In this document: positions 1 to 64,000 of the stretch, piece after piece
How positions within the stretch are numbered: the stretch's first letter is position 1
How the letters are laid out: every line of letters begins with the position of its first letter
Origin: Cellulophaga omnivescoria
GTDB lineage: Bacteria > Bacteroidota > Bacteroidia > Flavobacteriales > Flavobacteriaceae
Direction: 5' to 3'
NCBI RefSeq assembly: GCF_001999725.1
Contig: NZ_MDDP01000004.1
Span: 124,001 to 188,000 of the forward strand
Length of the DNA stretch: 64,000 nucleotides
Made by a program: the position numbers and the translations under genes
Notes under the pieces: model-generated
Seen by the model: only the letters and a program-made list of their open reading frames with translations
Database searches by the model: none
Told to the model about the DNA's origin: nothing

Positions 1-240
1 TTTATCTATAACAGGCAAACAATCTTTCTCACTAACACCACCACAAAAATGGTCAAAAACAGTAGCCCTAATTAAGCCCTCTACTGGCAAATGTGCTTTT
101 ATAGCAAAATTTGTTACTGCTGTACCAATACGTACTAACGGTTCATTAGCAATTAGCTTAAATAAAAAATAGGCTCTTTCTAATTCAGAATCCGATTTTA
201 AAGCAAAAGCAGTTGCTGTATTTTCAAAAATTTGTTCCAT
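1..240 (-). CDS. Proline dehydrogenase, N-terminal 80 codons (cut by window edge)
   Basis: The reverse strand reads from an ATG at 240 through 80 open codons to the window edge, so the gene is partial and its 3' part lies outside. The peptide begins MEQIFENTATAFALKSDSEL and continues with an ANEPLVRIGTAVTNFAIKAH stretch and FDHFCGGVSEKDCLP. I recognise this as the start of the single-domain proline dehydrogenase found in flavobacteria, which oxidises proline to pyrroline-5-carboxylate and feeds electrons to FAD and quinone. The catalytic barrel is not in view, so the call rests on the N-terminal block alone. It is divergent from aroB with a 95-base gap. Confidence 0.75.
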   Translation of the reverse strand, partial: MEQIFENTATAFALKSDSELERAYFLFKLIANEPLVRIGTAVTNFAIKAHLPVEGLIRATVFDHFCGGVSEKDCLPVIDK

Positions 241-262
241 TTTTATGAATTTCGTAATGCGG

Positions 263-270
263 CAAATATA
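263..270 (-). promoter_or_regulatory. Candidate -7 element for the proline dehydrogenase gene
   Basis: The reverse strand carries TATATTTG, an exact match to the Bacteroidota -7 consensus TAnnTTTG, 22 bases before the ATG at 240. No good TTTG is seen at the expected -33 distance, so this is only a partial promoter match. Confidence 0.35.
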
Positions 271-335
271 AATACAGATTTTGTATTCTAATAACTAAAA
301 TATGTCTTTATTTTGCGTCTAGTAAAATAAAAATT

Positions 336-1397
336 ATGCAGTCAATTTCAGCTCAAACATATTCAGTTCATTTTAACCAAAAAGCCTATACAGAACTAAA
401 CACACATTTAGCAAAAGCTAACTACTCTAAAGTGTTTATTTTGGTTGATGAAAATACCCACCAACATTGTTTGCCAAATTTTATGGCACAAATTAATGGT
501 GACTATAATTTTGAAATAATTGAAATTGAAGAAGGTGAAATAAACAAAACTATAGAAACTTGCGTACAAGTTTGGCACGTTTTATCTGAATTAGATGCAG
601 ATCGTAAAAGTGTTATGATTAACCTTGGAGGTGGTGTAATTACAGATTTAGGAGGTTTTGTTGCTTCTACATTTAAAAGAGGCATAGATTTTATAAATGT
701 ACCAACTACACTATTATCTATGGTAGATGCTTCAGTTGGTGGTAAAACCGGTGTAGATTTAGGCTCTTTAAAAAACCAAGTTGGCGTTATTAACCAACCA
801 CAAATGGTGTTAGTTATTTCTTCATTTTTGCAAACATTAGAAAAAAGACAACTAAACAGTGGTTTTGCAGAAATGCTTAAACACGGCTTAATTAAAGATA
901 AAAAATACTGGAACGAATTAAATTTAGTGTCCGACTTTAATAATCTTGATGAATTTATTTACGACTCTGTGGTTATTAAAAATGATGTTGTAACCATAGA
1001 CCCTACAGAACAAAACCTGCGTAAAATTTTGAATTATGGCCACACGTTAGGACACGCTATAGAGTCTTATTTTTTAGAAAATGAAGACAAAAAAACACTC
1101 TTACATGGAGAAGCCATAGCTATAGGTATGGTACTAGAGGCTTTTTTAAGCAATAAATTAACTGGTTTAGAAAATAAAGATTTAGAGGCTATTAAAAATA
1201 CCTTTACAAAACACTACGGAAAAGTTGAATTTACTGAAGATGATATAAAACAAATTTTAACCTATTTAAAGTTTGATAAAAAGAATTCTCACGGCAATAT
1301 CAATTTTGTTTTATTAGAGTGTATTGGAGAATGTAAAATTGATGTTAATGTTGATGAAGATTTATTACACCAATCTTTTGCATACTACAAAGTTTAA
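336..1397 (+). CDS. aroB: 3-dehydroquinate synthase
   Basis: AroB converts DAHP to 3-dehydroquinate, the second step of the shikimate pathway, using NAD and a divalent metal in the cytoplasm. The 353-residue length is normal for the family. Visible features are the NAD-binding GGGVITDLGG at about 98-107, the SVGGKTG loop at 133-139, and the three metal ligands: Glu179 in GFAEM, His240 in GHTLGH, and His257 in LLHGEA. It stands alone, divergent from proline dehydrogenase. The next gene downstream starts about 100 bases later and is unrelated. Nothing odd was seen in the coding sequence. Confidence 0.97.
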   Translation: MQSISAQTYSVHFNQKAYTELNTHLAKANYSKVFILVDENTHQHCLPNFMAQINGDYNFEIIEIEEGEINKTIETCVQVWHVLSELDADRKSVMINLGGGVITDLGGFVASTFKRGIDFINVPTTLLSMVDASVGGKTGVDLGSLKNQVGVINQPQMVLVISSFLQTLEKRQLNSGFAEMLKHGLIKDKKYWNELNLVSDFNNLDEFIYDSVVIKNDVVTIDPTEQNLRKILNYGHTLGHAIESYFLENEDKKTLLHGEAIAIGMVLEAFLSNKLTGLENKDLEAIKNTFTKHYGKVEFTEDDIKQILTYLKFDKKNSHGNINFVLLECIGECKIDVNVDEDLLHQSFAYYKV

Positions 1398-1456
1398 GCT
1401 ACACACCTACATAAAAACCCTGCTACACAACTAATTACAATTTTGCTGTAAAAAAA

Positions 1457-1486
1457 GTTTTAGTTTAGTTCTTATAAAACTAAAAC
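1457..1486 (+). promoter_or_regulatory. Stem-loop in the leader of the 98-residue gene
   Basis: A perfect 10-base inverted repeat (GTTTTAGTTT at 1457-1466 and AAACTAAAAC at 1477-1486) with a 10-base loop ends ten bases before the ATG at 1496. There is no T-run after it, so it does not look like a terminator for aroB. An out-of-frame ATG at 1489 opens a 13-codon frame overlapping the true start. The structure might affect translation, but AT-rich inverted repeats also arise by chance. Confidence 0.35.
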
Positions 1487-1495
1487 CTATGAATT

Positions 1496-1792
1496 ATGTT
1501 ACGCAAACTAGTAGATTACAAAAAACTTGACCACACTGTAGCCGCTAAATTAATAGAGTCTTACCCGCACGGATATGGCGATAATGACATTATTGTTTTT
1601 AAAAATGCAAAAGGGGAATTTGTAGAGGCTGTAGAAGTCAGAACAGAAGACACCATTTACTTAGTTAGAATAAGTAAAAGCTTATCTAATTTTATAGCTA
1701 ATTTTGACGATGCTATAGAAAAAGAATTAGAAACAACAGGTACAGAAACTTCTGCGTCTGCTAATTTTGAAGACGCAGAGGAAACGGAATAG
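1496..1792 (+). CDS. Conserved-looking hypothetical protein, 98 residues
   Basis: A short cytoplasmic protein with no signal peptide, no membrane segment and no motif I can name. It has a mixed N-terminal half (MLRKLVDYKKLDHTVAAKL, then a YPHGYGDNDIIVFKN turn). A beta-rich middle follows (FVEAVEVRTEDTIYLVRIS), then a strongly acidic Thr/Ser/Glu tail from about residue 74 that is probably disordered. Codon use matches the neighbours and the frame is clean, so it is probably a real gene. It faces the DinB-like gene, with 17 bases between the two stop codons. I cannot assign a function. Confidence 0.7.
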   Translation: MLRKLVDYKKLDHTVAAKLIESYPHGYGDNDIIVFKNAKGEFVEAVEVRTEDTIYLVRISKSLSNFIANFDDAIEKELETTGTETSASANFEDAEETE

Positions 1793-1809
1793 TGTTTTTA
1801 CACCACCTA

Positions 1810-2325
1810 TTATAAATATCTATCTAAAACAATTTTAGTATGATGCTCTAAATGGCCGCAAGCAACAAAACCTGCAGCTGCAGTACTCATTGGAGAGTTG
1901 CTTGCCGTACCCACAAACTTTAATTGCTCATTGGTTAAATTTGCAAACAAAGAAATGGTTGCCGCTCTAACATCTAAAAATTCTTTTAATAAACTTTTTC
2001 TATTTCTTGAATTTGCATTAGATGTTGGCACATAATCATCTTGATCAAAACCTGGTAAAGGAGTAGCATCTAATCTAGAAAAACGCAATGCTCTATACTG
2101 AAATATACGCTCGGTATCAATAATATGCACTAAAACTTCTGCTACAGTCCATTTTTCTGTAGCATAGGCATAATTTAGCTTGCTATCTGGTATAACCGCT
2201 ATTAAATCCTTAAACTTTTTTTTACCGTTTTCCAAAGCGGCAAGTAAGCTTACATCTCCTAACAAATCTATATACCCTTTATAATAAGCATTATAATCTT
2301 GTGATGTTAATTCTGTTGCTTTCAT
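1810..2325 (-). CDS. DinB-family putative metal-dependent protein
   Basis: A 171-residue four-helix-bundle protein of the DinB/YfiT-like superfamily. The metal-ligand pattern is visible: His67 in VAEVLVHIIDTE, and His158 and His162 in CGHLEHHTKI near the C-terminus. Members bind a divalent metal. Some are thiol-dependent transferases (bacillithiol or mycothiol S-transferases), but most have no known substrate. It lies downstream of the Lrp-type gene on the same strand, with a terminator between them, so it is probably transcribed separately. The cell's low-molecular-weight thiol is not evident from this window. Confidence 0.8.
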   Translation of the reverse strand: MKATELTSQDYNAYYKGYIDLLGDVSLLAALENGKKKFKDLIAVIPDSKLNYAYATEKWTVAEVLVHIIDTERIFQYRALRFSRLDATPLPGFDQDDYVPTSNANSRNRKSLLKEFLDVRAATISLFANLTNEQLKFVGTASNSPMSTAAAGFVACGHLEHHTKIVLDRYL

Positions 2326-2329
2326 TTCT

Positions 2330-2365
2330 AAAAAATAAAAAACCCAATGCGTAAAACATTGGGTT
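2330..2365 (-). terminator. Rho-independent terminator after the Lrp-type gene
   Basis: AACCCAATG (2341-2349) and CATTGGGTT (2357-2365) form a 9-bp stem with a 7-base loop. On the reverse strand it is followed by TTTTATTTTTT. It ends transcription of the gene at 2398-2877. Confidence 0.85.
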
Positions 2366-2397
2366 GGTGTTATTAATTTACTTTCAATATTAAGAAA

Positions 2398-2877
2398 TTA
2401 CAATTCATTAAAAATTGTATGCATTAAACGTTTTTTATCGTTAATACTTTCTTCCAAAGAAATCATTGTTTCTGTTCTACTAATACCATCAATATCATCT
2501 ATTTTAAAGATAATATTTTTAGCATGTTGAGTATCTCTTGCTCTAATTTTACAAAAAATATTAAACTTACCTGTTGTAATGTGCGCCACGGTTACATATG
2601 GTATACCAATTAAACGCTCTAGAACAAACTTTGTTTGATGTGTTTTTTCTAAAAATATTCCTACATAAGCAATAAAAGAATAACCTAACTTAACATAGTC
2701 CAATGTTAAAGATGAACCTTGTATAATACCGGCTTCTTCCATTTTCTTTACCCTTACATGTACAGTACCCGCAGATATTAATAATTTTTTTGCGATATCT
2801 GTAAACGGAGTTCTGGTGTTATCTATTAACATATCCAGAATCTGGTGATCAATTTCGTCTAGCTTAACTTTAGTCAT
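2398..2877 (-). CDS. Lrp/AsnC-family transcriptional regulator
   Basis: A 159-residue feast/famine regulator. An N-terminal winged helix-turn-helix (about 5-60, with DIAKKLLISAGTVHVRVKKM as the recognition region) is followed by an effector-binding RAM domain (about 70-150). Lrp-type proteins bind amino acids and assemble as dimers to octamers on DNA. It is transcribed alone, with its own terminator downstream. The divergently placed or nearby M14 carboxypeptidase is not obviously a target. A second, different Lrp paralogue lies at 50120-50587. Confidence 0.93.
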   Translation of the reverse strand: MTKVKLDEIDHQILDMLIDNTRTPFTDIAKKLLISAGTVHVRVKKMEEAGIIQGSSLTLDYVKLGYSFIAYVGIFLEKTHQTKFVLERLIGIPYVTVAHITTGKFNIFCKIRARDTQHAKNIIFKIDDIDGISRTETMISLEESINDKKRLMHTIFNEL

Positions 2878-2984
2878 TATATAATTAAATTTGGAACAAA
2901 AATAGTAAAATAAGAAGATATACGCACTAAATATGACTTTTTTTTATCAATAATGCAATTATTTTACATATACTAATTAAATTG

Positions 2985-4100
2985 TTAATTACCAAGTAAA
3001 GCAGTAGATAAAAGATGGTTATTTTTAACAAACTCTAAATCATTATTATTCAGTAAATTAAGAGTTTTATGAGCGTAAAAATTGTCTATTTTTTTTGCCT
3101 CAGTTACAACAGGCTCAAAAACAACTTTCTTACCTTTTAACACTTCTTTATAAAGAATACCTAAAGAATCGGCATTAGGATATGTAGTTGTTATATTTTT
3201 AGTATTATAAATAATAAGGTCTAAAAACTGCTTACCATTTTCTGGAATTTCAAAATAAGCATCAATACTAAAATTATTTAGAGAGTTATTAGCTATAGTT
3301 TCTACTCCTTTTAAAAGAGAATAAAAAATAAATTCTCTGGTTTTCTCTCTTTCATAATCATCAGGAAAGTGTCCAGATTCAAATAAAATGGTTGGCGTAT
3401 TTAACATCTGAAAAGCATCACCAACACAATTAGCATTAAAACCATCATCATACCTACCAACTTGACCTGGTATAAAGTATTGCAAAACTCCATTCATAGC
3501 TGCAATAAGCTGCATACTTTTTTTTCTAGAAACAGATATATCTCTTTCTTCATTAAATGCAGGAGCTAAAAAAGATACCGTAGCAGGTTTATTAGTTTCA
3601 CCTACATTAAAAATTGTTCTCTGGTCATGTAAGTTAAAACAAAAATCAGGTTTAAACTCATCATATACTTTTCTCAAAATTTTACTTTCTGGCTGAGTTC
3701 TTTCTTGCGCATCTCTATTCAAGTCAATTTTGTTTGCATTAATTCTAGTATATGCTTTTGCTCCATCTGGATTTAGTATTGGTATAATTTGTATGGTACA
3801 TTTTTCTAAAATAGAAGACTGCAAATTTGATGGTTTCTCTAAAAAACTAATAAAGTCTAAAACAGCCTTTGTGGTTGTAGACTCATTACCGTGCATTTGA
3901 GACCACATTAGAATCTTAATTTTACCAGTACCAATTGTAATTAATTTTATTGGTTCTCCCAAAACAGATTTTCCTACTTGCTTATTTTCATTCTTAAAAA
4001 TGCTAACTTCTAAAAAAGGAAAAACATGCTCATTAGTCACATATCTACCTACTACACTACCAACTTTACAACTTAAAAATATCTGTTTAAAATCTATCAT
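2985..4100 (-). CDS. M14-family zinc carboxypeptidase
   Basis: A 371-residue member of the M14 metallocarboxypeptidase family. The zinc motif HxxE is at His70-Glu73 (SQMHGNEST), the third ligand is His near 157 (CFNLHDQR), and the likely catalytic Glu is near 241 (TILFESGHF). No signal peptide is visible, so it may act in the cytoplasm on peptides or amino-acid conjugates. The family also includes deacylases of the succinylglutamate desuccinylase type. It is divergent from an XRE-type regulator across a 301-base region full of palindromes, which suggests shared control. Confidence 0.85.
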   Translation of the reverse strand: MIDFKQIFLSCKVGSVVGRYVTNEHVFPFLEVSIFKNENKQVGKSVLGEPIKLITIGTGKIKILMWSQMHGNESTTTKAVLDFISFLEKPSNLQSSILEKCTIQIIPILNPDGAKAYTRINANKIDLNRDAQERTQPESKILRKVYDEFKPDFCFNLHDQRTIFNVGETNKPATVSFLAPAFNEERDISVSRKKSMQLIAAMNGVLQYFIPGQVGRYDDGFNANCVGDAFQMLNTPTILFESGHFPDDYEREKTREFIFYSLLKGVETIANNSLNNFSIDAYFEIPENGKQFLDLIIYNTKNITTTYPNADSLGILYKEVLKGKKVVFEPVVTEAKKIDNFYAHKTLNLLNNNDLEFVKNNHLLSTALLGN

Positions 4101-4142
4101 TTTAACCTAATTATGAAGTGGTAAATATAGTGCTATATTCAG

Positions 4143-4238
4143 TTACATATGTAACATATGTAATTACAAATGTAACTACTTAATTCACTTTTGTAAACGT
4201 AAATTTTATATGCAATTAATAATTAGTTACATTTGTAA
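4143..4238. promoter_or_regulatory. Phased palindrome array between M14 peptidase and XRE-type gene
   Basis: This lies in the only gene-free stretch over 300 bases (4101-4401). Related 12-mers occur at 4143 (TTACATATGTAA, inside a 14-base perfect palindrome 4142-4155), 4164 (TTACAAATGTAA), 4185 (TCACTTTTGTAA, weaker) and 4227 (TTACATTTGTAA). The starts are 21, 21 and 42 bases apart, so all lie on one face of the helix. Two copies also contain TACATTTG, a match to the -7 consensus: forward 4228-4235, with TTTA 19 bases upstream, and reverse 4174-4167, with TTTA 19 bases upstream. The region therefore probably holds divergent promoters plus operators for a dimeric repressor. The rest of the gap to 4401 is AT-rich and shows nothing else clear. 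Confidence 0.6.
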
Positions 4239-4401
4239 ATCAATAAGTTTAGATGTATTGATTTTACTTATGAATAAAATATAAAAATCATTATATCAAA
4301 TAAATAGATTTCTTTATTTAAAGTAAAAATATAAATAATTTTACTAGTTTACAAACTAATACAAGTAAAAAAAGTGTTAAAAAAGGATATAAAATGTTAC
4401 A

Positions 4402-4752
4402 ATGGTAAATTCAGAGGCATTCATAAAAAGACTAGAGAAAATAATTAACTATTACGATTTAACTGCTGCTGCTTTTGCCGAAAAAGTAGAAGTGCAACGC
4501 TCTAGTATATCACATATTTTATCTGGAAGAAACAAACCCAGCTTAGAGTTTGTTTTAAAAGTAATAACACACTTCCCTGAGGTGAATTTATATTGGCTTT
4601 TAAACGGCAAAGGGAGCTTTCCTGAAGCAAACAAAACACACTCACACCCTGCCGAGAAAGCAGCTCAAAAAAACACAGACAACTTTAAAAAAGAAGTTAG
4701 TAAAGTAATTATTTTTTACACCGATGGAACTTTTGAAACCTATAACAAATAG
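4402..4752 (+). CDS. XRE-type helix-turn-helix regulator
   Basis: A 116-residue protein with an N-terminal Cro/C1-type helix-turn-helix at about 8-62 (AFAEKVEVQRSSISHILSGR covers the turn and recognition helix). A charged linker and a short C-terminal piece (KVIIFYTDGTFETYNK) follow; I do not recognise the C-terminal piece. There is no ligand-binding domain or phage context. It is likely a small autoregulatory repressor. The phased palindromes upstream, shared with the divergent M14 peptidase gene, are natural candidate operators, but this is inference. It is followed by a separate lipoprotein gene. Confidence 0.88.
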   Translation: MVNSEAFIKRLEKIINYYDLTAAAFAEKVEVQRSSISHILSGRNKPSLEFVLKVITHFPEVNLYWLLNGKGSFPEANKTHSHPAEKAAQKNTDNFKKEVSKVIIFYTDGTFETYNK

Positions 4753-4819
4753 TAAATTAAAGCCTTAATTTAACAATATATCAATGGCTAATTTTAAGCT
4801 AATTGCATATTTTTGTGAT

Positions 4820-5200
4820 ATGAAAATAAAATATTTTTACCTGATAGCTTCTGCTTGTTTAGTAACAGCTTGTTACACACCTAAAAGAGATTGCAAAGAC
4901 TTTAAAACCGGGGAATTTACTTTTGATTACGAAATAAGCGGCGAGAAAAAAACAGGACGTTTTACAAGGGACGAGAATTATAGTGTTGAGTATTACGAAA
5001 ATAAGATAGACAGCTCATCCGTACGATGGATAAATGATTGTGAATTTGTATTAAAGTCTTTAAAAGATCAATCTTCTATCCACTTTAAAATACTAGAAAC
5101 CACTGAAAACAGCTACACGTTTGAATACAGCAATGCTGCCAGAGACCCTAAAAAAGAATTAGTAGTTATGAGAGGTGAAGCTATTAAAGTAAAACAATAG
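4820..5200 (+). CDS. Predicted lipoprotein, 126 residues, function unknown
   Basis: The frame is open from an ATG at 4784, but the ATG at 4820 gives a proper type II signal peptide (MKIKYFYLIASACLVTAC) with lipobox LVTAC, so I start there. The mature part is a small beta-rich domain (GEFTFDYEISG, then FTRDENYSVEYY and SSVRWINDCEFVLKSL). It resembles flavobacterial single-domain lipoproteins that assess DNA- or membrane-associated states, none of which have a proven function. It probably sits on the periplasmic face of a membrane. The downstream terminator at 5299 ends its transcript. Confidence 0.75.
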   Translation: MKIKYFYLIASACLVTACYTPKRDCKDFKTGEFTFDYEISGEKKTGRFTRDENYSVEYYENKIDSSSVRWINDCEFVLKSLKDQSSIHFKILETTENSYTFEYSNAARDPKKELVVMRGEAIKVKQ

Positions 5201-5298
5201 AGTACCGACTAAGAATAGCCATCTTAAGCACACATTTACATTACAAACACATAAATAAAGTGCACTACACTCTTAAGCGCTTAAAAGCTATTAAAAAC

Positions 5299-5337
5299 AA
5301 TAAAGCCTCGCTATAAGCGAGGCTTTATTGTTTTATT
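5299..5337. terminator. Bidirectional terminator between convergent genes
   Basis: A 14-bp perfect stem (5299-5312 with 5316-5329) with a 3-base loop and T-rich flanks on both strands. It serves the lipoprotein gene on the forward strand and the sterol-desaturase gene on the reverse strand. A separate 12-base palindrome, TTAAGCGCTTAA, lies just upstream at 5273-5284. Confidence 0.9.
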
Positions 5338-5353
5338 TAAAGAGACAACCAAT

Positions 5354-6313
5354 TTAGTTAGGCCTTTCAAAAGACTTTTTAGGATTATTTTTTGCATATT
5401 GCTTAAACTGCCTTTGCTGTTGCTTAACAGTCATTGTACTGCCATCATGACTCCATCCAGGAGGACCAAAAATATACATTAACTTATGAGATAGCTTTTT
5501 TGACTTCTTCATATCCATCCAAATATCTTTAAACTCGTGCGTTAAAATAACAATTGGATTGTTAGAGTTTGGTGCATGTATTACACCATACTTAACATCA
5601 ATACTATCATCTAAAGGCAACCAAGTACCAAACATTCTGTCAAAAATATTTAAAAAGCCTCCATGGTTTTTATCTAAATACTCTACGTTTTGCGCGTGGT
5701 GTACCTGGTGCATTGTATGCGTATTCATAAACTTCTCAAAAATACCTAACTTTGGTAATAACACCGTGTGCAACTGAAACTGCCACAAGGCCTCTATACC
5801 TAAACAGAACACAACCATCTCTGGCTCAAAACCTATAGCTGGCATCCACATATAAAATAGCGGCTTGTAAAGTAATGTAAACCAGCCATTTCTAACAGCT
5901 GTTCCCAAATTAAAGTTGTCTGATGAGTGATGTACAATGTGTGCCGCCCATAAAATTCTTATTTCATGATTTGCCCTATGAAACCAATAGTATGTAAAAT
6001 CATCTGCAAGCTGACAAAGCAACCAAACATACCAAGCATAACCAAAAGATTCATAACCTAAAAGATTAGTATTTACACCATTTACTTCTGGATTGCAAAG
6101 CTCAAAAACAAACTCAAAAATTACAATGGCGGATATTACTTTTAATGCTGCAGCAAGTATTGCAGATCCCACACCCATAAAACCACTTGCAAAAAGATCT
6201 TTCCAGTCGTAAAGATCATGATGTTCTTCATGACTTTTACTATATGCTAATTCTAATAAAATAAAAATTATAAACGCTGGACCGCCATATACTAGCGGGT
6301 TTGTTAAATCCAT
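5354..6313 (-). CDS. Sterol desaturase / fatty acid hydroxylase family membrane protein
   Basis: A 319-residue integral membrane di-iron oxygenase. The histidine boxes are clear: HxxxH at 112-116, HxxHH at 125-129, and HxxHxxHH at 199-206, with hydrophobic helices around 10-25, 45-75 and 135-180. Relatives hydroxylate or desaturate lipids, using an electron donor that is not encoded here. The substrate in this organism is unknown; ornithine lipids, carotenoids, fatty acids and hopanoid-type lipids are all possible. It lies 48 bases downstream of parC and may be co-transcribed with parE-parC. Confidence 0.9.
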   Translation of the reverse strand: MDLTNPLVYGGPAFIIFILLELAYSKSHEEHHDLYDWKDLFASGFMGVGSAILAAALKVISAIVIFEFVFELCNPEVNGVNTNLLGYESFGYAWYVWLLCQLADDFTYYWFHRANHEIRILWAAHIVHHSSDNFNLGTAVRNGWFTLLYKPLFYMWMPAIGFEPEMVVFCLGIEALWQFQLHTVLLPKLGIFEKFMNTHTMHQVHHAQNVEYLDKNHGGFLNIFDRMFGTWLPLDDSIDVKYGVIHAPNSNNPIVILTHEFKDIWMDMKKSKKLSHKLMYIFGPPGWSHDGSTMTVKQQQRQFKQYAKNNPKKSFERPN

Positions 6314-6361
6314 ATAAAAATATTTTTTTTGCTAAGATAACTATATTAAAGGTTATTATTT

Positions 6362-9001
6362 CTAAAATAAAGTTGTTTGTTCAGTATCATCATCAGTAGA
6401 ATCATCTTTATCATCCGCTTTAGAATCCATAACCTCCTCCTTCTCTGTCACTTTCGTTTCTTTTAAAACCTCCTCTTCCTCTTCTACCTCTTCATAAGGT
6501 AAAGACTCTAGCACATTGGTATTTTTAATCTTGTCTGCGGTTAACTGATTACCTAAAGCTTTAATTCCCTTAACAGCTATAAAATCCTCTATATCAACCT
6601 CTTGATTTGGTTTCTGCTCTTTACCTCTAGGCTTTACAAATTCTAATTCCACAACCGGTCTCCAATCTGTAGATACCAACTCTAGAACAGACTTTGGATG
6701 CTCAGAAATAAACAACTCCTCCTTATTTTCATTCTCTATAAGAAAGCGCTTCACGTAATATCGCTCTTTTGCACCATCAAAATAAATAGCAGAAATAGGC
6801 TTTTTAGGGTTCCATTTTTCCAAAACTATCATATCCTCTTCAAAATGAGTTGTAATTTCTGGTTTAACAGTTTTTGCAATTCCCTTTTGAGTTATAATAA
6901 GAATTAAATCTTCCCCTTTAAACTCGCCAAGCAACTCTCCTCTACCATCTAAATTTAACTTACCCACCACATCATCAAACCAAATTTTCCGTGGTTTTAA
7001 TGTAGAAACACCTTTTTCTTTTAAGTCTATACGCTTAACTGCATATTTACTAACAATATTACCTTTTGAAGATCTACCTTTAATTAAAATATCAGAGAAA
7101 TTCATATCCCATTTTAACTTCTTAATACTCCCTACCTGTCTTAAGTGAATTGTCACCACTTCTGCTTCACCATTAGGATTTGCAGAAAAATAAAGAACAT
7201 CAGAATTTGGCTTCCCGGTAGTTAAGGGATACAATTTATCTCTGGTAACAGAGGTAACATTAAAACGCTTTATGTAGCTAGCTCCGCCTTTACCATCTTT
7301 ATAAATCATATTATAAGTGGTACGTTTGTCTTTTTTCTTAAATACAGCTACGTGTATAATATTTTTGCCTACAAATATTTTTGAATCTACCTTAGAAACC
7401 ATCATATGGCCATCTTTAGTAAAAACAATAATATCATCTATATCACTACAATCTGTAACATATTCGTCTTTCTTTAAAGATGTACCCACAAAACCTTCTT
7501 CTCTATTTACATAGAGTTTAGTATTTCTAATAACAACTTTTGTTGCTTCAATATCATCAAAAACTCTAATTTCAGATTTACGCTCACGATCTTTACCGTA
7601 TTTCTCCTTTAGATTTTTGAAATAATCTATAGCAAATTCTATCAAATGCTCTAGATTATGTTTTACCTCTGCTATGCGCTCCTCTAAACTATCAAGTAAT
7701 TGCTGAGCTTTATCTAAATCAAATTTAGAAATACGCTTTATTCTAATCTCTGTTAAACGAGTTATATCCTCCTCTGTAACAGCTCTTTTTAAATGTTTGG
7801 TATGCGGTTTTAAACCCTTATCTATAGCAGCTATAACACCTTCCCAGGTTTCTTCTTCTTCAATATCTCTATAAATTCGGTTTTCAATAAAAATACGTTC
7901 TAAAGAAGAAAAATGCCACTGCTCCTCTAACTCACCTAATTGAATTTCTAATTCTTCCTTAAGGAGTTGTACAGTATAATCTGTAGAGCGCTGCAACATT
8001 TCTGTTACCCCAATAAATAACGGCTTATTATCTTCTATAATACAACCTAAAGGCGAAATAGAAGATTCGCAAGCTGTAAACGCGTAGAGTGCATCTATAG
8101 TTTTATCTGGTGAAATACCAGCTGGCAAATGAACCAAAATCTCTACATCTGCAGCTGTATTATCTTCAATTTTTTTAATTTTTATTTTACCCTTATCATT
8201 GGCTTTTAAAATTGAATCTATTAAAGAAGAGGTGTTAGTCCCGTATGGTATCTCATTAATAACCAGAGTGTTTTTATCTAGTTGAGATATTTTAGCTCTA
8301 ACCCTTATTTTACCACCTCTAAGTCCGTCATTATAACCAGTAACATCTATAATTCCTGAAGTAGGAAAATCTGGGAACAATTTAAATTTTTGCCCTTTTA
8401 AATGCTTAATAGAAGAATCTATTAATTCTATAAAGTTGTGCGGAAGAATTTTAGTTGATAAACCCACTGCAATACCCTCTGCACCTTGCGCAAGTAATAA
8501 TGGAAACTTAACTGGTAGGTTTACAGGTTCTTTTTTACGGCCATCATAAGATTGTTGCCATTCAGTAATTTTAGGACTAAACACAACATCTAAAGCAAAT
8601 TTAGACAACCTAGCTTCTATATACCTAGACGCCGCCGCCCTGTCTCCTGTTAATATATTACCCCAGTTACCTTGCGTATCAATTAAAAGATCTTTTTGCC
8701 CTATTTGCACCATAGCATCTGCAATACTCGCATCTCCATGCGGATGATACTGCATTGTATGCCCTACTACATTTGCAACTTTATTATACCTTCCATCATC
8801 TAACTCTTTAAGCGAGTGCATAATTCTACGTTGCACAGGCTTAAAACCGTCTTCTATAGCAGGTACAGCACGTTCTAAAATTACATAAGAGGCGTAATCT
8901 AAAAACCAATCTTTATACATCCCAGTGACCTTTGTAAGCTCATCTTGTGGATTGTTTGCGTTATTATCTAGATTTTCGTTAACTTCTTCGTTCTCTTCCA
9001 T
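6362..9001 (-). CDS. parC: DNA topoisomerase IV subunit A
   Basis: An 879-residue type IIA topoisomerase breakage-reunion subunit. The N-terminal winged-helix domain contains QRR at 57-59, and the active-site Tyr127 sits in RAAASRYIEA. A long coiled-coil spans roughly 340-480, a beta-propeller-like region follows, and a very acidic tail runs from about 830 to the end. ParC cleaves and rejoins DNA to decatenate replicated chromosomes. The parE gene lies 31 bases upstream on the same strand. The pairing and the ParC-like length favour topoisomerase IV over gyrase; a GyrA-box was not identified. Confidence 0.93.
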   Translation of the reverse strand: MEENEEVNENLDNNANNPQDELTKVTGMYKDWFLDYASYVILERAVPAIEDGFKPVQRRIMHSLKELDDGRYNKVANVVGHTMQYHPHGDASIADAMVQIGQKDLLIDTQGNWGNILTGDRAAASRYIEARLSKFALDVVFSPKITEWQQSYDGRKKEPVNLPVKFPLLLAQGAEGIAVGLSTKILPHNFIELIDSSIKHLKGQKFKLFPDFPTSGIIDVTGYNDGLRGGKIRVRAKISQLDKNTLVINEIPYGTNTSSLIDSILKANDKGKIKIKKIEDNTAADVEILVHLPAGISPDKTIDALYAFTACESSISPLGCIIEDNKPLFIGVTEMLQRSTDYTVQLLKEELEIQLGELEEQWHFSSLERIFIENRIYRDIEEEETWEGVIAAIDKGLKPHTKHLKRAVTEEDITRLTEIRIKRISKFDLDKAQQLLDSLEERIAEVKHNLEHLIEFAIDYFKNLKEKYGKDRERKSEIRVFDDIEATKVVIRNTKLYVNREEGFVGTSLKKDEYVTDCSDIDDIIVFTKDGHMMVSKVDSKIFVGKNIIHVAVFKKKDKRTTYNMIYKDGKGGASYIKRFNVTSVTRDKLYPLTTGKPNSDVLYFSANPNGEAEVVTIHLRQVGSIKKLKWDMNFSDILIKGRSSKGNIVSKYAVKRIDLKEKGVSTLKPRKIWFDDVVGKLNLDGRGELLGEFKGEDLILIITQKGIAKTVKPEITTHFEEDMIVLEKWNPKKPISAIYFDGAKERYYVKRFLIENENKEELFISEHPKSVLELVSTDWRPVVELEFVKPRGKEQKPNQEVDIEDFIAVKGIKALGNQLTADKIKNTNVLESLPYEEVEEEEEVLKETKVTEKEEVMDSKADDKDDSTDDDTEQTTLF

Positions 9002-9032
9002 AAAGAAAGACTCGTGTTTATCTGGTTTATAA

Positions 9033-10889
9033 TTAGTTGTCCTCGATTAAATCAAGTTCTACTTTAAGATTTTCTATAATAAATTTTTGACGATCTGGTG
9101 TATTTTTCCCCATATAAAAACTTAACAATTGCTCAATTGACATTGCCTTGTCTAGCATTACAGGTTCTAAACGAATATCATCACCAATGAAATGTTTAAA
9201 CTCATCTGGAGAAATTTCACCCAAACCTTTAAATCGGGTAATTTCTGGTTTACCAGTTAACTTTTCTATTGCTTCAGCCTTTTCCTCTGGACTATAACAA
9301 TAGTATGTTTGTTTTTTATTACGAACTCTAAAAAGAGGCGTTTGTAATATATACAAATGATTTTCCTTTATTAATTCTGGGAAAAACTGCAGAAAAAAAG
9401 TAATTAATAACAATCTAATATGCATACCATCTACATCGGCATCTGTTGCAATTACAATATTATTGTAACGCAAATCTTCCATAGACTCTTCTATATTTAA
9501 AGCTGCCTGCAATAAATTAAACTCTTCGTTCTCATACACAATCTTTTTAGACATTCCGTAAGAGTTTAAAGGCTTACCACGCAAACTAAAAACTGCTTGG
9601 GTATTAACATCTCTAGATTTAGTTATAGATCCAGATGCAGAATCTCCCTCGGTAATAAATAAAGTAGACTCTAATCTTCTGTCCTTTTTAAGGTCTCCCA
9701 AGTGAACACGGCAATCTCTTAGTTTTTTATTATGCAGACTGGCTTTTTTAGCTCTATCTCTTGCAAGCTTACGAATACCAGACAAGTCTTTACGCTCGCG
9801 TTCTGCTTGTATTATTTTACGCTGTAACGCTTCTGCTGTTTCAGGGTTTTTATGAAGGTAATTATCTAAATACTTACCAACAAAATCGTTTATATAAGTA
9901 CGTACAGTTGGGTAGTTACCTCCCATATCTGTAGAACCAAGTTTTGTTTTTGTTTGACTTTCAAAAACAGGCTCCATTACTTTTATTGATACTGCAGAGA
10001 TAATTGACTTTCGAATATCCGAAGCCTCATAACTTTTCCCGTAAAAATCCCTAATTGTTTTTACAATAGCCTCTCTAAAAGCAGATTGATGCGTACCACC
10101 TTGTGTGGTATGCTGACCATTAACAAAGGATTGATACTCTTCACTATACTGTGTTTTACTGTGTGTTATAGCTATTTCTATATCATCTCCTTTTAAATGA
10201 ATAATAGGATACAGTAAATCTTCAACATTATTATTATCTTCTAAAAGATCTTTAAGTCCATTTTCTGAAAAATATTTTTCTCCATTAAAAACTATAGTCA
10301 ATCCAGGATTTAGGTACACGTAGTTTTTAAGCATACGTACTACATACTCATTTCTGTATTTGTAGTTTTTAAATATAGTTTCATCTGGTGTAAACGAAAC
10401 TTTTGTACCTTTTCTTTTAGAGCTATCTACAGGACCTTCTTCTGCAACTAAATTACCTTGACTAAACTCTGCCCATTTAGATTGCCCTTCTCTTGAAGAC
10501 TCTACTTTAAAAAAGTTAGACAAAGCGTTTACAGCTTTGGTACCTACACCATTTAATCCAACAGATTTTTTAAAGGCTTTAGAGTCGTACTTACCACCAG
10601 TATTCATTTTAGATACTACATCTACAACTTTACCTAGCGGAATACCACGACCATAATCGCGAACCTTAACTAAATTATCTTTTATGCTAATTTCTATGGT
10701 CTTGCCTGCACCCATTACAAACTCATCTATACAGTTATCTAAAACTTCTTTTAAAAGAATGTAGATACCGTCATCTGCAGATGAACCATCGCCTAATTTA
10801 CCAATATACATACCAGGACGCATACGAATATGCTCTTTCCAGTCTAAGGAACGTATATTGTCTTCAGTATATTTAGTATTGTCTGACAT
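9033..10889 (-). CDS. parE: DNA topoisomerase IV subunit B
   Basis: A 618-residue ATPase subunit of topoisomerase IV, close to the usual ParE length and without the insertion typical of many GyrB proteins. The GHKL ATPase features are visible: catalytic Glu48 in KEVLDN, RGIP at 81-84, and [10 protein letters not shown] at 111-120. The TOPRIM motifs are EGDSASG near 412 and DADVDG near 481. It forms an A2B2 complex with ParC, encoded just downstream. It is probably the first gene of a parE-parC unit. No clear promoter was found in the 229-base gap upstream. Confidence 0.95.
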
Positions 10890-11062
10890 TGATTTAGGAT
10901 AATTGCAGTTTGCACGCTAATATAGTAAGTGTTAGAAAAAAATGAAACACCTACAGCTTAAAGTAATTAACAATAGTACATTTAATTTTGTTGATATATA
11001 GAAATTAAGTAGTTACAATTAAGAAATAAGATAAAAAATTCATCATTTTAACTTTATAGCAC

Positions 11063-11094
11063 AAAAAAATGCTGCAACAAGGTTACAGCATTTT
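11063..11094 (-). terminator. Terminator after ychF
   Basis: AAAATGCTG (11066-11074) pairs with CAGCATTTT (11086-11094) across an 11-base loop. On the reverse strand it leads into a T-run complementary to 11063-11069. It lies 24 bases after the ychF stop. Confidence 0.8.
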
Positions 11095-11118
11095 AATTTA
11101 TAATTAAGTTAAAAACTA

Positions 11119-12213
11119 TTATACATTAAATCTAAAGTGCATAACATCTCCATCTTTTACAATATACTCTTTACCTTCTACACGCATTTTTCCTGCTTCT
11201 TTAACTTTAGCTTCGCTACCGTAAGTAACATAGTCATTGTAAGCAATAACTTCTGCACGTATAAAACCTTTTTCAAAATCTGTATGTATAACACCTGCTG
11301 CTTGTGGCGCGGTTGCCCCCACTGGTATAGTCCAGGCTCTCACCTCTTTAACACCTGCAGTAAAATAGGTCTCTAAATTTAGTAGCTTGTAAGCACCTCT
11401 AATTAACTTAGCAGAACCAGGCTCTTCTAAACCTAAATCTTCTAAAAACATTTGGCGCTCCTCATAACTATCTAACTCTGTAATATCTGCTTCTGTACCT
11501 ACTGCTAAGAAAATAACTTCTGCATTTTCTTTAGCTACAGCTTCTTTAACTTTTTCTACATATTCATTACCATTTACAGCTGCATCTTCATCTACATTAC
11601 ATACATACATTACTGGCTTATCTGTAATAAACTGTAGCGGTTTAACATATTCTAAATGGTCTTTTTCTTCAACCTCTATAGCTCTAACAGAAATACCAGC
11701 TTCTAAACCTTCCTTTAACTTTAAAAGAACGGCTTCTTCCTTCTGCGCCTCTTTATTTCCTGTTTTAGCTGTACGTTTTACTTTTTCTAGTTTTTTATCT
11801 ACAGTTTCTAAATCCTTTAACTGCAACTCCATATCTATGGTTTCCTTATCTCTAATAGGATCTACAGAACCATCTACGTGTACAATATTATCATTATTAA
11901 AGCAGCGTAATACGTGTAAAATAGCATCAGTTTCTCTAATGTTTCCTAAAAACTGATTCCCTAAACCTTCTCCTTTACTTGCACCTTTTACAAGACCTGC
12001 AATATCTACAATCTCTACAGTTGCAGGTAAAACACGCTCTGGGTTTACCAATTCTTCTAATTTTTGCAACCTTGCATCTGGTACATTTACAACACCTATA
12101 TTAGGCTCTATAGTACAAAACGGAAAATTTGCGCTTTGCGCTTTTGCATTAGACAAACAATTAAAAAGGGTAGATTTCCCTACGTTTGGCAATCCAACAA
12201 TACCTGCTTTCAT
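11119..12213 (-). CDS. ychF: YchF/OLA1-type ATPase of the Obg family
   Basis: A 364-residue P-loop protein, the usual YchF length. The G1 motif GLPNVGKST is at 7-15. The G4 position reads NVDE near 206 rather than NKxD, which explains the family's preference for ATP over GTP. A coiled-coil follows, then a C-terminal TGS domain from about 280. YchF associates with ribosomes and is implicated in translation and oxidative-stress responses. It is a single-gene transcript with its own promoter (12237-12269) and terminator. Confidence 0.97.
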
Positions 12214-12236
12214 TTCAAATTCTATTTTTAGTGCCG

Positions 12237-12269
12237 CAAATATACCATTTAAAAATTTTCGAGAACAAA
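12237..12269 (-). promoter_or_regulatory. Bacteroidota-type promoter for ychF
   Basis: On the reverse strand, TTTG (complement of 12266-12269) is followed after 21 bases by TATATTTG (complement of 12237-12244). This fits the TTTG-N19-21-TAnnTTTG consensus of the primary sigma factor. The ATG at 12213 is 24 bases beyond, giving a short leader. Confidence 0.7.
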
Positions 12270-12321
12270 TAAAACGTTTTTGATTACCTTTAGATTTATA
12301 AAAACCTAAATATCAATCTAT

Positions 12322-15012
12322 ATGAAAAAAAAATGTATTCTTATTTTTAGCCTATTATGCTTCTCGTTCGCGTTTAGTCAATCTACAATTACAGGTACTG
12401 TAGTAGATGATGAAGGAGCACCGCTAGCCGGCGTAAACATTCTAGAAAAAGGCACAACAAACGGAACATCTACAGATTTTGATGGGAAATACAGTATTGA
12501 CACGCAAACAAATGCCACACTTGTGTTTAGCTATATTGGCTTTAACACACAAGAAATTAGTACGTCTGGCAAAACAACTATAAATGTAACCTTGTCTGAA
12601 GGTATGCTACTAGATGAAATACAACTTGTAGGATCTAGAAGCCCAAAAAGAACAGCTACGGACACTGCTGTACCTATTGATGTTTTAGATGTTGCAGAAA
12701 TTGCCTCTAACACAGGTAAGGTAGAAGTTAATGACATATTACAATATGCCGCTCCTTCATTTAATGCCACAAAACAGTCGGGTTCCGATGGTGCAGACCA
12801 TATTGTACCTGCTAGTTTAAGAGGTTTGGGACCAGACCAAACACTGGTACTAGTAAACGGAAAAAGAAGACATCAATCTTCTTTGGTAAACATTTTTGGA
12901 ACTAGAGGTCGTGGTAACTCCGGTACAGATTTAAATGCTATTCCTGCTTCTGCCATAAAACGAATTGAAGTTTTACGAGATGGCGCATCTGCACAATACG
13001 GATCGGATGCCATTGCCGGTGTTATTAACATTGTATTAAAAAACAATACCAACGGATTTTCTGGCGGAATTACCTACGGAGCCTACAGCACTGCTATTGG
13101 AGATGGATGGGCAGAAGAAACAGGAGAAACGCTTTATAATGTTGAAGGCAAAAACAGACTGGACGGAAAAGACAAAAATTTTGATGGAGAAACTACTAAA
13201 ATAGATCTTAACTACGGTATGGCTCTTGGAGAAAATGGTGGTTTTTTTAATGTTACAACCGAATTTTTATCTAAAGAAAAAACACTTAGACCAGGATTTA
13301 GCTGGAGAAAAGGATACGGAGGAGCTGCAATAGATGGTTTTAATTTTATGATTAATTCTGCTGTTCCTATTGATGAAAACACAGAGGTTTACGCCTTTGG
13401 TGGCAGAAATTACAGAGATACCAATGCAAACGCTTTTTCCAGAGATGGTTTTGCAGATGGCGACAATAGATCTGTACCAAGTTTGTACCCAGACGGATTT
13501 ACACCTCAAATTACTTCATTAATTACAGATGTTTCTGTTTCTGCTGGTGTTAGGAGCAAAACTAAAAATGGATGGAACGTAGATTTTAACAACACTTACG
13601 GGAAAAATAACTTTCATTATTTTGTAAAAAATACAAATAACGCTTCTATGCAAGATGCTTCTCCTACTGATTTTGATGCTGGTGGACATTACCTTTCTAT
13701 GAATACAACAGGATTAGAACTTAACAAGTATTTTGATGATGTTGCCGCTGGTTTAAATGTAGCTTACGGATTTGAATACCGCACAGAAAACTTTGGTATA
13801 TTTTCTGGCGAAGAAGCATCATACTCATTGTATGATGAAAATGGCGTAGTACTTACAAACCCCGCTACACAAACTGCTGCTCAAGATAGTAACGGAGATG
13901 ATTTACCTGGAAGCTCACAAGGTTTCCCGGGATATAGTCCTGCTAACGAAGTAGACCGTAGTAGAACCAATTACGGTATTTATGTAGATTCTGAATTAAA
14001 TGTAACTGATGAATTTATGGTTGGAGGTGCATTACGTTATGAAAACTATAGCGACTTTGGCAACACTTTTAACTTTAAACTAGCTAGCAGATATAAAATT
14101 AATGAAAACTTGGCATTTAGAGGATCTGTTTCTTCTGGCTTTAGAGCTCCATCATTAGCGCAATTATATTACAACTTAATATTTACAAATATTGTTGCTG
14201 GTAGGTCTGTACCATCATTATTATCTGCAAACAATAGCACTGTAACCAAAGCTTTTGGAATAGGACAACTTAATGAAGAGAAAGCCTTAAACGCCAGTTT
14301 AGGATTTACTTATACAAATGGTGGTTTTTCTGCAACTATAGATGCTTATTCCATTGCTGTAGACGACCGTATCATTTTAACAGATAACTTTACAGACCAA
14401 GCTGTACTTGGACCTTTAGGTGTAGATGCAGCACAATTTTTTGCAAATGGCGTAGATACCAGAACTACTGGTTTAGACATTGTACTTAACTACACCACTA
14501 CTATTGGTGCAAACGGAAAAGCTAGTATTGGTTTAATTGGTAACTTTAATGACTTAGAAGTAAAAGAAATACACAATGGTAATTTAAATGAGTTTACTTT
14601 CTTTGGACCATTTTCTCAAGCTTATTTAGAAGCTGCTGCACCAGATTACAAATTTGGACTTAATCTTGGTTATTCTACTCCTAAATTTAATGCACAAGCA
14701 ACATTAACACAATTTAGTGAAGTAGAATTACAAGATTTTCAGTGGGTAGATACACCTGCAACTACACAAGCTGAAGCGGATTTACTCTACCCAGTAGCTA
14801 CAGATATTTATGAAGCAGCACTAGTTGTTGATTTAAGTGTTGGCTATCAGTTTTGTAAAAATTTAAAACTTACAGTTGGCGCTAATAACTTATTTAATGA
14901 GTATCCTACTCCACAATTTGATGGATGGACAGATCAAGGTGGTTTAGCAGATTCTGTACAAATGGGCTCAGACGGAACCTATATTTTTAGTAGAATAAAC
15001 TTCAACTTCTAA
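12322..15012 (+). CDS. TonB-dependent outer-membrane receptor with N-terminal carboxypeptidase-like domain
   Basis: An 896-residue outer-membrane protein. A signal peptide (about 1-19, ending FAFSQ) is followed by a CarboxypepD_reg-like domain (20-100, TITGTVVDDEGAPLAGVNI). Next come the plug (about 115-225, with VLVNGKRRHQ and VLRDGASAQYGSDAIAGVIN) and a 22-strand barrel ending in aromatic FSRINFNF. It lacks an STN domain and a SusD partner, so it resembles a stand-alone receptor for iron complexes, cobalamin or other ligands rather than a SusC. There is no Fur-like box or neighbouring enzyme that points to a substrate. It is transcribed alone, ending at the terminator at 15034. Confidence 0.93.
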   Translation: MKKKCILIFSLLCFSFAFSQSTITGTVVDDEGAPLAGVNILEKGTTNGTSTDFDGKYSIDTQTNATLVFSYIGFNTQEISTSGKTTINVTLSEGMLLDEIQLVGSRSPKRTATDTAVPIDVLDVAEIASNTGKVEVNDILQYAAPSFNATKQSGSDGADHIVPASLRGLGPDQTLVLVNGKRRHQSSLVNIFGTRGRGNSGTDLNAIPASAIKRIEVLRDGASAQYGSDAIAGVINIVLKNNTNGFSGGITYGAYSTAIGDGWAEETGETLYNVEGKNRLDGKDKNFDGETTKIDLNYGMALGENGGFFNVTTEFLSKEKTLRPGFSWRKGYGGAAIDGFNFMINSAVPIDENTEVYAFGGRNYRDTNANAFSRDGFADGDNRSVPSLYPDGFTPQITSLITDVSVSAGVRSKTKNGWNVDFNNTYGKNNFHYFVKNTNNASMQDASPTDFDAGGHYLSMNTTGLELNKYFDDVAAGLNVAYGFEYRTENFGIFSGEEASYSLYDENGVVLTNPATQTAAQDSNGDDLPGSSQGFPGYSPANEVDRSRTNYGIYVDSELNVTDEFMVGGALRYENYSDFGNTFNFKLASRYKINENLAFRGSVSSGFRAPSLAQLYYNLIFTNIVAGRSVPSLLSANNSTVTKAFGIGQLNEEKALNASLGFTYTNGGFSATIDAYSIAVDDRIILTDNFTDQAVLGPLGVDAAQFFANGVDTRTTGLDIVLNYTTTIGANGKASIGLIGNFNDLEVKEIHNGNLNEFTFFGPFSQAYLEAAAPDYKFGLNLGYSTPKFNAQATLTQFSEVELQDFQWVDTPATTQAEADLLYPVATDIYEAALVVDLSVGYQFCKNLKLTVGANNLFNEYPTPQFDGWTDQGGLADSVQMGSDGTYIFSRINFNF

Positions 15013-15033
15013 GAGTAGATAATTTAAAAACAC

Positions 15034-15067
15034 AAAAAAGCGAGGATATAATATCCTCGCTTTTTTT
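15034..15067. terminator. Bidirectional terminator
   Basis: GCGAGGATAT (15040-15049) and ATATCCTCGC (15051-15060) form a strong hairpin. It is flanked by A6 on the left and T7 on the right, so it can stop both the TonB receptor transcript and the convergent ferredoxin transcript. Confidence 0.92.
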
Positions 15068-15098
15068 ATCATAAATAATAAGTAAAACTCTTTTACTA

Positions 15099-15452
15099 CT
15101 ACCCCTCTGGGTGCATAAAACGTTGCTTTGCAAGCAGTTCTTCTTCTGTTTCTACAATGTCATCATCCGGCACACAACAGTCTACAGGACAAACCGCAGC
15201 ACACTGTGGCTCTTCATGAAAGCCTTTACACTCCGTACACTTGTCTGGAGATATATAGTAAATTTCATCACTAATAGGCTCTTGAGACTCTTCAGCATCA
15301 ACCTCTTTACCATTTGGTAAAACAATTGTTCCTTCTAAAGATGTTCCATCTGCATATCTCCAATCATCTGCACCTTCATATATTGCTGTATTAGGACATT
15401 CTGGCTCGCAAGCTCCACAATTAATACATTCGTCTGTAATTATTATTGCCAT
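15099..15452 (-). CDS. 2[4Fe-4S] ferredoxin
   Basis: A 117-residue electron-transfer protein with two cluster motifs. Cluster one uses Cys9, Cys12, Cys15 and Cys19. The second motif has Cys72, Cys75, Cys84 and Cys88 with the eight-residue gap of Alvin-type low-potential ferredoxins, plus Cys92 and Cys93. About 45 residues are inserted between the two motifs, and the C-terminal tail is acidic. Its partner enzymes are unknown. It is divergent from a LuxC-type reductase over a compact promoter region with an inverted repeat. Confidence 0.95.
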
Positions 15453-15471
15453 AATTTATATCAATTTTTAG

Positions 15472-15488
15472 ACTGATATTTAATCAGT
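15472..15488. promoter_or_regulatory. Inverted repeat just downstream of the ferredoxin promoter
   Basis: ACTGAT (15472-15477) and ATCAGT (15483-15488) are separated by five bases. The repeat lies between the reverse-strand -7 element and the ferredoxin ATG, at about the start of the transcript. It could be an operator or a small RNA hairpin. Confidence 0.45.
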
Positions 15489-15493
15489 ATATC

Positions 15494-15501
15494 TACTTTT
15501 G
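15494..15501 (+). promoter_or_regulatory. Candidate -7 element for the LuxC-type gene
   Basis: TACTTTTG matches TAnnTTTG and lies 39 bases before the ATG at 15540. The -33 partner is weak. It lies next to, and back to back with, the ferredoxin promoter. Confidence 0.45.
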
Positions 15502-15503
15502 CA

Positions 15504-15535
15504 CAAAGGTAAACCCTATTAAATCACTATACAAA
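15504..15535 (-). promoter_or_regulatory. Bacteroidota-type promoter for the ferredoxin gene
   Basis: Reverse strand TTTG (complement of 15532-15535), a 20-base spacer, then TACCTTTG (complement of 15504-15511). It is a full consensus match placed about 50 bases before the ferredoxin ATG. Confidence 0.7.
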
Positions 15536-15539
15536 TAAA

Positions 15540-16601
15540 ATGGCTAAACTTGAAGATAGAATAGTTGCTTTTTCTGAATTAGGAACTTTGTTTGCAGATT
15601 ATTACGAATTTGCAAACTCAGAAAAACAAGAAGAAAATACAAATGAATGGGTCTTAAAATTACAAGATGCAGTACATACAGCTAGCTTACACAACGGTTG
15701 GTTTACTGAAGAAAATATTCTTTTTTGCTTAAAAAATTGGAGCAATTTACTAACTCAAAAAAACTTAAATGATTGGTTTAAATCATACAACTTAAGTTCG
15801 CTTAATATCAAAAAAGTAGCCATAATAATGGCCGGTAACATCCCGCTTGTTGGTTTTCACGATTTTTTAGCAACTGTATTAACAGGTAATACCGCTTTAA
15901 TTAAGTTATCATCTAACGATAAAATACTACTTCCTTTTGTAACATCGTTTTTAATTAGTAAGCTTCCAAGTTTAGCAAATTCTATAATTTATGTAGATGG
16001 TAGATTAGAGGGTTTTGATGCTGTAATAGCTACCGGAAGCGATAATACTGCTAGGTATTTTGAGCATTATTTTGGAAAAAAACCAAATATTATAAGAAAA
16101 AACAGAAATTCTGTTGCAGTTTTAACTGGCAACGAAACCAATGAGCAATTAGAAAATCTTGCCGAAGACATATTTACATACTATGGCTTGGGTTGTAGAA
16201 GTGTTTCTAAACTATTTGTTCCTAAAGGATATAATTTTGATGCCTTTTTTAAAGCAATGTATCCCAAACAAGACATTATAAACCATATGAAATATGCAAA
16301 TAATTATGATTATAATAAGGCTGTATATTTAATGAGTGAATTTAATATTTTAGAAAATGGATTTTTGATGATTAAGGAAGATGAAAGTTACGCTTCTCCT
16401 ATTTCCTCTGTTTTTTATGAGTATTACGAGTCGTTAGACGCTTTAAAGCAAAAACTTACCCATGATAAAGACAAAATACAATGTGTTGTTGCTAATGGTT
16501 TGCTTAAAAATGAAATTAATTTTGGTGAAACACAAAAACCTAGTTTAACAGATTATGCAGATAATATAGATACTGTTGAATTCTTGTTGAAAACATCCTA
16601 G
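15540..16601 (+). CDS. LuxC-type acyl-CoA reductase
   Basis: A 353-residue protein of the acyl-CoA reductase (LuxC) family, within the aldehyde dehydrogenase superfamily. The likely catalytic cysteine is near 219 in YGLGCRSVSK, and NAD(P)-binding features appear around IIMAGNIPLVGFHD and IATGSDNTARYF. LuxC reduces acyl-CoA or acyl-protein thioesters to aldehydes. No luciferase genes or LuxD/LuxE partners are nearby, so the substrate is open. Divergence from the ferredoxin suggests, but does not show, a shared redox role. serC follows after a 161-base gap with its own regulatory sites. Confidence 0.87.
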   Translation: MAKLEDRIVAFSELGTLFADYYEFANSEKQEENTNEWVLKLQDAVHTASLHNGWFTEENILFCLKNWSNLLTQKNLNDWFKSYNLSSLNIKKVAIIMAGNIPLVGFHDFLATVLTGNTALIKLSSNDKILLPFVTSFLISKLPSLANSIIYVDGRLEGFDAVIATGSDNTARYFEHYFGKKPNIIRKNRNSVAVLTGNETNEQLENLAEDIFTYYGLGCRSVSKLFVPKGYNFDAFFKAMYPKQDIINHMKYANNYDYNKAVYLMSEFNILENGFLMIKEDESYASPISSVFYEYYESLDALKQKLTHDKDKIQCVVANGLLKNEINFGETQKPSLTDYADNIDTVEFLLKTS

Positions 16602-16706
16602 AATTAATTCAAATTATAAAAGGTGTATTGTTATAAAATTTAGACCTTTACCTTATATTTAAATAAATTTAATAAAGCTATAAACAATTAAAAAACAATT
16701 AATTAC

Positions 16707-16743
16707 TTGTAGCTACAAACATAAATTGGCTAGCAAACCAATT
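16707..16743. promoter_or_regulatory. Two palindromes upstream of serC
   Basis: TTGTAGCTACAA (16707-16718) is a perfect 12-base palindrome. AATTGG (16724-16729) and CCAATT (16738-16743) form a 6-base inverted repeat 20 bases before the serC ATG. They could be an operator and a leader hairpin for the serine genes. Confidence 0.4.
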
Positions 16744-16762
16744 ACAAACAAAAAACGTACAA

Positions 16763-17827
16763 ATGAAAAAGCATAATTTTAGCGCAGGACCTTGTATTTT
16801 ACCACAAGAAGTATTATTAAAAGCATCAGAAGCTGTTGTAGATTTTAATGGTTCTGGTTTATCTTTGATAGAAATATCTCACCGTAGTAAAGATTTTGTA
16901 ACTGTTATGGAAACTGCACAATCTTTAGCATTAGAGCACTTAGGGTTAACAGACAAAGGATACAAAGCATTATTTTTACAAGGTGGTGCTAGTTTGCAGT
17001 TTTTAATGACTGCCTATAACTTATTAGAAACAAAGGCAGGCTACTTAAACACTGGCACTTGGAGTGATAAAGCTATTAAAGAAGCTGAAATGTTTGGTGA
17101 AATTGTAGAAGTAAGGTCTTCTAAAGATAAAAACTACAACTACATACCTAAAAATTATATGGTTCCTGCAGATTTAGATTATTTTCATTTAACATCTAAC
17201 AATACCATATTTGGAACACAAATTAAAGAGTTTCCTAAAACTAAAGTCCCTGTAGTTTGCGATATGAGTTCTGATATCTTTTCTCGTAAATTAGATTTCT
17301 CTCAGTTTGATTTAATCTATGCTGGTGCGCAAAAAAATATGGGTCCAGCGGGTACCACCTTAGTTGTTATTAAAGAAGATATATTAGGTAAAGTTACTAG
17401 ACAAATACCTTCAATGTTAAACTACCAAGTACATATTAGTAAAGACAGTATGTTTAATACACCACCTGTTTTTGCTGTTTACACATCTATGTTAACAATG
17501 CAATGGCTAAAAGACCTTGGAGGTATAGAAGCTATTGAAGAAATAAACGATAAAAAAGCACAATTGTTATATTCAGAAATTGACTTGAACCCTTTATTTA
17601 AAGGTTTTGCAGAAAAAGCAGACCGTTCTAATATGAATGCCACTTTTAATTTAACAGATGAAAAATTAAAAAAAACTTTTGATACTATGTGTAAAGAGGC
17701 TGGTATTAATGGTATTAATGGCCATAGATCTGTGGGTGGTTACAGAGCCTCTATGTACAATGCATTGTCTTTAGATAGCGTAGGTACTTTAGTAGATGTT
17801 ATGAGCGACTTAGAAAGAAAAGCATAA
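16763..17827 (+). CDS. serC: Phosphoserine aminotransferase
   Basis: A 354-residue class V aminotransferase that converts 3-phosphohydroxypyruvate to phosphoserine using glutamate; it can also act in pyridoxal phosphate synthesis. The PLP lysine is Lys191 in AGAQKNMGPAG. The start MKKHNFSAGPCILP and the SLIEISHRS block are typical of SerC. serA follows 27 bases later, so the two form a serine-biosynthesis unit. The final enzyme, SerB, is not in this window. Confidence 0.97.
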   Translation: MKKHNFSAGPCILPQEVLLKASEAVVDFNGSGLSLIEISHRSKDFVTVMETAQSLALEHLGLTDKGYKALFLQGGASLQFLMTAYNLLETKAGYLNTGTWSDKAIKEAEMFGEIVEVRSSKDKNYNYIPKNYMVPADLDYFHLTSNNTIFGTQIKEFPKTKVPVVCDMSSDIFSRKLDFSQFDLIYAGAQKNMGPAGTTLVVIKEDILGKVTRQIPSMLNYQVHISKDSMFNTPPVFAVYTSMLTMQWLKDLGGIEAIEEINDKKAQLLYSEIDLNPLFKGFAEKADRSNMNATFNLTDEKLKKTFDTMCKEAGINGINGHRSVGGYRASMYNALSLDSVGTLVDVMSDLERKA

Positions 17828-17854
17828 ATTGTTATAAATAATTTAAGATTACGT

Positions 17855-18808
17855 ATGAAAAAAATATTAGCAAACGACGGTATATCACAAAACGGTATAG
17901 ACGCATTAGAAAAATCTGGTTTTAAAGTAATTACCACTACTGTAGCACAAGAACAGCTTGCTAATTATATTAATGAACATAAAATTGCTGGGTTAATAGT
18001 ACGTAGTGCCACCCAGGTACAAAAAGATATTATAGACAACTGCCCTACTCTAGAATTAATTGGTCGTGGTGGCGTTGGTATGGATAATATTGATGTAGAT
18101 TACGCAAAAGAAAAAGGCTTACACGTTATTAATACACCTTCTGCTTCTTCTGCTTCTGTAGCAGAACTTGTATTTGCACATTTATATAATGGTGTACGTT
18201 ATTTATATGATGCAAACCGAATTATGCCTTTAGAGGGTGACAGCAAGTTTAAACAACTTAAAAAGGCCTACGCTAAAGGTGTAGAACTAAGAGGTAAAAC
18301 AATAGGTATTATTGGTTTTGGTAAAATTGGTAAAGCTACAGCCCAAATAGCACTTGGTGTTGGTATGAAAGTAATTTACCATGATACGCAGGTAGAAGAA
18401 GCTACTGTTACAGTGCCTTTTTTTGATGGACAAACAGTTTCCTTTAATTTAAAAAATACACCAAAAGATACTCTTTTACAAGAATCTGACTTTATTACAG
18501 TGCACGTTCCTGCACAAGCAAATTACACTATTGCTGATAGTGATTTTGATAAAATGAAAGACGGTGTTGGTATTATAAATGCTGCTCGTGGTGGCGCTTT
18601 AGATGAAGTTGCACTTGTAGATGCTTTAGAGGAAAATAAAGTTTCTTTTGCTGGTTTAGATGTATTTGAATCTGAACCAAATCCAGAAATAAGAATCTTA
18701 ATGCATCCAAAAATTTCCTTAACTCCACATATTGGTGCTGCTACCAATGAAGCACAAAATAGAATTGGAGAAGAATTAGCTACTCAAATTGTAAGTTTAC
18801 TAAAATAA
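17855..18808 (+). CDS. serA: D-3-phosphoglycerate dehydrogenase
   Basis: A 317-residue D-2-hydroxyacid dehydrogenase. The Rossmann motif GFGKIG is at 154-159, the catalytic Arg lies in NAARGGALDE near 234, and the catalytic His is in LTPHIGAAT near the C-terminus. It is the short type without the ACT regulatory domain of long SerA proteins, so it is probably not inhibited by serine in the E. coli manner. Adjacency to serC makes the phosphoglycerate assignment much stronger than sequence alone would. Confidence 0.92.
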   Translation: MKKILANDGISQNGIDALEKSGFKVITTTVAQEQLANYINEHKIAGLIVRSATQVQKDIIDNCPTLELIGRGGVGMDNIDVDYAKEKGLHVINTPSASSASVAELVFAHLYNGVRYLYDANRIMPLEGDSKFKQLKKAYAKGVELRGKTIGIIGFGKIGKATAQIALGVGMKVIYHDTQVEEATVTVPFFDGQTVSFNLKNTPKDTLLQESDFITVHVPAQANYTIADSDFDKMKDGVGIINAARGGALDEVALVDALEENKVSFAGLDVFESEPNPEIRILMHPKISLTPHIGAATNEAQNRIGEELATQIVSLLK

Positions 18809-18890
18809 GTGCAGATTATCGGTTATTCTACAATAGCATTTATTTTTTTTGTAAATTGAAGCATTATTAAACATTAACTAAACAAATCAA

Positions 18891-19535
18891 ATGTCAGGAT
18901 TATTAGACTTATTAAATAGCCCAATAGGCTCACAAATTATTAAAGGTGTTGCAGGACAGGCTGGAGAATCTGAACAAAAAACAGCAGGTGTACTTAGTAT
19001 GGCCCTACCTTTATTAATGGGTGCAATGAAAAAAAACACAGCAACTCCAGAAGGTGCGCAAGGACTTATGAGCGCATTAACAAATAAACATGATGGTAGT
19101 ATTTTAGACAACCTTGGTGGTTTATTTGGCGGCGGTGTAGATGACAACGTTATGAACGATGGTCAAGGAATACTTAACCACGTATTAGGAGCAAAACAAC
19201 CACAGGTAGAAAATGCACTAAGTCAAAAAGCTGGTGTAAGTTCAGATACTGTTGCTACTATATTAAAAGTTGCTGCTCCTATATTAATGGGTGTTTTAGG
19301 AAAACAAGCAAGAAATGAAAACGTTGTTGAGTCTAACGGAATAGGAAATCTTTTAGGAGGTTTACTAGGAGGTGATGAAAACAGCAATAAAGAACAATCT
19401 TTGATAGAATCTTTTTTAGATTCTGACGGTGATGGTAGTATTTTAGATGATGTTGCCGGTATGGTTCTTGGAGGAAGTAACAAAAGCGGTGGTTCTGGAA
19501 TTGGAGGCCTATTAGGCGGACTTTTTGGAAAATAA
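18891..19535 (+). CDS. DUF937-family glycine-rich protein
   Basis: A 214-residue protein of the DUF937 family (YidB-like in wider annotation), with no signal peptide. A helical first half (ALPLLMGAMKKN and ILNHVLGAKQPQVENAL) is followed by a second similar segment (ILKVAAPILMGVLGKQARN). Glycine-rich GGLLGG runs and an acidic DSDGDGSILDDVAGMVLGG patch at about 175-195 come last. The two segments look like an internal duplication. Function is unknown for the family. It has its own terminator at 19559. Confidence 0.8.
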   Translation: MSGLLDLLNSPIGSQIIKGVAGQAGESEQKTAGVLSMALPLLMGAMKKNTATPEGAQGLMSALTNKHDGSILDNLGGLFGGGVDDNVMNDGQGILNHVLGAKQPQVENALSQKAGVSSDTVATILKVAAPILMGVLGKQARNENVVESNGIGNLLGGLLGGDENSNKEQSLIESFLDSDGDGSILDDVAGMVLGGSNKSGGSGIGGLLGGLFGK

Positions 19536-19558
19536 ACACGTTTTAACAAACTTATATA

Positions 19559-19589
19559 AGCCACTTGACAAAATCGAGTGGCTTTTTTT
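19559..19589 (+). terminator. Terminator after the DUF937 gene
   Basis: AGCCACT (19559-19565) pairs with AGTGGCT (19577-19583), extended inward by wobble pairing, and is followed by a run of seven Ts. It lies 24 bases after the stop codon and sets off the next gene, which argues against a start for that gene inside or before the hairpin. Confidence 0.85.
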
Positions 19590-19614
19590 GTATATTAGAA
19601 TAAATACAGATACT

Positions 19615-20067
19615 ATGAAAAAGAAATTTTATTTAGTTAGTTTATTAATTTCCGCTACCCTATTTATAAATTGTACTAGTACCAAAGAAACTGTATTAAT
19701 ATCTAACGCAGAAAAAGATGTATTTGAACAAAAAAATGGAGATCCTGTTGTTATAGCTGATGATGAGTCTGAGTATGAAATAACAATTATAGACCCAGGA
19801 TTTAATGCTTGGCTGGTAAGTTTTGCTAGGCCAGAGCAATACTATTCACAAAGTTACCTAGAAACAAGAAACCGTTTATATGTTACAGAATGGAACCAGA
19901 GAGTTACACAACCTTTTAGGTTTAATCCAAATTTATACGAAATGCAAATTAACTATTCTGCAAACATAGATTATGGTTATGAAGTAAATTATAAACTCTA
20001 CAATTACTTTATTTATTTTCAAAGAAAATACAATCAGCGTCTTGGCCATTTTGTTCCTCGCATATAA
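19615..20067 (+). CDS. DUF6146-type lipoprotein
   Basis: A 150-residue predicted lipoprotein. The frame is open from 19525, but that would place the terminator of the previous gene inside the coding region. The ATG at 19615 gives a clean lipoprotein signal (MKKKFYLVSLLISATLFINC), so I choose it. The mature part carries IIDPGFNAWLVSFARPEQYY and a tyrosine-rich C-terminal half. I place it, from memory, in DUF6146, a flavobacterial family of unknown function. Its usual neighbour, a DUF6787 membrane protein, follows here, which supports the pairing. Confidence 0.75.
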   Translation: MKKKFYLVSLLISATLFINCTSTKETVLISNAEKDVFEQKNGDPVVIADDESEYEITIIDPGFNAWLVSFARPEQYYSQSYLETRNRLYVTEWNQRVTQPFRFNPNLYEMQINYSANIDYGYEVNYKLYNYFIYFQRKYNQRLGHFVPRI

Positions 20068-20080
20068 GCTGTTATATTTG
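20050..20080 (+). promoter_or_regulatory. Bacteroidota-type promoter for the DUF6787 gene
   Basis: TTTG (20050-20053), a 19-base spacer and TATATTTG (20073-20080) fit the consensus exactly. It lies 20 bases before the ATG at 20100 and overlaps the end of the preceding gene, so the DUF6787 gene can be transcribed independently. Confidence 0.7.
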
Positions 20081-20099
20081 CGGTCGATTAAATGCTATT

Positions 20100-20417
20100 A
20101 TGGAAAAATTAAAACAACGCTGGGGAATAGATTCTAATTTCGCCATTGTTATGATACTTATTGTATTTGCCCTAACAGGTTCTTCTTCTTTAAAAATTGC
20201 AAGACCTTTTCTGGACTTTATAGGCTTTACAAGAGAAATTTTCCCTTCAGATTGGTATTTTTCAATTTTATATTGGACAGTACGTATACTAATTATATTT
20301 CCTATATATCAAATACTACTAGTTGCTTTTGGTTGGCTATTTGGTCAGTTTAAATTCTTTTGGGCTTTTGAAAAAAAGATGCTCTCTAGACTTGGTTTTG
20401 GTCGTTTTTTTAAATAA
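20100..20417 (+). CDS. DUF6787-type small inner-membrane protein
   Basis: A 105-residue protein with hydrophobic segments at about 14-32, 55-82 and 84-95, starting MEKLKQRWGIDSNF and ending in a basic FEKKMLSRLGFGRFFK. I recognise the family as DUF6787 from memory, which has no known function. It directly follows the DUF6146 lipoprotein gene, and the pair probably belongs to one envelope process, although it also has its own promoter. Confidence 0.75.
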   Translation: MEKLKQRWGIDSNFAIVMILIVFALTGSSSLKIARPFLDFIGFTREIFPSDWYFSILYWTVRILIIFPIYQILLVAFGWLFGQFKFFWAFEKKMLSRLGFGRFFK

Positions 20418-20530
20418 AAATTTAGAAAAAATCTCCTAATAACAATTTATTAACCAAGTCTTAATCTTAAGGTTTTTGTTTGCGATATAGATACACTTTC
20501 TTTTGTAAAGTATTAGATAGTGTCCCCTAA

Positions 20531-21109
20531 ATGCTAGTAAATCAAAAACAATTTAACGAACAACTTCTTTTAAAAGAAGTATATAAAGGCAATATAAATG
20601 CCTACGAAACTATATTTAACACATATTGGAAAAGACTTTATTTATACGCTTTTAAAGTTTACGAAGATGAGTCTTTATGTGAAGATATAGTACAAGAAGT
20701 TTTTATAAACTTTTGGGAACGCAGAGAAAGTTTAAATGTAATTAAACTAGAAAACTACCTTTTTAAATCTGTTAAATACAAAATGGCAAACGCTATTAGA
20801 GATTTAAAATTTACAAACATACACTTATCTAAGCTTTTAGATCTTCCAACAGACAGTTCTCAAGAAAACACTGTAGAATATAAAGAACTTCAGCAAGAAA
20901 TAAACTCTGTGATTGCTACACTACCAGATAAATGTAAAAAAGTATTTATTATGAGTAGGTTTGATGATCTTACAAATGCAGAAATAGCTGCAGAACTAAA
21001 CTTATCTATACGCACTGTAGAGACACATATTAGTAATGCTATTAAACACTTAAAAAATAATTTAAGCACCACTTCTCTTTACGCTAGCATTATTCTAATG
21101 TTAACTTAA
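20531..21109 (+). CDS. ECF sigma-70 factor, Bacteroidota FecI-like family
   Basis: A 192-residue ECF sigma factor. Region 2 spans about 22-90 (YLYAFKVYEDESLCEDIVQE, then VFINFWERRE), and region 4 about 125-180 with the helix-turn-helix NAEIAAELNLSIRTVETHIS. In Bacteroidota these factors transcribe a linked SusC/SusD or TonB receptor locus when the receptor signals through FecR. Here the linked genes are fecR at 21219 and the STN-containing SusC at 22273. It is the first gene of the uptake locus. Confidence 0.93.
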   Translation: MLVNQKQFNEQLLLKEVYKGNINAYETIFNTYWKRLYLYAFKVYEDESLCEDIVQEVFINFWERRESLNVIKLENYLFKSVKYKMANAIRDLKFTNIHLSKLLDLPTDSSQENTVEYKELQQEINSVIATLPDKCKKVFIMSRFDDLTNAEIAAELNLSIRTVETHISNAIKHLKNNLSTTSLYASIILMLT

Positions 21110-21218
21110 TATCACTAAAACAACCCGCAGATTAACCAATTGTTAAAAGGCTTGTTTTTTAAAAAATTGCTTACGTGTACTCCTTTGTTTTTGTGACTAC
21201 CTAGTAAAAGCAATAACA

Positions 21219-22157
21219 TTGAAGAAAGAAGAATTTATAAAAATTACAGAAAAGTTTTCTAAAGGTACAGCATCAGAAAAGGAAGAGAATATTGTTTCTA
21301 CCTTTTTTGATTCATTGCAAGATAAAGAAGTAAACACAGACATTACTAATGAAGCACGAAAGCAAAAAATGTTTGACGCTATTAAGGCAAAAACCGTTAA
21401 ACAGTCTAAAAAAACAACTTTTGTGAAAATTGCTGCTGCAATAATACTATTTATAAGCTTAGGTACATTTGTTATACATACTATTACTAAAGAAACCATA
21501 GTAACTTATGCTACAGTAAAAGGTGAACGAAAAAATATAACGCTACCAGATGGAAGTTCTATTTTTCTAAATTCAAAAAGTAGTATTTCTTACGCTAAGG
21601 AATTTACAAATAACAGAAATGTAACACTAAATGGTGAAGCATTTTTTAAGGTTACCAAAGACAGCCTAAACCCTTTTAGCGTAGAAACTAATACCATAAA
21701 AACTACAGTATTAGGTACATCTTTTAATATAAGCTCCTACCCTAAAAACAATGCTAAAGTAACTGTAAACACAGGAAAGGTAAAGGTACAAATGATTACA
21801 GATTTAAGTAAGCAACTGTTTTTAACAAAAAATCAAAGCGCTACTTATGTTTATGGTTCTTCTAATTTAGAAAAAAGCACAAGTAATGCTAACAATTACA
21901 ATGCTTGGACCAAAAATACTTTGTGGTTTAAAGACAATAACCTAAAAGAAGTTTCAGAAAAATTAGAGAATTGGTTTAATGTAAAAATTACAATTAAAGA
22001 CCAAGATTTAGAATCATTAAAACTTACGGGTACTTATAAAAATCCAAAATTAATTGAGGTATTGGAAAGTATTAAATTCCTAAAAAACATTGAATATACT
22101 ATTACAAACAACCAAATAACAATACTAAAAACTAAAAATGAAGAAATGCCTATGTAA
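21219..22157 (+). CDS. FecR-type anti-sigma factor
   Basis: A 312-residue inner-membrane regulator that starts with TTG. A cytoplasmic sigma-binding region (about 1-68) and one membrane segment (about 69-90, VKIAAAIILFISLGTFVI) come first. A periplasmic FecR domain follows (about 100-195, TLPDGSSIFLNSKSSISYA), then a C-terminal DUF4974-like domain (about 230-300). It transmits the state of the outer-membrane transporter to the ECF sigma encoded upstream. The TTG start is supported because the next internal ATG would remove much of the sigma-binding region. Confidence 0.92.
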   Translation: MKKEEFIKITEKFSKGTASEKEENIVSTFFDSLQDKEVNTDITNEARKQKMFDAIKAKTVKQSKKTTFVKIAAAIILFISLGTFVIHTITKETIVTYATVKGERKNITLPDGSSIFLNSKSSISYAKEFTNNRNVTLNGEAFFKVTKDSLNPFSVETNTIKTTVLGTSFNISSYPKNNAKVTVNTGKVKVQMITDLSKQLFLTKNQSATYVYGSSNLEKSTSNANNYNAWTKNTLWFKDNNLKEVSEKLENWFNVKITIKDQDLESLKLTGTYKNPKLIEVLESIKFLKNIEYTITNNQITILKTKNEEMPM

Positions 22158-22171
22158 AACAAATAAAAAAA

Positions 22172-22197
22172 CCCATTTCTGCGGGAACAGTAATGGG
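22172..22197 (+). promoter_or_regulatory. Stem-loop in the fecR-susC intergenic region
   Basis: CCCATT (22172-22177) and AATGGG (22192-22197), extended by CTG/CAG inside, make a hairpin 76 bases before the susC ATG. On the forward strand no T-run follows, so it is not a standard terminator. It may be an mRNA stability or leader element, or a partial attenuator between the regulator and the transporter genes. Confidence 0.5.
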
Positions 22198-22272
22198 CTA
22201 TAATGAATCTTCAAGCCTAAAACTTGAAAAAAACTTTAATAAAGACTTATCAGTTAACACTAAAAAGCCAAA

Positions 22273-25200
22273 ATGAAATCAAATTTACAAAAAAAGCTAA
22301 TGAAAAAACTCAAATCATATATAAAACTATATTTTGTCATTAGTCTTGTATTAACATCCAACATAATGTTGGGTTTTAATCAACCAGAAAAAATATCAGT
22401 AATTTTAAATAAAGTTAGTTTAGACAAGGTTTTTAAAGCAATAGAAAACAAAACAGAATACACCTTTGTTTATGATAATAGTATTGTTAAAAATACTACC
22501 AAAAAAAACTACAATTACACTAATACTACACTTAAAGAAATATTAGCAAAACTTAGTGAAGAAGAAAAAATTGCATTTAAAGTTATTAATAAAACAATAA
22601 CTGTTGCTAAAAAAACCAAACAGTTAAAGACAATTAAAGGAATTGTTATTGATAAAGATAACATACCATTAGCTGGAGCAAGTGTACTAATTAAAGGAAC
22701 TAAAACTGGCACAACAACAGATTTTGATGGTAAATTTTCTTTAGACATTAATGTGCAAGCTACCACCCTAATTGTTAATTATATGGGGTTTGAGTCTAAG
22801 GAAATTACAACAGATAACCGCTCTTTTTACCAAATAACTTTAGAGGAAAACGTTAATGCCTTAAACGAAGTAGTTGTAACAGCTTTAGGTATTAAAAGAG
22901 AAGAAAAAAAATTAGGTTATGCACAACAAACCGTTAAAGGAGAACAATTAACAGACGCACGCCCTAATAACTGGTCTGATGCTTTACGCGGAAAGGTTCC
23001 TGGTTTAAATATTCAATCGTTAGGCGGACCATTAAATTCACAAGAAATAAAATTAAGAGGAGACAGCTCTTTAAACCCTGGTAACAATGCAGCTCTGGTT
23101 GTTGTAGATGGTGTTCCTGTTACTAGTGGTTTAGCATCTACAGGTGCAAGTAATTCCTATATGGGAGGTGATGCATCTAATGATACACCTGTAGATTTAG
23201 GTAATGGAATATCTGACCTTAACCCTGAGGATATAGAAAGCGTATCTGTATTAAAAGGAGCTGGCGCAGCTGCTTTATACGGTTCTAGAGCAGCAAACGG
23301 TGTAGTTATCATCACAACAAAATCTGGAAAAAAACAACAAGGTTTAGGAATTACTTTTAGTTCTAATACCAAGTTTGATGTAGTCACTAGATACCCTGAT
23401 TACCAATATGAATATGGACAAGGTAGTGGTAAAGGAAGTTATCTAAAACCTGATGGAAGCACTTATTACACTTACGGAGCTTCTGAAGACGGAAAAAGTA
23501 CTGCTGGTAGTAGTAGTGCTTTTGGCCCTAAGTTTGAAGGGCAATATTATTTTCAGTACGACCCCACTGTTGAGGGACAATCATTAGAGCGTCAATTATG
23601 GCAACCATACAAAAATAATAGAAGTGATTTTTGGCGTGTAGGTAGCACACTAACTCAAAATTTAGCAATTCAGGGTGGTAATGATAAAGGAAGTATGCGT
23701 GCTTCTCTTACACATTCTAAAAATGAATGGATTATGCCAAACACTGGTTTTGATCAGCTTTCAATATCCGTAAATAGTAAATACCAAATAACAGATAATG
23801 TAAAAATTAGTTCTGTTGTTAATTATAGAGACAGAAATAGTGATAACCTTCCTGGAACTGGTTACAACAACCACTCCATAGCTTATTTTATGATTTTTCA
23901 GAATCCTAATGTAAACTTAGATTGGTACAGACCTATTTGGAAAAAAGATAAAGAGGGTTTAAGTATGATAAGACCTTATAGTAGTTATATAGACAACCCT
24001 TACGGTATTGCATATGAGGTAGAAAACACATTAGAGCATGATGCTGTTACTGGTAACATACGTGCAGATATTAATCTTACTCCTAAGTTAGATTTAATGT
24101 TGAGAACCTCTTTAAACTCTTACAACAAAAATGCAGAACAACGTAGACCGTATGATATAAACAGGTATAAAACTGGTTATTATAAAACAACTAGTATTTT
24201 TAAAAGAGAAGTTAATTCTGATTTTTTACTTACCTATAATAACACTATTAAAAACATAGATTTAAATGCTTCTGTAGGTGCAAATGCAATGGTTTACAAG
24301 TACAACAGATTAGATTCTTGGACTGTTGGTTTAGAAACACCTGGCATTTACAACCTTGTTAATGGTACAAACCTTTTTACAAATGAGTATGAAGGAAATG
24401 AAAAAGTAAATAGCCTTTACGGAATGTTATCATTAGGCTTTAATAATAAGTTATTTTTAGATATTACTGGACGTAATGACTGGTCTAGTACATTACCAAA
24501 AGAAAACTGGTCGTTCTTTTACCCATCTGCAAATGCCAGCATACTTTTAAATGAAATATTTACACTACCAATTGCTATAGATTTTGCTAAACTTCGTTTT
24601 TCTTACGCTAAAGTTGGTAATGATGCACCACGTTATAGCACTAAAAAATACTTTGGCAGAAGCGGTTATGAATTTGCGAGTTCTGCAGTGGCACCTACTA
24701 CTTTATATAATACAGAATTAAAGCCAGAGCAAACTACAAGTTATGAGGCCGGTTTAGACATTCGCTTATTAAAAAACAGATTAAGTTTGGATGCTGCTGT
24801 TTATGAAACGTTTACAGATAATCAAATTTTAAAAGTTCCATTAGCACAAAGTAGCGGTTATAGTTACGCTTGGATTAATTCTGGAGAAGTACGCAACAGA
24901 GGTGTAGAATTGACTTTAAAAGCAACTCCTGTAAAAACTAAAAACTTTAACTGGAATACTACAATGACGTGGTCTACTAATAAAAGTAAAGTAATGAGTT
25001 TAGATGACAGACTAGAAGGTAAATTACAAATGATGAGCTCTTCTAATGCTAGGCTTGTTGCAAAAGAAGGTGAATCTGCAACAGCTTTATACGGTAGAGG
25101 TTTTGAAAGAAATGAAAACGGAGATATTTTATATACAGACAATGGTTACCCTATAAAAACTGATGACGACATTTATATAGGAGAAACTACTCCAGATTGG

Positions 25201-25731
25201 CGTGCGGGCTTCATTAATTCTTTTAAATACAAAAACCTTAGACTTAATATGGTCATAGATGGCCAATATGGAGGTGTAATTTACTCTCACACACACCATA
25301 AATTAACTCAGCAAGGAAAACTAAAACACACTTTACGTGGTCGTGAAGAAGGTGAACTTATAGGCAAGGGTGTTGTAGATAACGGAGATGGTACTTACAG
25401 ACCAAACACTACTCCTTTACCAATTGCGGTGTATTATGATAAGCATTATGAACGTGTAAATACAGAAGCCAATAGTTTTGATGCTTCTTTTGTAAAGTTA
25501 AGAGAGGTTAGTTTAGAATATAAAGTTCCTGCTAAATTTTTAAAATCGCTATTTATATCTAGCGCTAGTTGTTCTGTTTACGGAAGAAACTTGGGCGTAT
25601 GGACAGACTTTCCTATTTATGATCCAGAAGTTGCTGCACAGGCAGGTGGCACAAATATTTTTACAGGTGTAGAAGTAGGACAATTACCTGTTGCAACAGA
25701 ATTTGGTTTTAATGTAAAATTAGGACTATAA
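22273..25731 (+). CDS. SusC/RagA-type TonB-linked outer-membrane transporter with STN domain
   Basis: An 1152-residue transporter. After the signal region (about 1-36) comes an STN signalling domain (about 40-105, SVILNKVSLDKVFKAIENKT). A CarboxypepD_reg-like domain follows (about 117-195), then the SusC plug (VLKGAGAAALYGSRAANGVV near 330) and a long barrel. The STN domain contacts FecR, so substrate passage can switch on the ECF sigma. The ATG at 22273 or the one at 22300 gives a similar signal peptide. SusD follows 18 bases later. Confidence 0.95.
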   Translation: MKSNLQKKLMKKLKSYIKLYFVISLVLTSNIMLGFNQPEKISVILNKVSLDKVFKAIENKTEYTFVYDNSIVKNTTKKNYNYTNTTLKEILAKLSEEEKIAFKVINKTITVAKKTKQLKTIKGIVIDKDNIPLAGASVLIKGTKTGTTTDFDGKFSLDINVQATTLIVNYMGFESKEITTDNRSFYQITLEENVNALNEVVVTALGIKREEKKLGYAQQTVKGEQLTDARPNNWSDALRGKVPGLNIQSLGGPLNSQEIKLRGDSSLNPGNNAALVVVDGVPVTSGLASTGASNSYMGGDASNDTPVDLGNGISDLNPEDIESVSVLKGAGAAALYGSRAANGVVIITTKSGKKQQGLGITFSSNTKFDVVTRYPDYQYEYGQGSGKGSYLKPDGSTYYTYGASEDGKSTAGSSSAFGPKFEGQYYFQYDPTVEGQSLERQLWQPYKNNRSDFWRVGSTLTQNLAIQGGNDKGSMRASLTHSKNEWIMPNTGFDQLSISVNSKYQITDNVKISSVVNYRDRNSDNLPGTGYNNHSIAYFMIFQNPNVNLDWYRPIWKKDKEGLSMIRPYSSYIDNPYGIAYEVENTLEHDAVTGNIRADINLTPKLDLMLRTSLNSYNKNAEQRRPYDINRYKTGYYKTTSIFKREVNSDFLLTYNNTIKNIDLNASVGANAMVYKYNRLDSWTVGLETPGIYNLVNGTNLFTNEYEGNEKVNSLYGMLSLGFNNKLFLDITGRNDWSSTLPKENWSFFYPSANASILLNEIFTLPIAIDFAKLRFSYAKVGNDAPRYSTKKYFGRSGYEFASSAVAPTTLYNTELKPEQTTSYEAGLDIRLLKNRLSLDAAVYETFTDNQILKVPLAQSSGYSYAWINSGEVRNRGVELTLKATPVKTKNFNWNTTMTWSTNKSKVMSLDDRLEGKLQMMSSSNARLVAKEGESATALYGRGFERNENGDILYTDNGYPIKTDDDIYIGETTPDWRAGFINSFKYKNLRLNMVIDGQYGGVIYSHTHHKLTQQGKLKHTLRGREEGELIGKGVVDNGDGTYRPNTTPLPIAVYYDKHYERVNTEANSFDASFVKLREVSLEYKVPAKFLKSLFISSASCSVYGRNLGVWTDFPIYDPEVAAQAGGTNIFTGVEVGQLPVATEFGFNVKLGL

Positions 25732-25749
25732 CACATAACAATATATACT

Positions 25750-27180
25750 ATGAAAACTATAAAATTTTTACTTTTTTCAAGTTTAATCTTAGTGCAACTA
25801 ATTTCTTGTACATCAGATTTTGAAGAAACAAATACAGATCCAAACAAGCTAGAAAACATAACAGCTGGTAGCGCCATTAATCCAATTATTTATTCCTTAG
25901 CAGTACGTAATGCTAATGAAGCTCGTAATAACAATTTTGGCCTAATGCAGGTTTTTTATAGAATAGATGATTTATCTGGACAACCATTTTTATATGACTT
26001 AAGAACAGATATAGGAGCCTCTTTATGGAGAGATTATTACAAAGCGCTTACCAATATTGTAGAAATGGAAAAAGCTGCTATATTAGAAGAAAAAGTAAAC
26101 TACCAAGCGGTTGCTTTAACCTTAAAAACCTATGCTTTCTCTATACTAACAGATACTTTTGGTGATATTCCTATGACTGAGGCTTTACAAGCTGAGGCCG
26201 GTATTCTTTTCCCTAAATTTAGCACACAAGAAGAAATATACACACAGTTATTAGCAAATTTAGAACAGGCTAATAATTTGTATGATGTATCTGTGGGTAT
26301 GGTTTATGAAAATGATATTCTTTTTGATAATGATGTAACTAAATGGCAAAAGTTTACAAACTCATTACGCTTACGCTTACTACTACGTATTTCTGGTAAA
26401 AAAGACACTTACCAAGAAATGGTTTCAATACTAAATAACCCTAGTAAATATCCTGTTTTCACTTCTAATGAAGATGCAGCTGTTTTAAACGTAACAGGTG
26501 AAGCCCCAAACCTATCTCCTTGGGACAGAGCTTCAGATTTTGGTTTATTTAGGTATTATGGCGATTTTTTCATAGATAACTTAAACAAATTTAAGGACCC
26601 GCGTAGAAGCATATACGCTACACCAGCAAGAGGTATAAATGATGAAGACTTAGGATACATTGGTCAACCTATAGATTTTAGTAATAATCCGTTACCAAAC
26701 AATATTGCTAGTGCTTCTGGTATAAATCAAGAGCAAATAATAGCTCCAATGATTATTCCTCTTATGACCTATTCAGAACTAGAATTTATTAAGGCTGAAC
26801 TAGCTCAAAAAGGTTATTTAACTAATGCAGAAATTGCTTATAACAACGGTGTTACTGCTGCTATAGAGTTATGGGGTGCAGAAGTTCCTACTGATTATTT
26901 TGACAATACTGATGCAGCTTACAACAATACGCTAGAACGCATAATGTTACAAAAATACTACGCTTTATATTTAACAGATTATCAATCTTGGTTTGAGCAC
27001 AGAAGAACTGGGTTTCCTGTTTTACCTACTACTGATGCTATGTTTAATGACAAAAAAATGCCAAGTCGCTTTTTCTATCCAATTGCTGCTAGTACTTTAA
27101 ATAGTGACAATTACCAAGAAGCTGTAAACCGTATTGGAGGTAATGAAATTAATGTAAAAGTTTGGTGGGATAACAACTAA
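25750..27180 (+). CDS. SusD/RagB-type surface lipoprotein
   Basis: A 476-residue substrate-binding lipoprotein that forms the lid of the SusC channel. The signal peptide ends in lipobox LISC at about 17-20. The mature start TSDFEETNTDPNKLENI, followed by a TPR-like region (ALTLKTYAFSILTDTFGDIP), marks the SusD-like_2 branch, in which the ligand is often not a glycan. It is encoded 18 bases after susC and 10 bases before the phosphoesterase gene, so the four genes form one operon. Confidence 0.93.
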   Translation: MKTIKFLLFSSLILVQLISCTSDFEETNTDPNKLENITAGSAINPIIYSLAVRNANEARNNNFGLMQVFYRIDDLSGQPFLYDLRTDIGASLWRDYYKALTNIVEMEKAAILEEKVNYQAVALTLKTYAFSILTDTFGDIPMTEALQAEAGILFPKFSTQEEIYTQLLANLEQANNLYDVSVGMVYENDILFDNDVTKWQKFTNSLRLRLLLRISGKKDTYQEMVSILNNPSKYPVFTSNEDAAVLNVTGEAPNLSPWDRASDFGLFRYYGDFFIDNLNKFKDPRRSIYATPARGINDEDLGYIGQPIDFSNNPLPNNIASASGINQEQIIAPMIIPLMTYSELEFIKAELAQKGYLTNAEIAYNNGVTAAIELWGAEVPTDYFDNTDAAYNNTLERIMLQKYYALYLTDYQSWFEHRRTGFPVLPTTDAMFNDKKMPSRFFYPIAASTLNSDNYQEAVNRIGGNEINVKVWWDNN

Positions 27181-27190
27181 AAAGCACACA

Positions 27191-28675
27191 ATGGAAAATA
27201 GAAGAAAATTTTTAAAAAAATTAGGAATTACTGCTGGTGGTATATCTACAATTGGTGGCTTATCTCCCATTTTTGCAAATACCAAAGAGCAATTAGTAAC
27301 CAATAAGCACATTAAAATTAATGGGCGCGTTACTACAAATGGTAAAGGTATTGCTAAAGTTCAAGTTACAGACGGACAGCAAATTGTGCTTACAGACCAA
27401 AATGGTAATTTTAATTTTTTAAGCAATAGTAACAGAAAGTTTGTATACATTACACAACCTGCAGGGTTTAAAATAAACCAACTAGAAAATGGTTCTGCAG
27501 ACTTTTTTAAACATATGGATGCTACTAAAAAAAATAATGAGTTCTTGTTTGAACTAACACCTAGTGTAGTTTCAGATAATGAACATCATTTTTTATTACT
27601 TGCAGACCCTCAAATACAAAGTAAATATGAGGCCCAGCAATTGTTAAACGTGGCTACACCAGATTTTATTAATACTGTAAAAGATATAAATCATCCTAAT
27701 ACATTTGGTATTGGGTGTGGCGACTTAGTTTTTGATAAACTAGAATTATTTAAAGACTATAACCAATCAATAAAAAATACAAATGTACCTTTTTACCAAG
27801 TTATTGGTAATCATGATATGGATTTAAATGTGCGTAGTGATAAAATGACAACAACTACCTTTGAGTCACTTTTTGGTCCAACATACTACTCTTTTAATCG
27901 TGGAGAAATACACTATGTTGTTTTAGACGATGTATTTTTTATTGGTCAGGATAAAAAATATATTGGTTATATAAATGAAGAACAACTTGCTTGGTTAGAA
28001 CAAGACTTAAGTTTTGTAGAACCAGGAACAACAGTTGTGGTATCATTACATATACCAACTTATACCGGTGCAGTACGCCGTTATCCAGAAAGAGATGTAA
28101 TGGGAGGTGTTGTTAGTAACAGAGCATATTTATACAAAATACTAGAACCTTACAATACTCATATAATGTCTGGTCATACTCATTTTAATGATAATATGGT
28201 TGCTAAAAGCAGGTTTGAGCATTGTCATGGAACCGTTTGTGGTGCTTGGTGGAGTGGCCCTATTTGTTGGGACGGAACTCCTAGTGGCTATGGCGTATAC
28301 TCTGCAAAAGGTTCAGATTTTAAATGGTATTATAAATCTATTGGACACGATAAAGATTACCAGTTTACAGTCTATAAAAAAGGAGAACATCAAGACCATA
28401 AGGATAAATGGTGTTTAAATGTATGGAACTGGGATCCGGAATGGCAAATTTGTTGGTATGAAGACGGAATTAAAAAAACTGACGTATCTAAAATTATGGC
28501 TTTAGATCCACTTAGCATTAAACTACATACCGGACCAAAATTACCTGAAAGAAGATCATGGGTAGAGCCACAATTAAATGATCATATGTTCTTTTTTACG
28601 CCAAATGAAAAAGCAAAAACTATTACTGTTGAGGTTACAGATAGGTTTGGAAATACATACTCACAAACAGTATAA
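27191..28675 (+). CDS. Exported calcineurin-like metallophosphoesterase
   Basis: A 494-residue enzyme with a Tat-type signal (NRRKFLKKLGITAGG). A beta-sandwich domain (about 38-125, INGRVTTNGKGIAKVQVTDG) follows, then the metallophosphoesterase core. Motifs in order: Asp139 in LLADPQ (Gln141 stands where the usual DxH has His), GD at 177-178, GNHD at 206-209, a His in VVSLHIPTY near 285, and GHTH at about 328-331. A C-terminal extension ends in a small beta domain. It should hydrolyse a phosphomonoester or phosphodiester outside the cytoplasm. Position in the SusCD operon makes it the substrate-processing enzyme. Confidence 0.9.
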   Translation: MENRRKFLKKLGITAGGISTIGGLSPIFANTKEQLVTNKHIKINGRVTTNGKGIAKVQVTDGQQIVLTDQNGNFNFLSNSNRKFVYITQPAGFKINQLENGSADFFKHMDATKKNNEFLFELTPSVVSDNEHHFLLLADPQIQSKYEAQQLLNVATPDFINTVKDINHPNTFGIGCGDLVFDKLELFKDYNQSIKNTNVPFYQVIGNHDMDLNVRSDKMTTTTFESLFGPTYYSFNRGEIHYVVLDDVFFIGQDKKYIGYINEEQLAWLEQDLSFVEPGTTVVVSLHIPTYTGAVRRYPERDVMGGVVSNRAYLYKILEPYNTHIMSGHTHFNDNMVAKSRFEHCHGTVCGAWWSGPICWDGTPSGYGVYSAKGSDFKWYYKSIGHDKDYQFTVYKKGEHQDHKDKWCLNVWNWDPEWQICWYEDGIKKTDVSKIMALDPLSIKLHTGPKLPERRSWVEPQLNDHMFFFTPNEKAKTITVEVTDRFGNTYSQTV

Positions 28676-28690
28676 CATTACAAAAACATT

Positions 28691-29935
28691 ATGAAAAAAC
28701 ATATAATTACAAGTGTATTATGCGCTGCTTTTGCTGCAATAAGTTGCCAAACAGAGGCAATAGACACAACAGAGGACGTTGTAGCTACACCTTCTAATAC
28801 AGGTATTAACTACGTAGATGAAAGTGCTTTTATAAACTCTTTAAGTACAGAAACTTTCCTTAACCCAACAGATATTAGCCTAAACAGGAATGCTACAACT
28901 GCTGGTTACAACCAGGTTTATGGTTTTAATATTCCGGAAGATAACCAAGTTTTAGGTTTTAAATGGAATACTGGTGACCAAAACACTACAGATTGGAGAC
29001 CACAGGGAATAACTGGTTTTACGTGGAATCAGAAACGGTTTTTACTAGCAACTTGGTATGGTATTGGCCCATCTAATATAAACGGAGTTGAAAACCAACA
29101 TAAAGGAGTTAGAATTTCTTTGGTAGATATCACAAACCCAAACAACATAACTTACCGCCATATACTATTAGTACAAGACAAAAATAATATTAGTAACCCA
29201 AAGTTATTTAAGGCTACAAATAGTTATGATCAGTTAAATTTGTTTGCACCGGTTACCGTACACGCTGGTGGTGTAGCTTATGCAAATCAGAAAATATATG
29301 TAGCTTCTACTAGTTTAGGATTACGTGTTTTTGATTTAAATAATATTATAGCTGTTAGTTCAGACAATACCAAAAACAAAATTGGCCAAGATGCAAACGG
29401 AGATTTAAAGGCTTTTAATTATGGGTATATTTTACCGCAATCTGGATATTATGATATTTTAGATGGAGATCCTTTTTCTTGTGTATCATTAGGAGAAAAC
29501 ACTACTGGTAATAATATGCTTTACACATCACAATATAAAACAAGTAGCAGCAGTATTATACCTTCTGTTTACGGTTTTAACCTATCAAGCAACGGAGATA
29601 TTGATACTTACATAACGGCAGAAATAAGTGTTCCTAAAGATAATGCATCTGGCAATAACGGACCACTTTACAATATACAAGGTGTTTATAGAAAAGATAG
29701 CACAAGTGTTTTTGCTGTTACAGGTAAAAGTAGTTATAAAGGTTCTACAGCAAGATTAGTGCGTTACACAGACGGTGAAGCATCTGGAACAAGATATAGA
29801 TGGCCACATGGAGCTGAGGATTTTTACCTTGAAAAAAGCACAGGATTATTATGGAATTTAACAGAGTATGAAACCTCTAAGTATGGTGAAGAAAACAGAA
29901 CAGTATTTGCCGTACGTTACGCTGACTATAATTAA
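28691..29935 (+). CDS. Predicted lipoprotein of unknown function in the SusCD operon
   Basis: A 414-residue protein with a lipoprotein signal (MKKHIITSVLCAAFAAISC, Cys19). I do not recognise the family. The mature protein is beta-rich with repeated short blocks such as RPQGITGFTWNQKRFLLATW, GVRISLVDITNP, AYANQKIYVASTSLGLRVFD and IQGVYRKDSTSVFAVTGKS, which look like blades of a propeller. It lies 15 bases after the phosphoesterase and is the last gene of the locus. A surface-bound binding protein or a second hydrolase is possible; no catalytic motif is evident. Confidence 0.8.
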   Translation: MKKHIITSVLCAAFAAISCQTEAIDTTEDVVATPSNTGINYVDESAFINSLSTETFLNPTDISLNRNATTAGYNQVYGFNIPEDNQVLGFKWNTGDQNTTDWRPQGITGFTWNQKRFLLATWYGIGPSNINGVENQHKGVRISLVDITNPNNITYRHILLVQDKNNISNPKLFKATNSYDQLNLFAPVTVHAGGVAYANQKIYVASTSLGLRVFDLNNIIAVSSDNTKNKIGQDANGDLKAFNYGYILPQSGYYDILDGDPFSCVSLGENTTGNNMLYTSQYKTSSSSIIPSVYGFNLSSNGDIDTYITAEISVPKDNASGNNGPLYNIQGVYRKDSTSVFAVTGKSSYKGSTARLVRYTDGEASGTRYRWPHGAEDFYLEKSTGLLWNLTEYETSKYGEENRTVFAVRYADYN

Positions 29936-29965
29936 TTTTTAGTTTTTTCGTTAATAGTTGTCTAC

Positions 29966-29992
29966 AGCCCTTAGAGTATTTTCTTAAGGGCT
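29966..29992. repeat. Inverted repeat between the lipoprotein and the cytochrome gene
   Basis: AGCCCTTA (29966-29973) pairs with TAAGGGCT (29985-29992). It sits where a terminator for the SusCD operon is expected, but the T-run after it is poor, so its role as a terminator is uncertain. Confidence 0.5.
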
Positions 29993-30061
29993 TAGATTTA
30001 AATAAAAGCTTTAAATAAGGTTATTTAATAAGTTTTAAATCTATTAATAACAAGAAGTAAT

Positions 30062-30544
30062 TTAATTTAACTGGTACCACTCAATATTTTCTAAATTAGC
30101 ACGTCTACCCATACTTTTGGGTGCGTAATTTTTAGCTAAGTAGTTTACTATAATCTCTTCATTATTTCCTAAATCCCAAAGGTTTTGGGTTTCTTGCATC
30201 CATCTAATTGTAGCTATCCAACGTTCTTTAGTCATTCTGTTTTGAGTAACCATTTTGGCAGAGTGGCAGCTAGTACAATTATTCACCACAGTCATTAACC
30301 CATCATCCTCTACAAAACCTGTTCTTATGTGTATCCCATTTTCAATTTTGTCCCAATCACCTTCTTCAATAGTGTTTTCTATTACAACAGTTTGCAATTC
30401 TTCATCTGTATTAAAAGCAGAAAAATTTGGATCTACAAGCGCATAAATAGCAAATACTACTCCCAAAAGCACTACACACCACACCATAATAAGCATTCTG
30501 TATACCTGCTTAGCCTGATTTTTAAACTTGTTTTCTTTGCTCAT
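30062..30544 (-). CDS. Monoheme cytochrome c, SorB-like electron acceptor
   Basis: A 160-residue protein anchored by one N-terminal membrane helix (about 17-36) with a single heme motif CTSCH at 90-94. The VNNCTSCHSAKMVTQNRMTK region, followed by a tryptophan-rich helix, resembles the cytochrome subunit of SorAB sulfite dehydrogenases. Its ATG overlaps the stop of the molybdoenzyme gene by one base (TAATG), so the two are translationally coupled. It should take electrons from that enzyme and pass them to the respiratory chain. Confidence 0.87.
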   Translation of the reverse strand: MSKENKFKNQAKQVYRMLIMVWCVVLLGVVFAIYALVDPNFSAFNTDEELQTVVIENTIEEGDWDKIENGIHIRTGFVEDDGLMTVVNNCTSCHSAKMVTQNRMTKERWIATIRWMQETQNLWDLGNNEEIIVNYLAKNYAPKSMGRRANLENIEWYQLN

Positions 30545-31764
30545 TATTTCACTTTTACAGCTATTCTATGACAAGCATTGTTTAAATATCCTTTAGGGTT
30601 CCAGCCAGGTACAAGCATTGGCTGTGCTACATTATTTACATCTGTTGCCCTAGCCCAAACCTCATAATACCCTTTTTCTGGAAATGTAATTGCTGCATTA
30701 AAATGCTGCCACGCTAACCTGTTTACAGGTTTTTCTAGGGTACAGGTATTCCAGGTAGCACCAAAGTCTATAGAAAACTCCATTTTAACCACCTCTAATT
30801 CTCCTGCCCAAGCGTGTCCGCGAATGTTTAGTTTTTTACCCAAATCTATCATTGCTCCAGATTTAGGATAAGTAATTAAAGATTTTACAGGCATAGACTC
30901 TATAATTTTCATATCCACGTCTTTAACCTTTTCTCCTGGGGCAACCGGATTCTTTGGCACTCTGTAAGCCGGAGCTTTCATTTTAGCACCATCATGTTCT
31001 TTGTTTCGTACACTAATACCATTTAGCCATTTCCCAGATGTAGATGCTGGCCAACCACCACATACCAAACGCAAAGGATAACCGTGAGCCGCTGGTACAT
31101 CTTTACCGTTCATTTTAAAAGCAACCAAAGTTTCATCTTGTAAAGCTTTACTCATTGGCACGCCTCTAGAGATAGGCTCTTTGTTAGGGTTTCTACTAAT
31201 ATGTGAGTCTGCTGCGTGGTATCCAATATAAATAGCAGAATCTTTAATACCTACATCATCAAGTATATCTTTAAGTCTAACTCCTGTCCAACTTGCGCAA
31301 GATACAGCACCAACAGTCCATTGGTTTCCTTTAGCAGGCGGATTAAACTCAGATCTACCATTACCGCCACACTCTATAGTTAATTGGTAAGTATACTGTT
31401 TAAATTTAGATTTTAATTCTGATAAAGTGTATGATTTTTTCTGCTGAACAGATTCGCCATCTATGGTAAGTGTCCATTTAGAGATGTCTATATTTTCTGG
31501 CGGAATACCATTATTTCTAATAAACATATTTTTGTTAGATGTTACTTTTTCATCTAGCAAATGTGCTTTAGCTTCAATATTCCAAGGCTTATCATTTAAA
31601 ACAACCATTTCCTTATCTAAATTAAACAAGGTAAATGGATCTGTTTCTTGTAAAGCTAAAGGTTGGTAATTTACGGGCATTTTAGAACCAAAAACAATAT
31701 CAGCTCCAATAATACCAGCCATAGTAGTTAAGGATGCCTTTTTAACAAAGTTTCTTCTTTTCAA
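30544..31764 (-). CDS. Sulfite-oxidase-family molybdoenzyme, SorA-like
   Basis: A 406-residue exported molybdopterin enzyme. A Tat signal (KRRNFVKKAS, then GIIGADIVFG) is followed by the molybdopterin domain with Cys156 (VSCASWTGV) as the molybdenum ligand, then a C-terminal dimerisation domain (about 290-406). There is no heme domain within the chain. The likely reaction is oxidation of sulfite to sulfate with transfer to the adjoining cytochrome c. A related but different substrate cannot be excluded. Two small membrane protein genes and folE lie upstream on the same strand. Confidence 0.9.
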   Translation of the reverse strand: MKRRNFVKKASLTTMAGIIGADIVFGSKMPVNYQPLALQETDPFTLFNLDKEMVVLNDKPWNIEAKAHLLDEKVTSNKNMFIRNNGIPPENIDISKWTLTIDGESVQQKKSYTLSELKSKFKQYTYQLTIECGGNGRSEFNPPAKGNQWTVGAVSCASWTGVRLKDILDDVGIKDSAIYIGYHAADSHISRNPNKEPISRGVPMSKALQDETLVAFKMNGKDVPAAHGYPLRLVCGGWPASTSGKWLNGISVRNKEHDGAKMKAPAYRVPKNPVAPGEKVKDVDMKIIESMPVKSLITYPKSGAMIDLGKKLNIRGHAWAGELEVVKMEFSIDFGATWNTCTLEKPVNRLAWQHFNAAITFPEKGYYEVWARATDVNNVAQPMLVPGWNPKGYLNNACHRIAVKVK

Positions 31765-31788
31765 TTTTGGTATAAGATCAAAAAATTA

Positions 31789-31974
31789 TTACTCAATTTC
31801 TCCCCTATTTCTTGCTCTTATATTAAAAATCATAGCAATGGTTATTATTACCGCGGATACAATTCCCACATAAAAACCAATACTTAAGTTAGTATAATCT
31901 GCAGTAAGTAGGTGCATTAAAATTAGCAATAAACAAAAGAAAATTACTATAAATGGTATAATTTTTTTACTCAT
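31789..31974 (-). CDS. Small membrane protein, 61 residues
   Basis: Two hydrophobic segments (about 4-23 and 32-51) end in a charged NIRARNRGEIE tail. I do not recognise a family. It lies 24 bases upstream of the molybdoenzyme gene and one base downstream of another small membrane gene, so it is probably part of the same transcript. It may assist the membrane side of the cytochrome pair, but that is inference from position. Confidence 0.65.
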   Translation of the reverse strand: MSKKIIPFIVIFFCLLLILMHLLTADYTNLSIGFYVGIVSAVIITIAMIFNIRARNRGEIE

Positions 31975-31975
31975 A

Positions 31976-32278
31976 CTATTTTTTTTCTAGTACCTCTCCA
32001 AGTTTAGAGCCACTTATAACGTAGGTATAAAACCACATAATGGTAAATGATGGTATAAAATCTGTTCCCGGAATTAATTCTTCTACAAAGGATGCCATAC
32101 CTGCCGCTTTACCTGCCGCGCCCTTATACATTCTGGTCATTAACCAAAAAGAAAGTGGTGCCCAAATAACATCGGAAAATTCTCCTATCCCTAATACCGA
32201 AAAGGATAGCATTCCTACGGCGTCAAAAAGAAGCCCTAAAAATAAGTCTCTGTATTTTGTATTTTTTTTGTTTGTCAT
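31976..32278 (-). CDS. Conserved-looking membrane protein, 100 residues
   Basis: A protein with hydrophobic stretches at about 10-30, 35-50 and 70-90. An LFLGLLFDAVGMLSF segment and an EELIPGTDFIPSFTIMWFYT segment flank a glycine/alanine-rich MYKGAAGKAAGMASF loop. It is probably an inner-membrane protein. I cannot assign a function. It sits between folE (52 bases upstream) and the 61-residue gene, one base apart. Confidence 0.7.
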   Translation of the reverse strand: MTNKKNTKYRDLFLGLLFDAVGMLSFSVLGIGEFSDVIWAPLSFWLMTRMYKGAAGKAAGMASFVEELIPGTDFIPSFTIMWFYTYVISGSKLGEVLEKK

Positions 32279-32330
32279 ATTAAAATAGTTAATGTTACCT
32301 ACTAATATACAAAAGTAATGCCAGTGTTTA

Positions 32331-32930
32331 TTAGGATAAGTCTGAGCTAATTAACTTTAAAAACTCATTACGCGTTTCTTGCTTCTCAAACTGACCTCTA
32401 AAACCAGATGTTGTGGTTACAGAATTTTGTTTTTGCACGCCACGCATCATCATACACATATGCGATGCTTCTATAACAACAGCAACTCCTTGTGGTTTTA
32501 AGGTATTATTTAAACATTCTAAAATATCATGAGTTAACCGCTCTTGTACTTGTAGCCTTCTGGCAAAAACATCTACAATTCTAGGTATTTTACTTAACCC
32601 AACTATATGTCCGTTAGGTATGTACGCTACATGTGCTTTACCAAAAAAAGGCAGCATATGGTGTTCACATAAAGAGTATAGTTCTATATCTTTAATAATA
32701 ACCATATCGTCATAATCTTCCTTAAACATTGCAGCTTTTAATATCTTTACGGGGTCTTGCTCATAACCTTGGGTTAAAAACATCATAGCTTTTGCAGCTC
32801 TTTCTGGTGTTTTTACCAAACCTTCTCTACTAACATCTTCTCCTACTCCTTCAATTATTTTAGCGTATTTTTCTTTTACAGATTCTGTTGCTTCTAAATT
32901 ATATTCTTCAAAATTTTTATAAAAAGACAT
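32331..32930 (-). CDS. folE: GTP cyclohydrolase I
   Basis: A 199-residue enzyme that converts GTP to dihydroneopterin triphosphate, the first step of folate and biopterin synthesis. The zinc ligands are Cys88 and His91 ([10 protein letters not shown]) and Cys159 (SHMCMMMRG). The [20 protein letters not shown] block is the family signature. It is divergent from the ABC ATPase gene. Its start lies about 70 bases from a reverse-strand -7 element at 33002-33009. Confidence 0.97.
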
Positions 32931-33001
32931 CTATATATTGTTTTATGCTTGTTTTTTTGGTTGATATAGCCCTTGCTTTACTAAAACGGACTCTTCTATT
33001 T

Positions 33002-33009
33002 CAAAAATA
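33002..33009 (-). promoter_or_regulatory. Candidate -7 element for folE
   Basis: The reverse strand reads TATTTTTG, matching TAnnTTTG, 72 bases before the folE ATG. No matching -33 element is seen. Confidence 0.35.
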
Positions 33010-33018
33010 GGTATTAAA

Positions 33019-33049
33019 ATTGAATACCGCTTTCTTTTATTTATTTTTG
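33019..33049 (+). promoter_or_regulatory. Bacteroidota-type promoter for the ABC ATPase unit
   Basis: ATTG (33019-33022, one base off TTTG), a 19-base spacer, then TATTTTTG (33042-33049). It lies 46 bases before the ATG at 33096 and is divergent from folE. Confidence 0.55.
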
Positions 33050-33095
33050 CCATATCAACGCTAATGAGTACTTTCATCAGCGAAAAAGACAGGGA

Positions 33096-33758
33096 ATGAT
33101 AAAAGCAGAAAATATTCAAAAGTTTTACGGTAAACTACAGGTTTTAAAAGGGGTAAATCTTCATATTAAAGAAAAAGAAATTGTCTCTATTGTTGGCTCT
33201 TCTGGTGCTGGAAAAACCACTTTATTACAAATATTAGGAACTTTGGATGCCATTTCTAAAACATCTTCTAGCAGTTTGCTAATTAAAGATACAGATATTA
33301 CCAAATTAAAAGATAAGGAGTTAGCTAAGTTTAGAAATGAAAATATTGGTTTTATTTTTCAGTTTCACCAATTATTACCAGAGTTTACTGCTTTAGAAAA
33401 TGTATGCATACCTGCTTTTATAAAAAAAACAACTAAAACTGCGGCAGAAAAAAGAGGAAAAGAGCTTTTAGATTTTCTTGGACTGTCTCATAGATACCAC
33501 CATAAACCTAGTGAGTTGTCTGGCGGAGAACAACAACGTGTTGCTGTAGCTAGAGCTTTAATAAATAACCCTGCTATAATTTTTGCCGATGAACCTAGTG
33601 GTAATTTAGATTCTGAAAGTGCAGATAACCTACACAAATTATTTTTTAAGCTTAGAGATGAGTTTGGACAAACATTTGTAATTGTTACACATAACCAAGA
33701 GTTAGCAGATATGGCAGATAGGAAATTAGTAATGGTAGACGGACAAATACAACAATAA
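33096..33758 (+). CDS. ABC transporter ATP-binding protein, LolD/FtsE-like
   Basis: A 220-residue ATPase with Walker [10 protein letters not shown] (34-42), signature [15 protein letters not shown] (about 139-153) and Walker [10 protein letters not shown]. It falls in the LolD/MacB/FtsE branch, which powers lipoprotein release and other envelope processes. No permease gene is next to it; its partner must be elsewhere. The CPBP protease gene starts one base after its stop, and the TIGR02757 gene follows, so the three form a unit. Confidence 0.9.
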
Positions 33759-33759
33759 T

Positions 33760-34317
33760 ATGCTAAAATTAGTTTTTCAGTTCTTAAAAAACCCAGAAAA
33801 TAATCCTGATGAGAATACAGATTTTAGATATAGATTTATATCTTTTATTAAATTACTTTTTTGGGGATTGCTTATTGGTATTGGTATTGTTGTTTTTAAC
33901 TCTATTTGGGAGGTAACTGGTATTCTAGGCCCAAATGAACATGCTTTAAGTTCCGCTATGGACGATTATACCACGCCAATGCTTTTTTTATTAATTGTTA
34001 TAGCCGCTCCCTTGTTTGAAGAATTATTTTTTAGAGGTCCGCTTGCTTTTTTTAAAGAAACTAAAACGTTTAAAATAGCCCTTTATGTATCTATTTTATT
34101 ATTTGGAGCTGTACATATTACTAATTTTGAAATTACACCAATGGCACTTCTATTGTCACCGTTTTTAGTAGCTCCACAATTGGTTTTAGGTACTTTTGCT
34201 GGTTACATACGTGTAAAATTTGGTCTAATTTGGTCTATTGCACTACACGCCTGCCATAACTTTATTCTGTTTTTGCCATTGGCTCTTTTTAAACTTTTAG
34301 AACTCCCTATAGAATAA
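33760..34317 (+). CDS. CPBP-family intramembrane glutamic protease
   Basis: A 185-residue multi-pass protein of the CAAX-processing/bacteriocin-processing (CPBP, Abi) family. The EExxxR motif is at Glu87-Glu88 to Arg92, followed by FGAVHI and the C-terminal HACHNF. These residues form the proposed metal-independent glutamic active site inside the membrane. Substrates are unknown. Its stop overlaps the next start by one base (TAATG), so it is translationally coupled to the TIGR02757 gene. Confidence 0.9.
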   Translation: MLKLVFQFLKNPENNPDENTDFRYRFISFIKLLFWGLLIGIGIVVFNSIWEVTGILGPNEHALSSAMDDYTTPMLFLLIVIAAPLFEELFFRGPLAFFKETKTFKIALYVSILLFGAVHITNFEITPMALLLSPFLVAPQLVLGTFAGYIRVKFGLIWSIALHACHNFILFLPLALFKLLELPIE

Positions 34318-35081
34318 TGACTAAAGCAGAATTAAAAGAGTTTTTAGATGTTAAGGTTGTACAATACAACAACCCAGATTTTATAGATTCTGATCCTTTA
34401 CAAATTCCACATCGCTTTACTAAAAAAGAAGATATAGAAATTGCTGGTTTTTTAACGGCAACTATAGCTTGGGGAAACCGAAAGAGTATTATTAAAAATG
34501 CAGATAAAATGATGACTCTTATGCACAACTCTCCTCACGATTTTGTGCTAAACCATTCTGATGATGATTTAGGTAACTTTAAAGGTTTTGTACACCGCAC
34601 ATTTAATGAAACCGATTTTACTTTTTTTGTACAGAGTTTAAAAAACATTTATACAAATCACGGTGGTTTAGAGGCTGTTTTTGCTAAACATATTAAAAAT
34701 AATGATTTGCAAACTGCAATCTCTAAATTTAAAGCTACTTTTTTTGAAATTGGACATCCTAAACGTACTACAAAACACATATCAGACCCTTTAAGAGGTT
34801 CTGCTGCAAAACGTATTAATATGTTTTTACGTTGGATGGTACGTGATGCTAGTAGCAAAGTAGATTTTGGCATTTGGAAAACTATAGACCCTGCACTACT
34901 CTCTTGCCCATTAGATGTGCATTCTGGCAACGTTGCGCGTAAACTTGGACTTTTAAAACGCAAACAGAATGATGCTAAAGCTTTAGCTGAATTGGATAAA
35001 AGCTTGCGTAAACTAGACCCTAAAGACCCATCTAAGTACGACTTTGCTTTGTTTGGTCTTGGAGTTTTTGAAGGGTTTTAG
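34317..35081 (+). CDS. TIGR02757-family protein of unknown function
   Basis: A 254-residue cytoplasmic protein. Features such as IAGFLTATIAWGNRKSIIKN, RTTKHISDPLRGSAAKRINM and LLSCPLDVHSGNVARKLGLL are characteristic of the TIGR02757 family, which is common in Bacteroidota and resembles the helix-hairpin-helix DNA glycosylase fold. No activity has been shown that I know of. It ends a three-gene unit and converges with pxpC. Confidence 0.85.
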   Translation: MTKAELKEFLDVKVVQYNNPDFIDSDPLQIPHRFTKKEDIEIAGFLTATIAWGNRKSIIKNADKMMTLMHNSPHDFVLNHSDDDLGNFKGFVHRTFNETDFTFFVQSLKNIYTNHGGLEAVFAKHIKNNDLQTAISKFKATFFEIGHPKRTTKHISDPLRGSAAKRINMFLRWMVRDASSKVDFGIWKTIDPALLSCPLDVHSGNVARKLGLLKRKQNDAKALAELDKSLRKLDPKDPSKYDFALFGLGVFEGF

Positions 35082-35108
35082 ATTAGATTTTTAGTTCTTC
35101 TCTATTAT

Positions 35109-35966
35109 TTATATCAAACTAAAAGCAAGTTTATCTCCAGTAAATTTCTGAGCTAATATATTTATTGCGGTGTTTGATAATTGCAACACTCTTGGGTAAC
35201 CACCTGTGGTTTGGCAATCTTTCATTAAAATTATAAGTTGCCCAGATGGAGTTAGCTGTACTGTTCCTGGTAATACTACTGATGTTATTATAGGCTCTAA
35301 AGTATTAGGCAAAAGTTCTGTTAGTTGGTACGCCATTCTACTATTATTTTTTGAAACCGTAAACACTGTATTTAATAGTTTTTTCTGTTGTTGAATAGTT
35401 AACTTATGAAACTCTGGCCCTTTATGCGCTGTAATGACTTTTTCTTCTAAATAAACATTATTTACAACTAAACTAGCGTTTGATTGCTTTTTTATAGTTA
35501 CAGCATTTTTAATAGGTAAAAAAAGATTTTTTTGTATGGTTTGATGCTGAGTAACGTTTTTAAACATACTTCTACTTTTCATAACAACATCAGTTAAAAA
35601 TCCGCCTAAAACAGCAATATAACCTCTAAAACCACTCTTTTTTGCTCCAAAAGAGAGAATATCGTTCTTTTTTACAACTATTACACTATTATTTTTTATT
35701 GGTATGCTATTTAATTTTGGCTGAAAATCCCCTCCTGTAATACAAATTCTGCTTTTACATAAAAACTGAAGTTTTGGACCTGTCATTGTAAACTCTAAAA
35801 CGGCATTATTTTTAGCATTTCCTAATAACAAATTAGCTATTAAAGCAGCTCTTTCATCCATTACACCTGCGTAAGGTACTCCGTATTGCTGGTAACCAAA
35901 CCTACCCAAATCTTGTACAGAAGTATAAAAACCAGTTTGTATAACCTTAACCATTGTAATCCTCAC
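35109..35966 (-). CDS. pxpC: 5-oxoprolinase subunit C (carboxyltransferase-like)
   Basis: A 285-residue protein of the biotin-dependent carboxyltransferase-like (AHS2, KipA) family. Features include the GRFGYQQYGVPYAGVMDERA start and a C-terminal CQTTGGYPRVLQL. With PxpA and PxpB it forms the ATP-dependent enzyme that opens 5-oxoproline to glutamate. It overlaps pxpB by 20 bases. The gene is complete. Confidence 0.92.
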   Translation of the reverse strand: MRITMVKVIQTGFYTSVQDLGRFGYQQYGVPYAGVMDERAALIANLLLGNAKNNAVLEFTMTGPKLQFLCKSRICITGGDFQPKLNSIPIKNNSVIVVKKNDILSFGAKKSGFRGYIAVLGGFLTDVVMKSRSMFKNVTQHQTIQKNLFLPIKNAVTIKKQSNASLVVNNVYLEEKVITAHKGPEFHKLTIQQQKKLLNTVFTVSKNNSRMAYQLTELLPNTLEPIITSVVLPGTVQLTPSGQLIILMKDCQTTGGYPRVLQLSNTAINILAQKFTGDKLAFSLI

Positions 35967-36675
35967 TTTCTATCTGAAAAACATTAGCATTTACTAAAGT
36001 TTTTATATCATCATACTTCTTTTTAGTAACCGAATAAAACTGAATAGCATCACCTGCTTTAGCAAAACAAGGAACATCTTTGGTTATATCAAAAAAAGGA
36101 AGTGGCGAGTTGCCAATAATATTCCAACCTCCTGGGCTTTCTACAGGGTAAACTCCCGTTTGGTTACCTCCTATTGCCACCGCACCTTTTTTAATTTTTA
36201 AACGCGGTGCTGCTTTTCTGGGCATTGCTAACTCTTCTGGCAATCCACCTAAATACAAGAACCCTGGTAAAAAACCAATAAAAAATACGGTATATACGGT
36301 TTTAGTATGCAGTGCTATAATTTGGTCTACACTAATATTTTTCTCTGCAGCTATTTCTTTAATATCTATTCCAAATTCATCTTCATAACAAACAGGAATT
36401 TTCCACAGTGTACTATTACTTTGTTTCCTTTTACTTTTCTGAGAGTATATTTGCTTTAAATTTTCAATTTCATTCGTCAAATTAATTCTAAAATCATCAA
36501 AAACTATTAAAAGAGAATTATAAGCAGTTGTTATTTCAATTCCTGATGTATAAAAAGCTTCAATTTTAGATTTAAACGCTAATACATCACTTAAAATATC
36601 TTTTGTAATAACAGGCTGCCATTCTACCAAAATAGAAGTGTCTCCAAATATTTTATAGTTTACATTAGTTGTCAT
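35947..36675 (-). CDS. pxpB: 5-oxoprolinase subunit B
   Basis: A 242-residue AHS1/KipI-family subunit. Recognisable blocks are GFLPGFLYLGGLPEELAMPR and GGNQTGVYPVESPGGWNIIG. It works with PxpC to activate and hydrolyse 5-oxoproline, a damage product of glutamine and glutamate, to glutamate. The start lies three bases from the pxpA stop, and the end overlaps pxpC, which means tight coupling. Confidence 0.93.
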   Translation of the reverse strand: MTTNVNYKIFGDTSILVEWQPVITKDILSDVLAFKSKIEAFYTSGIEITTAYNSLLIVFDDFRINLTNEIENLKQIYSQKSKRKQSNSTLWKIPVCYEDEFGIDIKEIAAEKNISVDQIIALHTKTVYTVFFIGFLPGFLYLGGLPEELAMPRKAAPRLKIKKGAVAIGGNQTGVYPVESPGGWNIIGNSPLPFFDITKDVPCFAKAGDAIQFYSVTKKKYDDIKTLVNANVFQIESEDYNG

Positions 36676-36678
36676 ATG

Positions 36679-37419
36679 TTAAGCAACATCAATATTTAAA
36701 CTCTTTAATTTATCTTTTAACTGTTTTATAATTTTTACCGCATTTGGGTTGTCTCCGTGCACACAAAACGTATCTGCTTTAATTGTTTTTATTGTTCCTT
36801 GCACAGTAACCACCTTTTTACTGTAAAACATACCGTACACATGATTAAACAGCATATCAAAATCTTGTATAACTGCATTTTTTTGTAATCTAGAAACTAG
36901 TGTTAAATCATCATTATAATTACGATCTGCAAAAGCCTCGTACTTAATTTCTAAATTTTCCTTTATTGCTATTTTTTCAATTACTGAATTGTAAGGAACA
37001 TATAATTTTACAGGTAAATTGATGCTTTTTACAGCTTTTACAACCACTTTTGCTACATTCTCATCTACAGCAGCCAAATTGTACAATGCGCCGTGTGGCT
37101 TTATATGATGCAAAGTAGTTTGTTCTTCTTCAATTACAGTAAGTAAGTTTAGTAGTTGTTTTTGAATAGAATTTAATAACTCCTGGTTACTCATTTTCAT
37201 TACAACCCTTCCAAAGTTTTCTTTATCTGGAAAAGAAGGATGTGCACCTATTTTTACGTTATGTTTTTTTGCTAAACCTACAATGTGTTTCATTAAATCT
37301 ATAGTACCAGCGTGTCCGCCACAAGCTATATTACAGGAGGAAATATAAGGCATTAATTGCGACTCATTACCAACACCCTCACCAACATCTACATTAATAT
37401 CTATAGTTTTTTCTGTCAT
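36679..37419 (-). CDS. pxpA: 5-oxoprolinase subunit A
   Basis: A 246-residue LamB/YcsF-family protein. DINVDVGEGVGNE at the N-terminus, CNIACGGHAGT near 30-40, KIGAHPSFPDKENFGR and HHIKPHGALYN are the family blocks. It is the catalytic hydrolase component. Its ATG overlaps the end of the NRAMP-type gene by one base, so transport and oxoprolinase are produced together. Confidence 0.94.
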   Translation of the reverse strand: MTEKTIDINVDVGEGVGNESQLMPYISSCNIACGGHAGTIDLMKHIVGLAKKHNVKIGAHPSFPDKENFGRVVMKMSNQELLNSIQKQLLNLLTVIEEEQTTLHHIKPHGALYNLAAVDENVAKVVVKAVKSINLPVKLYVPYNSVIEKIAIKENLEIKYEAFADRNYNDDLTLVSRLQKNAVIQDFDMLFNHVYGMFYSKKVVTVQGTIKTIKADTFCVHGDNPNAVKIIKQLKDKLKSLNIDVA

Positions 37420-38651
37420 TAAAATAAGTTTAAAGAAAATACTTTATTTAAGGTTGCAACAGATAGTAAAATACTAATTGCAAGAATTATAAAGCCTAGT
37501 ATATTTTGTTTTATATTGTTTTTGTATACACCTAAAACCGACTTTTTATTCATTATCCATAATAAAAAAGCAGCTATAATTGGTAGTAAAATTCCGTTTG
37601 CTATCTGAGCAAATTTTATAATGTCAATAGGTTTAATTCCTAATGAAGAAAATACAACACCTAAAAACAAAATAAACATCCAAACAGCTCTAAATTTTGA
37701 TGATTTTAAGTTTGTAGACCACCCCAAACAACCACAAGTAACATAAGCTGCAGCTAATGGAGCCGTAATTGCGCTAGTAATACCAGCTGCAAATAAACCA
37801 ATAGCTAAAAAGTACTTAGCAAAGCTACCAAACAAAGGAGCTAAACCTTTAGCTAAATCTGCGGCAGAACTAACCTCACTACCTTGTATTGCCGCAGCAG
37901 AAATTATAACGCACATAGATACTATACCACCTAAAATAACTGCTACAATAGTATCTTTACGAGCATATTGTAAATCGGTAACAGATTTCCATTTTTCACT
38001 CACCAAAGATGCGTGTAAAAACAAATTATAAGGCACAACGGTTGTTCCTATTAAGGCAATAACGGTTAATAAACCGTCTTTAGGTAGACTTGGCTTAAAA
38101 ATGCTGCTAAAAATTGCTAATAGATCTGGTTTGGTAATAATTGCAGTAATTAAAAAAGCCAAACTCATTGCTATTACTAAAGAAATTAACGCTTTTTCTA
38201 AAACCTTATAATTACCAATAAATAGTAATACAAAAGCTATAATACCAATTAATATACTTAAGTAGTTCAAAGAAAAACTACCTATATTTATATAAGAATC
38301 TCCTAATATCGTTTCTAATCCAAGTATACCACCACTAATATTACCTGCCTCATAAACAGCATTACCTATAACAATTGCAGAAAGTATAAGAACTATGGTT
38401 AACCATTTTACAATTGGATTTTTAATTTCTGTACGTATAATTTTGCTTAGTCCTTTTTGAGATACAATACCTACTCTGGCAGACATCTCTTGCAATACAA
38501 TTGTTGCCACAATAGAAAGTACCATTGCCCAAAGCAATGCAAACCCAAAATAAACTCCCGCTAGTGTACATACTGTAATAGTTCCTGGACCAATAAAAGC
38601 AGCAGCTATAAGCGGCCCTGGACCAATGTTTTTAAACCATTTTTTTATCAT
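37419..38651 (-). CDS. NRAMP-fold transporter lacking the canonical metal-site motifs
   Basis: A 410-residue protein with about 11 membrane helices. The first helix reads IGPGTITVCTL where divalent-metal NRAMPs have DPGN, and the sixth-helix motif reads VPYN where they have MPHN. The residues that bind metal are therefore changed. Its position as first gene of the pxpA-pxpB-pxpC operon parallels ycsG in Bacillus. I infer a carrier for 5-oxoproline or a related solute, or a different ion. This has not been shown. Confidence 0.85.
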   Translation of the reverse strand: MIKKWFKNIGPGPLIAAAFIGPGTITVCTLAGVYFGFALLWAMVLSIVATIVLQEMSARVGIVSQKGLSKIIRTEIKNPIVKWLTIVLILSAIVIGNAVYEAGNISGGILGLETILGDSYINIGSFSLNYLSILIGIIAFVLLFIGNYKVLEKALISLVIAMSLAFLITAIITKPDLLAIFSSIFKPSLPKDGLLTVIALIGTTVVPYNLFLHASLVSEKWKSVTDLQYARKDTIVAVILGGIVSMCVIISAAAIQGSEVSSAADLAKGLAPLFGSFAKYFLAIGLFAAGITSAITAPLAAAYVTCGCLGWSTNLKSSKFRAVWMFILFLGVVFSSLGIKPIDIIKFAQIANGILLPIIAAFLLWIMNKKSVLGVYKNNIKQNILGFIILAISILLSVATLNKVFSLNLF

Positions 38652-38764
38652 TCTGTAGGTTGGTTATTTAATGTAAGTTGAAAGATAAAAAACTTATAAG
38701 TTTATTACATTTAAAATGTGACAAATATTAAATAATGTATTCTATTGTTTTAGCTTGTTAAAAC

Positions 38765-40300
38765 TTACCCCAACCACCCTTCTCTGTCTAAACTACGGTA
38801 TTGTATAGCTTCAGAAATGTGATCTCCTAAAATAGCATCAGAATTAGCCAAATCTGCAATAGTTCTAGCCACTTTTAAAATTCGGTCGTACGCTCTGGCA
38901 GATAAATTTAAACGCTCCATAGCGTTTTTTAACAACTCTTTAGACGGCTTATCTAAAACACAATACTCTCGTATTTGCTTGGTATTCATCTGTGCATTAT
39001 AATGTATGTTTTCTAAGGCTTCAAAACGTTTTGTTTGTACTTCTCTTGCCGCAGTAACACGTTTTCTAATCTCTACGCTACTTTCTCCTTTACGTTCTTC
39101 TGATAGCTTTTCAAAAGGAACAGGAGTAACTTCAATATGTATGTCTATACGGTCTAATAACGGTCCTGATATTTTACTTAAGTACCGTTGCATTTCTGCA
39201 GGTGAAGATGTTACAGGAGCATCTGGATCGTTAAAGTAGCCTCCCGGACTAGGATTCATACTTGCAACTAACATAAAACTACTAGGATAGGTTACCGTAA
39301 AACGCGCTCTAGCAATGGTTACCTCTCTATCTTCTATTGGTTGGCGCATAACTTCTAGTACTTTACGCTCAAACTCGGGCAGCTCATCTAAAAATAAAAC
39401 TCCGTTATGCGATAATGATATTTCTCCTGGCTGTGGGTAACTTCCGCCGCCTACTAAAGCAGCAGAGCTTATGGTGTGGTGTGGATTTCTAAACGGACGT
39501 TGACTCATTAGTCCAGCATTTTTAATTTTACCTACCACACTGTGTATTTTTGTGGTTTCTAAAGCTTCATGCAGGGTCATTGGAGGCAAAATAGAAGGTA
39601 AACGCTTGGCTAACATTGTTTTTCCTGCTCCAGGAGGACCAATTAGTATAATGTTGTGTCCGCCTGCTGCTGCAATTTCCATACTACGCTTAATACTTTC
39701 TTGGCCTTTAACATCAGAAAAATCGAACTCTGGAAACTCTAAACTTTTATAAAACTCGGTTCTTGTATCTACAATGGTTTGCTCTAAAGGAACATCTTTA
39801 TCAAAAAAATCTATAACCTCTGTAATTTTTTCTACACCAAATACTTTTAAGCCAGAGACAATTGCCGCTTCTTTTACATTTTGTTTTGGTAAAATAAAAC
39901 CTTCAAACCCTTCCTCTTGTGCTTTAATAGCAATGGGCAAAGCACCTGTAATGGGTTGCAAACTTCCATCTAAGGAAATTTCTCCCATTATTAAATACTT
40001 TTCAATATTATCTGATTTTATTTGTCCGGATGCACTTAAAATTCCTATTGCCAAGGTTAAATCATAGGCAGAACCTTCTTTACGTAGGTCTGCCGGAGCC
40101 ATATTTATAGTTATTTTTTTACCTGGAATTTTGTAACCATTGTTCTGCAAAGCCGCAGCAATTCTATAGTTACTTTCTTTTATAGCATTATCTGGCAAAC
40201 CTACTAAATGGTAGCCAATACCTTTATTAATATTAACTTCTACTGTAATAGTTGTAGCCTCTACCCCAAATACAGCACTACCAAAAACCTTTGTAAGCAT
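38765..40300 (-). CDS. YifB/ComM-type magnesium chelatase-like AAA ATPase
   Basis: A 511-residue protein with a Lon-like N-terminal domain (about 1-165), an AAA+ domain with Walker A GPPGAGKT (about 219-226) and a C-terminal Mg-chelatase region. ComM of naturally competent bacteria is a hexameric helicase that helps branch migration during transformation. The gene is also widespread in non-competent species. It stands alone between the pxp operon and the penicillin acylase gene. Confidence 0.94.
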   Translation of the reverse strand: MLTKVFGSAVFGVEATTITVEVNINKGIGYHLVGLPDNAIKESNYRIAAALQNNGYKIPGKKITINMAPADLRKEGSAYDLTLAIGILSASGQIKSDNIEKYLIMGEISLDGSLQPITGALPIAIKAQEEGFEGFILPKQNVKEAAIVSGLKVFGVEKITEVIDFFDKDVPLEQTIVDTRTEFYKSLEFPEFDFSDVKGQESIKRSMEIAAAGGHNIILIGPPGAGKTMLAKRLPSILPPMTLHEALETTKIHSVVGKIKNAGLMSQRPFRNPHHTISSAALVGGGSYPQPGEISLSHNGVLFLDELPEFERKVLEVMRQPIEDREVTIARARFTVTYPSSFMLVASMNPSPGGYFNDPDAPVTSSPAEMQRYLSKISGPLLDRIDIHIEVTPVPFEKLSEERKGESSVEIRKRVTAAREVQTKRFEALENIHYNAQMNTKQIREYCVLDKPSKELLKNAMERLNLSARAYDRILKVARTIADLANSDAILGDHISEAIQYRSLDREGWLG

Positions 40301-40389
40301 TAATTATTTTTTTCTTAAAAGTAAGAAAAATATTCTAAAATGAACAATTGTTTATTTAACGGTGAATTTAAAACTGCAAATAAAAACCA

Positions 40390-42789
40390 CTAGTCATTTT
40401 CAACATCTGCCTTAAAAACTAACAACGATTTTTTTGTAGCAATAATTTCATCTTTATTCATCATCATTTTACGAAACTCACCATTTAAATACATTTTAGC
40501 TTGGTCGTTATAATGAGAGCTAAACGGACTGCCAGATTGTCCTGTAGGAAGTATACTTACACTATTTTCTATATCAGAAAAATCTATAACCCTACGTGTA
40601 GATGGGCCAGATGTTACTTTGTAAATACTATCTTCACTATACGTAAACCCCATATTATTTATAACCTCTTTAGTGCCATTTACAGGAAAAGGCCCTACAT
40701 TAAAGTACTTACGTAACGCTTTTACTTTGCCAATAGGATGCTCGTGTTCTAGTGTGTGTATTTTTCCCCAAGTCCAAGTTTCCGTATCTTCTCCAAACTG
40801 TTTTTTTAACGATGACAATGCTGCTGTAAATGAAGATTGAAAAATATCATCTGAAGTTTCTACTTTATTGGTATTTACATTATCCCACCATATTGATGAT
40901 TTATTAGTAACCAAAGGTGCTATTAACCTTTTATGAAAATGTGTTGTGAGTAATTGGTTAAATAGCTCCTCTCCCAACTCATCTTTAAAAGTATGCTTTA
41001 ACATATAAAACACCCAACGTTGGTAAACGCTAGATTCTACACTGTTTACCGTAGCACTACCATCCCAATTGGTAAGTTTATCTAACAATTTAATGTCGTT
41101 AATATTTAGCTTACTAATGTCTATATTCTTTGCCATATTGGTAACAGTAGTTGGGTCTACAGCAGATGTTACGTCTGTTATCATTTTAGAAACCGACTCC
41201 AAATTCCAATCATTTTTGGGCTTTAACAACTGCTCTATACGTTTGGCTCTGTTTTCTGGCAAATAGTATCCAGGAAAAAATCTTCCGTTTATAGTGTCTG
41301 GCTGGTTGTTTGCAGAATACACAAACTCCCAAGGCGGGTTTTCTGCATGGGGATTATCTGAAAAATCTAAAAACGTACCACGTTCTTGTGTTCCATTAGA
41401 ACCGTTTAAAATTAATTTGGTATTGGTACTATCGGGCATTTCATAAAGTTTTGCCGTTGCCCACCAAGCTACATTACCTTCTGCGTCTCCGTACATTATA
41501 TTTAGCCCTGGAGCATGTAAATCTCTTAAATGACGCTTAAAAGTGCTCATAGACTCTGAATGCGACATACCATAAAGCGCACCAAGTAATTTGTTTTCTA
41601 CCTGCGTATATATCCAAGATATAGTTACTGGTTTTTCTCCTGATACACTGGCAGCAACTCCATTTAATACGGCTCCGTGTCTGGTAGTTTTTACAGTAAA
41701 TTTTACATCATCCTCACCTTTTACCTTTATTGTTTTGTGCTTATAATGGTATTTTCTCCAGCCATTTTCTGTTTTATACTGTGTAGTATCTTTTGGGTTG
41801 GTTTCTTCGTAATAAAAATCTACATCATCATTCTCAAACATTGTTAAACCATAAGCCAATTGCCTATTGTGTGCCAATAAAGGAAAAGGAACTCCCGCTA
41901 AATGGTACCCATATTTTTTATAAGTTGGAGTACTTAAATGGGCTTCATACCAAACGGTTGGCTGAGAAAAACCTATATGCGGATCGTTTGCTAAAATTAC
42001 AGCTCTATTTTTTGTTTTTTCAGGCGATAAAACCCAACTATTACTCCCCTCAAACAAAGGAACTGGTAAATTTTTAAATGAAGATGCCAATTTACTAGCT
42101 AAATTAAGCTGTAAGGTATCTTTTAATGGGTCGTAATTTTTTATAAGTGTAGAGTTTGGTTCTGTGTTAACAGATAAATCTTGCAAATAAGCAGCTCCTA
42201 GCTTGTTTTTTATAGTACTAAGCAATGGATCTGTTTTATGAGCCATTGCAAAGCTAAAAGCCATATACCCAATGGTATTATGAATATCTTTAAGTGTAAA
42301 CGGACGTTTGTTAACACCTGTAAGGTAAAATTCTACAGGAGTTGGCCCCTCTTCCTGAAACTGGTTAATACCATCTAAATAAGCCTCTGCCAATTGCACA
42401 TAATCACTATTTGGATCTAAGTTTGCAACTGTTCGCTTAGAGTAATCATCAATACCCAACGACAAAAATAATTTATCGGTCTCTATTAATTCTTCTCCAA
42501 AAATTTCTGATAATTCTCCTGGACCAATTCTCCTTAACAATTCCATTTGCCACAACCTATCTTGCGCATGAACATAGCCTAAAGCACGTATTGCGTCTTT
42601 TTCTGTGGCACCATAAATGTGCGGAATTCCGTAGTTGTCATAATAAACATCTACTTGGTTAGATAAATTTTTTAAGTCTTTTTCTCCTTCATATTCAGGA
42701 GTTAAGGAATATATAAATATACAAAAGGCTAAAAATAACAGCCCCAAAACAGGAATGGCTATTTTTAGAATCTTTTTTAGTCGGCGCAT
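40390..42789 (-). CDS. Penicillin acylase-family Ntn hydrolase
   Basis: A 799-residue precursor with an N-terminal signal or anchor helix (about 9-28). Self-cleavage is expected before Ser249 in GSNSWVLS, which becomes the N-terminal nucleophile. Further blocks are NDPHIGFSQPTVWYEAHL-like and the late MFENDDVDFY. Family members cleave amide bonds of penicillins, acyl-homoserine lactones or other N-acyl compounds. The substrate here is not evident. It begins 84 bases after tilS ends on the same strand, so it may be read through from that unit. Confidence 0.93.
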   Translation of the reverse strand: MRRLKKILKIAIPVLGLLFLAFCIFIYSLTPEYEGEKDLKNLSNQVDVYYDNYGIPHIYGATEKDAIRALGYVHAQDRLWQMELLRRIGPGELSEIFGEELIETDKLFLSLGIDDYSKRTVANLDPNSDYVQLAEAYLDGINQFQEEGPTPVEFYLTGVNKRPFTLKDIHNTIGYMAFSFAMAHKTDPLLSTIKNKLGAAYLQDLSVNTEPNSTLIKNYDPLKDTLQLNLASKLASSFKNLPVPLFEGSNSWVLSPEKTKNRAVILANDPHIGFSQPTVWYEAHLSTPTYKKYGYHLAGVPFPLLAHNRQLAYGLTMFENDDVDFYYEETNPKDTTQYKTENGWRKYHYKHKTIKVKGEDDVKFTVKTTRHGAVLNGVAASVSGEKPVTISWIYTQVENKLLGALYGMSHSESMSTFKRHLRDLHAPGLNIMYGDAEGNVAWWATAKLYEMPDSTNTKLILNGSNGTQERGTFLDFSDNPHAENPPWEFVYSANNQPDTINGRFFPGYYLPENRAKRIEQLLKPKNDWNLESVSKMITDVTSAVDPTTVTNMAKNIDISKLNINDIKLLDKLTNWDGSATVNSVESSVYQRWVFYMLKHTFKDELGEELFNQLLTTHFHKRLIAPLVTNKSSIWWDNVNTNKVETSDDIFQSSFTAALSSLKKQFGEDTETWTWGKIHTLEHEHPIGKVKALRKYFNVGPFPVNGTKEVINNMGFTYSEDSIYKVTSGPSTRRVIDFSDIENSVSILPTGQSGSPFSSHYNDQAKMYLNGEFRKMMMNKDEIIATKKSLLVFKADVEND

Positions 42790-42873
42790 GGGGTAGGTTG
42801 TTTGCCTAAAGGTAAAATTAAATTTTAAAAATGGAAACCTATTTAGCTGCTATAATTAAAAAAAAGGCAGGTA

Positions 42874-44181
42874 TTATTTTACTAGACTGATTTTTAAAAC
42901 GTTATCGCACCCAGCAGCTACTTTAAATCTATTATCTGCACGCTTACCTACTACCCAAACTATGTTAGACCCGGAGCATAATAACCACTGTTCATCCTTT
43001 TCTACAACACTAAGTTTTATATCTTTATAATATTTACTAAGCTTTTTTTTACCTTTTTGTCCAAACGGATAAAAAACATCTCCCTCTTCCCTTTTACGTA
43101 AAACCAGCGGAAACTTTAATTTAGACTTATCTACATAAATGGTGGTATTATTAGTAATTCCTATTTCAGATACATTTTTAAAATGCAATTTTATAGGATA
43201 ACTTACAGTTTCTTGGTCTTTGTTCACCAAATACACGTCAGAATTAGCTTCTTTAAGCTCTTGTAACAACAAGTTTTCTCTATTTTTTACCAACCTGTGC
43301 GTTCTAGACAAAACCTGTTTACCGCTCATTGCAGTTAGTAAATTGGCTACATCTTGCCATTCTGTAAAACCATAATCACTAAACAATGCATACAAATAGG
43401 TTTTTAAAGGGTTATAAGTAATTAATTTGGCTACAGACACTTCTATAAATCCATTTTTATGTACAAATAATTCTTTTTTAAGAAGTGTGGTATAATCTTC
43501 CGCCAAAACAGAAGTCTCTTGTAAGTAAACTTGTGTATTATTAAAATTTTGTAAAAACGTAGGATGCAATTCTTTTAATTCTGGTACAATTTTATGTCTT
43601 ATTCTGTTTCTTAAATATTTGGTTTCTTTATTGCTTTTATCTTCTCGCCATATAATATTGTTTTGCTTAGCAAAATTTTCTATCTGATTACGAGTAAAAG
43701 GTAATAATGGTCTAGCCAATGCACTAGTTTTTGATGGTATACCCAACAGACCATCTACCCCGGTACCACGAGATAAATTAATTAAAAAAGTTTCTAAATT
43801 ATCATCTGCTTGATGACCTGTTAACACGGTTTCTAGGTTGTTTTCTTTAACTAATTTAGCAAACCAAGCGTACCTTAAGTCTCTTGCCGCCATTTGAACA
43901 GAAACTTTATTCTTATTAACATAACCAACTGTATTAAAATTAGTTACAAAAATTTTTTTGTGTAATTGGTGTGCTAAACTTCTAACAAATTCTTCGTCAT
44001 CGTCACTAGCTTTGTCACGTAACTTAAAATTACAATGTGCAATAGAAAACTCTAGGTTTAATTGTGCACATAAATGTGCCAAAACAACGCTATCTACACC
44101 ACCACTACAAGCAACCAAAAATGGACGTTGTAACAGCAATGGAAAATTAGCTTTAATATGATTTTTAAATTCTTTTAGCAC
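42874..44181 (-). CDS. tilS: tRNA(Ile)-lysidine synthase
   Basis: A 435-residue PP-loop ATPase (SGGVDS at 26-31) that adds lysine to C34 of the CAU-anticodon isoleucine tRNA, so that it reads AUA. A C-terminal domain (about 360-435) is present, and the length matches the usual family size. It lies 20 bases after pabB and 487 bases into a shared transcript with pabB and the FMN reductase gene. It is an essential gene in most bacteria. Confidence 0.95.
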   Translation of the reverse strand: MLKEFKNHIKANFPLLLQRPFLVACSGGVDSVVLAHLCAQLNLEFSIAHCNFKLRDKASDDDEEFVRSLAHQLHKKIFVTNFNTVGYVNKNKVSVQMAARDLRYAWFAKLVKENNLETVLTGHQADDNLETFLINLSRGTGVDGLLGIPSKTSALARPLLPFTRNQIENFAKQNNIIWREDKSNKETKYLRNRIRHKIVPELKELHPTFLQNFNNTQVYLQETSVLAEDYTTLLKKELFVHKNGFIEVSVAKLITYNPLKTYLYALFSDYGFTEWQDVANLLTAMSGKQVLSRTHRLVKNRENLLLQELKEANSDVYLVNKDQETVSYPIKLHFKNVSEIGITNNTTIYVDKSKLKFPLVLRKREEGDVFYPFGQKGKKKLSKYYKDIKLSVVEKDEQWLLCSGSNIVWVVGKRADNRFKVAAGCDNVLKISLVK

Positions 44182-44201
44182 ACTACAAATGTAACTAAAG
44201 T

Positions 44202-45512
44202 TTAAGATACTTTACCCTCTAAAACTTGTCTCATTGCTTTTGCTTTAAGTAAGCACTCTTCATACTCCTTTTCTGGACTGGCTTTTGCTGTTATAGCACC
44301 ACCAACAGAAAACGACACGTATTTTTCTGTGGCATTATACAAAATACTACGTATAACCACATTAAAATCAAAATCTTGTTCTGGCGTAAAATACCCAACG
44401 GTACCACTATACAATCCTCTTTTTGTAGCTTCTAATTCTTCAATTATTTGCATTGCAGAGACCTTTGGAGCGCCTGTCATACTTCCCATTGGGAACGTTT
44501 CTTTTATAATATCTACTACATTCTTATCTTTTTCAACACTTGAAGTAATTGTTGAAATCATTTGATGTACTTGATTATAGGTGTACACTTTACATAATTC
44601 CTCTACAGTAACACTACCTTTTAATGCACTTTTGGACAAATCATTACGTACCAAATCTACAATCATTATATTCTCTGCTCTTTCCTTTTCATCTGCACTT
44701 AAGTTTGCTCGTAAATCTTCATCTTCAAATTTGTTTAAAGATCTTTTTGCTGTACCTTTTATTGGTTGAGAAATTACCTTTGTTCCTACTTTTTTAATAT
44801 ACCGCTCTGGTGATGCAGAGGCCAAATATTTATCGTTTAATTTTAAGAAAACAGAAAAAGGAGCTTTTGATATTTTATTTAATTGATTAAAAGTTTCTAA
44901 AGGATTAATGATTGTATTTTCTGCATAAAACTCTTGGCAGAAATTAGCCTCATAAATATCTCCTCTTTGTATTTTTTGAAGCATTTTACCTACCCTACTA
45001 AAATAATCATCTTTAAAGATTCTCATTTTAATATGTATGTTTTTTTCTTTTAACTTCTTTTCTTTCTTAAGTTTTATGTTAGCAATTTCATTAAAATCTG
45101 GCTCAATTTCATCATCAACCATATTTAAATACATAAAAAGCACAGTATTCCCCTGTATTTTTATAATTTTTTTGGGTTGAAAAAAGTATAATTCTGGAAA
45201 CTGTAAACCATCAAAATTTTCAGATTTTAAACGTTCTGTAGTATTTTTTAAATCGTACGTTAAATAACCAAAAATCCAATCTTTTGTTTCAGACTGGTAG
45301 GTTTTTAAATCCTCAAAAGCATTAAAACTATCTGTAGACAATGCGGTTAAGGCATCTACAGCCAATAATCCGTCTACAGAACTGTATTTGTCTTTATGCA
45401 AATTACTATCTAACCAAACAAGCTCGTAAAATTGCTGGCTCCAGATGAGTAATTTTGATTTAAATTCCTGTACATCATCAACCGTAAAAGAAAAAGATTT
45501 GCGCAATGGCAT
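44202..45512 (-). CDS. pabB: Aminodeoxychorismate synthase component I / chorismate-binding enzyme
   Basis: A 436-residue chorismate-utilising enzyme. Blocks such as IYEANFCQEFYA, SASPERYIKK, PIKGTAKRSL, VDLVRNDLS, TFPMGSMTGAPKVSAMQIIE and the late GGAITAKASPEKEYEECLLKA are diagnostic. The length and lack of trp neighbours favour PabB (folate pathway) over TrpE. folE of the same pathway is 12 kb away. It starts three bases after the FMN-reductase gene ends. Anthranilate synthase remains the alternative. Confidence 0.88.
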   Translation of the reverse strand: MPLRKSFSFTVDDVQEFKSKLLIWSQQFYELVWLDSNLHKDKYSSVDGLLAVDALTALSTDSFNAFEDLKTYQSETKDWIFGYLTYDLKNTTERLKSENFDGLQFPELYFFQPKKIIKIQGNTVLFMYLNMVDDEIEPDFNEIANIKLKKEKKLKEKNIHIKMRIFKDDYFSRVGKMLQKIQRGDIYEANFCQEFYAENTIINPLETFNQLNKISKAPFSVFLKLNDKYLASASPERYIKKVGTKVISQPIKGTAKRSLNKFEDEDLRANLSADEKERAENIMIVDLVRNDLSKSALKGSVTVEELCKVYTYNQVHQMISTITSSVEKDKNVVDIIKETFPMGSMTGAPKVSAMQIIEELEATKRGLYSGTVGYFTPEQDFDFNVVIRSILYNATEKYVSFSVGGAITAKASPEKEYEECLLKAKAMRQVLEGKVS

Positions 45513-45515
45513 GGT

Positions 45516-46046
45516 TTATAATTTAGCTAAAAATTGATTTATAACTGCCTGGTATTCGGTCTTTAAATTAGATGCTACAAAAACATCTTCTTTAAAATTA
45601 TCATAAAAAGAAGGCAACGAAAAGCTACCAACTATTTCTGCTCCAAAGCGTGGCAATACACCTTTTGCTTGTTCCATTGCACTAATTGCGCCTCTTTTAC
45701 CAGGAGAAGTTGATAGTAAAAGTACTTTTTTATCTTCTAAAAAATTACGATCTAGCCTAGAAAGCCAGTCTATTAAATTTTTAAAAAAAGAAGATAACCC
45801 ACTATTGTGCTCATTTACCGCTATTACTAAAGCATCTGCACTTGCAATTGCGCTATTTACCTTTTTTAGTTCTGCAGAAAAACCATCATTTTTTTCTGCA
45901 TCTTCACTATACATAGGAATATTAACCTTAGACATATCTAATAAAGTAATAGAATTATCACCCAAAAGACTAGCGGTATATGTAGCCAATTTGTAATTTA
46001 TAGAAGTACTACTATTACTTCCGGCAAAAGCTAAAATATTACTCAT
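45516..46046 (-). CDS. NADPH-dependent FMN reductase-family flavoprotein
   Basis: A 176-residue flavodoxin-fold protein. The frame is open upstream to 46088, but the ATG at 46046 gives the typical start MSNILAFAGSNSSTSINYKL with the FMN phosphate-binding GSNSSTSIN loop. NEHNSGLSSFFKNLIDWLSR is the second family block. It probably reduces quinones or free flavins with NAD(P)H. It is first in the unit with pabB and tilS, and divergent from the membrane acyltransferase gene. Confidence 0.88.
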   Translation of the reverse strand: MSNILAFAGSNSSTSINYKLATYTASLLGDNSITLLDMSKVNIPMYSEDAEKNDGFSAELKKVNSAIASADALVIAVNEHNSGLSSFFKNLIDWLSRLDRNFLEDKKVLLLSTSPGKRGAISAMEQAKGVLPRFGAEIVGSFSLPSFYDNFKEDVFVASNLKTEYQAVINQFLAKL

Positions 46047-46170
46047 TTTTAAATAGTTTTTAACGAAAATACCGTAAATAACAATCATTTGCGAGCATTT
46101 TAGCTAATTTTGCAGACGAAAATAATAAAACCAACTGTAAAACAAGCACATAGCTTTTTTATAACCACCA

Positions 46171-47289
46171 ATGGAGAAGAAAACCAATAGATTATACTTT
46201 ATAGACGCAATGCGTGCTTGGGCTATTTTAATGATGTTACAAGGTCATTTTATAGACGGATTATTAGATTTTGAATACCGTGACAAAACCATTTTGCCTT
46301 ATGCAATTTGGAGTTACTTTAGAGGAATGACTGCTCCTGTTTTTTTTACCGTATCGGGCTTTATATTTACATATTTGCTGGTTAAAGGCAATAAAATTGG
46401 TTTAAAAAATCCGCGAGTTAAAAAAGGAATTAAACGTGGACTGCAATTAATTTTAATAGGCTATTTACTTAGAATGAACCTGTTTAGCGTGCTTTTTGCA
46501 GAACTGTACGACTCTTTTTATTATGTAGATGTATTACATTGTATAGGATTTTCTATTTTAGGTATTATTGCATTGTATTTGCTTACCAGTAAAACTAAAC
46601 CAATTGTATTTGCTACTATTTTGCTTTGCATAACATTAGTTTTATTTTTATATGAACCTAGTTATGATAAACTACCACACACCTATTTACCTAAAGCCAT
46701 AGCAAATTATATTACCAAACTATACGGTTCTGTATTTACCATTATTCCTTGGTTTGGATATGCTACTTTTGGTGCGTTTATGGCTATGTTATTTACCAAA
46801 TTCAAAAACTACAAGCATTTATACCTAACTGCTATACTTATTTGTACAACTTTAGGGTTGTTTTTAATTTTTGGATCATCACCAATGTTTGCATTTATTT
46901 GTGATGTTACAGGCAGTAACTTTTTATATGCTGTGTATACCAATAACTACTTGTTTATTAGACTTGGAGACGTACTTATTATTTTTTCTTTATTTATGAT
47001 GCTGCGCTCTTTTTTAACCAATAAAGTAGTTTTAAGGATAGGGCAAAACACCTTAGCCATTTACGTTATACATTTTATTATATTATACGGTAGCTTTACT
47101 GGACTTGGAATTTACCACTACTTAAAATATTCTTTACACCCAGCAACAGCCATAATTGGAGCTATTTTATTTATGATTAGTTGTACATATTTAGCTTTAT
47201 TGTATGATACTTATGAAGATAAAATAAAAGCTACACTGCAGAAGATAAAGTTAGGAGTGTTAAAACTATTTAGACTAGCTAAAAATTAA
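46171..47289 (+). CDS. Multi-pass membrane protein of the DUF1624 / acyltransferase type
   Basis: A 372-residue protein with about ten membrane helices. It begins with RLYFIDAMRAWAILMMLQGH, in which the catalytic-type His25 follows the first helix, and has a conserved-looking FRGMTAPVFFTVSGFIFTYL. This matches the heparan-alpha-glucosaminide N-acetyltransferase-like DUF1624 group, related to acyltransferase 3. It may acylate a glycan or lipid at the inner membrane. No sugar genes are adjacent. It stands alone. Confidence 0.8.
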   Translation: MEKKTNRLYFIDAMRAWAILMMLQGHFIDGLLDFEYRDKTILPYAIWSYFRGMTAPVFFTVSGFIFTYLLVKGNKIGLKNPRVKKGIKRGLQLILIGYLLRMNLFSVLFAELYDSFYYVDVLHCIGFSILGIIALYLLTSKTKPIVFATILLCITLVLFLYEPSYDKLPHTYLPKAIANYITKLYGSVFTIIPWFGYATFGAFMAMLFTKFKNYKHLYLTAILICTTLGLFLIFGSSPMFAFICDVTGSNFLYAVYTNNYLFIRLGDVLIIFSLFMMLRSFLTNKVVLRIGQNTLAIYVIHFIILYGSFTGLGIYHYLKYSLHPATAIIGAILFMISCTYLALLYDTYEDKIKATLQKIKLGVLKLFRLAKN

Positions 47290-47348
47290 GTTTTACTATT
47301 TTTTGATGCTTAGTTTTACGCTATGTTTACAGCCAAATAACTATAAAA

Positions 47349-47579
47349 ATGAGCAACGAAAAAAAATACTCTCCTATTAAAGTAGAATTAGAAAAAGATA
47401 AAAATTACGGTTGGTGTACTTGTGCACACAGTAGTAACCAACCTTTTTGTGATGGATCGCATAGAGCGCATAATGCAACACCGTCTATGCGTTTTTCTGT
47501 AGAGGAAACAAAAACATACAATATGTGTACATGTAAGCTAACGAGTAACCCTCCTTTTTGCGACGGATCTCATAAATAG
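47349..47579 (+). CDS. Double CDGSH iron-sulfur protein
   Basis: A 76-residue protein with two complete CDGSH motifs, each binding a [2Fe-2S] cluster through three Cys and one His: Cys23, Cys25, Cys34, His38 and Cys60, Cys62, Cys71, His75. Such proteins are thought to act in redox sensing or cluster transfer. It has its own terminator at 47601. No partner is seen next to it. Confidence 0.93.
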   Translation: MSNEKKYSPIKVELEKDKNYGWCTCAHSSNQPFCDGSHRAHNATPSMRFSVEETKTYNMCTCKLTSNPPFCDGSHK

Positions 47580-47600
47580 CCAACACTTAATACAAAGAAA

Positions 47601-47634
47601 AAAGTCCTTATGTAAAACTCTTAAGGGCTTTTTT
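47601..47634 (+). terminator. Terminator after the CDGSH gene
   Basis: AAAGTCCTTA (47601-47610) pairs with TAAGGGCTTT (47622-47631), with one G-T wobble, and is followed by a short T-run. It lies 21 bases after the stop. Confidence 0.85.
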
Positions 47635-47690
47635 GTTGTTTTGTGCGTATGTTAATACAGAACAGTCTAGCGCAAAGTCTACAAATTACA

Positions 47691-47698
47691 TAGCTTTG
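47691..47698 (+). promoter_or_regulatory. Candidate -7 element for thiD
   Basis: TAGCTTTG matches TAnnTTTG and lies 23 bases before the ATG at 47722. No matching -33 element is seen. The gap of about 90 bases between the terminator and thiD is too short and lacks the pieces of a thiamine riboswitch. Confidence 0.4.
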
Positions 47699-47721
47699 CA
47701 AACTTATTATTAACATTACAA

Positions 47722-48540
47722 ATGAAAAACACTACTACCATTTACAACACTGTACTAACAATTGCTGGGAGCGACTCTGGCGGTTGCGCTGGTATACAGG
47801 CAGATATAAAAAGTATAAGCGCAAACGGGGGTTTTGCAACTACTGCAATTACAGCTATTACAGCACAAAATACACTTGGTGTAAATGCCATTTACCCAAT
47901 ACCAACTAATGAAATTAAAAACCAAATAATTACTGTACTTAGTGATATTAATGTTGGAGCTATAAAAATAGGAATGTTGCAATCTTCACAAATTATAAAA
48001 ACTGTAACAGAAACTCTAAAAGAATACAAAGATATACCTATTGTTATAGATCCAGTTATGGTGGCTTCATCTGGTCATAATTTATTAGATAATTCTGCCT
48101 TAGATGCATTAAAATTGCTTTTACCAATGGCAACTTTACTTACACCAAATATACCAGAAGCATTAATTTTATTAGATATTGATACTATTTCTCCTGACAA
48201 TATGCCCAAAATGGCAAAAAAAATAGGAAAAACCTATAAAACATCTGTTTTACTTAAAGGCGGACATTTAGAAAATTGTACTTCTCTAATGGATGTTTTA
48301 TATGTGTATGATACAGATAGCTTACATAATTTTTCTAAAACACAAATAGATACCAAAAACACACACGGTACAGGCTGCACTTTATCTTCTGCTATTGCTA
48401 CACATTTAGCGTTGGGTAATACTTTAAAAGATGCGGTACAAAAAGGAATTACTTACACACACCAAGCTATTGTTGCTGGTAAAAGTAAAAAATTAGGTAA
48501 AGGAAATGGTCCTGTAGACCATTTTTACAAGCTATATTAA
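47722..48540 (+). CDS. thiD: Hydroxymethylpyrimidine/phosphomethylpyrimidine kinase
   Basis: A 272-residue ribokinase-fold kinase. Substrate- and ATP-site blocks are AGSDSGGCAGIQADIKS, IDPVMVASSGHNLLD, LTPNIPEA and GTGCTLSSAIA. It makes hydroxymethylpyrimidine diphosphate for thiamine synthesis, in two phosphorylation steps. No other thi gene is nearby, and the gene may serve salvage. It ends at a strong terminator. Confidence 0.96.
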   Translation: MKNTTTIYNTVLTIAGSDSGGCAGIQADIKSISANGGFATTAITAITAQNTLGVNAIYPIPTNEIKNQIITVLSDINVGAIKIGMLQSSQIIKTVTETLKEYKDIPIVIDPVMVASSGHNLLDNSALDALKLLLPMATLLTPNIPEALILLDIDTISPDNMPKMAKKIGKTYKTSVLLKGGHLENCTSLMDVLYVYDTDSLHNFSKTQIDTKNTHGTGCTLSSAIATHLALGNTLKDAVQKGITYTHQAIVAGKSKKLGKGNGPVDHFYKLY

Positions 48541-48545
48541 AAAAC

Positions 48546-48577
48546 AAAAAAGGCTGCCCATAAGAGCAGCCTTTTTT
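48546..48577. terminator. Bidirectional terminator between thiD and lpdA
   Basis: GGCTGC (48552-48557) and GCAGCC (48566-48571) with flanking A6 and T6. The two convergent genes share it. Confidence 0.92.
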
Positions 48578-48598
48578 ATATTATTTTATTATAAGAGC

Positions 48599-49999
48599 TT
48601 AAATATGTAAAGCTCTATCTCCTGTAGCAGCTAAAGCCGCTTCCTTAATAGCTTCTGTAAACGTTGGGTGAGCATGAGACATTCTAGATACATCTTCTGC
48701 ACTAGCTCTATATTCCATAGCAACAACAGCTTCAGCAATCATATCTGCTGCACGTGCACCAACCATATGTACACCTAAAATTTCGTCTGTATTTTTATCA
48801 GCAAGTACTTTTACAAATCCGTCTAAATCCATACTAGCTCTAGATCTACCTAAAGCACGCATAGGAAACTGACCAACCTTATAATCAACACCAGCTTCTT
48901 TTAATTGCTCTTCAGTTTTACCAACAGCAGCAACTTCTGGCCAAGTGTACACAACGCCAGGAATTAAATTGTAATCTATATGTGGTTTTTGTCCTGCTAT
49001 AGTTTCTGCAACAAAAGTACCTTCTTCTTCTGCCTTGTGTGCTAACATAGCTCCTTTAATTACATCACCAATAGCGTAAATATTAGAAGCGCTTGTTTGT
49101 AAATGCTCATTAACATCTACCAAACCTCTGTCTGTTAATTTAACACCAGCAGCTTCTGCATTTAAACCATCTGTATATGCATGTCTACCAACTGCTACCA
49201 AACAGTAATCTCCTGTAAATGTAACTTCTTCGCCTTTTTTATTATCAGCCTTTACAATAACTTCATCACCATTGCGCTCTACAGATTTTACCTTGTGAGA
49301 CAAGTTCATTTTAAACTTCTGTTTCTTTAAAACTTTGTTTAATTCTTTAGACACGCCTTTATCCATAGTTGGTACAATGCGATCCATATACTCAACAACA
49401 GATACTTCTGCTCCTAATCTTTTGTATACTTGCCCTAACTCCAAACCAATTACACCGCCACCAATAACAATAAGGTGCTTAGGTACTTCTTTTAACTTTA
49501 AAGCTTCTGTAGAAGTTATAATACGTTCTTTATCTAATTTTATAAATGGCAAAGTAGATGGTTTACTACCAGTTGCTATAATTGTATGTTTAGCTTCAAT
49601 TTCTGTAGTTTCCTCACCTACAATAGAAATATGCGTAGCATCTTTAAAAGAACCAGTACCTACGTAAACATCTATTTTATTTTTTTTCATTAAAAAATCA
49701 ATACCACCAGTTGTTTGGTCTACAACAGCTTGTTTACGAGAAATCATTTTCTCTAAATTGATTTTAATTTCGCCAGGAATATCAATTCCGTGCTCTTCAA
49801 AATGCTTTACGGCATCTTCATAATGATGAGAAGAGTCTAACAACGCCTTAGAAGGAATACAGCCTACATTTAAACATGTACCACCTAAAGTTGAGTATTT
49901 CTCTATTATTGCTGTTTTCATTCCTAATTGTGCGCAACGTATAGCTGCAACATACCCTCCAGGACCTGAGCCAATTACGGCAACATCATATGAATTCAT
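48599..49999 (-). CDS. lpdA: Dihydrolipoyl dehydrogenase
   Basis: A 466-residue E3 flavoprotein that reoxidises lipoyl groups in 2-oxoacid dehydrogenase complexes and the glycine cleavage system. The FAD site is GSGPGG at 10-15, the redox disulfide is Cys42/Cys47 (GGTCLNVGCIPSK), the NAD site is GGGVIGLELG near 183, and the C-terminal active-site His is in SHAHPTFTEA. It stands alone; no E1 or E2 gene is in view. Confidence 0.97.
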   Translation of the reverse strand: MNSYDVAVIGSGPGGYVAAIRCAQLGMKTAIIEKYSTLGGTCLNVGCIPSKALLDSSHHYEDAVKHFEEHGIDIPGEIKINLEKMISRKQAVVDQTTGGIDFLMKKNKIDVYVGTGSFKDATHISIVGEETTEIEAKHTIIATGSKPSTLPFIKLDKERIITSTEALKLKEVPKHLIVIGGGVIGLELGQVYKRLGAEVSVVEYMDRIVPTMDKGVSKELNKVLKKQKFKMNLSHKVKSVERNGDEVIVKADNKKGEEVTFTGDYCLVAVGRHAYTDGLNAEAAGVKLTDRGLVDVNEHLQTSASNIYAIGDVIKGAMLAHKAEEEGTFVAETIAGQKPHIDYNLIPGVVYTWPEVAAVGKTEEQLKEAGVDYKVGQFPMRALGRSRASMDLDGFVKVLADKNTDEILGVHMVGARAADMIAEAVVAMEYRASAEDVSRMSHAHPTFTEAIKEAALAATGDRALHI

Positions 50000-50119
50000 A
50001 TATTTTTCTTTGATTAAAGTTGTAAAATTAGCACTATTTTTTGTGGTTAGGAAATTATAAGACCTTCCTATTTTTATTATAACAATTTTTTAGCGTTTTA
50101 GTGTGTAAAAACACATATG

Positions 50120-50587
50120 TTAAACGCCAACTTCTATGGCCGTAGTATGTTTTACTTCATTTATTACAAAAGAACTTTGCGTACTACCAATATGGTTTAA
50201 TACCGTGAGCTTGGTTACCATAAAGTCTCTAAAAGCCTCCATATTCTCTACGTACACTTTTAAAATATAATCGTAATCTCCACTAACATGGTAACACTCA
50301 CCTACTTCTTTTAACTTTTGTACCTCTTTTTCAAATTGCATTAAAAACTCTTTTGAATGTTGTATTAGCTTTATATGACACAGAACAACAAAAGAACGTT
50401 TTACTGTTTTTTTATCAATTAAGGCTACATATTTTGTAATAATACCTGTGCGCTCTAAACGCTTAATACGCTCATAAACAGCAGTAACAGACAAGTTTAA
50501 GTGCAATGCATATTCTTTGGTTGTTTTTTTACAATCGTTTTGTAAAAGCGCTAGTAACTTAACATCTGTTTCATCAAAATTTGCCAT
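50120..50587 (-). CDS. Lrp/AsnC-family transcriptional regulator (divergent from PLP lyase)
   Basis: A 155-residue Lrp-type protein with a helix-turn-helix at about 22-60 (EYALHLNLSVTAVYERIKRL) and a RAM ligand domain after about 70. It is divergent from the gamma-lyase-like gene, with A/T-rich palindromes in between. In Pseudomonas a similar Lrp-type regulator controls methionine gamma-lyase from the same position. The logical effector is methionine, cysteine or a related amino acid, which is inference. Confidence 0.94.
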   Translation of the reverse strand: MANFDETDVKLLALLQNDCKKTTKEYALHLNLSVTAVYERIKRLERTGIITKYVALIDKKTVKRSFVVLCHIKLIQHSKEFLMQFEKEVQKLKEVGECYHVSGDYDYILKVYVENMEAFRDFMVTKLTVLNHIGSTQSSFVINEVKHTTAIEVGV

Positions 50588-50638
50588 TTTTTCATAGAAT
50601 TGAAGTAATTATCCCTAAAAATAGAATAAAAATCTAAA

Positions 50639-50680
50639 AATTTTAAAATTAATAGTTTTATTTTAATCAAATTTTAAAAT
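50639..50680. promoter_or_regulatory. Candidate Lrp-type operators
   Basis: Two copies of ATTTTAAAAT lie at 50640-50649 (inside the 12-base palindrome 50639-50650) and 50671-50680. The starts are 31 bases apart, about three helical turns. They sit in the shared upstream region of the regulator and the PLP enzyme, where an Lrp-type protein would bind. A/T-rich repeats also occur by chance. Confidence 0.45.
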
Positions 50681-50745
50681 ATATTGACAATCTAACTACT
50701 AAAAAATACATTTAATGCATTATTAACAACCTAAATTTTAGTATA

Positions 50746-51948
50746 ATGGATTATAAATCATCAGACAACATATTAGATTTACAATATTTTGGAGAATTTG
50801 GAGGTGTTAACCCTTCCATATCAGACTCATCTACCTACACATTTATATCTGCCAAAACAATGTCTGATACTTTTGAAGGAAACACAGAAGGCTGTTACCT
50901 GTACAGCAGACACTCCTCACCCTCTAACCTTTATTTAGCTGAAGCTTTAGCTACTTTAGAAGGCACAGAAAATGCTAATGTTTATGCTAGCGGAATGGGT
51001 GCTATAACATCTGTTATATTACAACTTTGCAATGCGGGCGACCATTTAGTGAGTAGTAGAACCATTTATGGTGGAACCTATGCTTTTTTAAAAAACTTTG
51101 TAAAAAAGTTTAATGTAGACACATCTTTTGTAGACATTACTGCTATAGAAGCTGTTAAAAACGCAATTACACCTAAAACAAAAATGATTTACTGTGAGGC
51201 TGTTAGTAATCCATTGTTAGAAATAGCTGATATTAAGGCATTGGCGGCATTAGCAAAAAAACATAATATACCGCTTGTTGTAGATAATACGTTTTCTCCA
51301 TTATCTATTCTTCCGGCCAAGTTAGGCGCTAATATTGTAATACATAGTTTAACCAAGTTTATTAACGGTACTAGTGATACTGTTGCAGGTGTTGTTTGTG
51401 GCACTACAGATTTTTGTGCCAGTTTAAAAGATGTAAATAATGGTGCTGCAATGCTTTTAGGTAGCACTTTAGATAGTTACAGAGCTGCATCTATTTTAAA
51501 AAATATGAGAACGCTACACATCAGAATAAAAAAGCATAGTGAAAATGCATTATACTTATCTCAGAACTTTGAAAAAGATGGTTTACGTGTTGTTTACCCT
51601 GGGTTAGCATCACACCCTAGTCATTCTAAAATGAAACAACAAATGGTTGCAGAATATGGTTTTGGTGGTATTATGACATTAGACGTGGGCTCTTTAGACA
51701 AAGCAAATGCATTAATGGAGCTTATGCAAGAACGTAACTTAGGATATTTAGCAGTTAGTTTAGGCTTTTACAAAACACTTTTTAGTGCTCCAGGCACATC
51801 CACCTCTTCAGAAATACCAATGGAAGAGCAAGAACAAATGGGACTTTCTAACGGATTAATTAGATTATCAATAGGGTTAGATAATGACATAGAAAGAACC
51901 TATAATATGATAAAAAAGTGTATGATAGACTTAGGTATTTTATCTTAA
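50746..51948 (+). CDS. Cys/Met-metabolism PLP enzyme, methionine gamma-lyase-like
   Basis: A 400-residue member of the trans-sulfuration family. PLP lysine Lys204 is in HSLTKFING, with YSR at 53-55, SGMGA at 82-86 and IYGGTY near 107-112. Methionine gamma-lyases have a Cys two residues after that Tyr (YGCT); here it is Gly110, so cystathionine gamma-lyase, O-acetylhomoserine sulfhydrylase or another member remains possible. Context (divergent Lrp regulator, downstream NhaC-type transporter) favours breakdown of a sulfur amino acid to a ketoacid, ammonia and a thiol. Confidence 0.88.
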   Translation: MDYKSSDNILDLQYFGEFGGVNPSISDSSTYTFISAKTMSDTFEGNTEGCYLYSRHSSPSNLYLAEALATLEGTENANVYASGMGAITSVILQLCNAGDHLVSSRTIYGGTYAFLKNFVKKFNVDTSFVDITAIEAVKNAITPKTKMIYCEAVSNPLLEIADIKALAALAKKHNIPLVVDNTFSPLSILPAKLGANIVIHSLTKFINGTSDTVAGVVCGTTDFCASLKDVNNGAAMLLGSTLDSYRAASILKNMRTLHIRIKKHSENALYLSQNFEKDGLRVVYPGLASHPSHSKMKQQMVAEYGFGGIMTLDVGSLDKANALMELMQERNLGYLAVSLGFYKTLFSAPGTSTSSEIPMEEQEQMGLSNGLIRLSIGLDNDIERTYNMIKKCMIDLGILS

Positions 51949-51996
51949 AACAACCAACAGTATAAAGCTATAAAACTTGCAAGAAACGCTCCAAAA

Positions 51997-52010
51997 TTGT
52001 AATATTACAA
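51997..52010. promoter_or_regulatory. Perfect palindrome before the NhaC-type gene
   Basis: TTGTAATATTACAA is a perfect 14-base palindrome, 23 bases before the ATG at 52033. It could be an operator separating control of the transporter from that of the PLP enzyme. Confidence 0.4.
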
Positions 52011-52032
52011 GGTAATTAACTAACTAAACTTA

Positions 52033-53697
52033 ATGCAAAACCAAAACTTAAGCACCTCAGATCCTAAAAATGAGCATGTTGTAGAAAATAACGAATTAAA
52101 TTTCTTTGAAGCTTTAATTCCGGTTATCATATTAATGTCGCTTTTGGCTTATAACATTTTTTTTGTTGACGGTCAAGAATGGTTTGGTGCTTACACCAAT
52201 CAAATTATACTTTTAATTGGTGGTGCTGTTGCTGCATTTGTAGGTCTTTACAATAAGACATCTTTTACTACAATGGGTAAAGAAGTTTGGGAAAACTTAA
52301 AAAGTGTTTTTATACCTATATTAATATTAGTAATGGTTGGGGCGCTAGCAGGTACTTGGCTTGTTAGCGGTATAATACCTGCTATGGTTTATTATGGATT
52401 ACAAGTTTTAAACCCTAGTATATTTTTACCTGCTTCTGTTATTATTGCAGCTATAATTTCAATTGCTACTGGTAGTAGCTGGACTACCTCTGCTACGGTT
52501 GGTATTGCTTTAGTTGGTATTGGTTCTGCCTTAGGTATTAACCCAGGAATGATTGCCGGCGCTGTAATATCTGGAGCGTATTTTGGAGATAAAATGTCTC
52601 CTTTGAGTGATACAACAAACCTTGCTCCTGCAATGGCTGGCACAGATTTGTTTACACATATTAAATATATGACTATTACAACAGTGCCAACGCTTATAGT
52701 TACACTTATATTTTTTAGTATTTTAAGTGCAAATATAGATACAAATGGCACTACAGATATTGCCTTTATTTTGGATACTATAGATGCTAATTTTACTATT
52801 ACACCTCTATTATTTATAGTACCAGTGGCGGTTGTTACTCTTATTTTATTAAAAACTAAACCTTTGGTTGCATTACTTTCTGGTGTTGGTTTAGCCATTG
52901 TTTTTGCTTTTATTTTTCAGCCAAAATTATTAGATGGGTTAGCAGATTCTAAAACAAATGCTATTGTTACAGCTGTTTTAACAGATACCAACGTGAGTAT
53001 TGATGACAGTGAAGAGCTTGCTAAATTATCTGCAAAAGAATTAGCTATTATTAAGGAACATAATGATTTGTCTAATGTTTTTACTGAAGATGATGTAGAA
53101 GGGATTTACACTAAAAAAGATTTAGCTGCTGTTTTTACCAATAGCACTGCAGACAAAGCAAGTTTAGCAAACATAGCAGATAACCTAGACAAATTAATTA
53201 CCAAAAAAAGACTACGCAAACTATTTAGCGCTGAAGGAATTAATGGTATGCTTTGGACTATTTTGCTAATATGTTGCGCAATGGTTTTTGGTGGTATTAT
53301 GGATGGCATTGGAGCCTTGTCAAGAATTACTAAAGCACTTTTATCTGTAGCAAAATCTACATTTGGACTATTTGCTAGTACTGTTGCTAGTTGCTTAGGA
53401 TTAAATGCAATAGCTAGTGACCAATATTTAGCTATTGTTATTCCTGGTAAAATGTTTAAAAAAGCTTACGAAGACAAAGGTCTTGCTCCTGAAAACTTAA
53501 GTAGAACCTTAGAAGATTCTGGTACAGTAACCTCTGTATTAATCCCGTGGAACACCTGCGGAGCTTACCAATCTAGTGTTTTGGGCGTTGGTGTTGGTGA
53601 GTATTTTATTTACGCTATGTTTAACTGGTTAAGTCCGTTTACTACATTATTATTTGCTGCATTAAACGTAAAAATTAGACAGTTACGTGCTAAATAA
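52033..53697 (+). CDS. NhaC-family transporter with a hydrophilic insertion
   Basis: A 554-residue protein with about 11 membrane helices. Family blocks are IATGSSWTTSATVGIALVGI, YFGDKMSPLSDTTNLAPAM and GLNAIASDQYLAIVIPGKMF. A charged loop of about 100 residues (about 297-400) splits the membrane part and holds short repeats such as NVFTEDD and AVFTNS. NhaC proteins are named as sodium/proton antiporters, but some relatives carry amino acids, including methionine. Neighbours suggest a role in sulfur amino acid uptake or export. Confidence 0.88.
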   Translation: MQNQNLSTSDPKNEHVVENNELNFFEALIPVIILMSLLAYNIFFVDGQEWFGAYTNQIILLIGGAVAAFVGLYNKTSFTTMGKEVWENLKSVFIPILILVMVGALAGTWLVSGIIPAMVYYGLQVLNPSIFLPASVIIAAIISIATGSSWTTSATVGIALVGIGSALGINPGMIAGAVISGAYFGDKMSPLSDTTNLAPAMAGTDLFTHIKYMTITTVPTLIVTLIFFSILSANIDTNGTTDIAFILDTIDANFTITPLLFIVPVAVVTLILLKTKPLVALLSGVGLAIVFAFIFQPKLLDGLADSKTNAIVTAVLTDTNVSIDDSEELAKLSAKELAIIKEHNDLSNVFTEDDVEGIYTKKDLAAVFTNSTADKASLANIADNLDKLITKKRLRKLFSAEGINGMLWTILLICCAMVFGGIMDGIGALSRITKALLSVAKSTFGLFASTVASCLGLNAIASDQYLAIVIPGKMFKKAYEDKGLAPENLSRTLEDSGTVTSVLIPWNTCGAYQSSVLGVGVGEYFIYAMFNWLSPFTTLLFAALNVKIRQLRAK

Positions 53698-53772
53698 ATT
53701 TTAACATAAAGAATCTTTATTCTCCTATAAAGAATTAAAATTTTATTAATCTAAAAAAGCATATTTGTAGGT

Positions 53773-53780
53773 TATATTTG
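53773..53780 (+). promoter_or_regulatory. Candidate -7 element for the peroxiredoxin gene
   Basis: TATATTTG matches TAnnTTTG and lies 35 bases before the ATG at 53816. No good -33 element is present, which could mean control by an activator such as an oxidative-stress regulator. Confidence 0.5.
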
Positions 53781-53815
53781 CAGTAACAAAATGTATAACC
53801 TTAAATAAAAAATAG

Positions 53816-54460
53816 ATGGCTTTTGTAGGAAAAAAATTCCCAGATTTAACTGTTAACGCAATGAATGAAATGGGTGATACTTTCAAATTAAATATTTTGG
53901 AAGAAGCTAAGAACAATAATAAAAAAGTATTATTATTCTGGTACCCTAAAGATTTTACTTTTGTATGTCCAACGGAATTACACGCTTTTCAGTCTGCATT
54001 AGCAGAATTTGAAAAAAGAAACACAATAGTAATTGGAGCTTCTTGTGATACTCCAGAAGTACACTTTGCTTGGTTAAATACTCCAAAAGATAATGGTGGT
54101 ATAGAAGGTGTTACTTACCCAATTTTAGCAGATAGCAACAGAAATTTAGCATCTACATTAGGTATTTTAGATATTTCTAACGAGACTTATAATGATGAAA
54201 CTGGTGTTATTACTGTAGATGGTGATAATGTTACGTACAGAGCTACTTACTTAATTGACGAAGAAGGTACTGTTTTTCACGAAGGAATAAACCATATGCC
54301 TTTAGGAAGAAATGTAAATGAGTTTTTACGTTTAGTAGACGCTTACACACACGTACAAGAAAAAGGTGAAGTTTGTCCTGCAAACTGGGAAGAAGGTAAA
54401 GAAGCTATGCAAGCTAACGCTAAAGGTACTGCAGAATATTTAGCATCTAACGTAAACTAA
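53816..54460 (+). CDS. Typical 2-Cys peroxiredoxin (AhpC/Prx1 type)
   Basis: A 214-residue thiol peroxidase. The peroxidatic Cys51 is in FTFVCPTELHAF, and the resolving Cys is in GEVCPANWEEG near 178. It reduces hydrogen peroxide and organic peroxides, and must be recycled by a thioredoxin or AhpF-like reductase. A thioredoxin-like gene begins eight bases later and is a plausible partner. AhpF is not in view. Confidence 0.95.
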   Translation: MAFVGKKFPDLTVNAMNEMGDTFKLNILEEAKNNNKKVLLFWYPKDFTFVCPTELHAFQSALAEFEKRNTIVIGASCDTPEVHFAWLNTPKDNGGIEGVTYPILADSNRNLASTLGILDISNETYNDETGVITVDGDNVTYRATYLIDEEGTVFHEGINHMPLGRNVNEFLRLVDAYTHVQEKGEVCPANWEEGKEAMQANAKGTAEYLASNVN

Positions 54461-54467
54461 TTTTAGT

Positions 54468-54782
54468 ATGTTACTAGAACTAGAAAACGACAATTTAGCA
54501 GAATTAATTGCTGAGCACAAAAAAGTGGTTGTGCAATACTCTGCTACATGGTGTGGAAACTGTAGAATAATGAAGCCTAAATTTAAAAAAGAGGCTGCCG
54601 CTAACGAAGACATTACATTTATTTTAGCTGATGCTGAAAAATTTCCGGAATCTAGAAAATTAGCCAATGTAGACAATTTACCTACGTTTGCAACTTTTGA
54701 AAACGGAAGTATTAAAAACCAGACGCAGACTAATAAATATGATGTTTTAAAAGAATTAGTACATGAAATTGCCAGTAATTAA
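54468..54782 (+). CDS. Thioredoxin-like protein
   Basis: A 104-residue thioredoxin-fold protein. The active-site Cys29-Gly-Asn-Cys32 (TWCGNC) replaces the usual CGPC, and the cis-proline is in DNLPTFATF. No signal peptide is present. Its spacing from the peroxiredoxin gene (eight bases) and its overlap by 20 bases with the next gene suggest that it reduces that peroxiredoxin. The altered active site will shift its redox potential. Confidence 0.9.
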   Translation: MLLELENDNLAELIAEHKKVVVQYSATWCGNCRIMKPKFKKEAAANEDITFILADAEKFPESRKLANVDNLPTFATFENGSIKNQTQTNKYDVLKELVHEIASN

Positions 54783-55020
54783 ACACCTTACGGGTTTTAT
54801 AAAAGAGAACGATGAAGATTACGTTCTTGAAACAATTGAAACCTTAGAGGCGCTAACAGAAGTTTCTTCTCTTAAAGATGAAGAGCTAGATGTTATTGGA
54901 GAACTAATTTCTAATATGTATGGTGCTATTGAGGTACAAAAATCTATTAAAGAAGGTGTACCAGAAAAAGAAGCATTAAACGGGTTTATGAAACGTGTAT
55001 TAGGTTCTATAGATAAATAA
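54763..55020 (+). CDS. DUF6952-type small protein
   Basis: An 85-residue, highly charged, mostly helical protein (FIKENDEDYVLETIETLEAL and ELISNMYGAIEVQKSIKEG). I place it, from memory, in DUF6952, a flavobacterial family regularly found after this thioredoxin-like gene. It overlaps that gene by 20 bases, which signals coupled translation. No catalytic residue stands out; it contains no cysteine. It may be an accessory or regulator of the peroxiredoxin pair. Confidence 0.75.
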   Translation: MKLPVIKHLTGFIKENDEDYVLETIETLEALTEVSSLKDEELDVIGELISNMYGAIEVQKSIKEGVPEKEALNGFMKRVLGSIDK

Positions 55021-55043
55021 AACAGTACATACTGTTCCATAAT

Positions 55044-55079
55044 AAAAGCCACAATTCTTTAATTAGAATTGTGGCTTTT
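55044..55079 (+). terminator. Terminator of the peroxiredoxin operon
   Basis: A perfect 15-bp stem (55044-55058 with 55065-55079), a 6-base loop and a following TCTTTTT tract. It lies 23 bases after the DUF6952 stop. Confidence 0.95.
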
Positions 55080-55105
55080 TCTTTTTCATAGACCTGCTTA
55101 AATGC

Positions 55106-55141
55106 ACAAAAAAACCTCCAAAGTAAAACTTTAGAGGTTTT
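55106..55141 (-). terminator. Terminator after the ankyrin gene
   Basis: AAAACCTC (55111-55118) with GAGGTTTT (55134-55141), plus an inner AAAGT/ACTTT stem, makes a long hairpin. On the reverse strand it is followed by a run of seven or more Ts. Confidence 0.85.
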
Positions 55142-55160
55142 ATATTTATTACTTTAACAT

Positions 55161-55634
55161 TTATACTAAAAGCGATTCTAAATCGCTTAATCCTTGCATT
55201 TTTGCATGATCTAAAGCTGTGTTTCCTCTTTGGTCTGCTACAGTTTTATCTGCATTTTTATCTAATAACATTTTAATAATAGATTGTCTGTTAAATGTAG
55301 CTGCGTAAATTAAAGGTGTAGCTCCAGATAAATTTACAGCGTTTACATCTGCTCCTTTTTCAATTAAATATGCTGCAATTGCATCAAAACCTTTAAAACA
55401 GACGCCCATTAAAGCCGTATTGCCAGAGGCATCCTTATCATCTATTGGTGCGTGGTTATCTAGTAAAACCTTAGCTATATCTAAATAGTTATAATAAGTT
55501 GCTAAAATTAAAGGTGTAGAACCACGTGCATCTTTTACAGATACTAATTCTGGGTTCTCTTTTAACATTTTTATTACTTCTTCTGTATTCTCTTCTCGTA
55601 TTGCATTAAAAAATGCTGTTGTTGTTTCTGTCAT
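55161..55634 (-). CDS. Ankyrin-repeat protein next to catalase
   Basis: A 157-residue protein built of about four ankyrin repeats (for example GSTPLILATYYNYLDIAKVL, GNTALMGVCFKGFDAIAAYL and GATPLIYAATFNRQSIIKML). The frame is open to 55679, but that upstream part overlaps a terminator hairpin, so the ATG at 55634 is preferred. In Pseudomonas and other bacteria an ankyrin protein encoded next to catalase supports its activity. There is no signal peptide here, so it is probably cytoplasmic with the catalase. Confidence 0.9.
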   Translation of the reverse strand: MTETTTAFFNAIREENTEEVIKMLKENPELVSVKDARGSTPLILATYYNYLDIAKVLLDNHAPIDDKDASGNTALMGVCFKGFDAIAAYLIEKGADVNAVNLSGATPLIYAATFNRQSIIKMLLDKNADKTVADQRGNTALDHAKMQGLSDLESLLV

Positions 55635-55645
55635 TTTATAGCTAT

Positions 55646-55677
55646 AAAAAAAGGGATAAGCACCACTGCTTATCCCC
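55646..55677 (-). terminator. Terminator-like hairpin between catalase and ankyrin genes
   Basis: GGGATAAGC (55653-55661) with GCTTATCCC (55668-55676) and a 6-base loop. On the reverse strand it is followed by seven Ts. It lies 20 bases after the katA stop and 12 bases before the ankyrin start, so it should lower expression of the ankyrin gene relative to catalase. Confidence 0.85.
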
Positions 55678-55696
55678 AATTAAACAATTTTATTTT

Positions 55697-57154
55697 TTAG
55701 TAATTTTCTAGTTCAGAAATACCCAAAGCTTTACGTACTCCATTACCATACTCAGGATCTGCTTTATCAAAATGAACCAACTGGCGCTCTATTATTTCCA
55801 TAGAAACACCTTGCATTGCTGCAGCTATATTATTAAATAATCTATTTTTTTGGTCATCATTAAACATCCTAAATAAATCACCTGGCTGTTTGTACTCGCC
55901 ATAAGTGTCATTTTCTTCATAACGTTTAGCGTCACCACTAATTTTCATTGGTGGTTCTTCTACAGTTGGGTCTTCTATAGCTCCTCCTTTACTGTTTGGC
56001 TCATAGTAAGCATCTGGATTTCCAAAATCATTTGTAAAGAAACGCATAGAACCATCTTTATGGTAATGGTTTACTTCAGATTTAGGAGCATTTGCTGGTA
56101 ATGCCTCGTAGTGCGTACCTAGTCTATACCTATGTGCATCTGCGTATGAAAAAATACGGGCTTGCAAAACCTTATCTGGAGAAAAACCAATACCTGGTAC
56201 TATGTTAGATGGTGAGTAAGCTGCATTTTCAATATATTGCCAGTAATTTTCTGGGTTTTTATTTAACTCCAACTCCCCTACTTCTATTAACGGATAATCT
56301 GCATGTGGCCAAACCTTAGTTAAATCAAACGGATTGTACGGTGTTTTTTCTGCATCTGCCTCTGGCATTACCTGTACTTTTAGTGTCCATTTAGGATAAT
56401 CTCCTCTTTCTATGGCTCCAAAAAGCTCTTCTTGGTACTTTTCTCTAGTTTCACCAATAATTTTAGCCGACTCTTCATTTGTGTAATGCTTATGTCCTTG
56501 CTGTGTTTTAAAGTGAAATTTCACCCAAAAACGTTCTCCATCATTATTCCAAAAACTAAATGTATGCGAGCCATAACCGTTCATATGCATAGGGGTTGTT
56601 GGTATACCTCTATCAGACATTAAAATAGTTACTTGGTGTAAACTTTCTGGTGATAAAGACCAATAATCCCACATTGCTTCTGGTGAGCGCAAATTTGTTT
56701 TAGGGTGTCTTTTTTGAGTGTGTATAAAATCTGGAAATTTGTATCCATCTCTTAAAAAGAAAACTGGAGTATTGTTACCTACTAAATCCCAATTACCTTC
56801 TTCAGTATAAAACTTAACAGAAAAACCTCTTACATCTCTTTCTGTATCAGCAGCTCCCATTTCACCAGCAACAGTAGAAAAACGCGTTAAAACTGGTGTT
56901 TTTTTACCTACAGACGAAAACAGTTTAGCTCTTGTGTATTTGCTTATATCATGGGTTACTGTAAAAGTACCCATAGCACCCCAACCTTTTGCATGTACAA
57001 CACGTTCTGGTATGCGCTCTCTGTTTTGGTGTGCTAGTTTTTCTAATAATTTATAATCTTGCATTAAAACAGGACCTCTATCACCAGCCGTTTGTGAACG
57101 TTGGTTATTAGATACTGGGGCTCCTGCAGATGTGGTAAGTTTTTTATTTTCCAT
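55697..57154 (-). CDS. katA: Monofunctional heme catalase
   Basis: A 485-residue small-subunit catalase that splits hydrogen peroxide to water and oxygen. The distal His54 is in RVVHAKGWG, the distal Asn is at 127-128 in VGNNTPVFF, and the proximal Tyr is in [14 protein letters not shown] near 338. No large C-terminal flavodoxin-like domain is present, which puts it in the clade 3 size range. It is divergent from tpx over 228 bases with an inverted repeat at 57218. The ankyrin partner lies downstream after a terminator-like hairpin. Confidence 0.97.
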
Positions 57155-57217
57155 AACAGTCTAAATTTTTAATGAGATAAAATTAGTTAAATATCTAATG
57201 GAACATAAGTTAAGAAA

Positions 57218-57234
57218 TTGATAGTTTTTATCAA
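57218..57234. promoter_or_regulatory. Inverted repeat between katA and tpx
   Basis: TTGATA (57218-57223) and TATCAA (57229-57234) are separated by five bases, 64 bases upstream of katA. TTTTATCAAA occurs again near 57313. A shared peroxide-responsive regulator is possible; the full OxyR-type pattern was not identified. Confidence 0.4.
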
Positions 57235-57382
57235 AGAATAAATTAATCTTATATTAAATAAAAATCACATAATTAACACCTATTAAAACAACCTATATTT
57301 TGTGAAATTACTTTTTTATCAAAATAGTTACATATCACTTATATATTTTTTAATTTCACACCAAAATTAAAACACATACATT

Positions 57383-57880
57383 ATGGCTATAGTAACTTTA
57401 AAAGGAAATAAAATAAATACAATAGGTAATTTACCACAAGTAGGCGCTACAGCACCTAATTTTACGTTAACAAAAAACGATTTATCTACCGCTACCTTAG
57501 ACAACTACAAAGGTAAAAAAGTAGTTTTAAATATATTTCCTAGTGTAGACACTGGCACGTGCGCACAATCTGTAAGAGAATTTAATAAAGAAGCTTCTAC
57601 ATTAGAAAACACTGTTGTTTTGTGTGTGTCTAAAGATTTACCTTTTGCTCAAGCACGTTTTTGTGGTGCAGAAGGGTTAAATAATGTAGAAATGTTATCA
57701 GACTTTAAAGATGGTAATTTTGGAAAAAACTATAATGTTGCTTTTACAGATGGACCGTTAGAGGCATTATTATCTAGATCTGTTGTTGTTTTAAATGAAG
57801 AAGGCAAGGTAATACACGCAGAACAAGTTGCAGAAACAACTGAAGAGCCTAATTACAAATTGGCTTTAGAAGCATTGTAA
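57383..57880 (+). CDS. tpx: Thiol peroxidase
   Basis: A 165-residue atypical 2-Cys peroxiredoxin. The peroxidatic Cys60 is in SVDTGTCAQSV, and the resolving Cys94 is in QARFCGAEGL, at the same spacing as in E. coli Tpx. It is recycled by thioredoxin and prefers lipid hydroperoxides. It begins the operon that runs to ribB, with dgkA starting one base after its stop. Confidence 0.96.
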   Translation: MAIVTLKGNKINTIGNLPQVGATAPNFTLTKNDLSTATLDNYKGKKVVLNIFPSVDTGTCAQSVREFNKEASTLENTVVLCVSKDLPFAQARFCGAEGLNNVEMLSDFKDGNFGKNYNVAFTDGPLEALLSRSVVVLNEEGKVIHAEQVAETTEEPNYKLALEAL

Positions 57881-57881
57881 C

Positions 57882-58253
57882 ATGCCTAAAGAAAATTTTG
57901 CATTAAACAGAATACGTAGCGTTGGTTACGCTTTAAAAGGTGCTTTTTTATTATTAAAAACCGAAGCTAGTATTAAAGTACAATTTGTTATTTGTATAAT
58001 TATTACCATTTTTGGCTTTTATTTTAACATATCTAATACAGAGTGGATACTTCAAATATTTGCTATTGGTTTGGTTATGGGTATAGAAGGCTTAAATACT
58101 GCTGTAGAAAAAATAGCAGATTATATACAACCAGAGTTTGATGCCAAAATAGGCTTTATAAAAGACGTTGCTGCAGGTGCTGTTATGATTGTTTCTATAG
58201 CAGCATCTATAATAGGATGCATTATTTACATCCCAAAAATTTTTAACTTGTAA
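57882..58253 (+). CDS. dgkA: Diacylglycerol/undecaprenol kinase family protein
   Basis: A 123-residue protein with three membrane helices, typical of the small DgkA-type kinases. The catalytic block MGIEGLNTAVEKIADY, followed by KDVAAGAVM, is well kept. It phosphorylates diacylglycerol or undecaprenol to recycle lipids from envelope synthesis. It lies one base after tpx and 39 bases before ftsK. Confidence 0.92.
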   Translation: MPKENFALNRIRSVGYALKGAFLLLKTEASIKVQFVICIIITIFGFYFNISNTEWILQIFAIGLVMGIEGLNTAVEKIADYIQPEFDAKIGFIKDVAAGAVMIVSIAASIIGCIIYIPKIFNL

Positions 58254-58292
58254 CCAATTTGTAGGTTACACATATTAAGGTACACACATTTA

Positions 58293-60707
58293 ATGGCAAA
58301 AAAGACTACTAAAAAGAAAGCAACTACACCTAAACAAAAACGCAGTTTTGGCTTATCTAAACAAAATAAAATATTGTTAGGTAGTGTTATAATGCTTTTT
58401 GCTATAGCTCTGTTTTTTTCTTTTTCATCTTTTTATTTTACGTGGCAAGATGACCAAAGTTTATTGTCTGAATTTGCAAACAGAAATGAACAAGCTAAAA
58501 ACTTACTAAATAAATTTGGGGCTAGTATTGGACATTTGTTTTTATACAAAGGCTTTGGTGTTGCTTCTTTTGTTTTTCCTGTTTTATTATTTTTATCTGG
58601 TTTAACATTATTTTTTAGCCTACCTAAAAATGGACTAATTAAAAAATGGATATGGGGCTTAATATTTATTTTATGGTTTTCTGTAGCTTTTGGTTTTTTT
58701 GCTGAAAAATGGCCACTTTTAGGAGGTTTAGTTGGTTTTGAAATGAATGATTTTCTGCAAGACTATACTGGTAAAATTGGTGTACTACTTCTTTTAATTT
58801 TTGGGTTGATATTTATTTTAGTAAGACTATTTAAATTTACTCCAGAAAGCACCTTACAATACTTTAAACAGAAAAAAGCTGCATTAACAGATGAGTTAAA
58901 AAATTCTGACTATGATGAAAATTCTTCTGCAAATGCAACAAGAAAGCAAACGGCAGAAACAGTTGAAGAGGCTACTGTAGAAGAAACTCCTGTTGTTTTA
59001 GATACTTATACTCATAAAGAAGAAATACCTCCAATAGAAAAAGAAGAAGTACCTGCAAATGATGATGGTTTTGAGGTTACTGTTGCTGAGGATGAAGAAA
59101 ACGTAGAAGAAAGTCTAAATATTGAGGTAGAAAAAATTACCGAAGAAAAAGAAGAAATAGATAACCTAGCAGACAAGTTAGTTGATGATTTTGGTGAGTT
59201 TGATCCTACTTTAGAGCTAGCAAACTACAAATTTCCACATATAGATTTGTTAGATCAACACGGAGCAGGTGGCGGAATAACAATTAACCAAGAGGAATTA
59301 GAGGAAAACAAAAACAAAATTGTTGAAACTCTTAAAAACTACAAAATAGGAATTGCACAAATTAAAGCCACTATTGGACCAACAGTTACATTGTATGAAA
59401 TTGTACCAGATGCCGGTGTGCGTATTTCTAAAATTAAAAATTTAGAAGATGATATTGCTTTATCTTTAGCTGCATTAGGCATACGTATTATTGCACCTAT
59501 ACCTGGTAAAGGAACTATTGGTATAGAAGTTCCTAACAAAAACCCTTCTATTGTATCTATGCGTTCTGTTATTGCTAGCACAAAATTTCAGAAAGCAGAA
59601 ATGGAACTGCCAATTGCCTTTGGTAAAACCATTAGTAATGAAACTCTTGTGGTAGATTTAGCTAAAATGCCTCACTTGCTTATGGCAGGTGCTACGGGGC
59701 AAGGTAAATCTGTTGGTTTAAACGCTGTATTAACATCACTCTTATATAAAAAACACCCAGCAGAGGTTAAATTTGTATTGGTAGATCCCAAAAAAGTAGA
59801 ACTAACGCTATTTAATAAAATAGAGCGCCACTTTTTAGCCAAACTGCCAGACTCTGAAGATGCCATTATTACAGACAATGCAAAAGTTATAAATACATTA
59901 AACTCTCTTTGTATTGAGATGGATAATAGGTACGAGTTGCTAAAAACTGCAATGGTACGTAACTTAAAAGAATACAATGCTAAGTTTAAAGCTCGTAAAT
60001 TAAATCCTAATGACGGACATATGTTTTTACCATACATAGTATTGGTAATAGATGAGTTTGCAGATTTAATTATGACTGCTGGTAAAGAGGTAGAAACACC
60101 TATTGCTCGTTTAGCGCAATTGGCCAGAGCCATTGGTATTCACCTAATTATAGCTACACAAAGACCATCTGTAAATGTTATTACAGGTATTATAAAAGCC
60201 AATTTCCCAGCACGTATTGCCTTTAGGGTAACCTCTAAAATAGATTCTAGAACCATACTAGACGCACAAGGTGCAGACCAATTAATAGGTCGTGGAGATA
60301 TGCTTTACACACAAGGTAATGATGTAATACGTGTACAATGTGCCTTTGTAGATACTCCAGAGGTTGAAAAAATTACAGGTTATATAGGCTCACAAAGAGC
60401 GTATGCAGAAGCACTTTTACTGCCAGAATATGTAGGTCCAGACGACTCTGGCACAAGTATTGATAATAACATAGCAGATCGTGATAAGTTATTTAGAGAA
60501 GCTGCAGAAGTTATAGTAATTGCACAGCAAGGTTCTGCTTCTTTAATACAACGAAAATTAAAATTAGGTTACAACAGAGCAGGTAGAATTATAGATCAGT
60601 TAGAAGCTGCAGGTATTGTTGGTCATTTTGAAGGTAGTAAAGCAAGGCAAGTTTTAGTTCCAGATATGTTGGCTTTAGACCAATTACTAGAAAACGAAAA
60701 AAAATAA
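58293..60707 (+). CDS. ftsK: DNA translocase FtsK/SpoIIIE
   Basis: An 804-residue septal DNA pump. A basic Lys/Thr-rich start is followed by four membrane helices between about 25 and 175, and an acidic Glu-rich linker (about 200-300). The RecA-like motor has Walker A ATGQGKS at about 466-473 and a DEFADL Walker B region. A winged-helix gamma domain (about 735-800) reads the orienting sequences. It clears chromosome dimers at division. The linker is short compared with E. coli FtsK. Confidence 0.96.
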   Translation: MAKKTTKKKATTPKQKRSFGLSKQNKILLGSVIMLFAIALFFSFSSFYFTWQDDQSLLSEFANRNEQAKNLLNKFGASIGHLFLYKGFGVASFVFPVLLFLSGLTLFFSLPKNGLIKKWIWGLIFILWFSVAFGFFAEKWPLLGGLVGFEMNDFLQDYTGKIGVLLLLIFGLIFILVRLFKFTPESTLQYFKQKKAALTDELKNSDYDENSSANATRKQTAETVEEATVEETPVVLDTYTHKEEIPPIEKEEVPANDDGFEVTVAEDEENVEESLNIEVEKITEEKEEIDNLADKLVDDFGEFDPTLELANYKFPHIDLLDQHGAGGGITINQEELEENKNKIVETLKNYKIGIAQIKATIGPTVTLYEIVPDAGVRISKIKNLEDDIALSLAALGIRIIAPIPGKGTIGIEVPNKNPSIVSMRSVIASTKFQKAEMELPIAFGKTISNETLVVDLAKMPHLLMAGATGQGKSVGLNAVLTSLLYKKHPAEVKFVLVDPKKVELTLFNKIERHFLAKLPDSEDAIITDNAKVINTLNSLCIEMDNRYELLKTAMVRNLKEYNAKFKARKLNPNDGHMFLPYIVLVIDEFADLIMTAGKEVETPIARLAQLARAIGIHLIIATQRPSVNVITGIIKANFPARIAFRVTSKIDSRTILDAQGADQLIGRGDMLYTQGNDVIRVQCAFVDTPEVEKITGYIGSQRAYAEALLLPEYVGPDDSGTSIDNNIADRDKLFREAAEVIVIAQQGSASLIQRKLKLGYNRAGRIIDQLEAAGIVGHFEGSKARQVLVPDMLALDQLLENEKK

Positions 60708-60728
60708 CAATTAACAAATCATAATACA

Positions 60729-61370
60729 ATGAGAAAATTAGGAGTTTTAGTATTCATATTAATTGCAAATGTATCATTTGCTCAAAATTCCGCTAAGGCA
60801 AAAGCTTTATTAGACCAAGTTTATAATAAAGTTACCAGTTATGATAACATTTTTGTAGACTTTAAACACTCGCTTCATAATAGTGAAGCTAATATAAACA
60901 GAGAAACAAGAGGTGACGTTACTTTGCAAGGTGAAAAATACTTATTTAACTATTTAGGCTCTATGCAGTTGTTTGATGGTAAAAAAGTATATACAGTTGT
61001 ACCAGATAACGAAGAAGTTACTATTGAAGATAAATCTAACGATGATAACGCAATTACACCTTCTAAAATGTTAACTTTTTATAAAACAGGCCACAATTAT
61101 GCTTGGGATAAGTTGCAGACTATTAACGGAAGAAAAATACAGTACATAAAATTAATTCCAATAGATTCTAATTCCGAAATTAAATCTAGATTATTAGGTA
61201 TAGATGTAGAAACAAAACATATTTACAACCTTATAGAAACTGGTGATAATGGTACAAAAACCACAATTACTGTTAATTCTTTTAAAACAAATCAAACTTT
61301 ATCAAAAAGCTTATTTACTTTTGACCTAAAAAAGTACGAAGATAACGGGTACTATATCATAAGAAATTAA
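60729..61370 (+). CDS. lolA: LolA-like periplasmic lipoprotein carrier
   Basis: A 213-residue periplasmic protein with a signal peptide (about 1-18, ending VSFAQ). The half-barrel fold is marked by VYNKVTSYDNIFVDFKHSL and KYLFNYLGSMQLFDGKKVYT. LolA shuttles lipoproteins from the LolCDE complex to the outer membrane. It lies 21 bases after ftsK and four bases before the lptF/G-type gene. Bacteroidota often have more than one LolA-like protein, so the exact role is not settled. Confidence 0.88.
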   Translation: MRKLGVLVFILIANVSFAQNSAKAKALLDQVYNKVTSYDNIFVDFKHSLHNSEANINRETRGDVTLQGEKYLFNYLGSMQLFDGKKVYTVVPDNEEVTIEDKSNDDNAITPSKMLTFYKTGHNYAWDKLQTINGRKIQYIKLIPIDSNSEIKSRLLGIDVETKHIYNLIETGDNGTKTTITVNSFKTNQTLSKSLFTFDLKKYEDNGYYIIRN

Positions 61371-61374
61371 GCCA

Positions 61375-62880
61375 TTGAAATTATTAGATCGTTACATTCT
61401 AACAAAGTTTCTTTTTAACTTTTTCAGTTCGTTTGCAATATTGATGTTAATCTTCATATTTCAAACGATCTGGTTGTATATAGGAGACTTAGCTGGTAAA
61501 GGATTAGACTTAGAAATTATAGGTAAGTTTATATTTTACTTTATGCCTAGTTTAATAGACAAAGTATTGCCGTTAACGGTGGTACTTTCTTCTATTTTAA
61601 CCTTTGGCACACTAGCAGAAAATTATGAATTTGCTGCTATGAAAGCTTCTGGTATTTCTTTACAACGAGCAATGCGTACCATTATTGTTTTTGTTTTATT
61701 CTTAGGCGTTGTTGCTTTCTTTTTCGCAAACAATGTTGCACCTGCTGCTGCGCATAAAATATATAATCTAAAGCGTAATATTGGTAATGTAAAACCTGCC
61801 GCTATTATTGCTGAAGGCATTTTTAGTGATTTTGAAGGTATGAATATTAAGGTTGATAAAAAATCTGGTGAAAATGACCGTTTTTTAGAAAATATAATCA
61901 TCCATAAAAAATCTAATAACATTATTAGTAACGTTGTTATTAAAGCTAAAAAAGGAGAATTAGTTAGTAGTGAAGACTCTGATATTGTACAACTTATACT
62001 TAAAGATGGTAATTATTATGAAGATGTACAGTCTAAAAACAGTAAAACAAAACTAAAAGTACCATTTGCAAAGGCTAAATTTAATGAGTATATCATTAAC
62101 ATTCAGCTAACAGATATGGGCGATCAGGACTTAGAAGAAGACCGTAAGGTAGATACTGAAAAAATGAAAAAAGTATCTAGACTTATAGTTGATATAGATT
62201 CGATAAGAAATGATAATATAAAAACAATAAAAGCATTTTCTAAGAATATTTCTATTAGAGCTGGCGCATTTAAATCTGACTACGGTTATAAAAAACCTAA
62301 ACCAATGTTAGATGAAGCTTCACAAAAAGAAGACGAGAAAACAACCACAAAAAAAATTAAAAAAGACAGTTTACTATATACAGGAGATATAGCCAGCTTG
62401 TATGAAGAACCAATGCAATTACAACTATATAGCTCTGCGCATAGTGCTACAACCAATGTTTTAAGTTCTGTAAGCGCCAGAAAAAAAGAGCTAGACATAA
62501 AATACCAGCGTTACAACATACATATTTTAGCCCTACATAGTAAATATGCTTTGGCTTTTTCTTGTATTATTTTATTTTTTGTTGGTGCGCCTTTGGGTGC
62601 AATTATTAGAAAAGGCGGTATGGGGTTACCAATGGTAATTGCCATTGTACTTTTCTTAGCCTATTACTTTTTAGGAGTATTTGTGGGCAACTCTGCTAAA
62701 GTTGGTAAAATACCGCCGGCACTAGCTGCTTGGATACCTACACTAGTTATGCTACCACTAGGTGTATTTTTAACTATAAGAGCAACAAATGATAAAGGCT
62801 TAATTACTTTTGGCGATATCATTTACCTAATAAAAAAACAGTTTACTAAAAATTCCAAGACTAAAACTAATGGAAAATAA
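61375..62880 (+). CDS. LptF/LptG-family permease
   Basis: A 501-residue protein starting at TTG. Helices are at about 12-35, 58-80 and 98-120, then a large periplasmic domain (about 135-370, with a charged stretch near 300-330), and three more helices after about 385. It is half of the LPS-export ABC transporter (LptB2FG). Whether this is LptF or LptG is not clear from the sequence. It overlaps ribB by 11 bases. Confidence 0.9.
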
Positions 62881-64000
62881 AATACAGTTAAATACAATTG
62901 AAGAAGCAATAGAAGACATCCGTAAAGGAAAAGTTATTATTGTTGTTGATGATGAAGACCGAGAAAATGAAGGTGATTTTGTAGCTGCTGCAGAAGCTGT
63001 AACACCAGAGATGATAAACTTTATGGCCACTCATGGTCGTGGTTTAATTTGTGCTCCTTTAACAGAAGGTCGTTGTAAAGAATTAGGTTTACACGCAATG
63101 GTTACTAATAATACTGACCCTATGGAAACTGCTTTTACAGTTTCTGTAGATTTAAAAGGAAAAGGTGTTACTACAGGTATTTCTGCTGGAGACAGAGCTG
63201 CAACGGTTAAGGCTTTTACAGATAACGAAACTAAAGCTCAAGATTTAGCTAGACCAGGACATATTTTTCCTTTAATTGCTAAAGAAGGTGGAGTTTTACG
63301 TAGAACAGGGCACACAGAAGCTGCAATTGATTTTGCACGTTTAGCAGGGTTTAAACCAGCTGGTGTTATTGTAGAAATAATGAACGAAGACGGCTCTATG
63401 GCTCGTTTACCACAATTGATAGATGTTGCTAAAAAATTTAATTTAAAGGTTGTTTCTATTGAAGCTCTTGTTGCCTATAGAATGGAACACGATAGCCTTA
63501 TTGAAAAGAAAGAACAATTTACAATTGAAACTCGTTTTGGTGAATTTAGACTACACGCTTACCAACAAACAACTAATGACCAAATACATATAGCGCTTAC
63601 CAAAGGCAGCTGGAATAAGGATGAACAAATACTTACGCGTATAAATTCTACCTTAGTAAATAATGATATTTTAGGTACGCTAACTAATAATCCTGACCAA
63701 AAGTTAGAGGATATGTTTGCTGCAATTAATAAAGAAGGTAAGGGAGCTATGGTTTTTATAAATCAAGAATCTCAATCTTTAAACTTACTAAATAGACTAT
63801 CTCAACTAAAAAAGCTACAAGGAAATGGCTTAGTTAAAGCTCCTAAAGTAGAAATGGACAGTAGAGATTTTGGTGTAGGTGCACAAATTTTACACGATTT
63901 AAATATTAGCAAAGTAAAACTACTTACAAATACAACGCAAAGTAGACGTGTAGGTATTGTTGGTTACGGACTAGAAATTATAGATTACGTTACCTACTAA
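62870..64000 (+). CDS. ribB: 3,4-dihydroxy-2-butanone 4-phosphate synthase with degenerate GTP cyclohydrolase II domain
   Basis: A 376-residue fusion, complete, with its stop at the last base. The N-terminal RibB domain (about 1-205) keeps the active-site RENEGDF (31-37), [10 protein letters not shown] and [11 protein letters not shown]. The C-terminal GCH II-like part (about 210-376) still has [10 protein letters not shown] and [10 protein letters not shown]. The zinc-binding cysteines, however, are gone: [18 protein letters not shown] stands where SEC and RCDC are expected. It should make the four-carbon riboflavin precursor but not open GTP, so another RibA must exist. Confidence 0.92.

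Follow-up and report, generated by a model that had tools for sequence, protein, structure and literature searches.

The six genes at 20531-29935 on the + strand of the 64,000-nucleotide stretch of Cellulophaga omnivescoria DNA analysed here (the window) probably encode a self-regulated outer-membrane system that scavenges organic phosphodiesters; the likeliest substrates are head groups of glycerophosphodiester type or small diesters resembling them. Almost all SusCD transporters are interpreted as importing sugars, whereas the SusD clade of this pair tracks a phosphoesterase family. If this reading is true, part of the large SusCD repertoire would serve the acquisition of phosphorus (and perhaps of glycerol or head groups), and a SusD of this clade, with at least 44% identity, together with a MetallophosC enzyme would allow phosphoester SusCD loci to be recognised simply from sequence. 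The ECF/FecR pair also makes the inducing compound testable.

An ECF sigma factor, a FecR protein, SusC, a SusD-like_2 protein, a metallophosphoesterase and a lipoprotein are encoded in one direction (Table 1), all six open reading frames lying where the preliminary description of this DNA had placed them, with the small gaps that it had claimed. In locus order the gaps are 109 and 115 bp between sigma, FecR and SusC, followed by 18, 10 and 15 bp, so that the genes from SusC through the lipoprotein are spaced by 10-18 bp. Profile searches of the gene content of the locus found no glycoside hydrolase, lyase, sulfatase or peptidase, which confirms an absence already asserted for all of these except lyases. 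The upstream neighbours, encoding DUF937 and DUF6146 proteins, are unrelated. So are those downstream on the opposite strand (30062-31764), a molybdopterin oxidoreductase of the sulfite-oxidase type and a small CxxCH-containing partner.

Table 1. Features of the phosphoesterase SusCD locus, in window positions
Feature	Position	Strand	Basis
ECF sigma factor, Bacteroidetes FecI-like	20531..21109	+	TIGR02985, Pfam sigma-70 r2/r4
FecR-type anti-sigma/sensor, one predicted membrane span	21219..22157	+	PF04773 + PF16344
Hairpin in fecR-susC spacer, possible leader/attenuator	22172..22197	+	spacer fold, compensatory changes
SusC/RagA TonB-dependent transporter, N-terminal STN-like domain (~residues 44-114)	22273..25731	+	TIGR04056/TIGR04057
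SusD-like_2 surface lipoprotein, putative substrate-binding lid	25750..27180	+	PF12771
Tat-exported (predicted) metallophosphoesterase	27191..28675	+	PF16371 MetallophosN + PF16370 MetallophosC
Lipoprotein, predicted beta-propeller	28691..29935	+	no Pfam/NCBIfam match

The sigma factor and FecR are clear assignments. The sigma factor matches NCBIfam TIGR02985 at 150 bits (cut-off 126), and its orthologues, at 41-54% identity, head the same locus in relatives. FecR matches PF04773 (E 2e-18) and PF16344 (E 6e-17) in Pfam; its start codon, TTG, was picked mechanically, and the true start may differ. SusC matches NCBIfam TIGR04056 at 656 bits, SusD matches Pfam PF12771 at E 7e-129, and the short gap between them makes an adjacent SusC/SusD pair. 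The nearest solved homologues of SusD are 5j5u and 3mx3; in the Pfam search PF14322 stayed below its cut-off on this protein (21 versus 27 bits) and PF07980 was not reported. In the window protein itself, the STN domain claimed earlier for SusC does not reach the Pfam cut-off (18 versus 28.4 bits, with an overlapping FecR_C match at 20.7), but it is visible in homologues, two of six of which carry STN (best E 4e-8) and five of six FecR_C.

Folding of the spacer between fecR and susC revealed a hairpin directly after an A-run. It recurs in most relatives, with double (compensatory) changes at 6 of the 7 consensus pairs, and is missing from 3 of 4 other fecR-susC spacers examined. Rfam has no match for it, nor for any other part of the locus. 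The hairpin may be an attenuator or a processing site that sets the levels of regulator and transporter apart. Sigma-70 promoter-like matches were no commoner in the locus than in shuffled sequence, and were disregarded.

The phosphoesterase has a MetallophosN, a catalytic and a MetallophosC domain, the two terminal ones both above their gathering cut-offs (PF16371 83.1 bits, PF16370 169.6 bits), and is the only copy of this enzyme found in the host genome (3.8 Mb, 51 contigs). All the dimetal motifs are present (Dx[H/Q] as DPQ, GD, GNHD, H287 and GHxH as GHTH), which places the metal ligands at D139, Q141, D178, N207, H208, H287, H329 and H331. Among 41 homologues these residues are invariant except at position 141, where 38 have Q and 3 have H. 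ADPRibase-Mn also uses DxQ as its first motif, and its Gln27 has been modelled as metal-coordinating (PMC4334965). Export by the Tat pathway is likely, since 39 of the 41 homologues have an RRxF twin-arginine motif and TatC is encoded in the host genome. The predicted structure (pLDDT 85) is closest to the glycerophosphodiesterase GpdQ (Z 23.9, rmsd 2.3 A over 225 residues), followed by the Rv0805 phosphodiesterase (Z 22.4), the ADPRibase-Mn prototype 2nxf (Z 21.8) and purple acid phosphatases (Z ~19-21). The scores of GpdQ, Rv0805 and ADPRibase-Mn are so close that the fold does not choose between diester types. By sequence, the closest solved protein is a monoesterase, the wheat purple acid phytase (profile E 1.4e-9). 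The modelled fold is thus that of a dimetal phosphoesterase leaning to diesterase, and it does not fix the substrate.

With SusD as query, and without reference to the enzyme, we searched 199 genomes of the family, the window included. The matches fall in two groups, ten places at 51-100% identity and 57 at 31-39%. A MetallophosC phosphoesterase lies within 8 kb of all 10 close SusDs (the window among them) versus 5 of the 57 distant ones (Fisher p ~1e-8, shared ancestry not corrected), and on account of this difference in adjacency we do not regard the gene arrangement as due to chance. The contrast loci with more distant SusDs hold other genes. In the genus of genome G127 (inferred to be Flavobacterium), 17 of 19 SusDs at 44-54% identity adjoin the enzyme, again with ancestry uncorrected; the other two SusCD relatives are without it. 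The enzyme family adjoins SusCD in Flavobacteriaceae, in Hymenobacter/Pontibacter relatives, in Chitinophaga and in Mucilaginibacter. In Algoriphagus (L057-L061, L068), the same phosphoesterase follows a PhoD-like phosphatase, with no SusCD alongside.

Judged by gene order in the homologous loci, the first five genes (sigma, FecR, SusC, SusD and phosphoesterase) are a conserved unit. The nearest relatives, G021 and G142, keep this order, with identities of 36-70%, but have no lipoprotein gene in the locus. Sinomicrobium pectinilyticum (L047) has the identical six-gene set, and in S. weinanense (L048) the locus is longer, with a second phosphoesterase as well as the lipoprotein. Strict co-conservation of all six genes is rejected, as the lipoprotein is missing from the five-gene loci of G021 and G142 and stands alone in other genomes; the five-gene unit holds, and the lipoprotein is a sporadic though recurrent addition, as in L047.

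In the SusD clade, the phosphoesterase gene is directly followed by one for a glycerophosphodiester phosphodiesterase (GDPD) at 6 of the 10 loci of the family sample and, in Flavobacterium, at 11 of 19; a GDPD was called by BLAST similarity to two references taken from related loci, both above the cut-off for PF03009. Among the 70 nearest complete loci of enzyme homologues from named genomes, SusC and SusD are both present in 55, and in 17 a GDPD is encoded no more than six genes away. When 71 same-strand neighbours were scanned, DUF5689 lipoproteins were commonest (23), with PhoD-like phosphatases (7) and PF04185 phosphoesterases (5) also present, and neither glycoside hydrolase nor sulfatase was among the 25 commonest families. 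A PLD-like protein is an additional partner of the enzyme in relatives. The recurring theme among the neighbours is phosphodiester hydrolysis. Another phosphodiester-type SusCD combination is L041 (G040, 7077-10737), an ECF/FecR locus whose SusCD is different and which also encodes a MetallophosC-type enzyme, a PLD-like protein and a member of the endonuclease/phosphatase family.

The window locus itself is without GDPD, and the three GDPD genes of the host genome are elsewhere. On contig C49 (L139, G000:C49, 6974-11385), a TonB-dependent receptor, a 317-aa exported protein and a GDPD are encoded in a row, a candidate for a second phosphodiester uptake cluster; as it follows a TonB-dependent receptor, this GDPD could complement the locus. 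On another contig of the host (L140, G000:C27, 5424-7280), a second Tat-signal metallophosphoesterase-like protein is encoded beside a GDPD-type protein.

The lipoprotein has no family match in Pfam or NCBIfam. Its N-terminal Cys19 is kept in homologues, and it is modelled as a beta-propeller (pLDDT 78, pTM 0.83); the propellers that match its fold, with 5 or 6 blades, are generic ones. GH43 enzymes are among these matches, and a GH43-type glycosidase was considered and not adopted: glutaminyl cyclases and designed propellers match equally, identity is 6-14%, and there is no Pfam or profile match. Phytase and PhoX propellers are not among the fold matches listed, which is not evidence of unrelatedness. 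A first scan of genome contigs with the lipoprotein alone gave no relatives, and alignment-based searches later did. In unbiased searches it was present in 3 of 199 genomes of the family and 6 of 395 of the phylum, the host included in both. One homologue (G173) is inside an MPE/GDPD SusCD locus, another (G142) inside a different SusCD locus that also encodes a PHP and a GDSL protein; five homologues stand apart from loci of this kind. The further linked copies in L047, L048 and L206 turned up when the enzyme or SusD was the query, and show recurrence rather than frequency. In L206 the order is sigma, FecR, SusC, SusD, an MPE of the other subfamily, GDPD and lipoprotein.

From the gene content, families, linkage, metal-ligand positions and Tat-type signal, all read from the sequence, we infer a direction of transport, a substrate class, a periplasmic site of action, an order of steps and a mode of regulation. 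The SusD-like lid at the surface would bind the phosphodiester and hand it to SusC for TonB-energised import. Binding of substrate would be signalled through the STN-like domain of SusC to FecR, releasing the ECF sigma factor for transcription of the locus, possibly under an extra control by phosphate starvation. In the periplasm, the Tat-exported GpdQ-like dimetal phosphoesterase would cleave the diester, and a second enzyme would complete the reaction: the GDPD next door in many relatives, and here possibly the one behind the TonB receptor on contig C49. At the cell surface, the beta-propeller lipoprotein probably has an accessory part, in binding or in hydrolysis.

That a phosphorylated organic compound is taken up had been proposed from the gene set, and the proposal is supported by the kept metal-ligand positions, by the SusD clade that tracks the enzyme family and by the GDPD, PhoD, PLD-like and PF04185 partners in relatives. 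The class of compound is where readings diverge. The phytase as best solved sequence match and the strong fold matches to purple acid phosphatases might indicate a purple-acid-phosphatase- or phytase-like monoesterase acting on phosphomonoesters such as inositol phosphates or sugar phosphates. We hold this to be unlikely: GpdQ and Rv0805 are higher by fold (Z 22-24 versus 19-21), the recurrent neighbours are phosphodiesterases (GDPD, PLD-like), and DxQ, the first metal motif, is shared with ADPRibase-Mn. That same motif, together with the folds of 2nxf and of Rv0805, a cyclic nucleotide phosphodiesterase, would suit a nucleotide-like substrate (cyclic nucleotides, nucleotide-diphosphate alcohols such as CDP-choline, or oligonucleotides), which is quite improbable given that genes for a nuclease, a nucleotidase or nucleoside uptake do not recur among the neighbours tallied, whereas GDPD does. 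One might also think of a phosphate-bridged polymer from other bacteria, of glycerol-phosphate teichoic or capsular type, which the propeller would trim on the outside and the phosphoesterase on the inside. SusCD systems classically import oligomers, and both PhoD and GDPD (GlpQ), families that include known teichoic-acid enzymes, adjoin the phosphoesterase in relatives; this reading is nonetheless very unlikely, as the locus has no dedicated surface endo-enzyme that we could identify, and the propeller no recognisable active site or family.

Scavenging of small phosphodiesters is the reading that we prefer, and the evidence, in which GpdQ is the best fold match, narrows the earlier list of compounds (nucleotide, phospholipid head group, teichoic-type polymer or similar) towards phosphodiesters. 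It is possible, though on the doubtful side, that the locus belongs to an undescribed, phylum-wide SusCD (SusD-like_2) lineage dedicated to glycerophosphodiesters or to polymers of glycerol phosphate, in which two phosphoesterase subfamilies are interchangeable and a new surface propeller would itself bind or cleave phosphodiesters.

Among characterised proteins, GpdQ of Enterobacter aerogenes shares with the window enzyme the fold of the catalytic domain and the pattern of metal ligands except the second; the window enzyme differs in its extra N- and C-terminal domains, its Tat signal, its DxQ in place of DxH and its ~16% identity. ADPRibase-Mn shares the fold and the unusual DxQ motif, but belongs to an ADP-ribose/CDP-alcohol diphosphatase family with specificity regions of its own, and a family-level sequence relationship to the window enzyme is not shown. 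Polysaccharide utilisation loci of the ECF/FecR SusCD type have the same order of sigma, FecR, SusC (with an STN or STN-like domain), SusD and enzymes; the window locus differs from them in lacking glycoside hydrolases, lyases, sulfatases and peptidases.

A literature search on SusD with GDPD or teichoic acid returned no described system of this make-up, and only the papers on PUS loci were relevant. Scavenging of phosphodiesters by SusCD is, according to Lidbury et al. (ISME J, PMC8115612), already known in outline from phosphate-starved Flavobacterium, whose phosphate utilisation systems PUSI and PUSII combine SusCD with exported phosphoesterases and are proposed to serve it. No other described systems come as close to the window locus. 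As described there, they have in common with the window locus the SusCD pair, the exported phosphoesterase or phosphoesterases, the ECF sigma or FecR genes and the lack of glycan enzymes. The F. johnsoniae PUS loci with ECF sigma or FecR genes, regulator genes included, are reported in the same paper to be strongly induced by phosphate depletion. With this precedent, the earlier claim that the window locus would be induced by substrate rather than by phosphate starvation is unsupported, and the two modes are not exclusive. From what is described of them, PUSI enzymes are PF00149 and PF16670 proteins, whereas that of the window is of the MetallophosN/MetallophosC type, and the propeller lipoprotein does not appear in the descriptions of PUSI and PUSII. 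PusD1 and PusD2 are given as PF07980/PF14322 and the window SusD is PF12771, a difference that excludes PUSI and PUSII and not PUS in general. PUS loci are defined in that source by phosphate response and enzyme neighbours, PusD being polyphyletic, and six PusCD forms in three SusD subclades are reported; SusCD co-located with a predicted exported phosphomono- or phosphodiesterase, without carbohydrate enzymes, is a PUS feature that the window locus displays. On these descriptions the locus may be a further, phylum-wide member of a PUS-like class, set apart from PUSI and PUSII and perhaps itself among the six PusCD forms.
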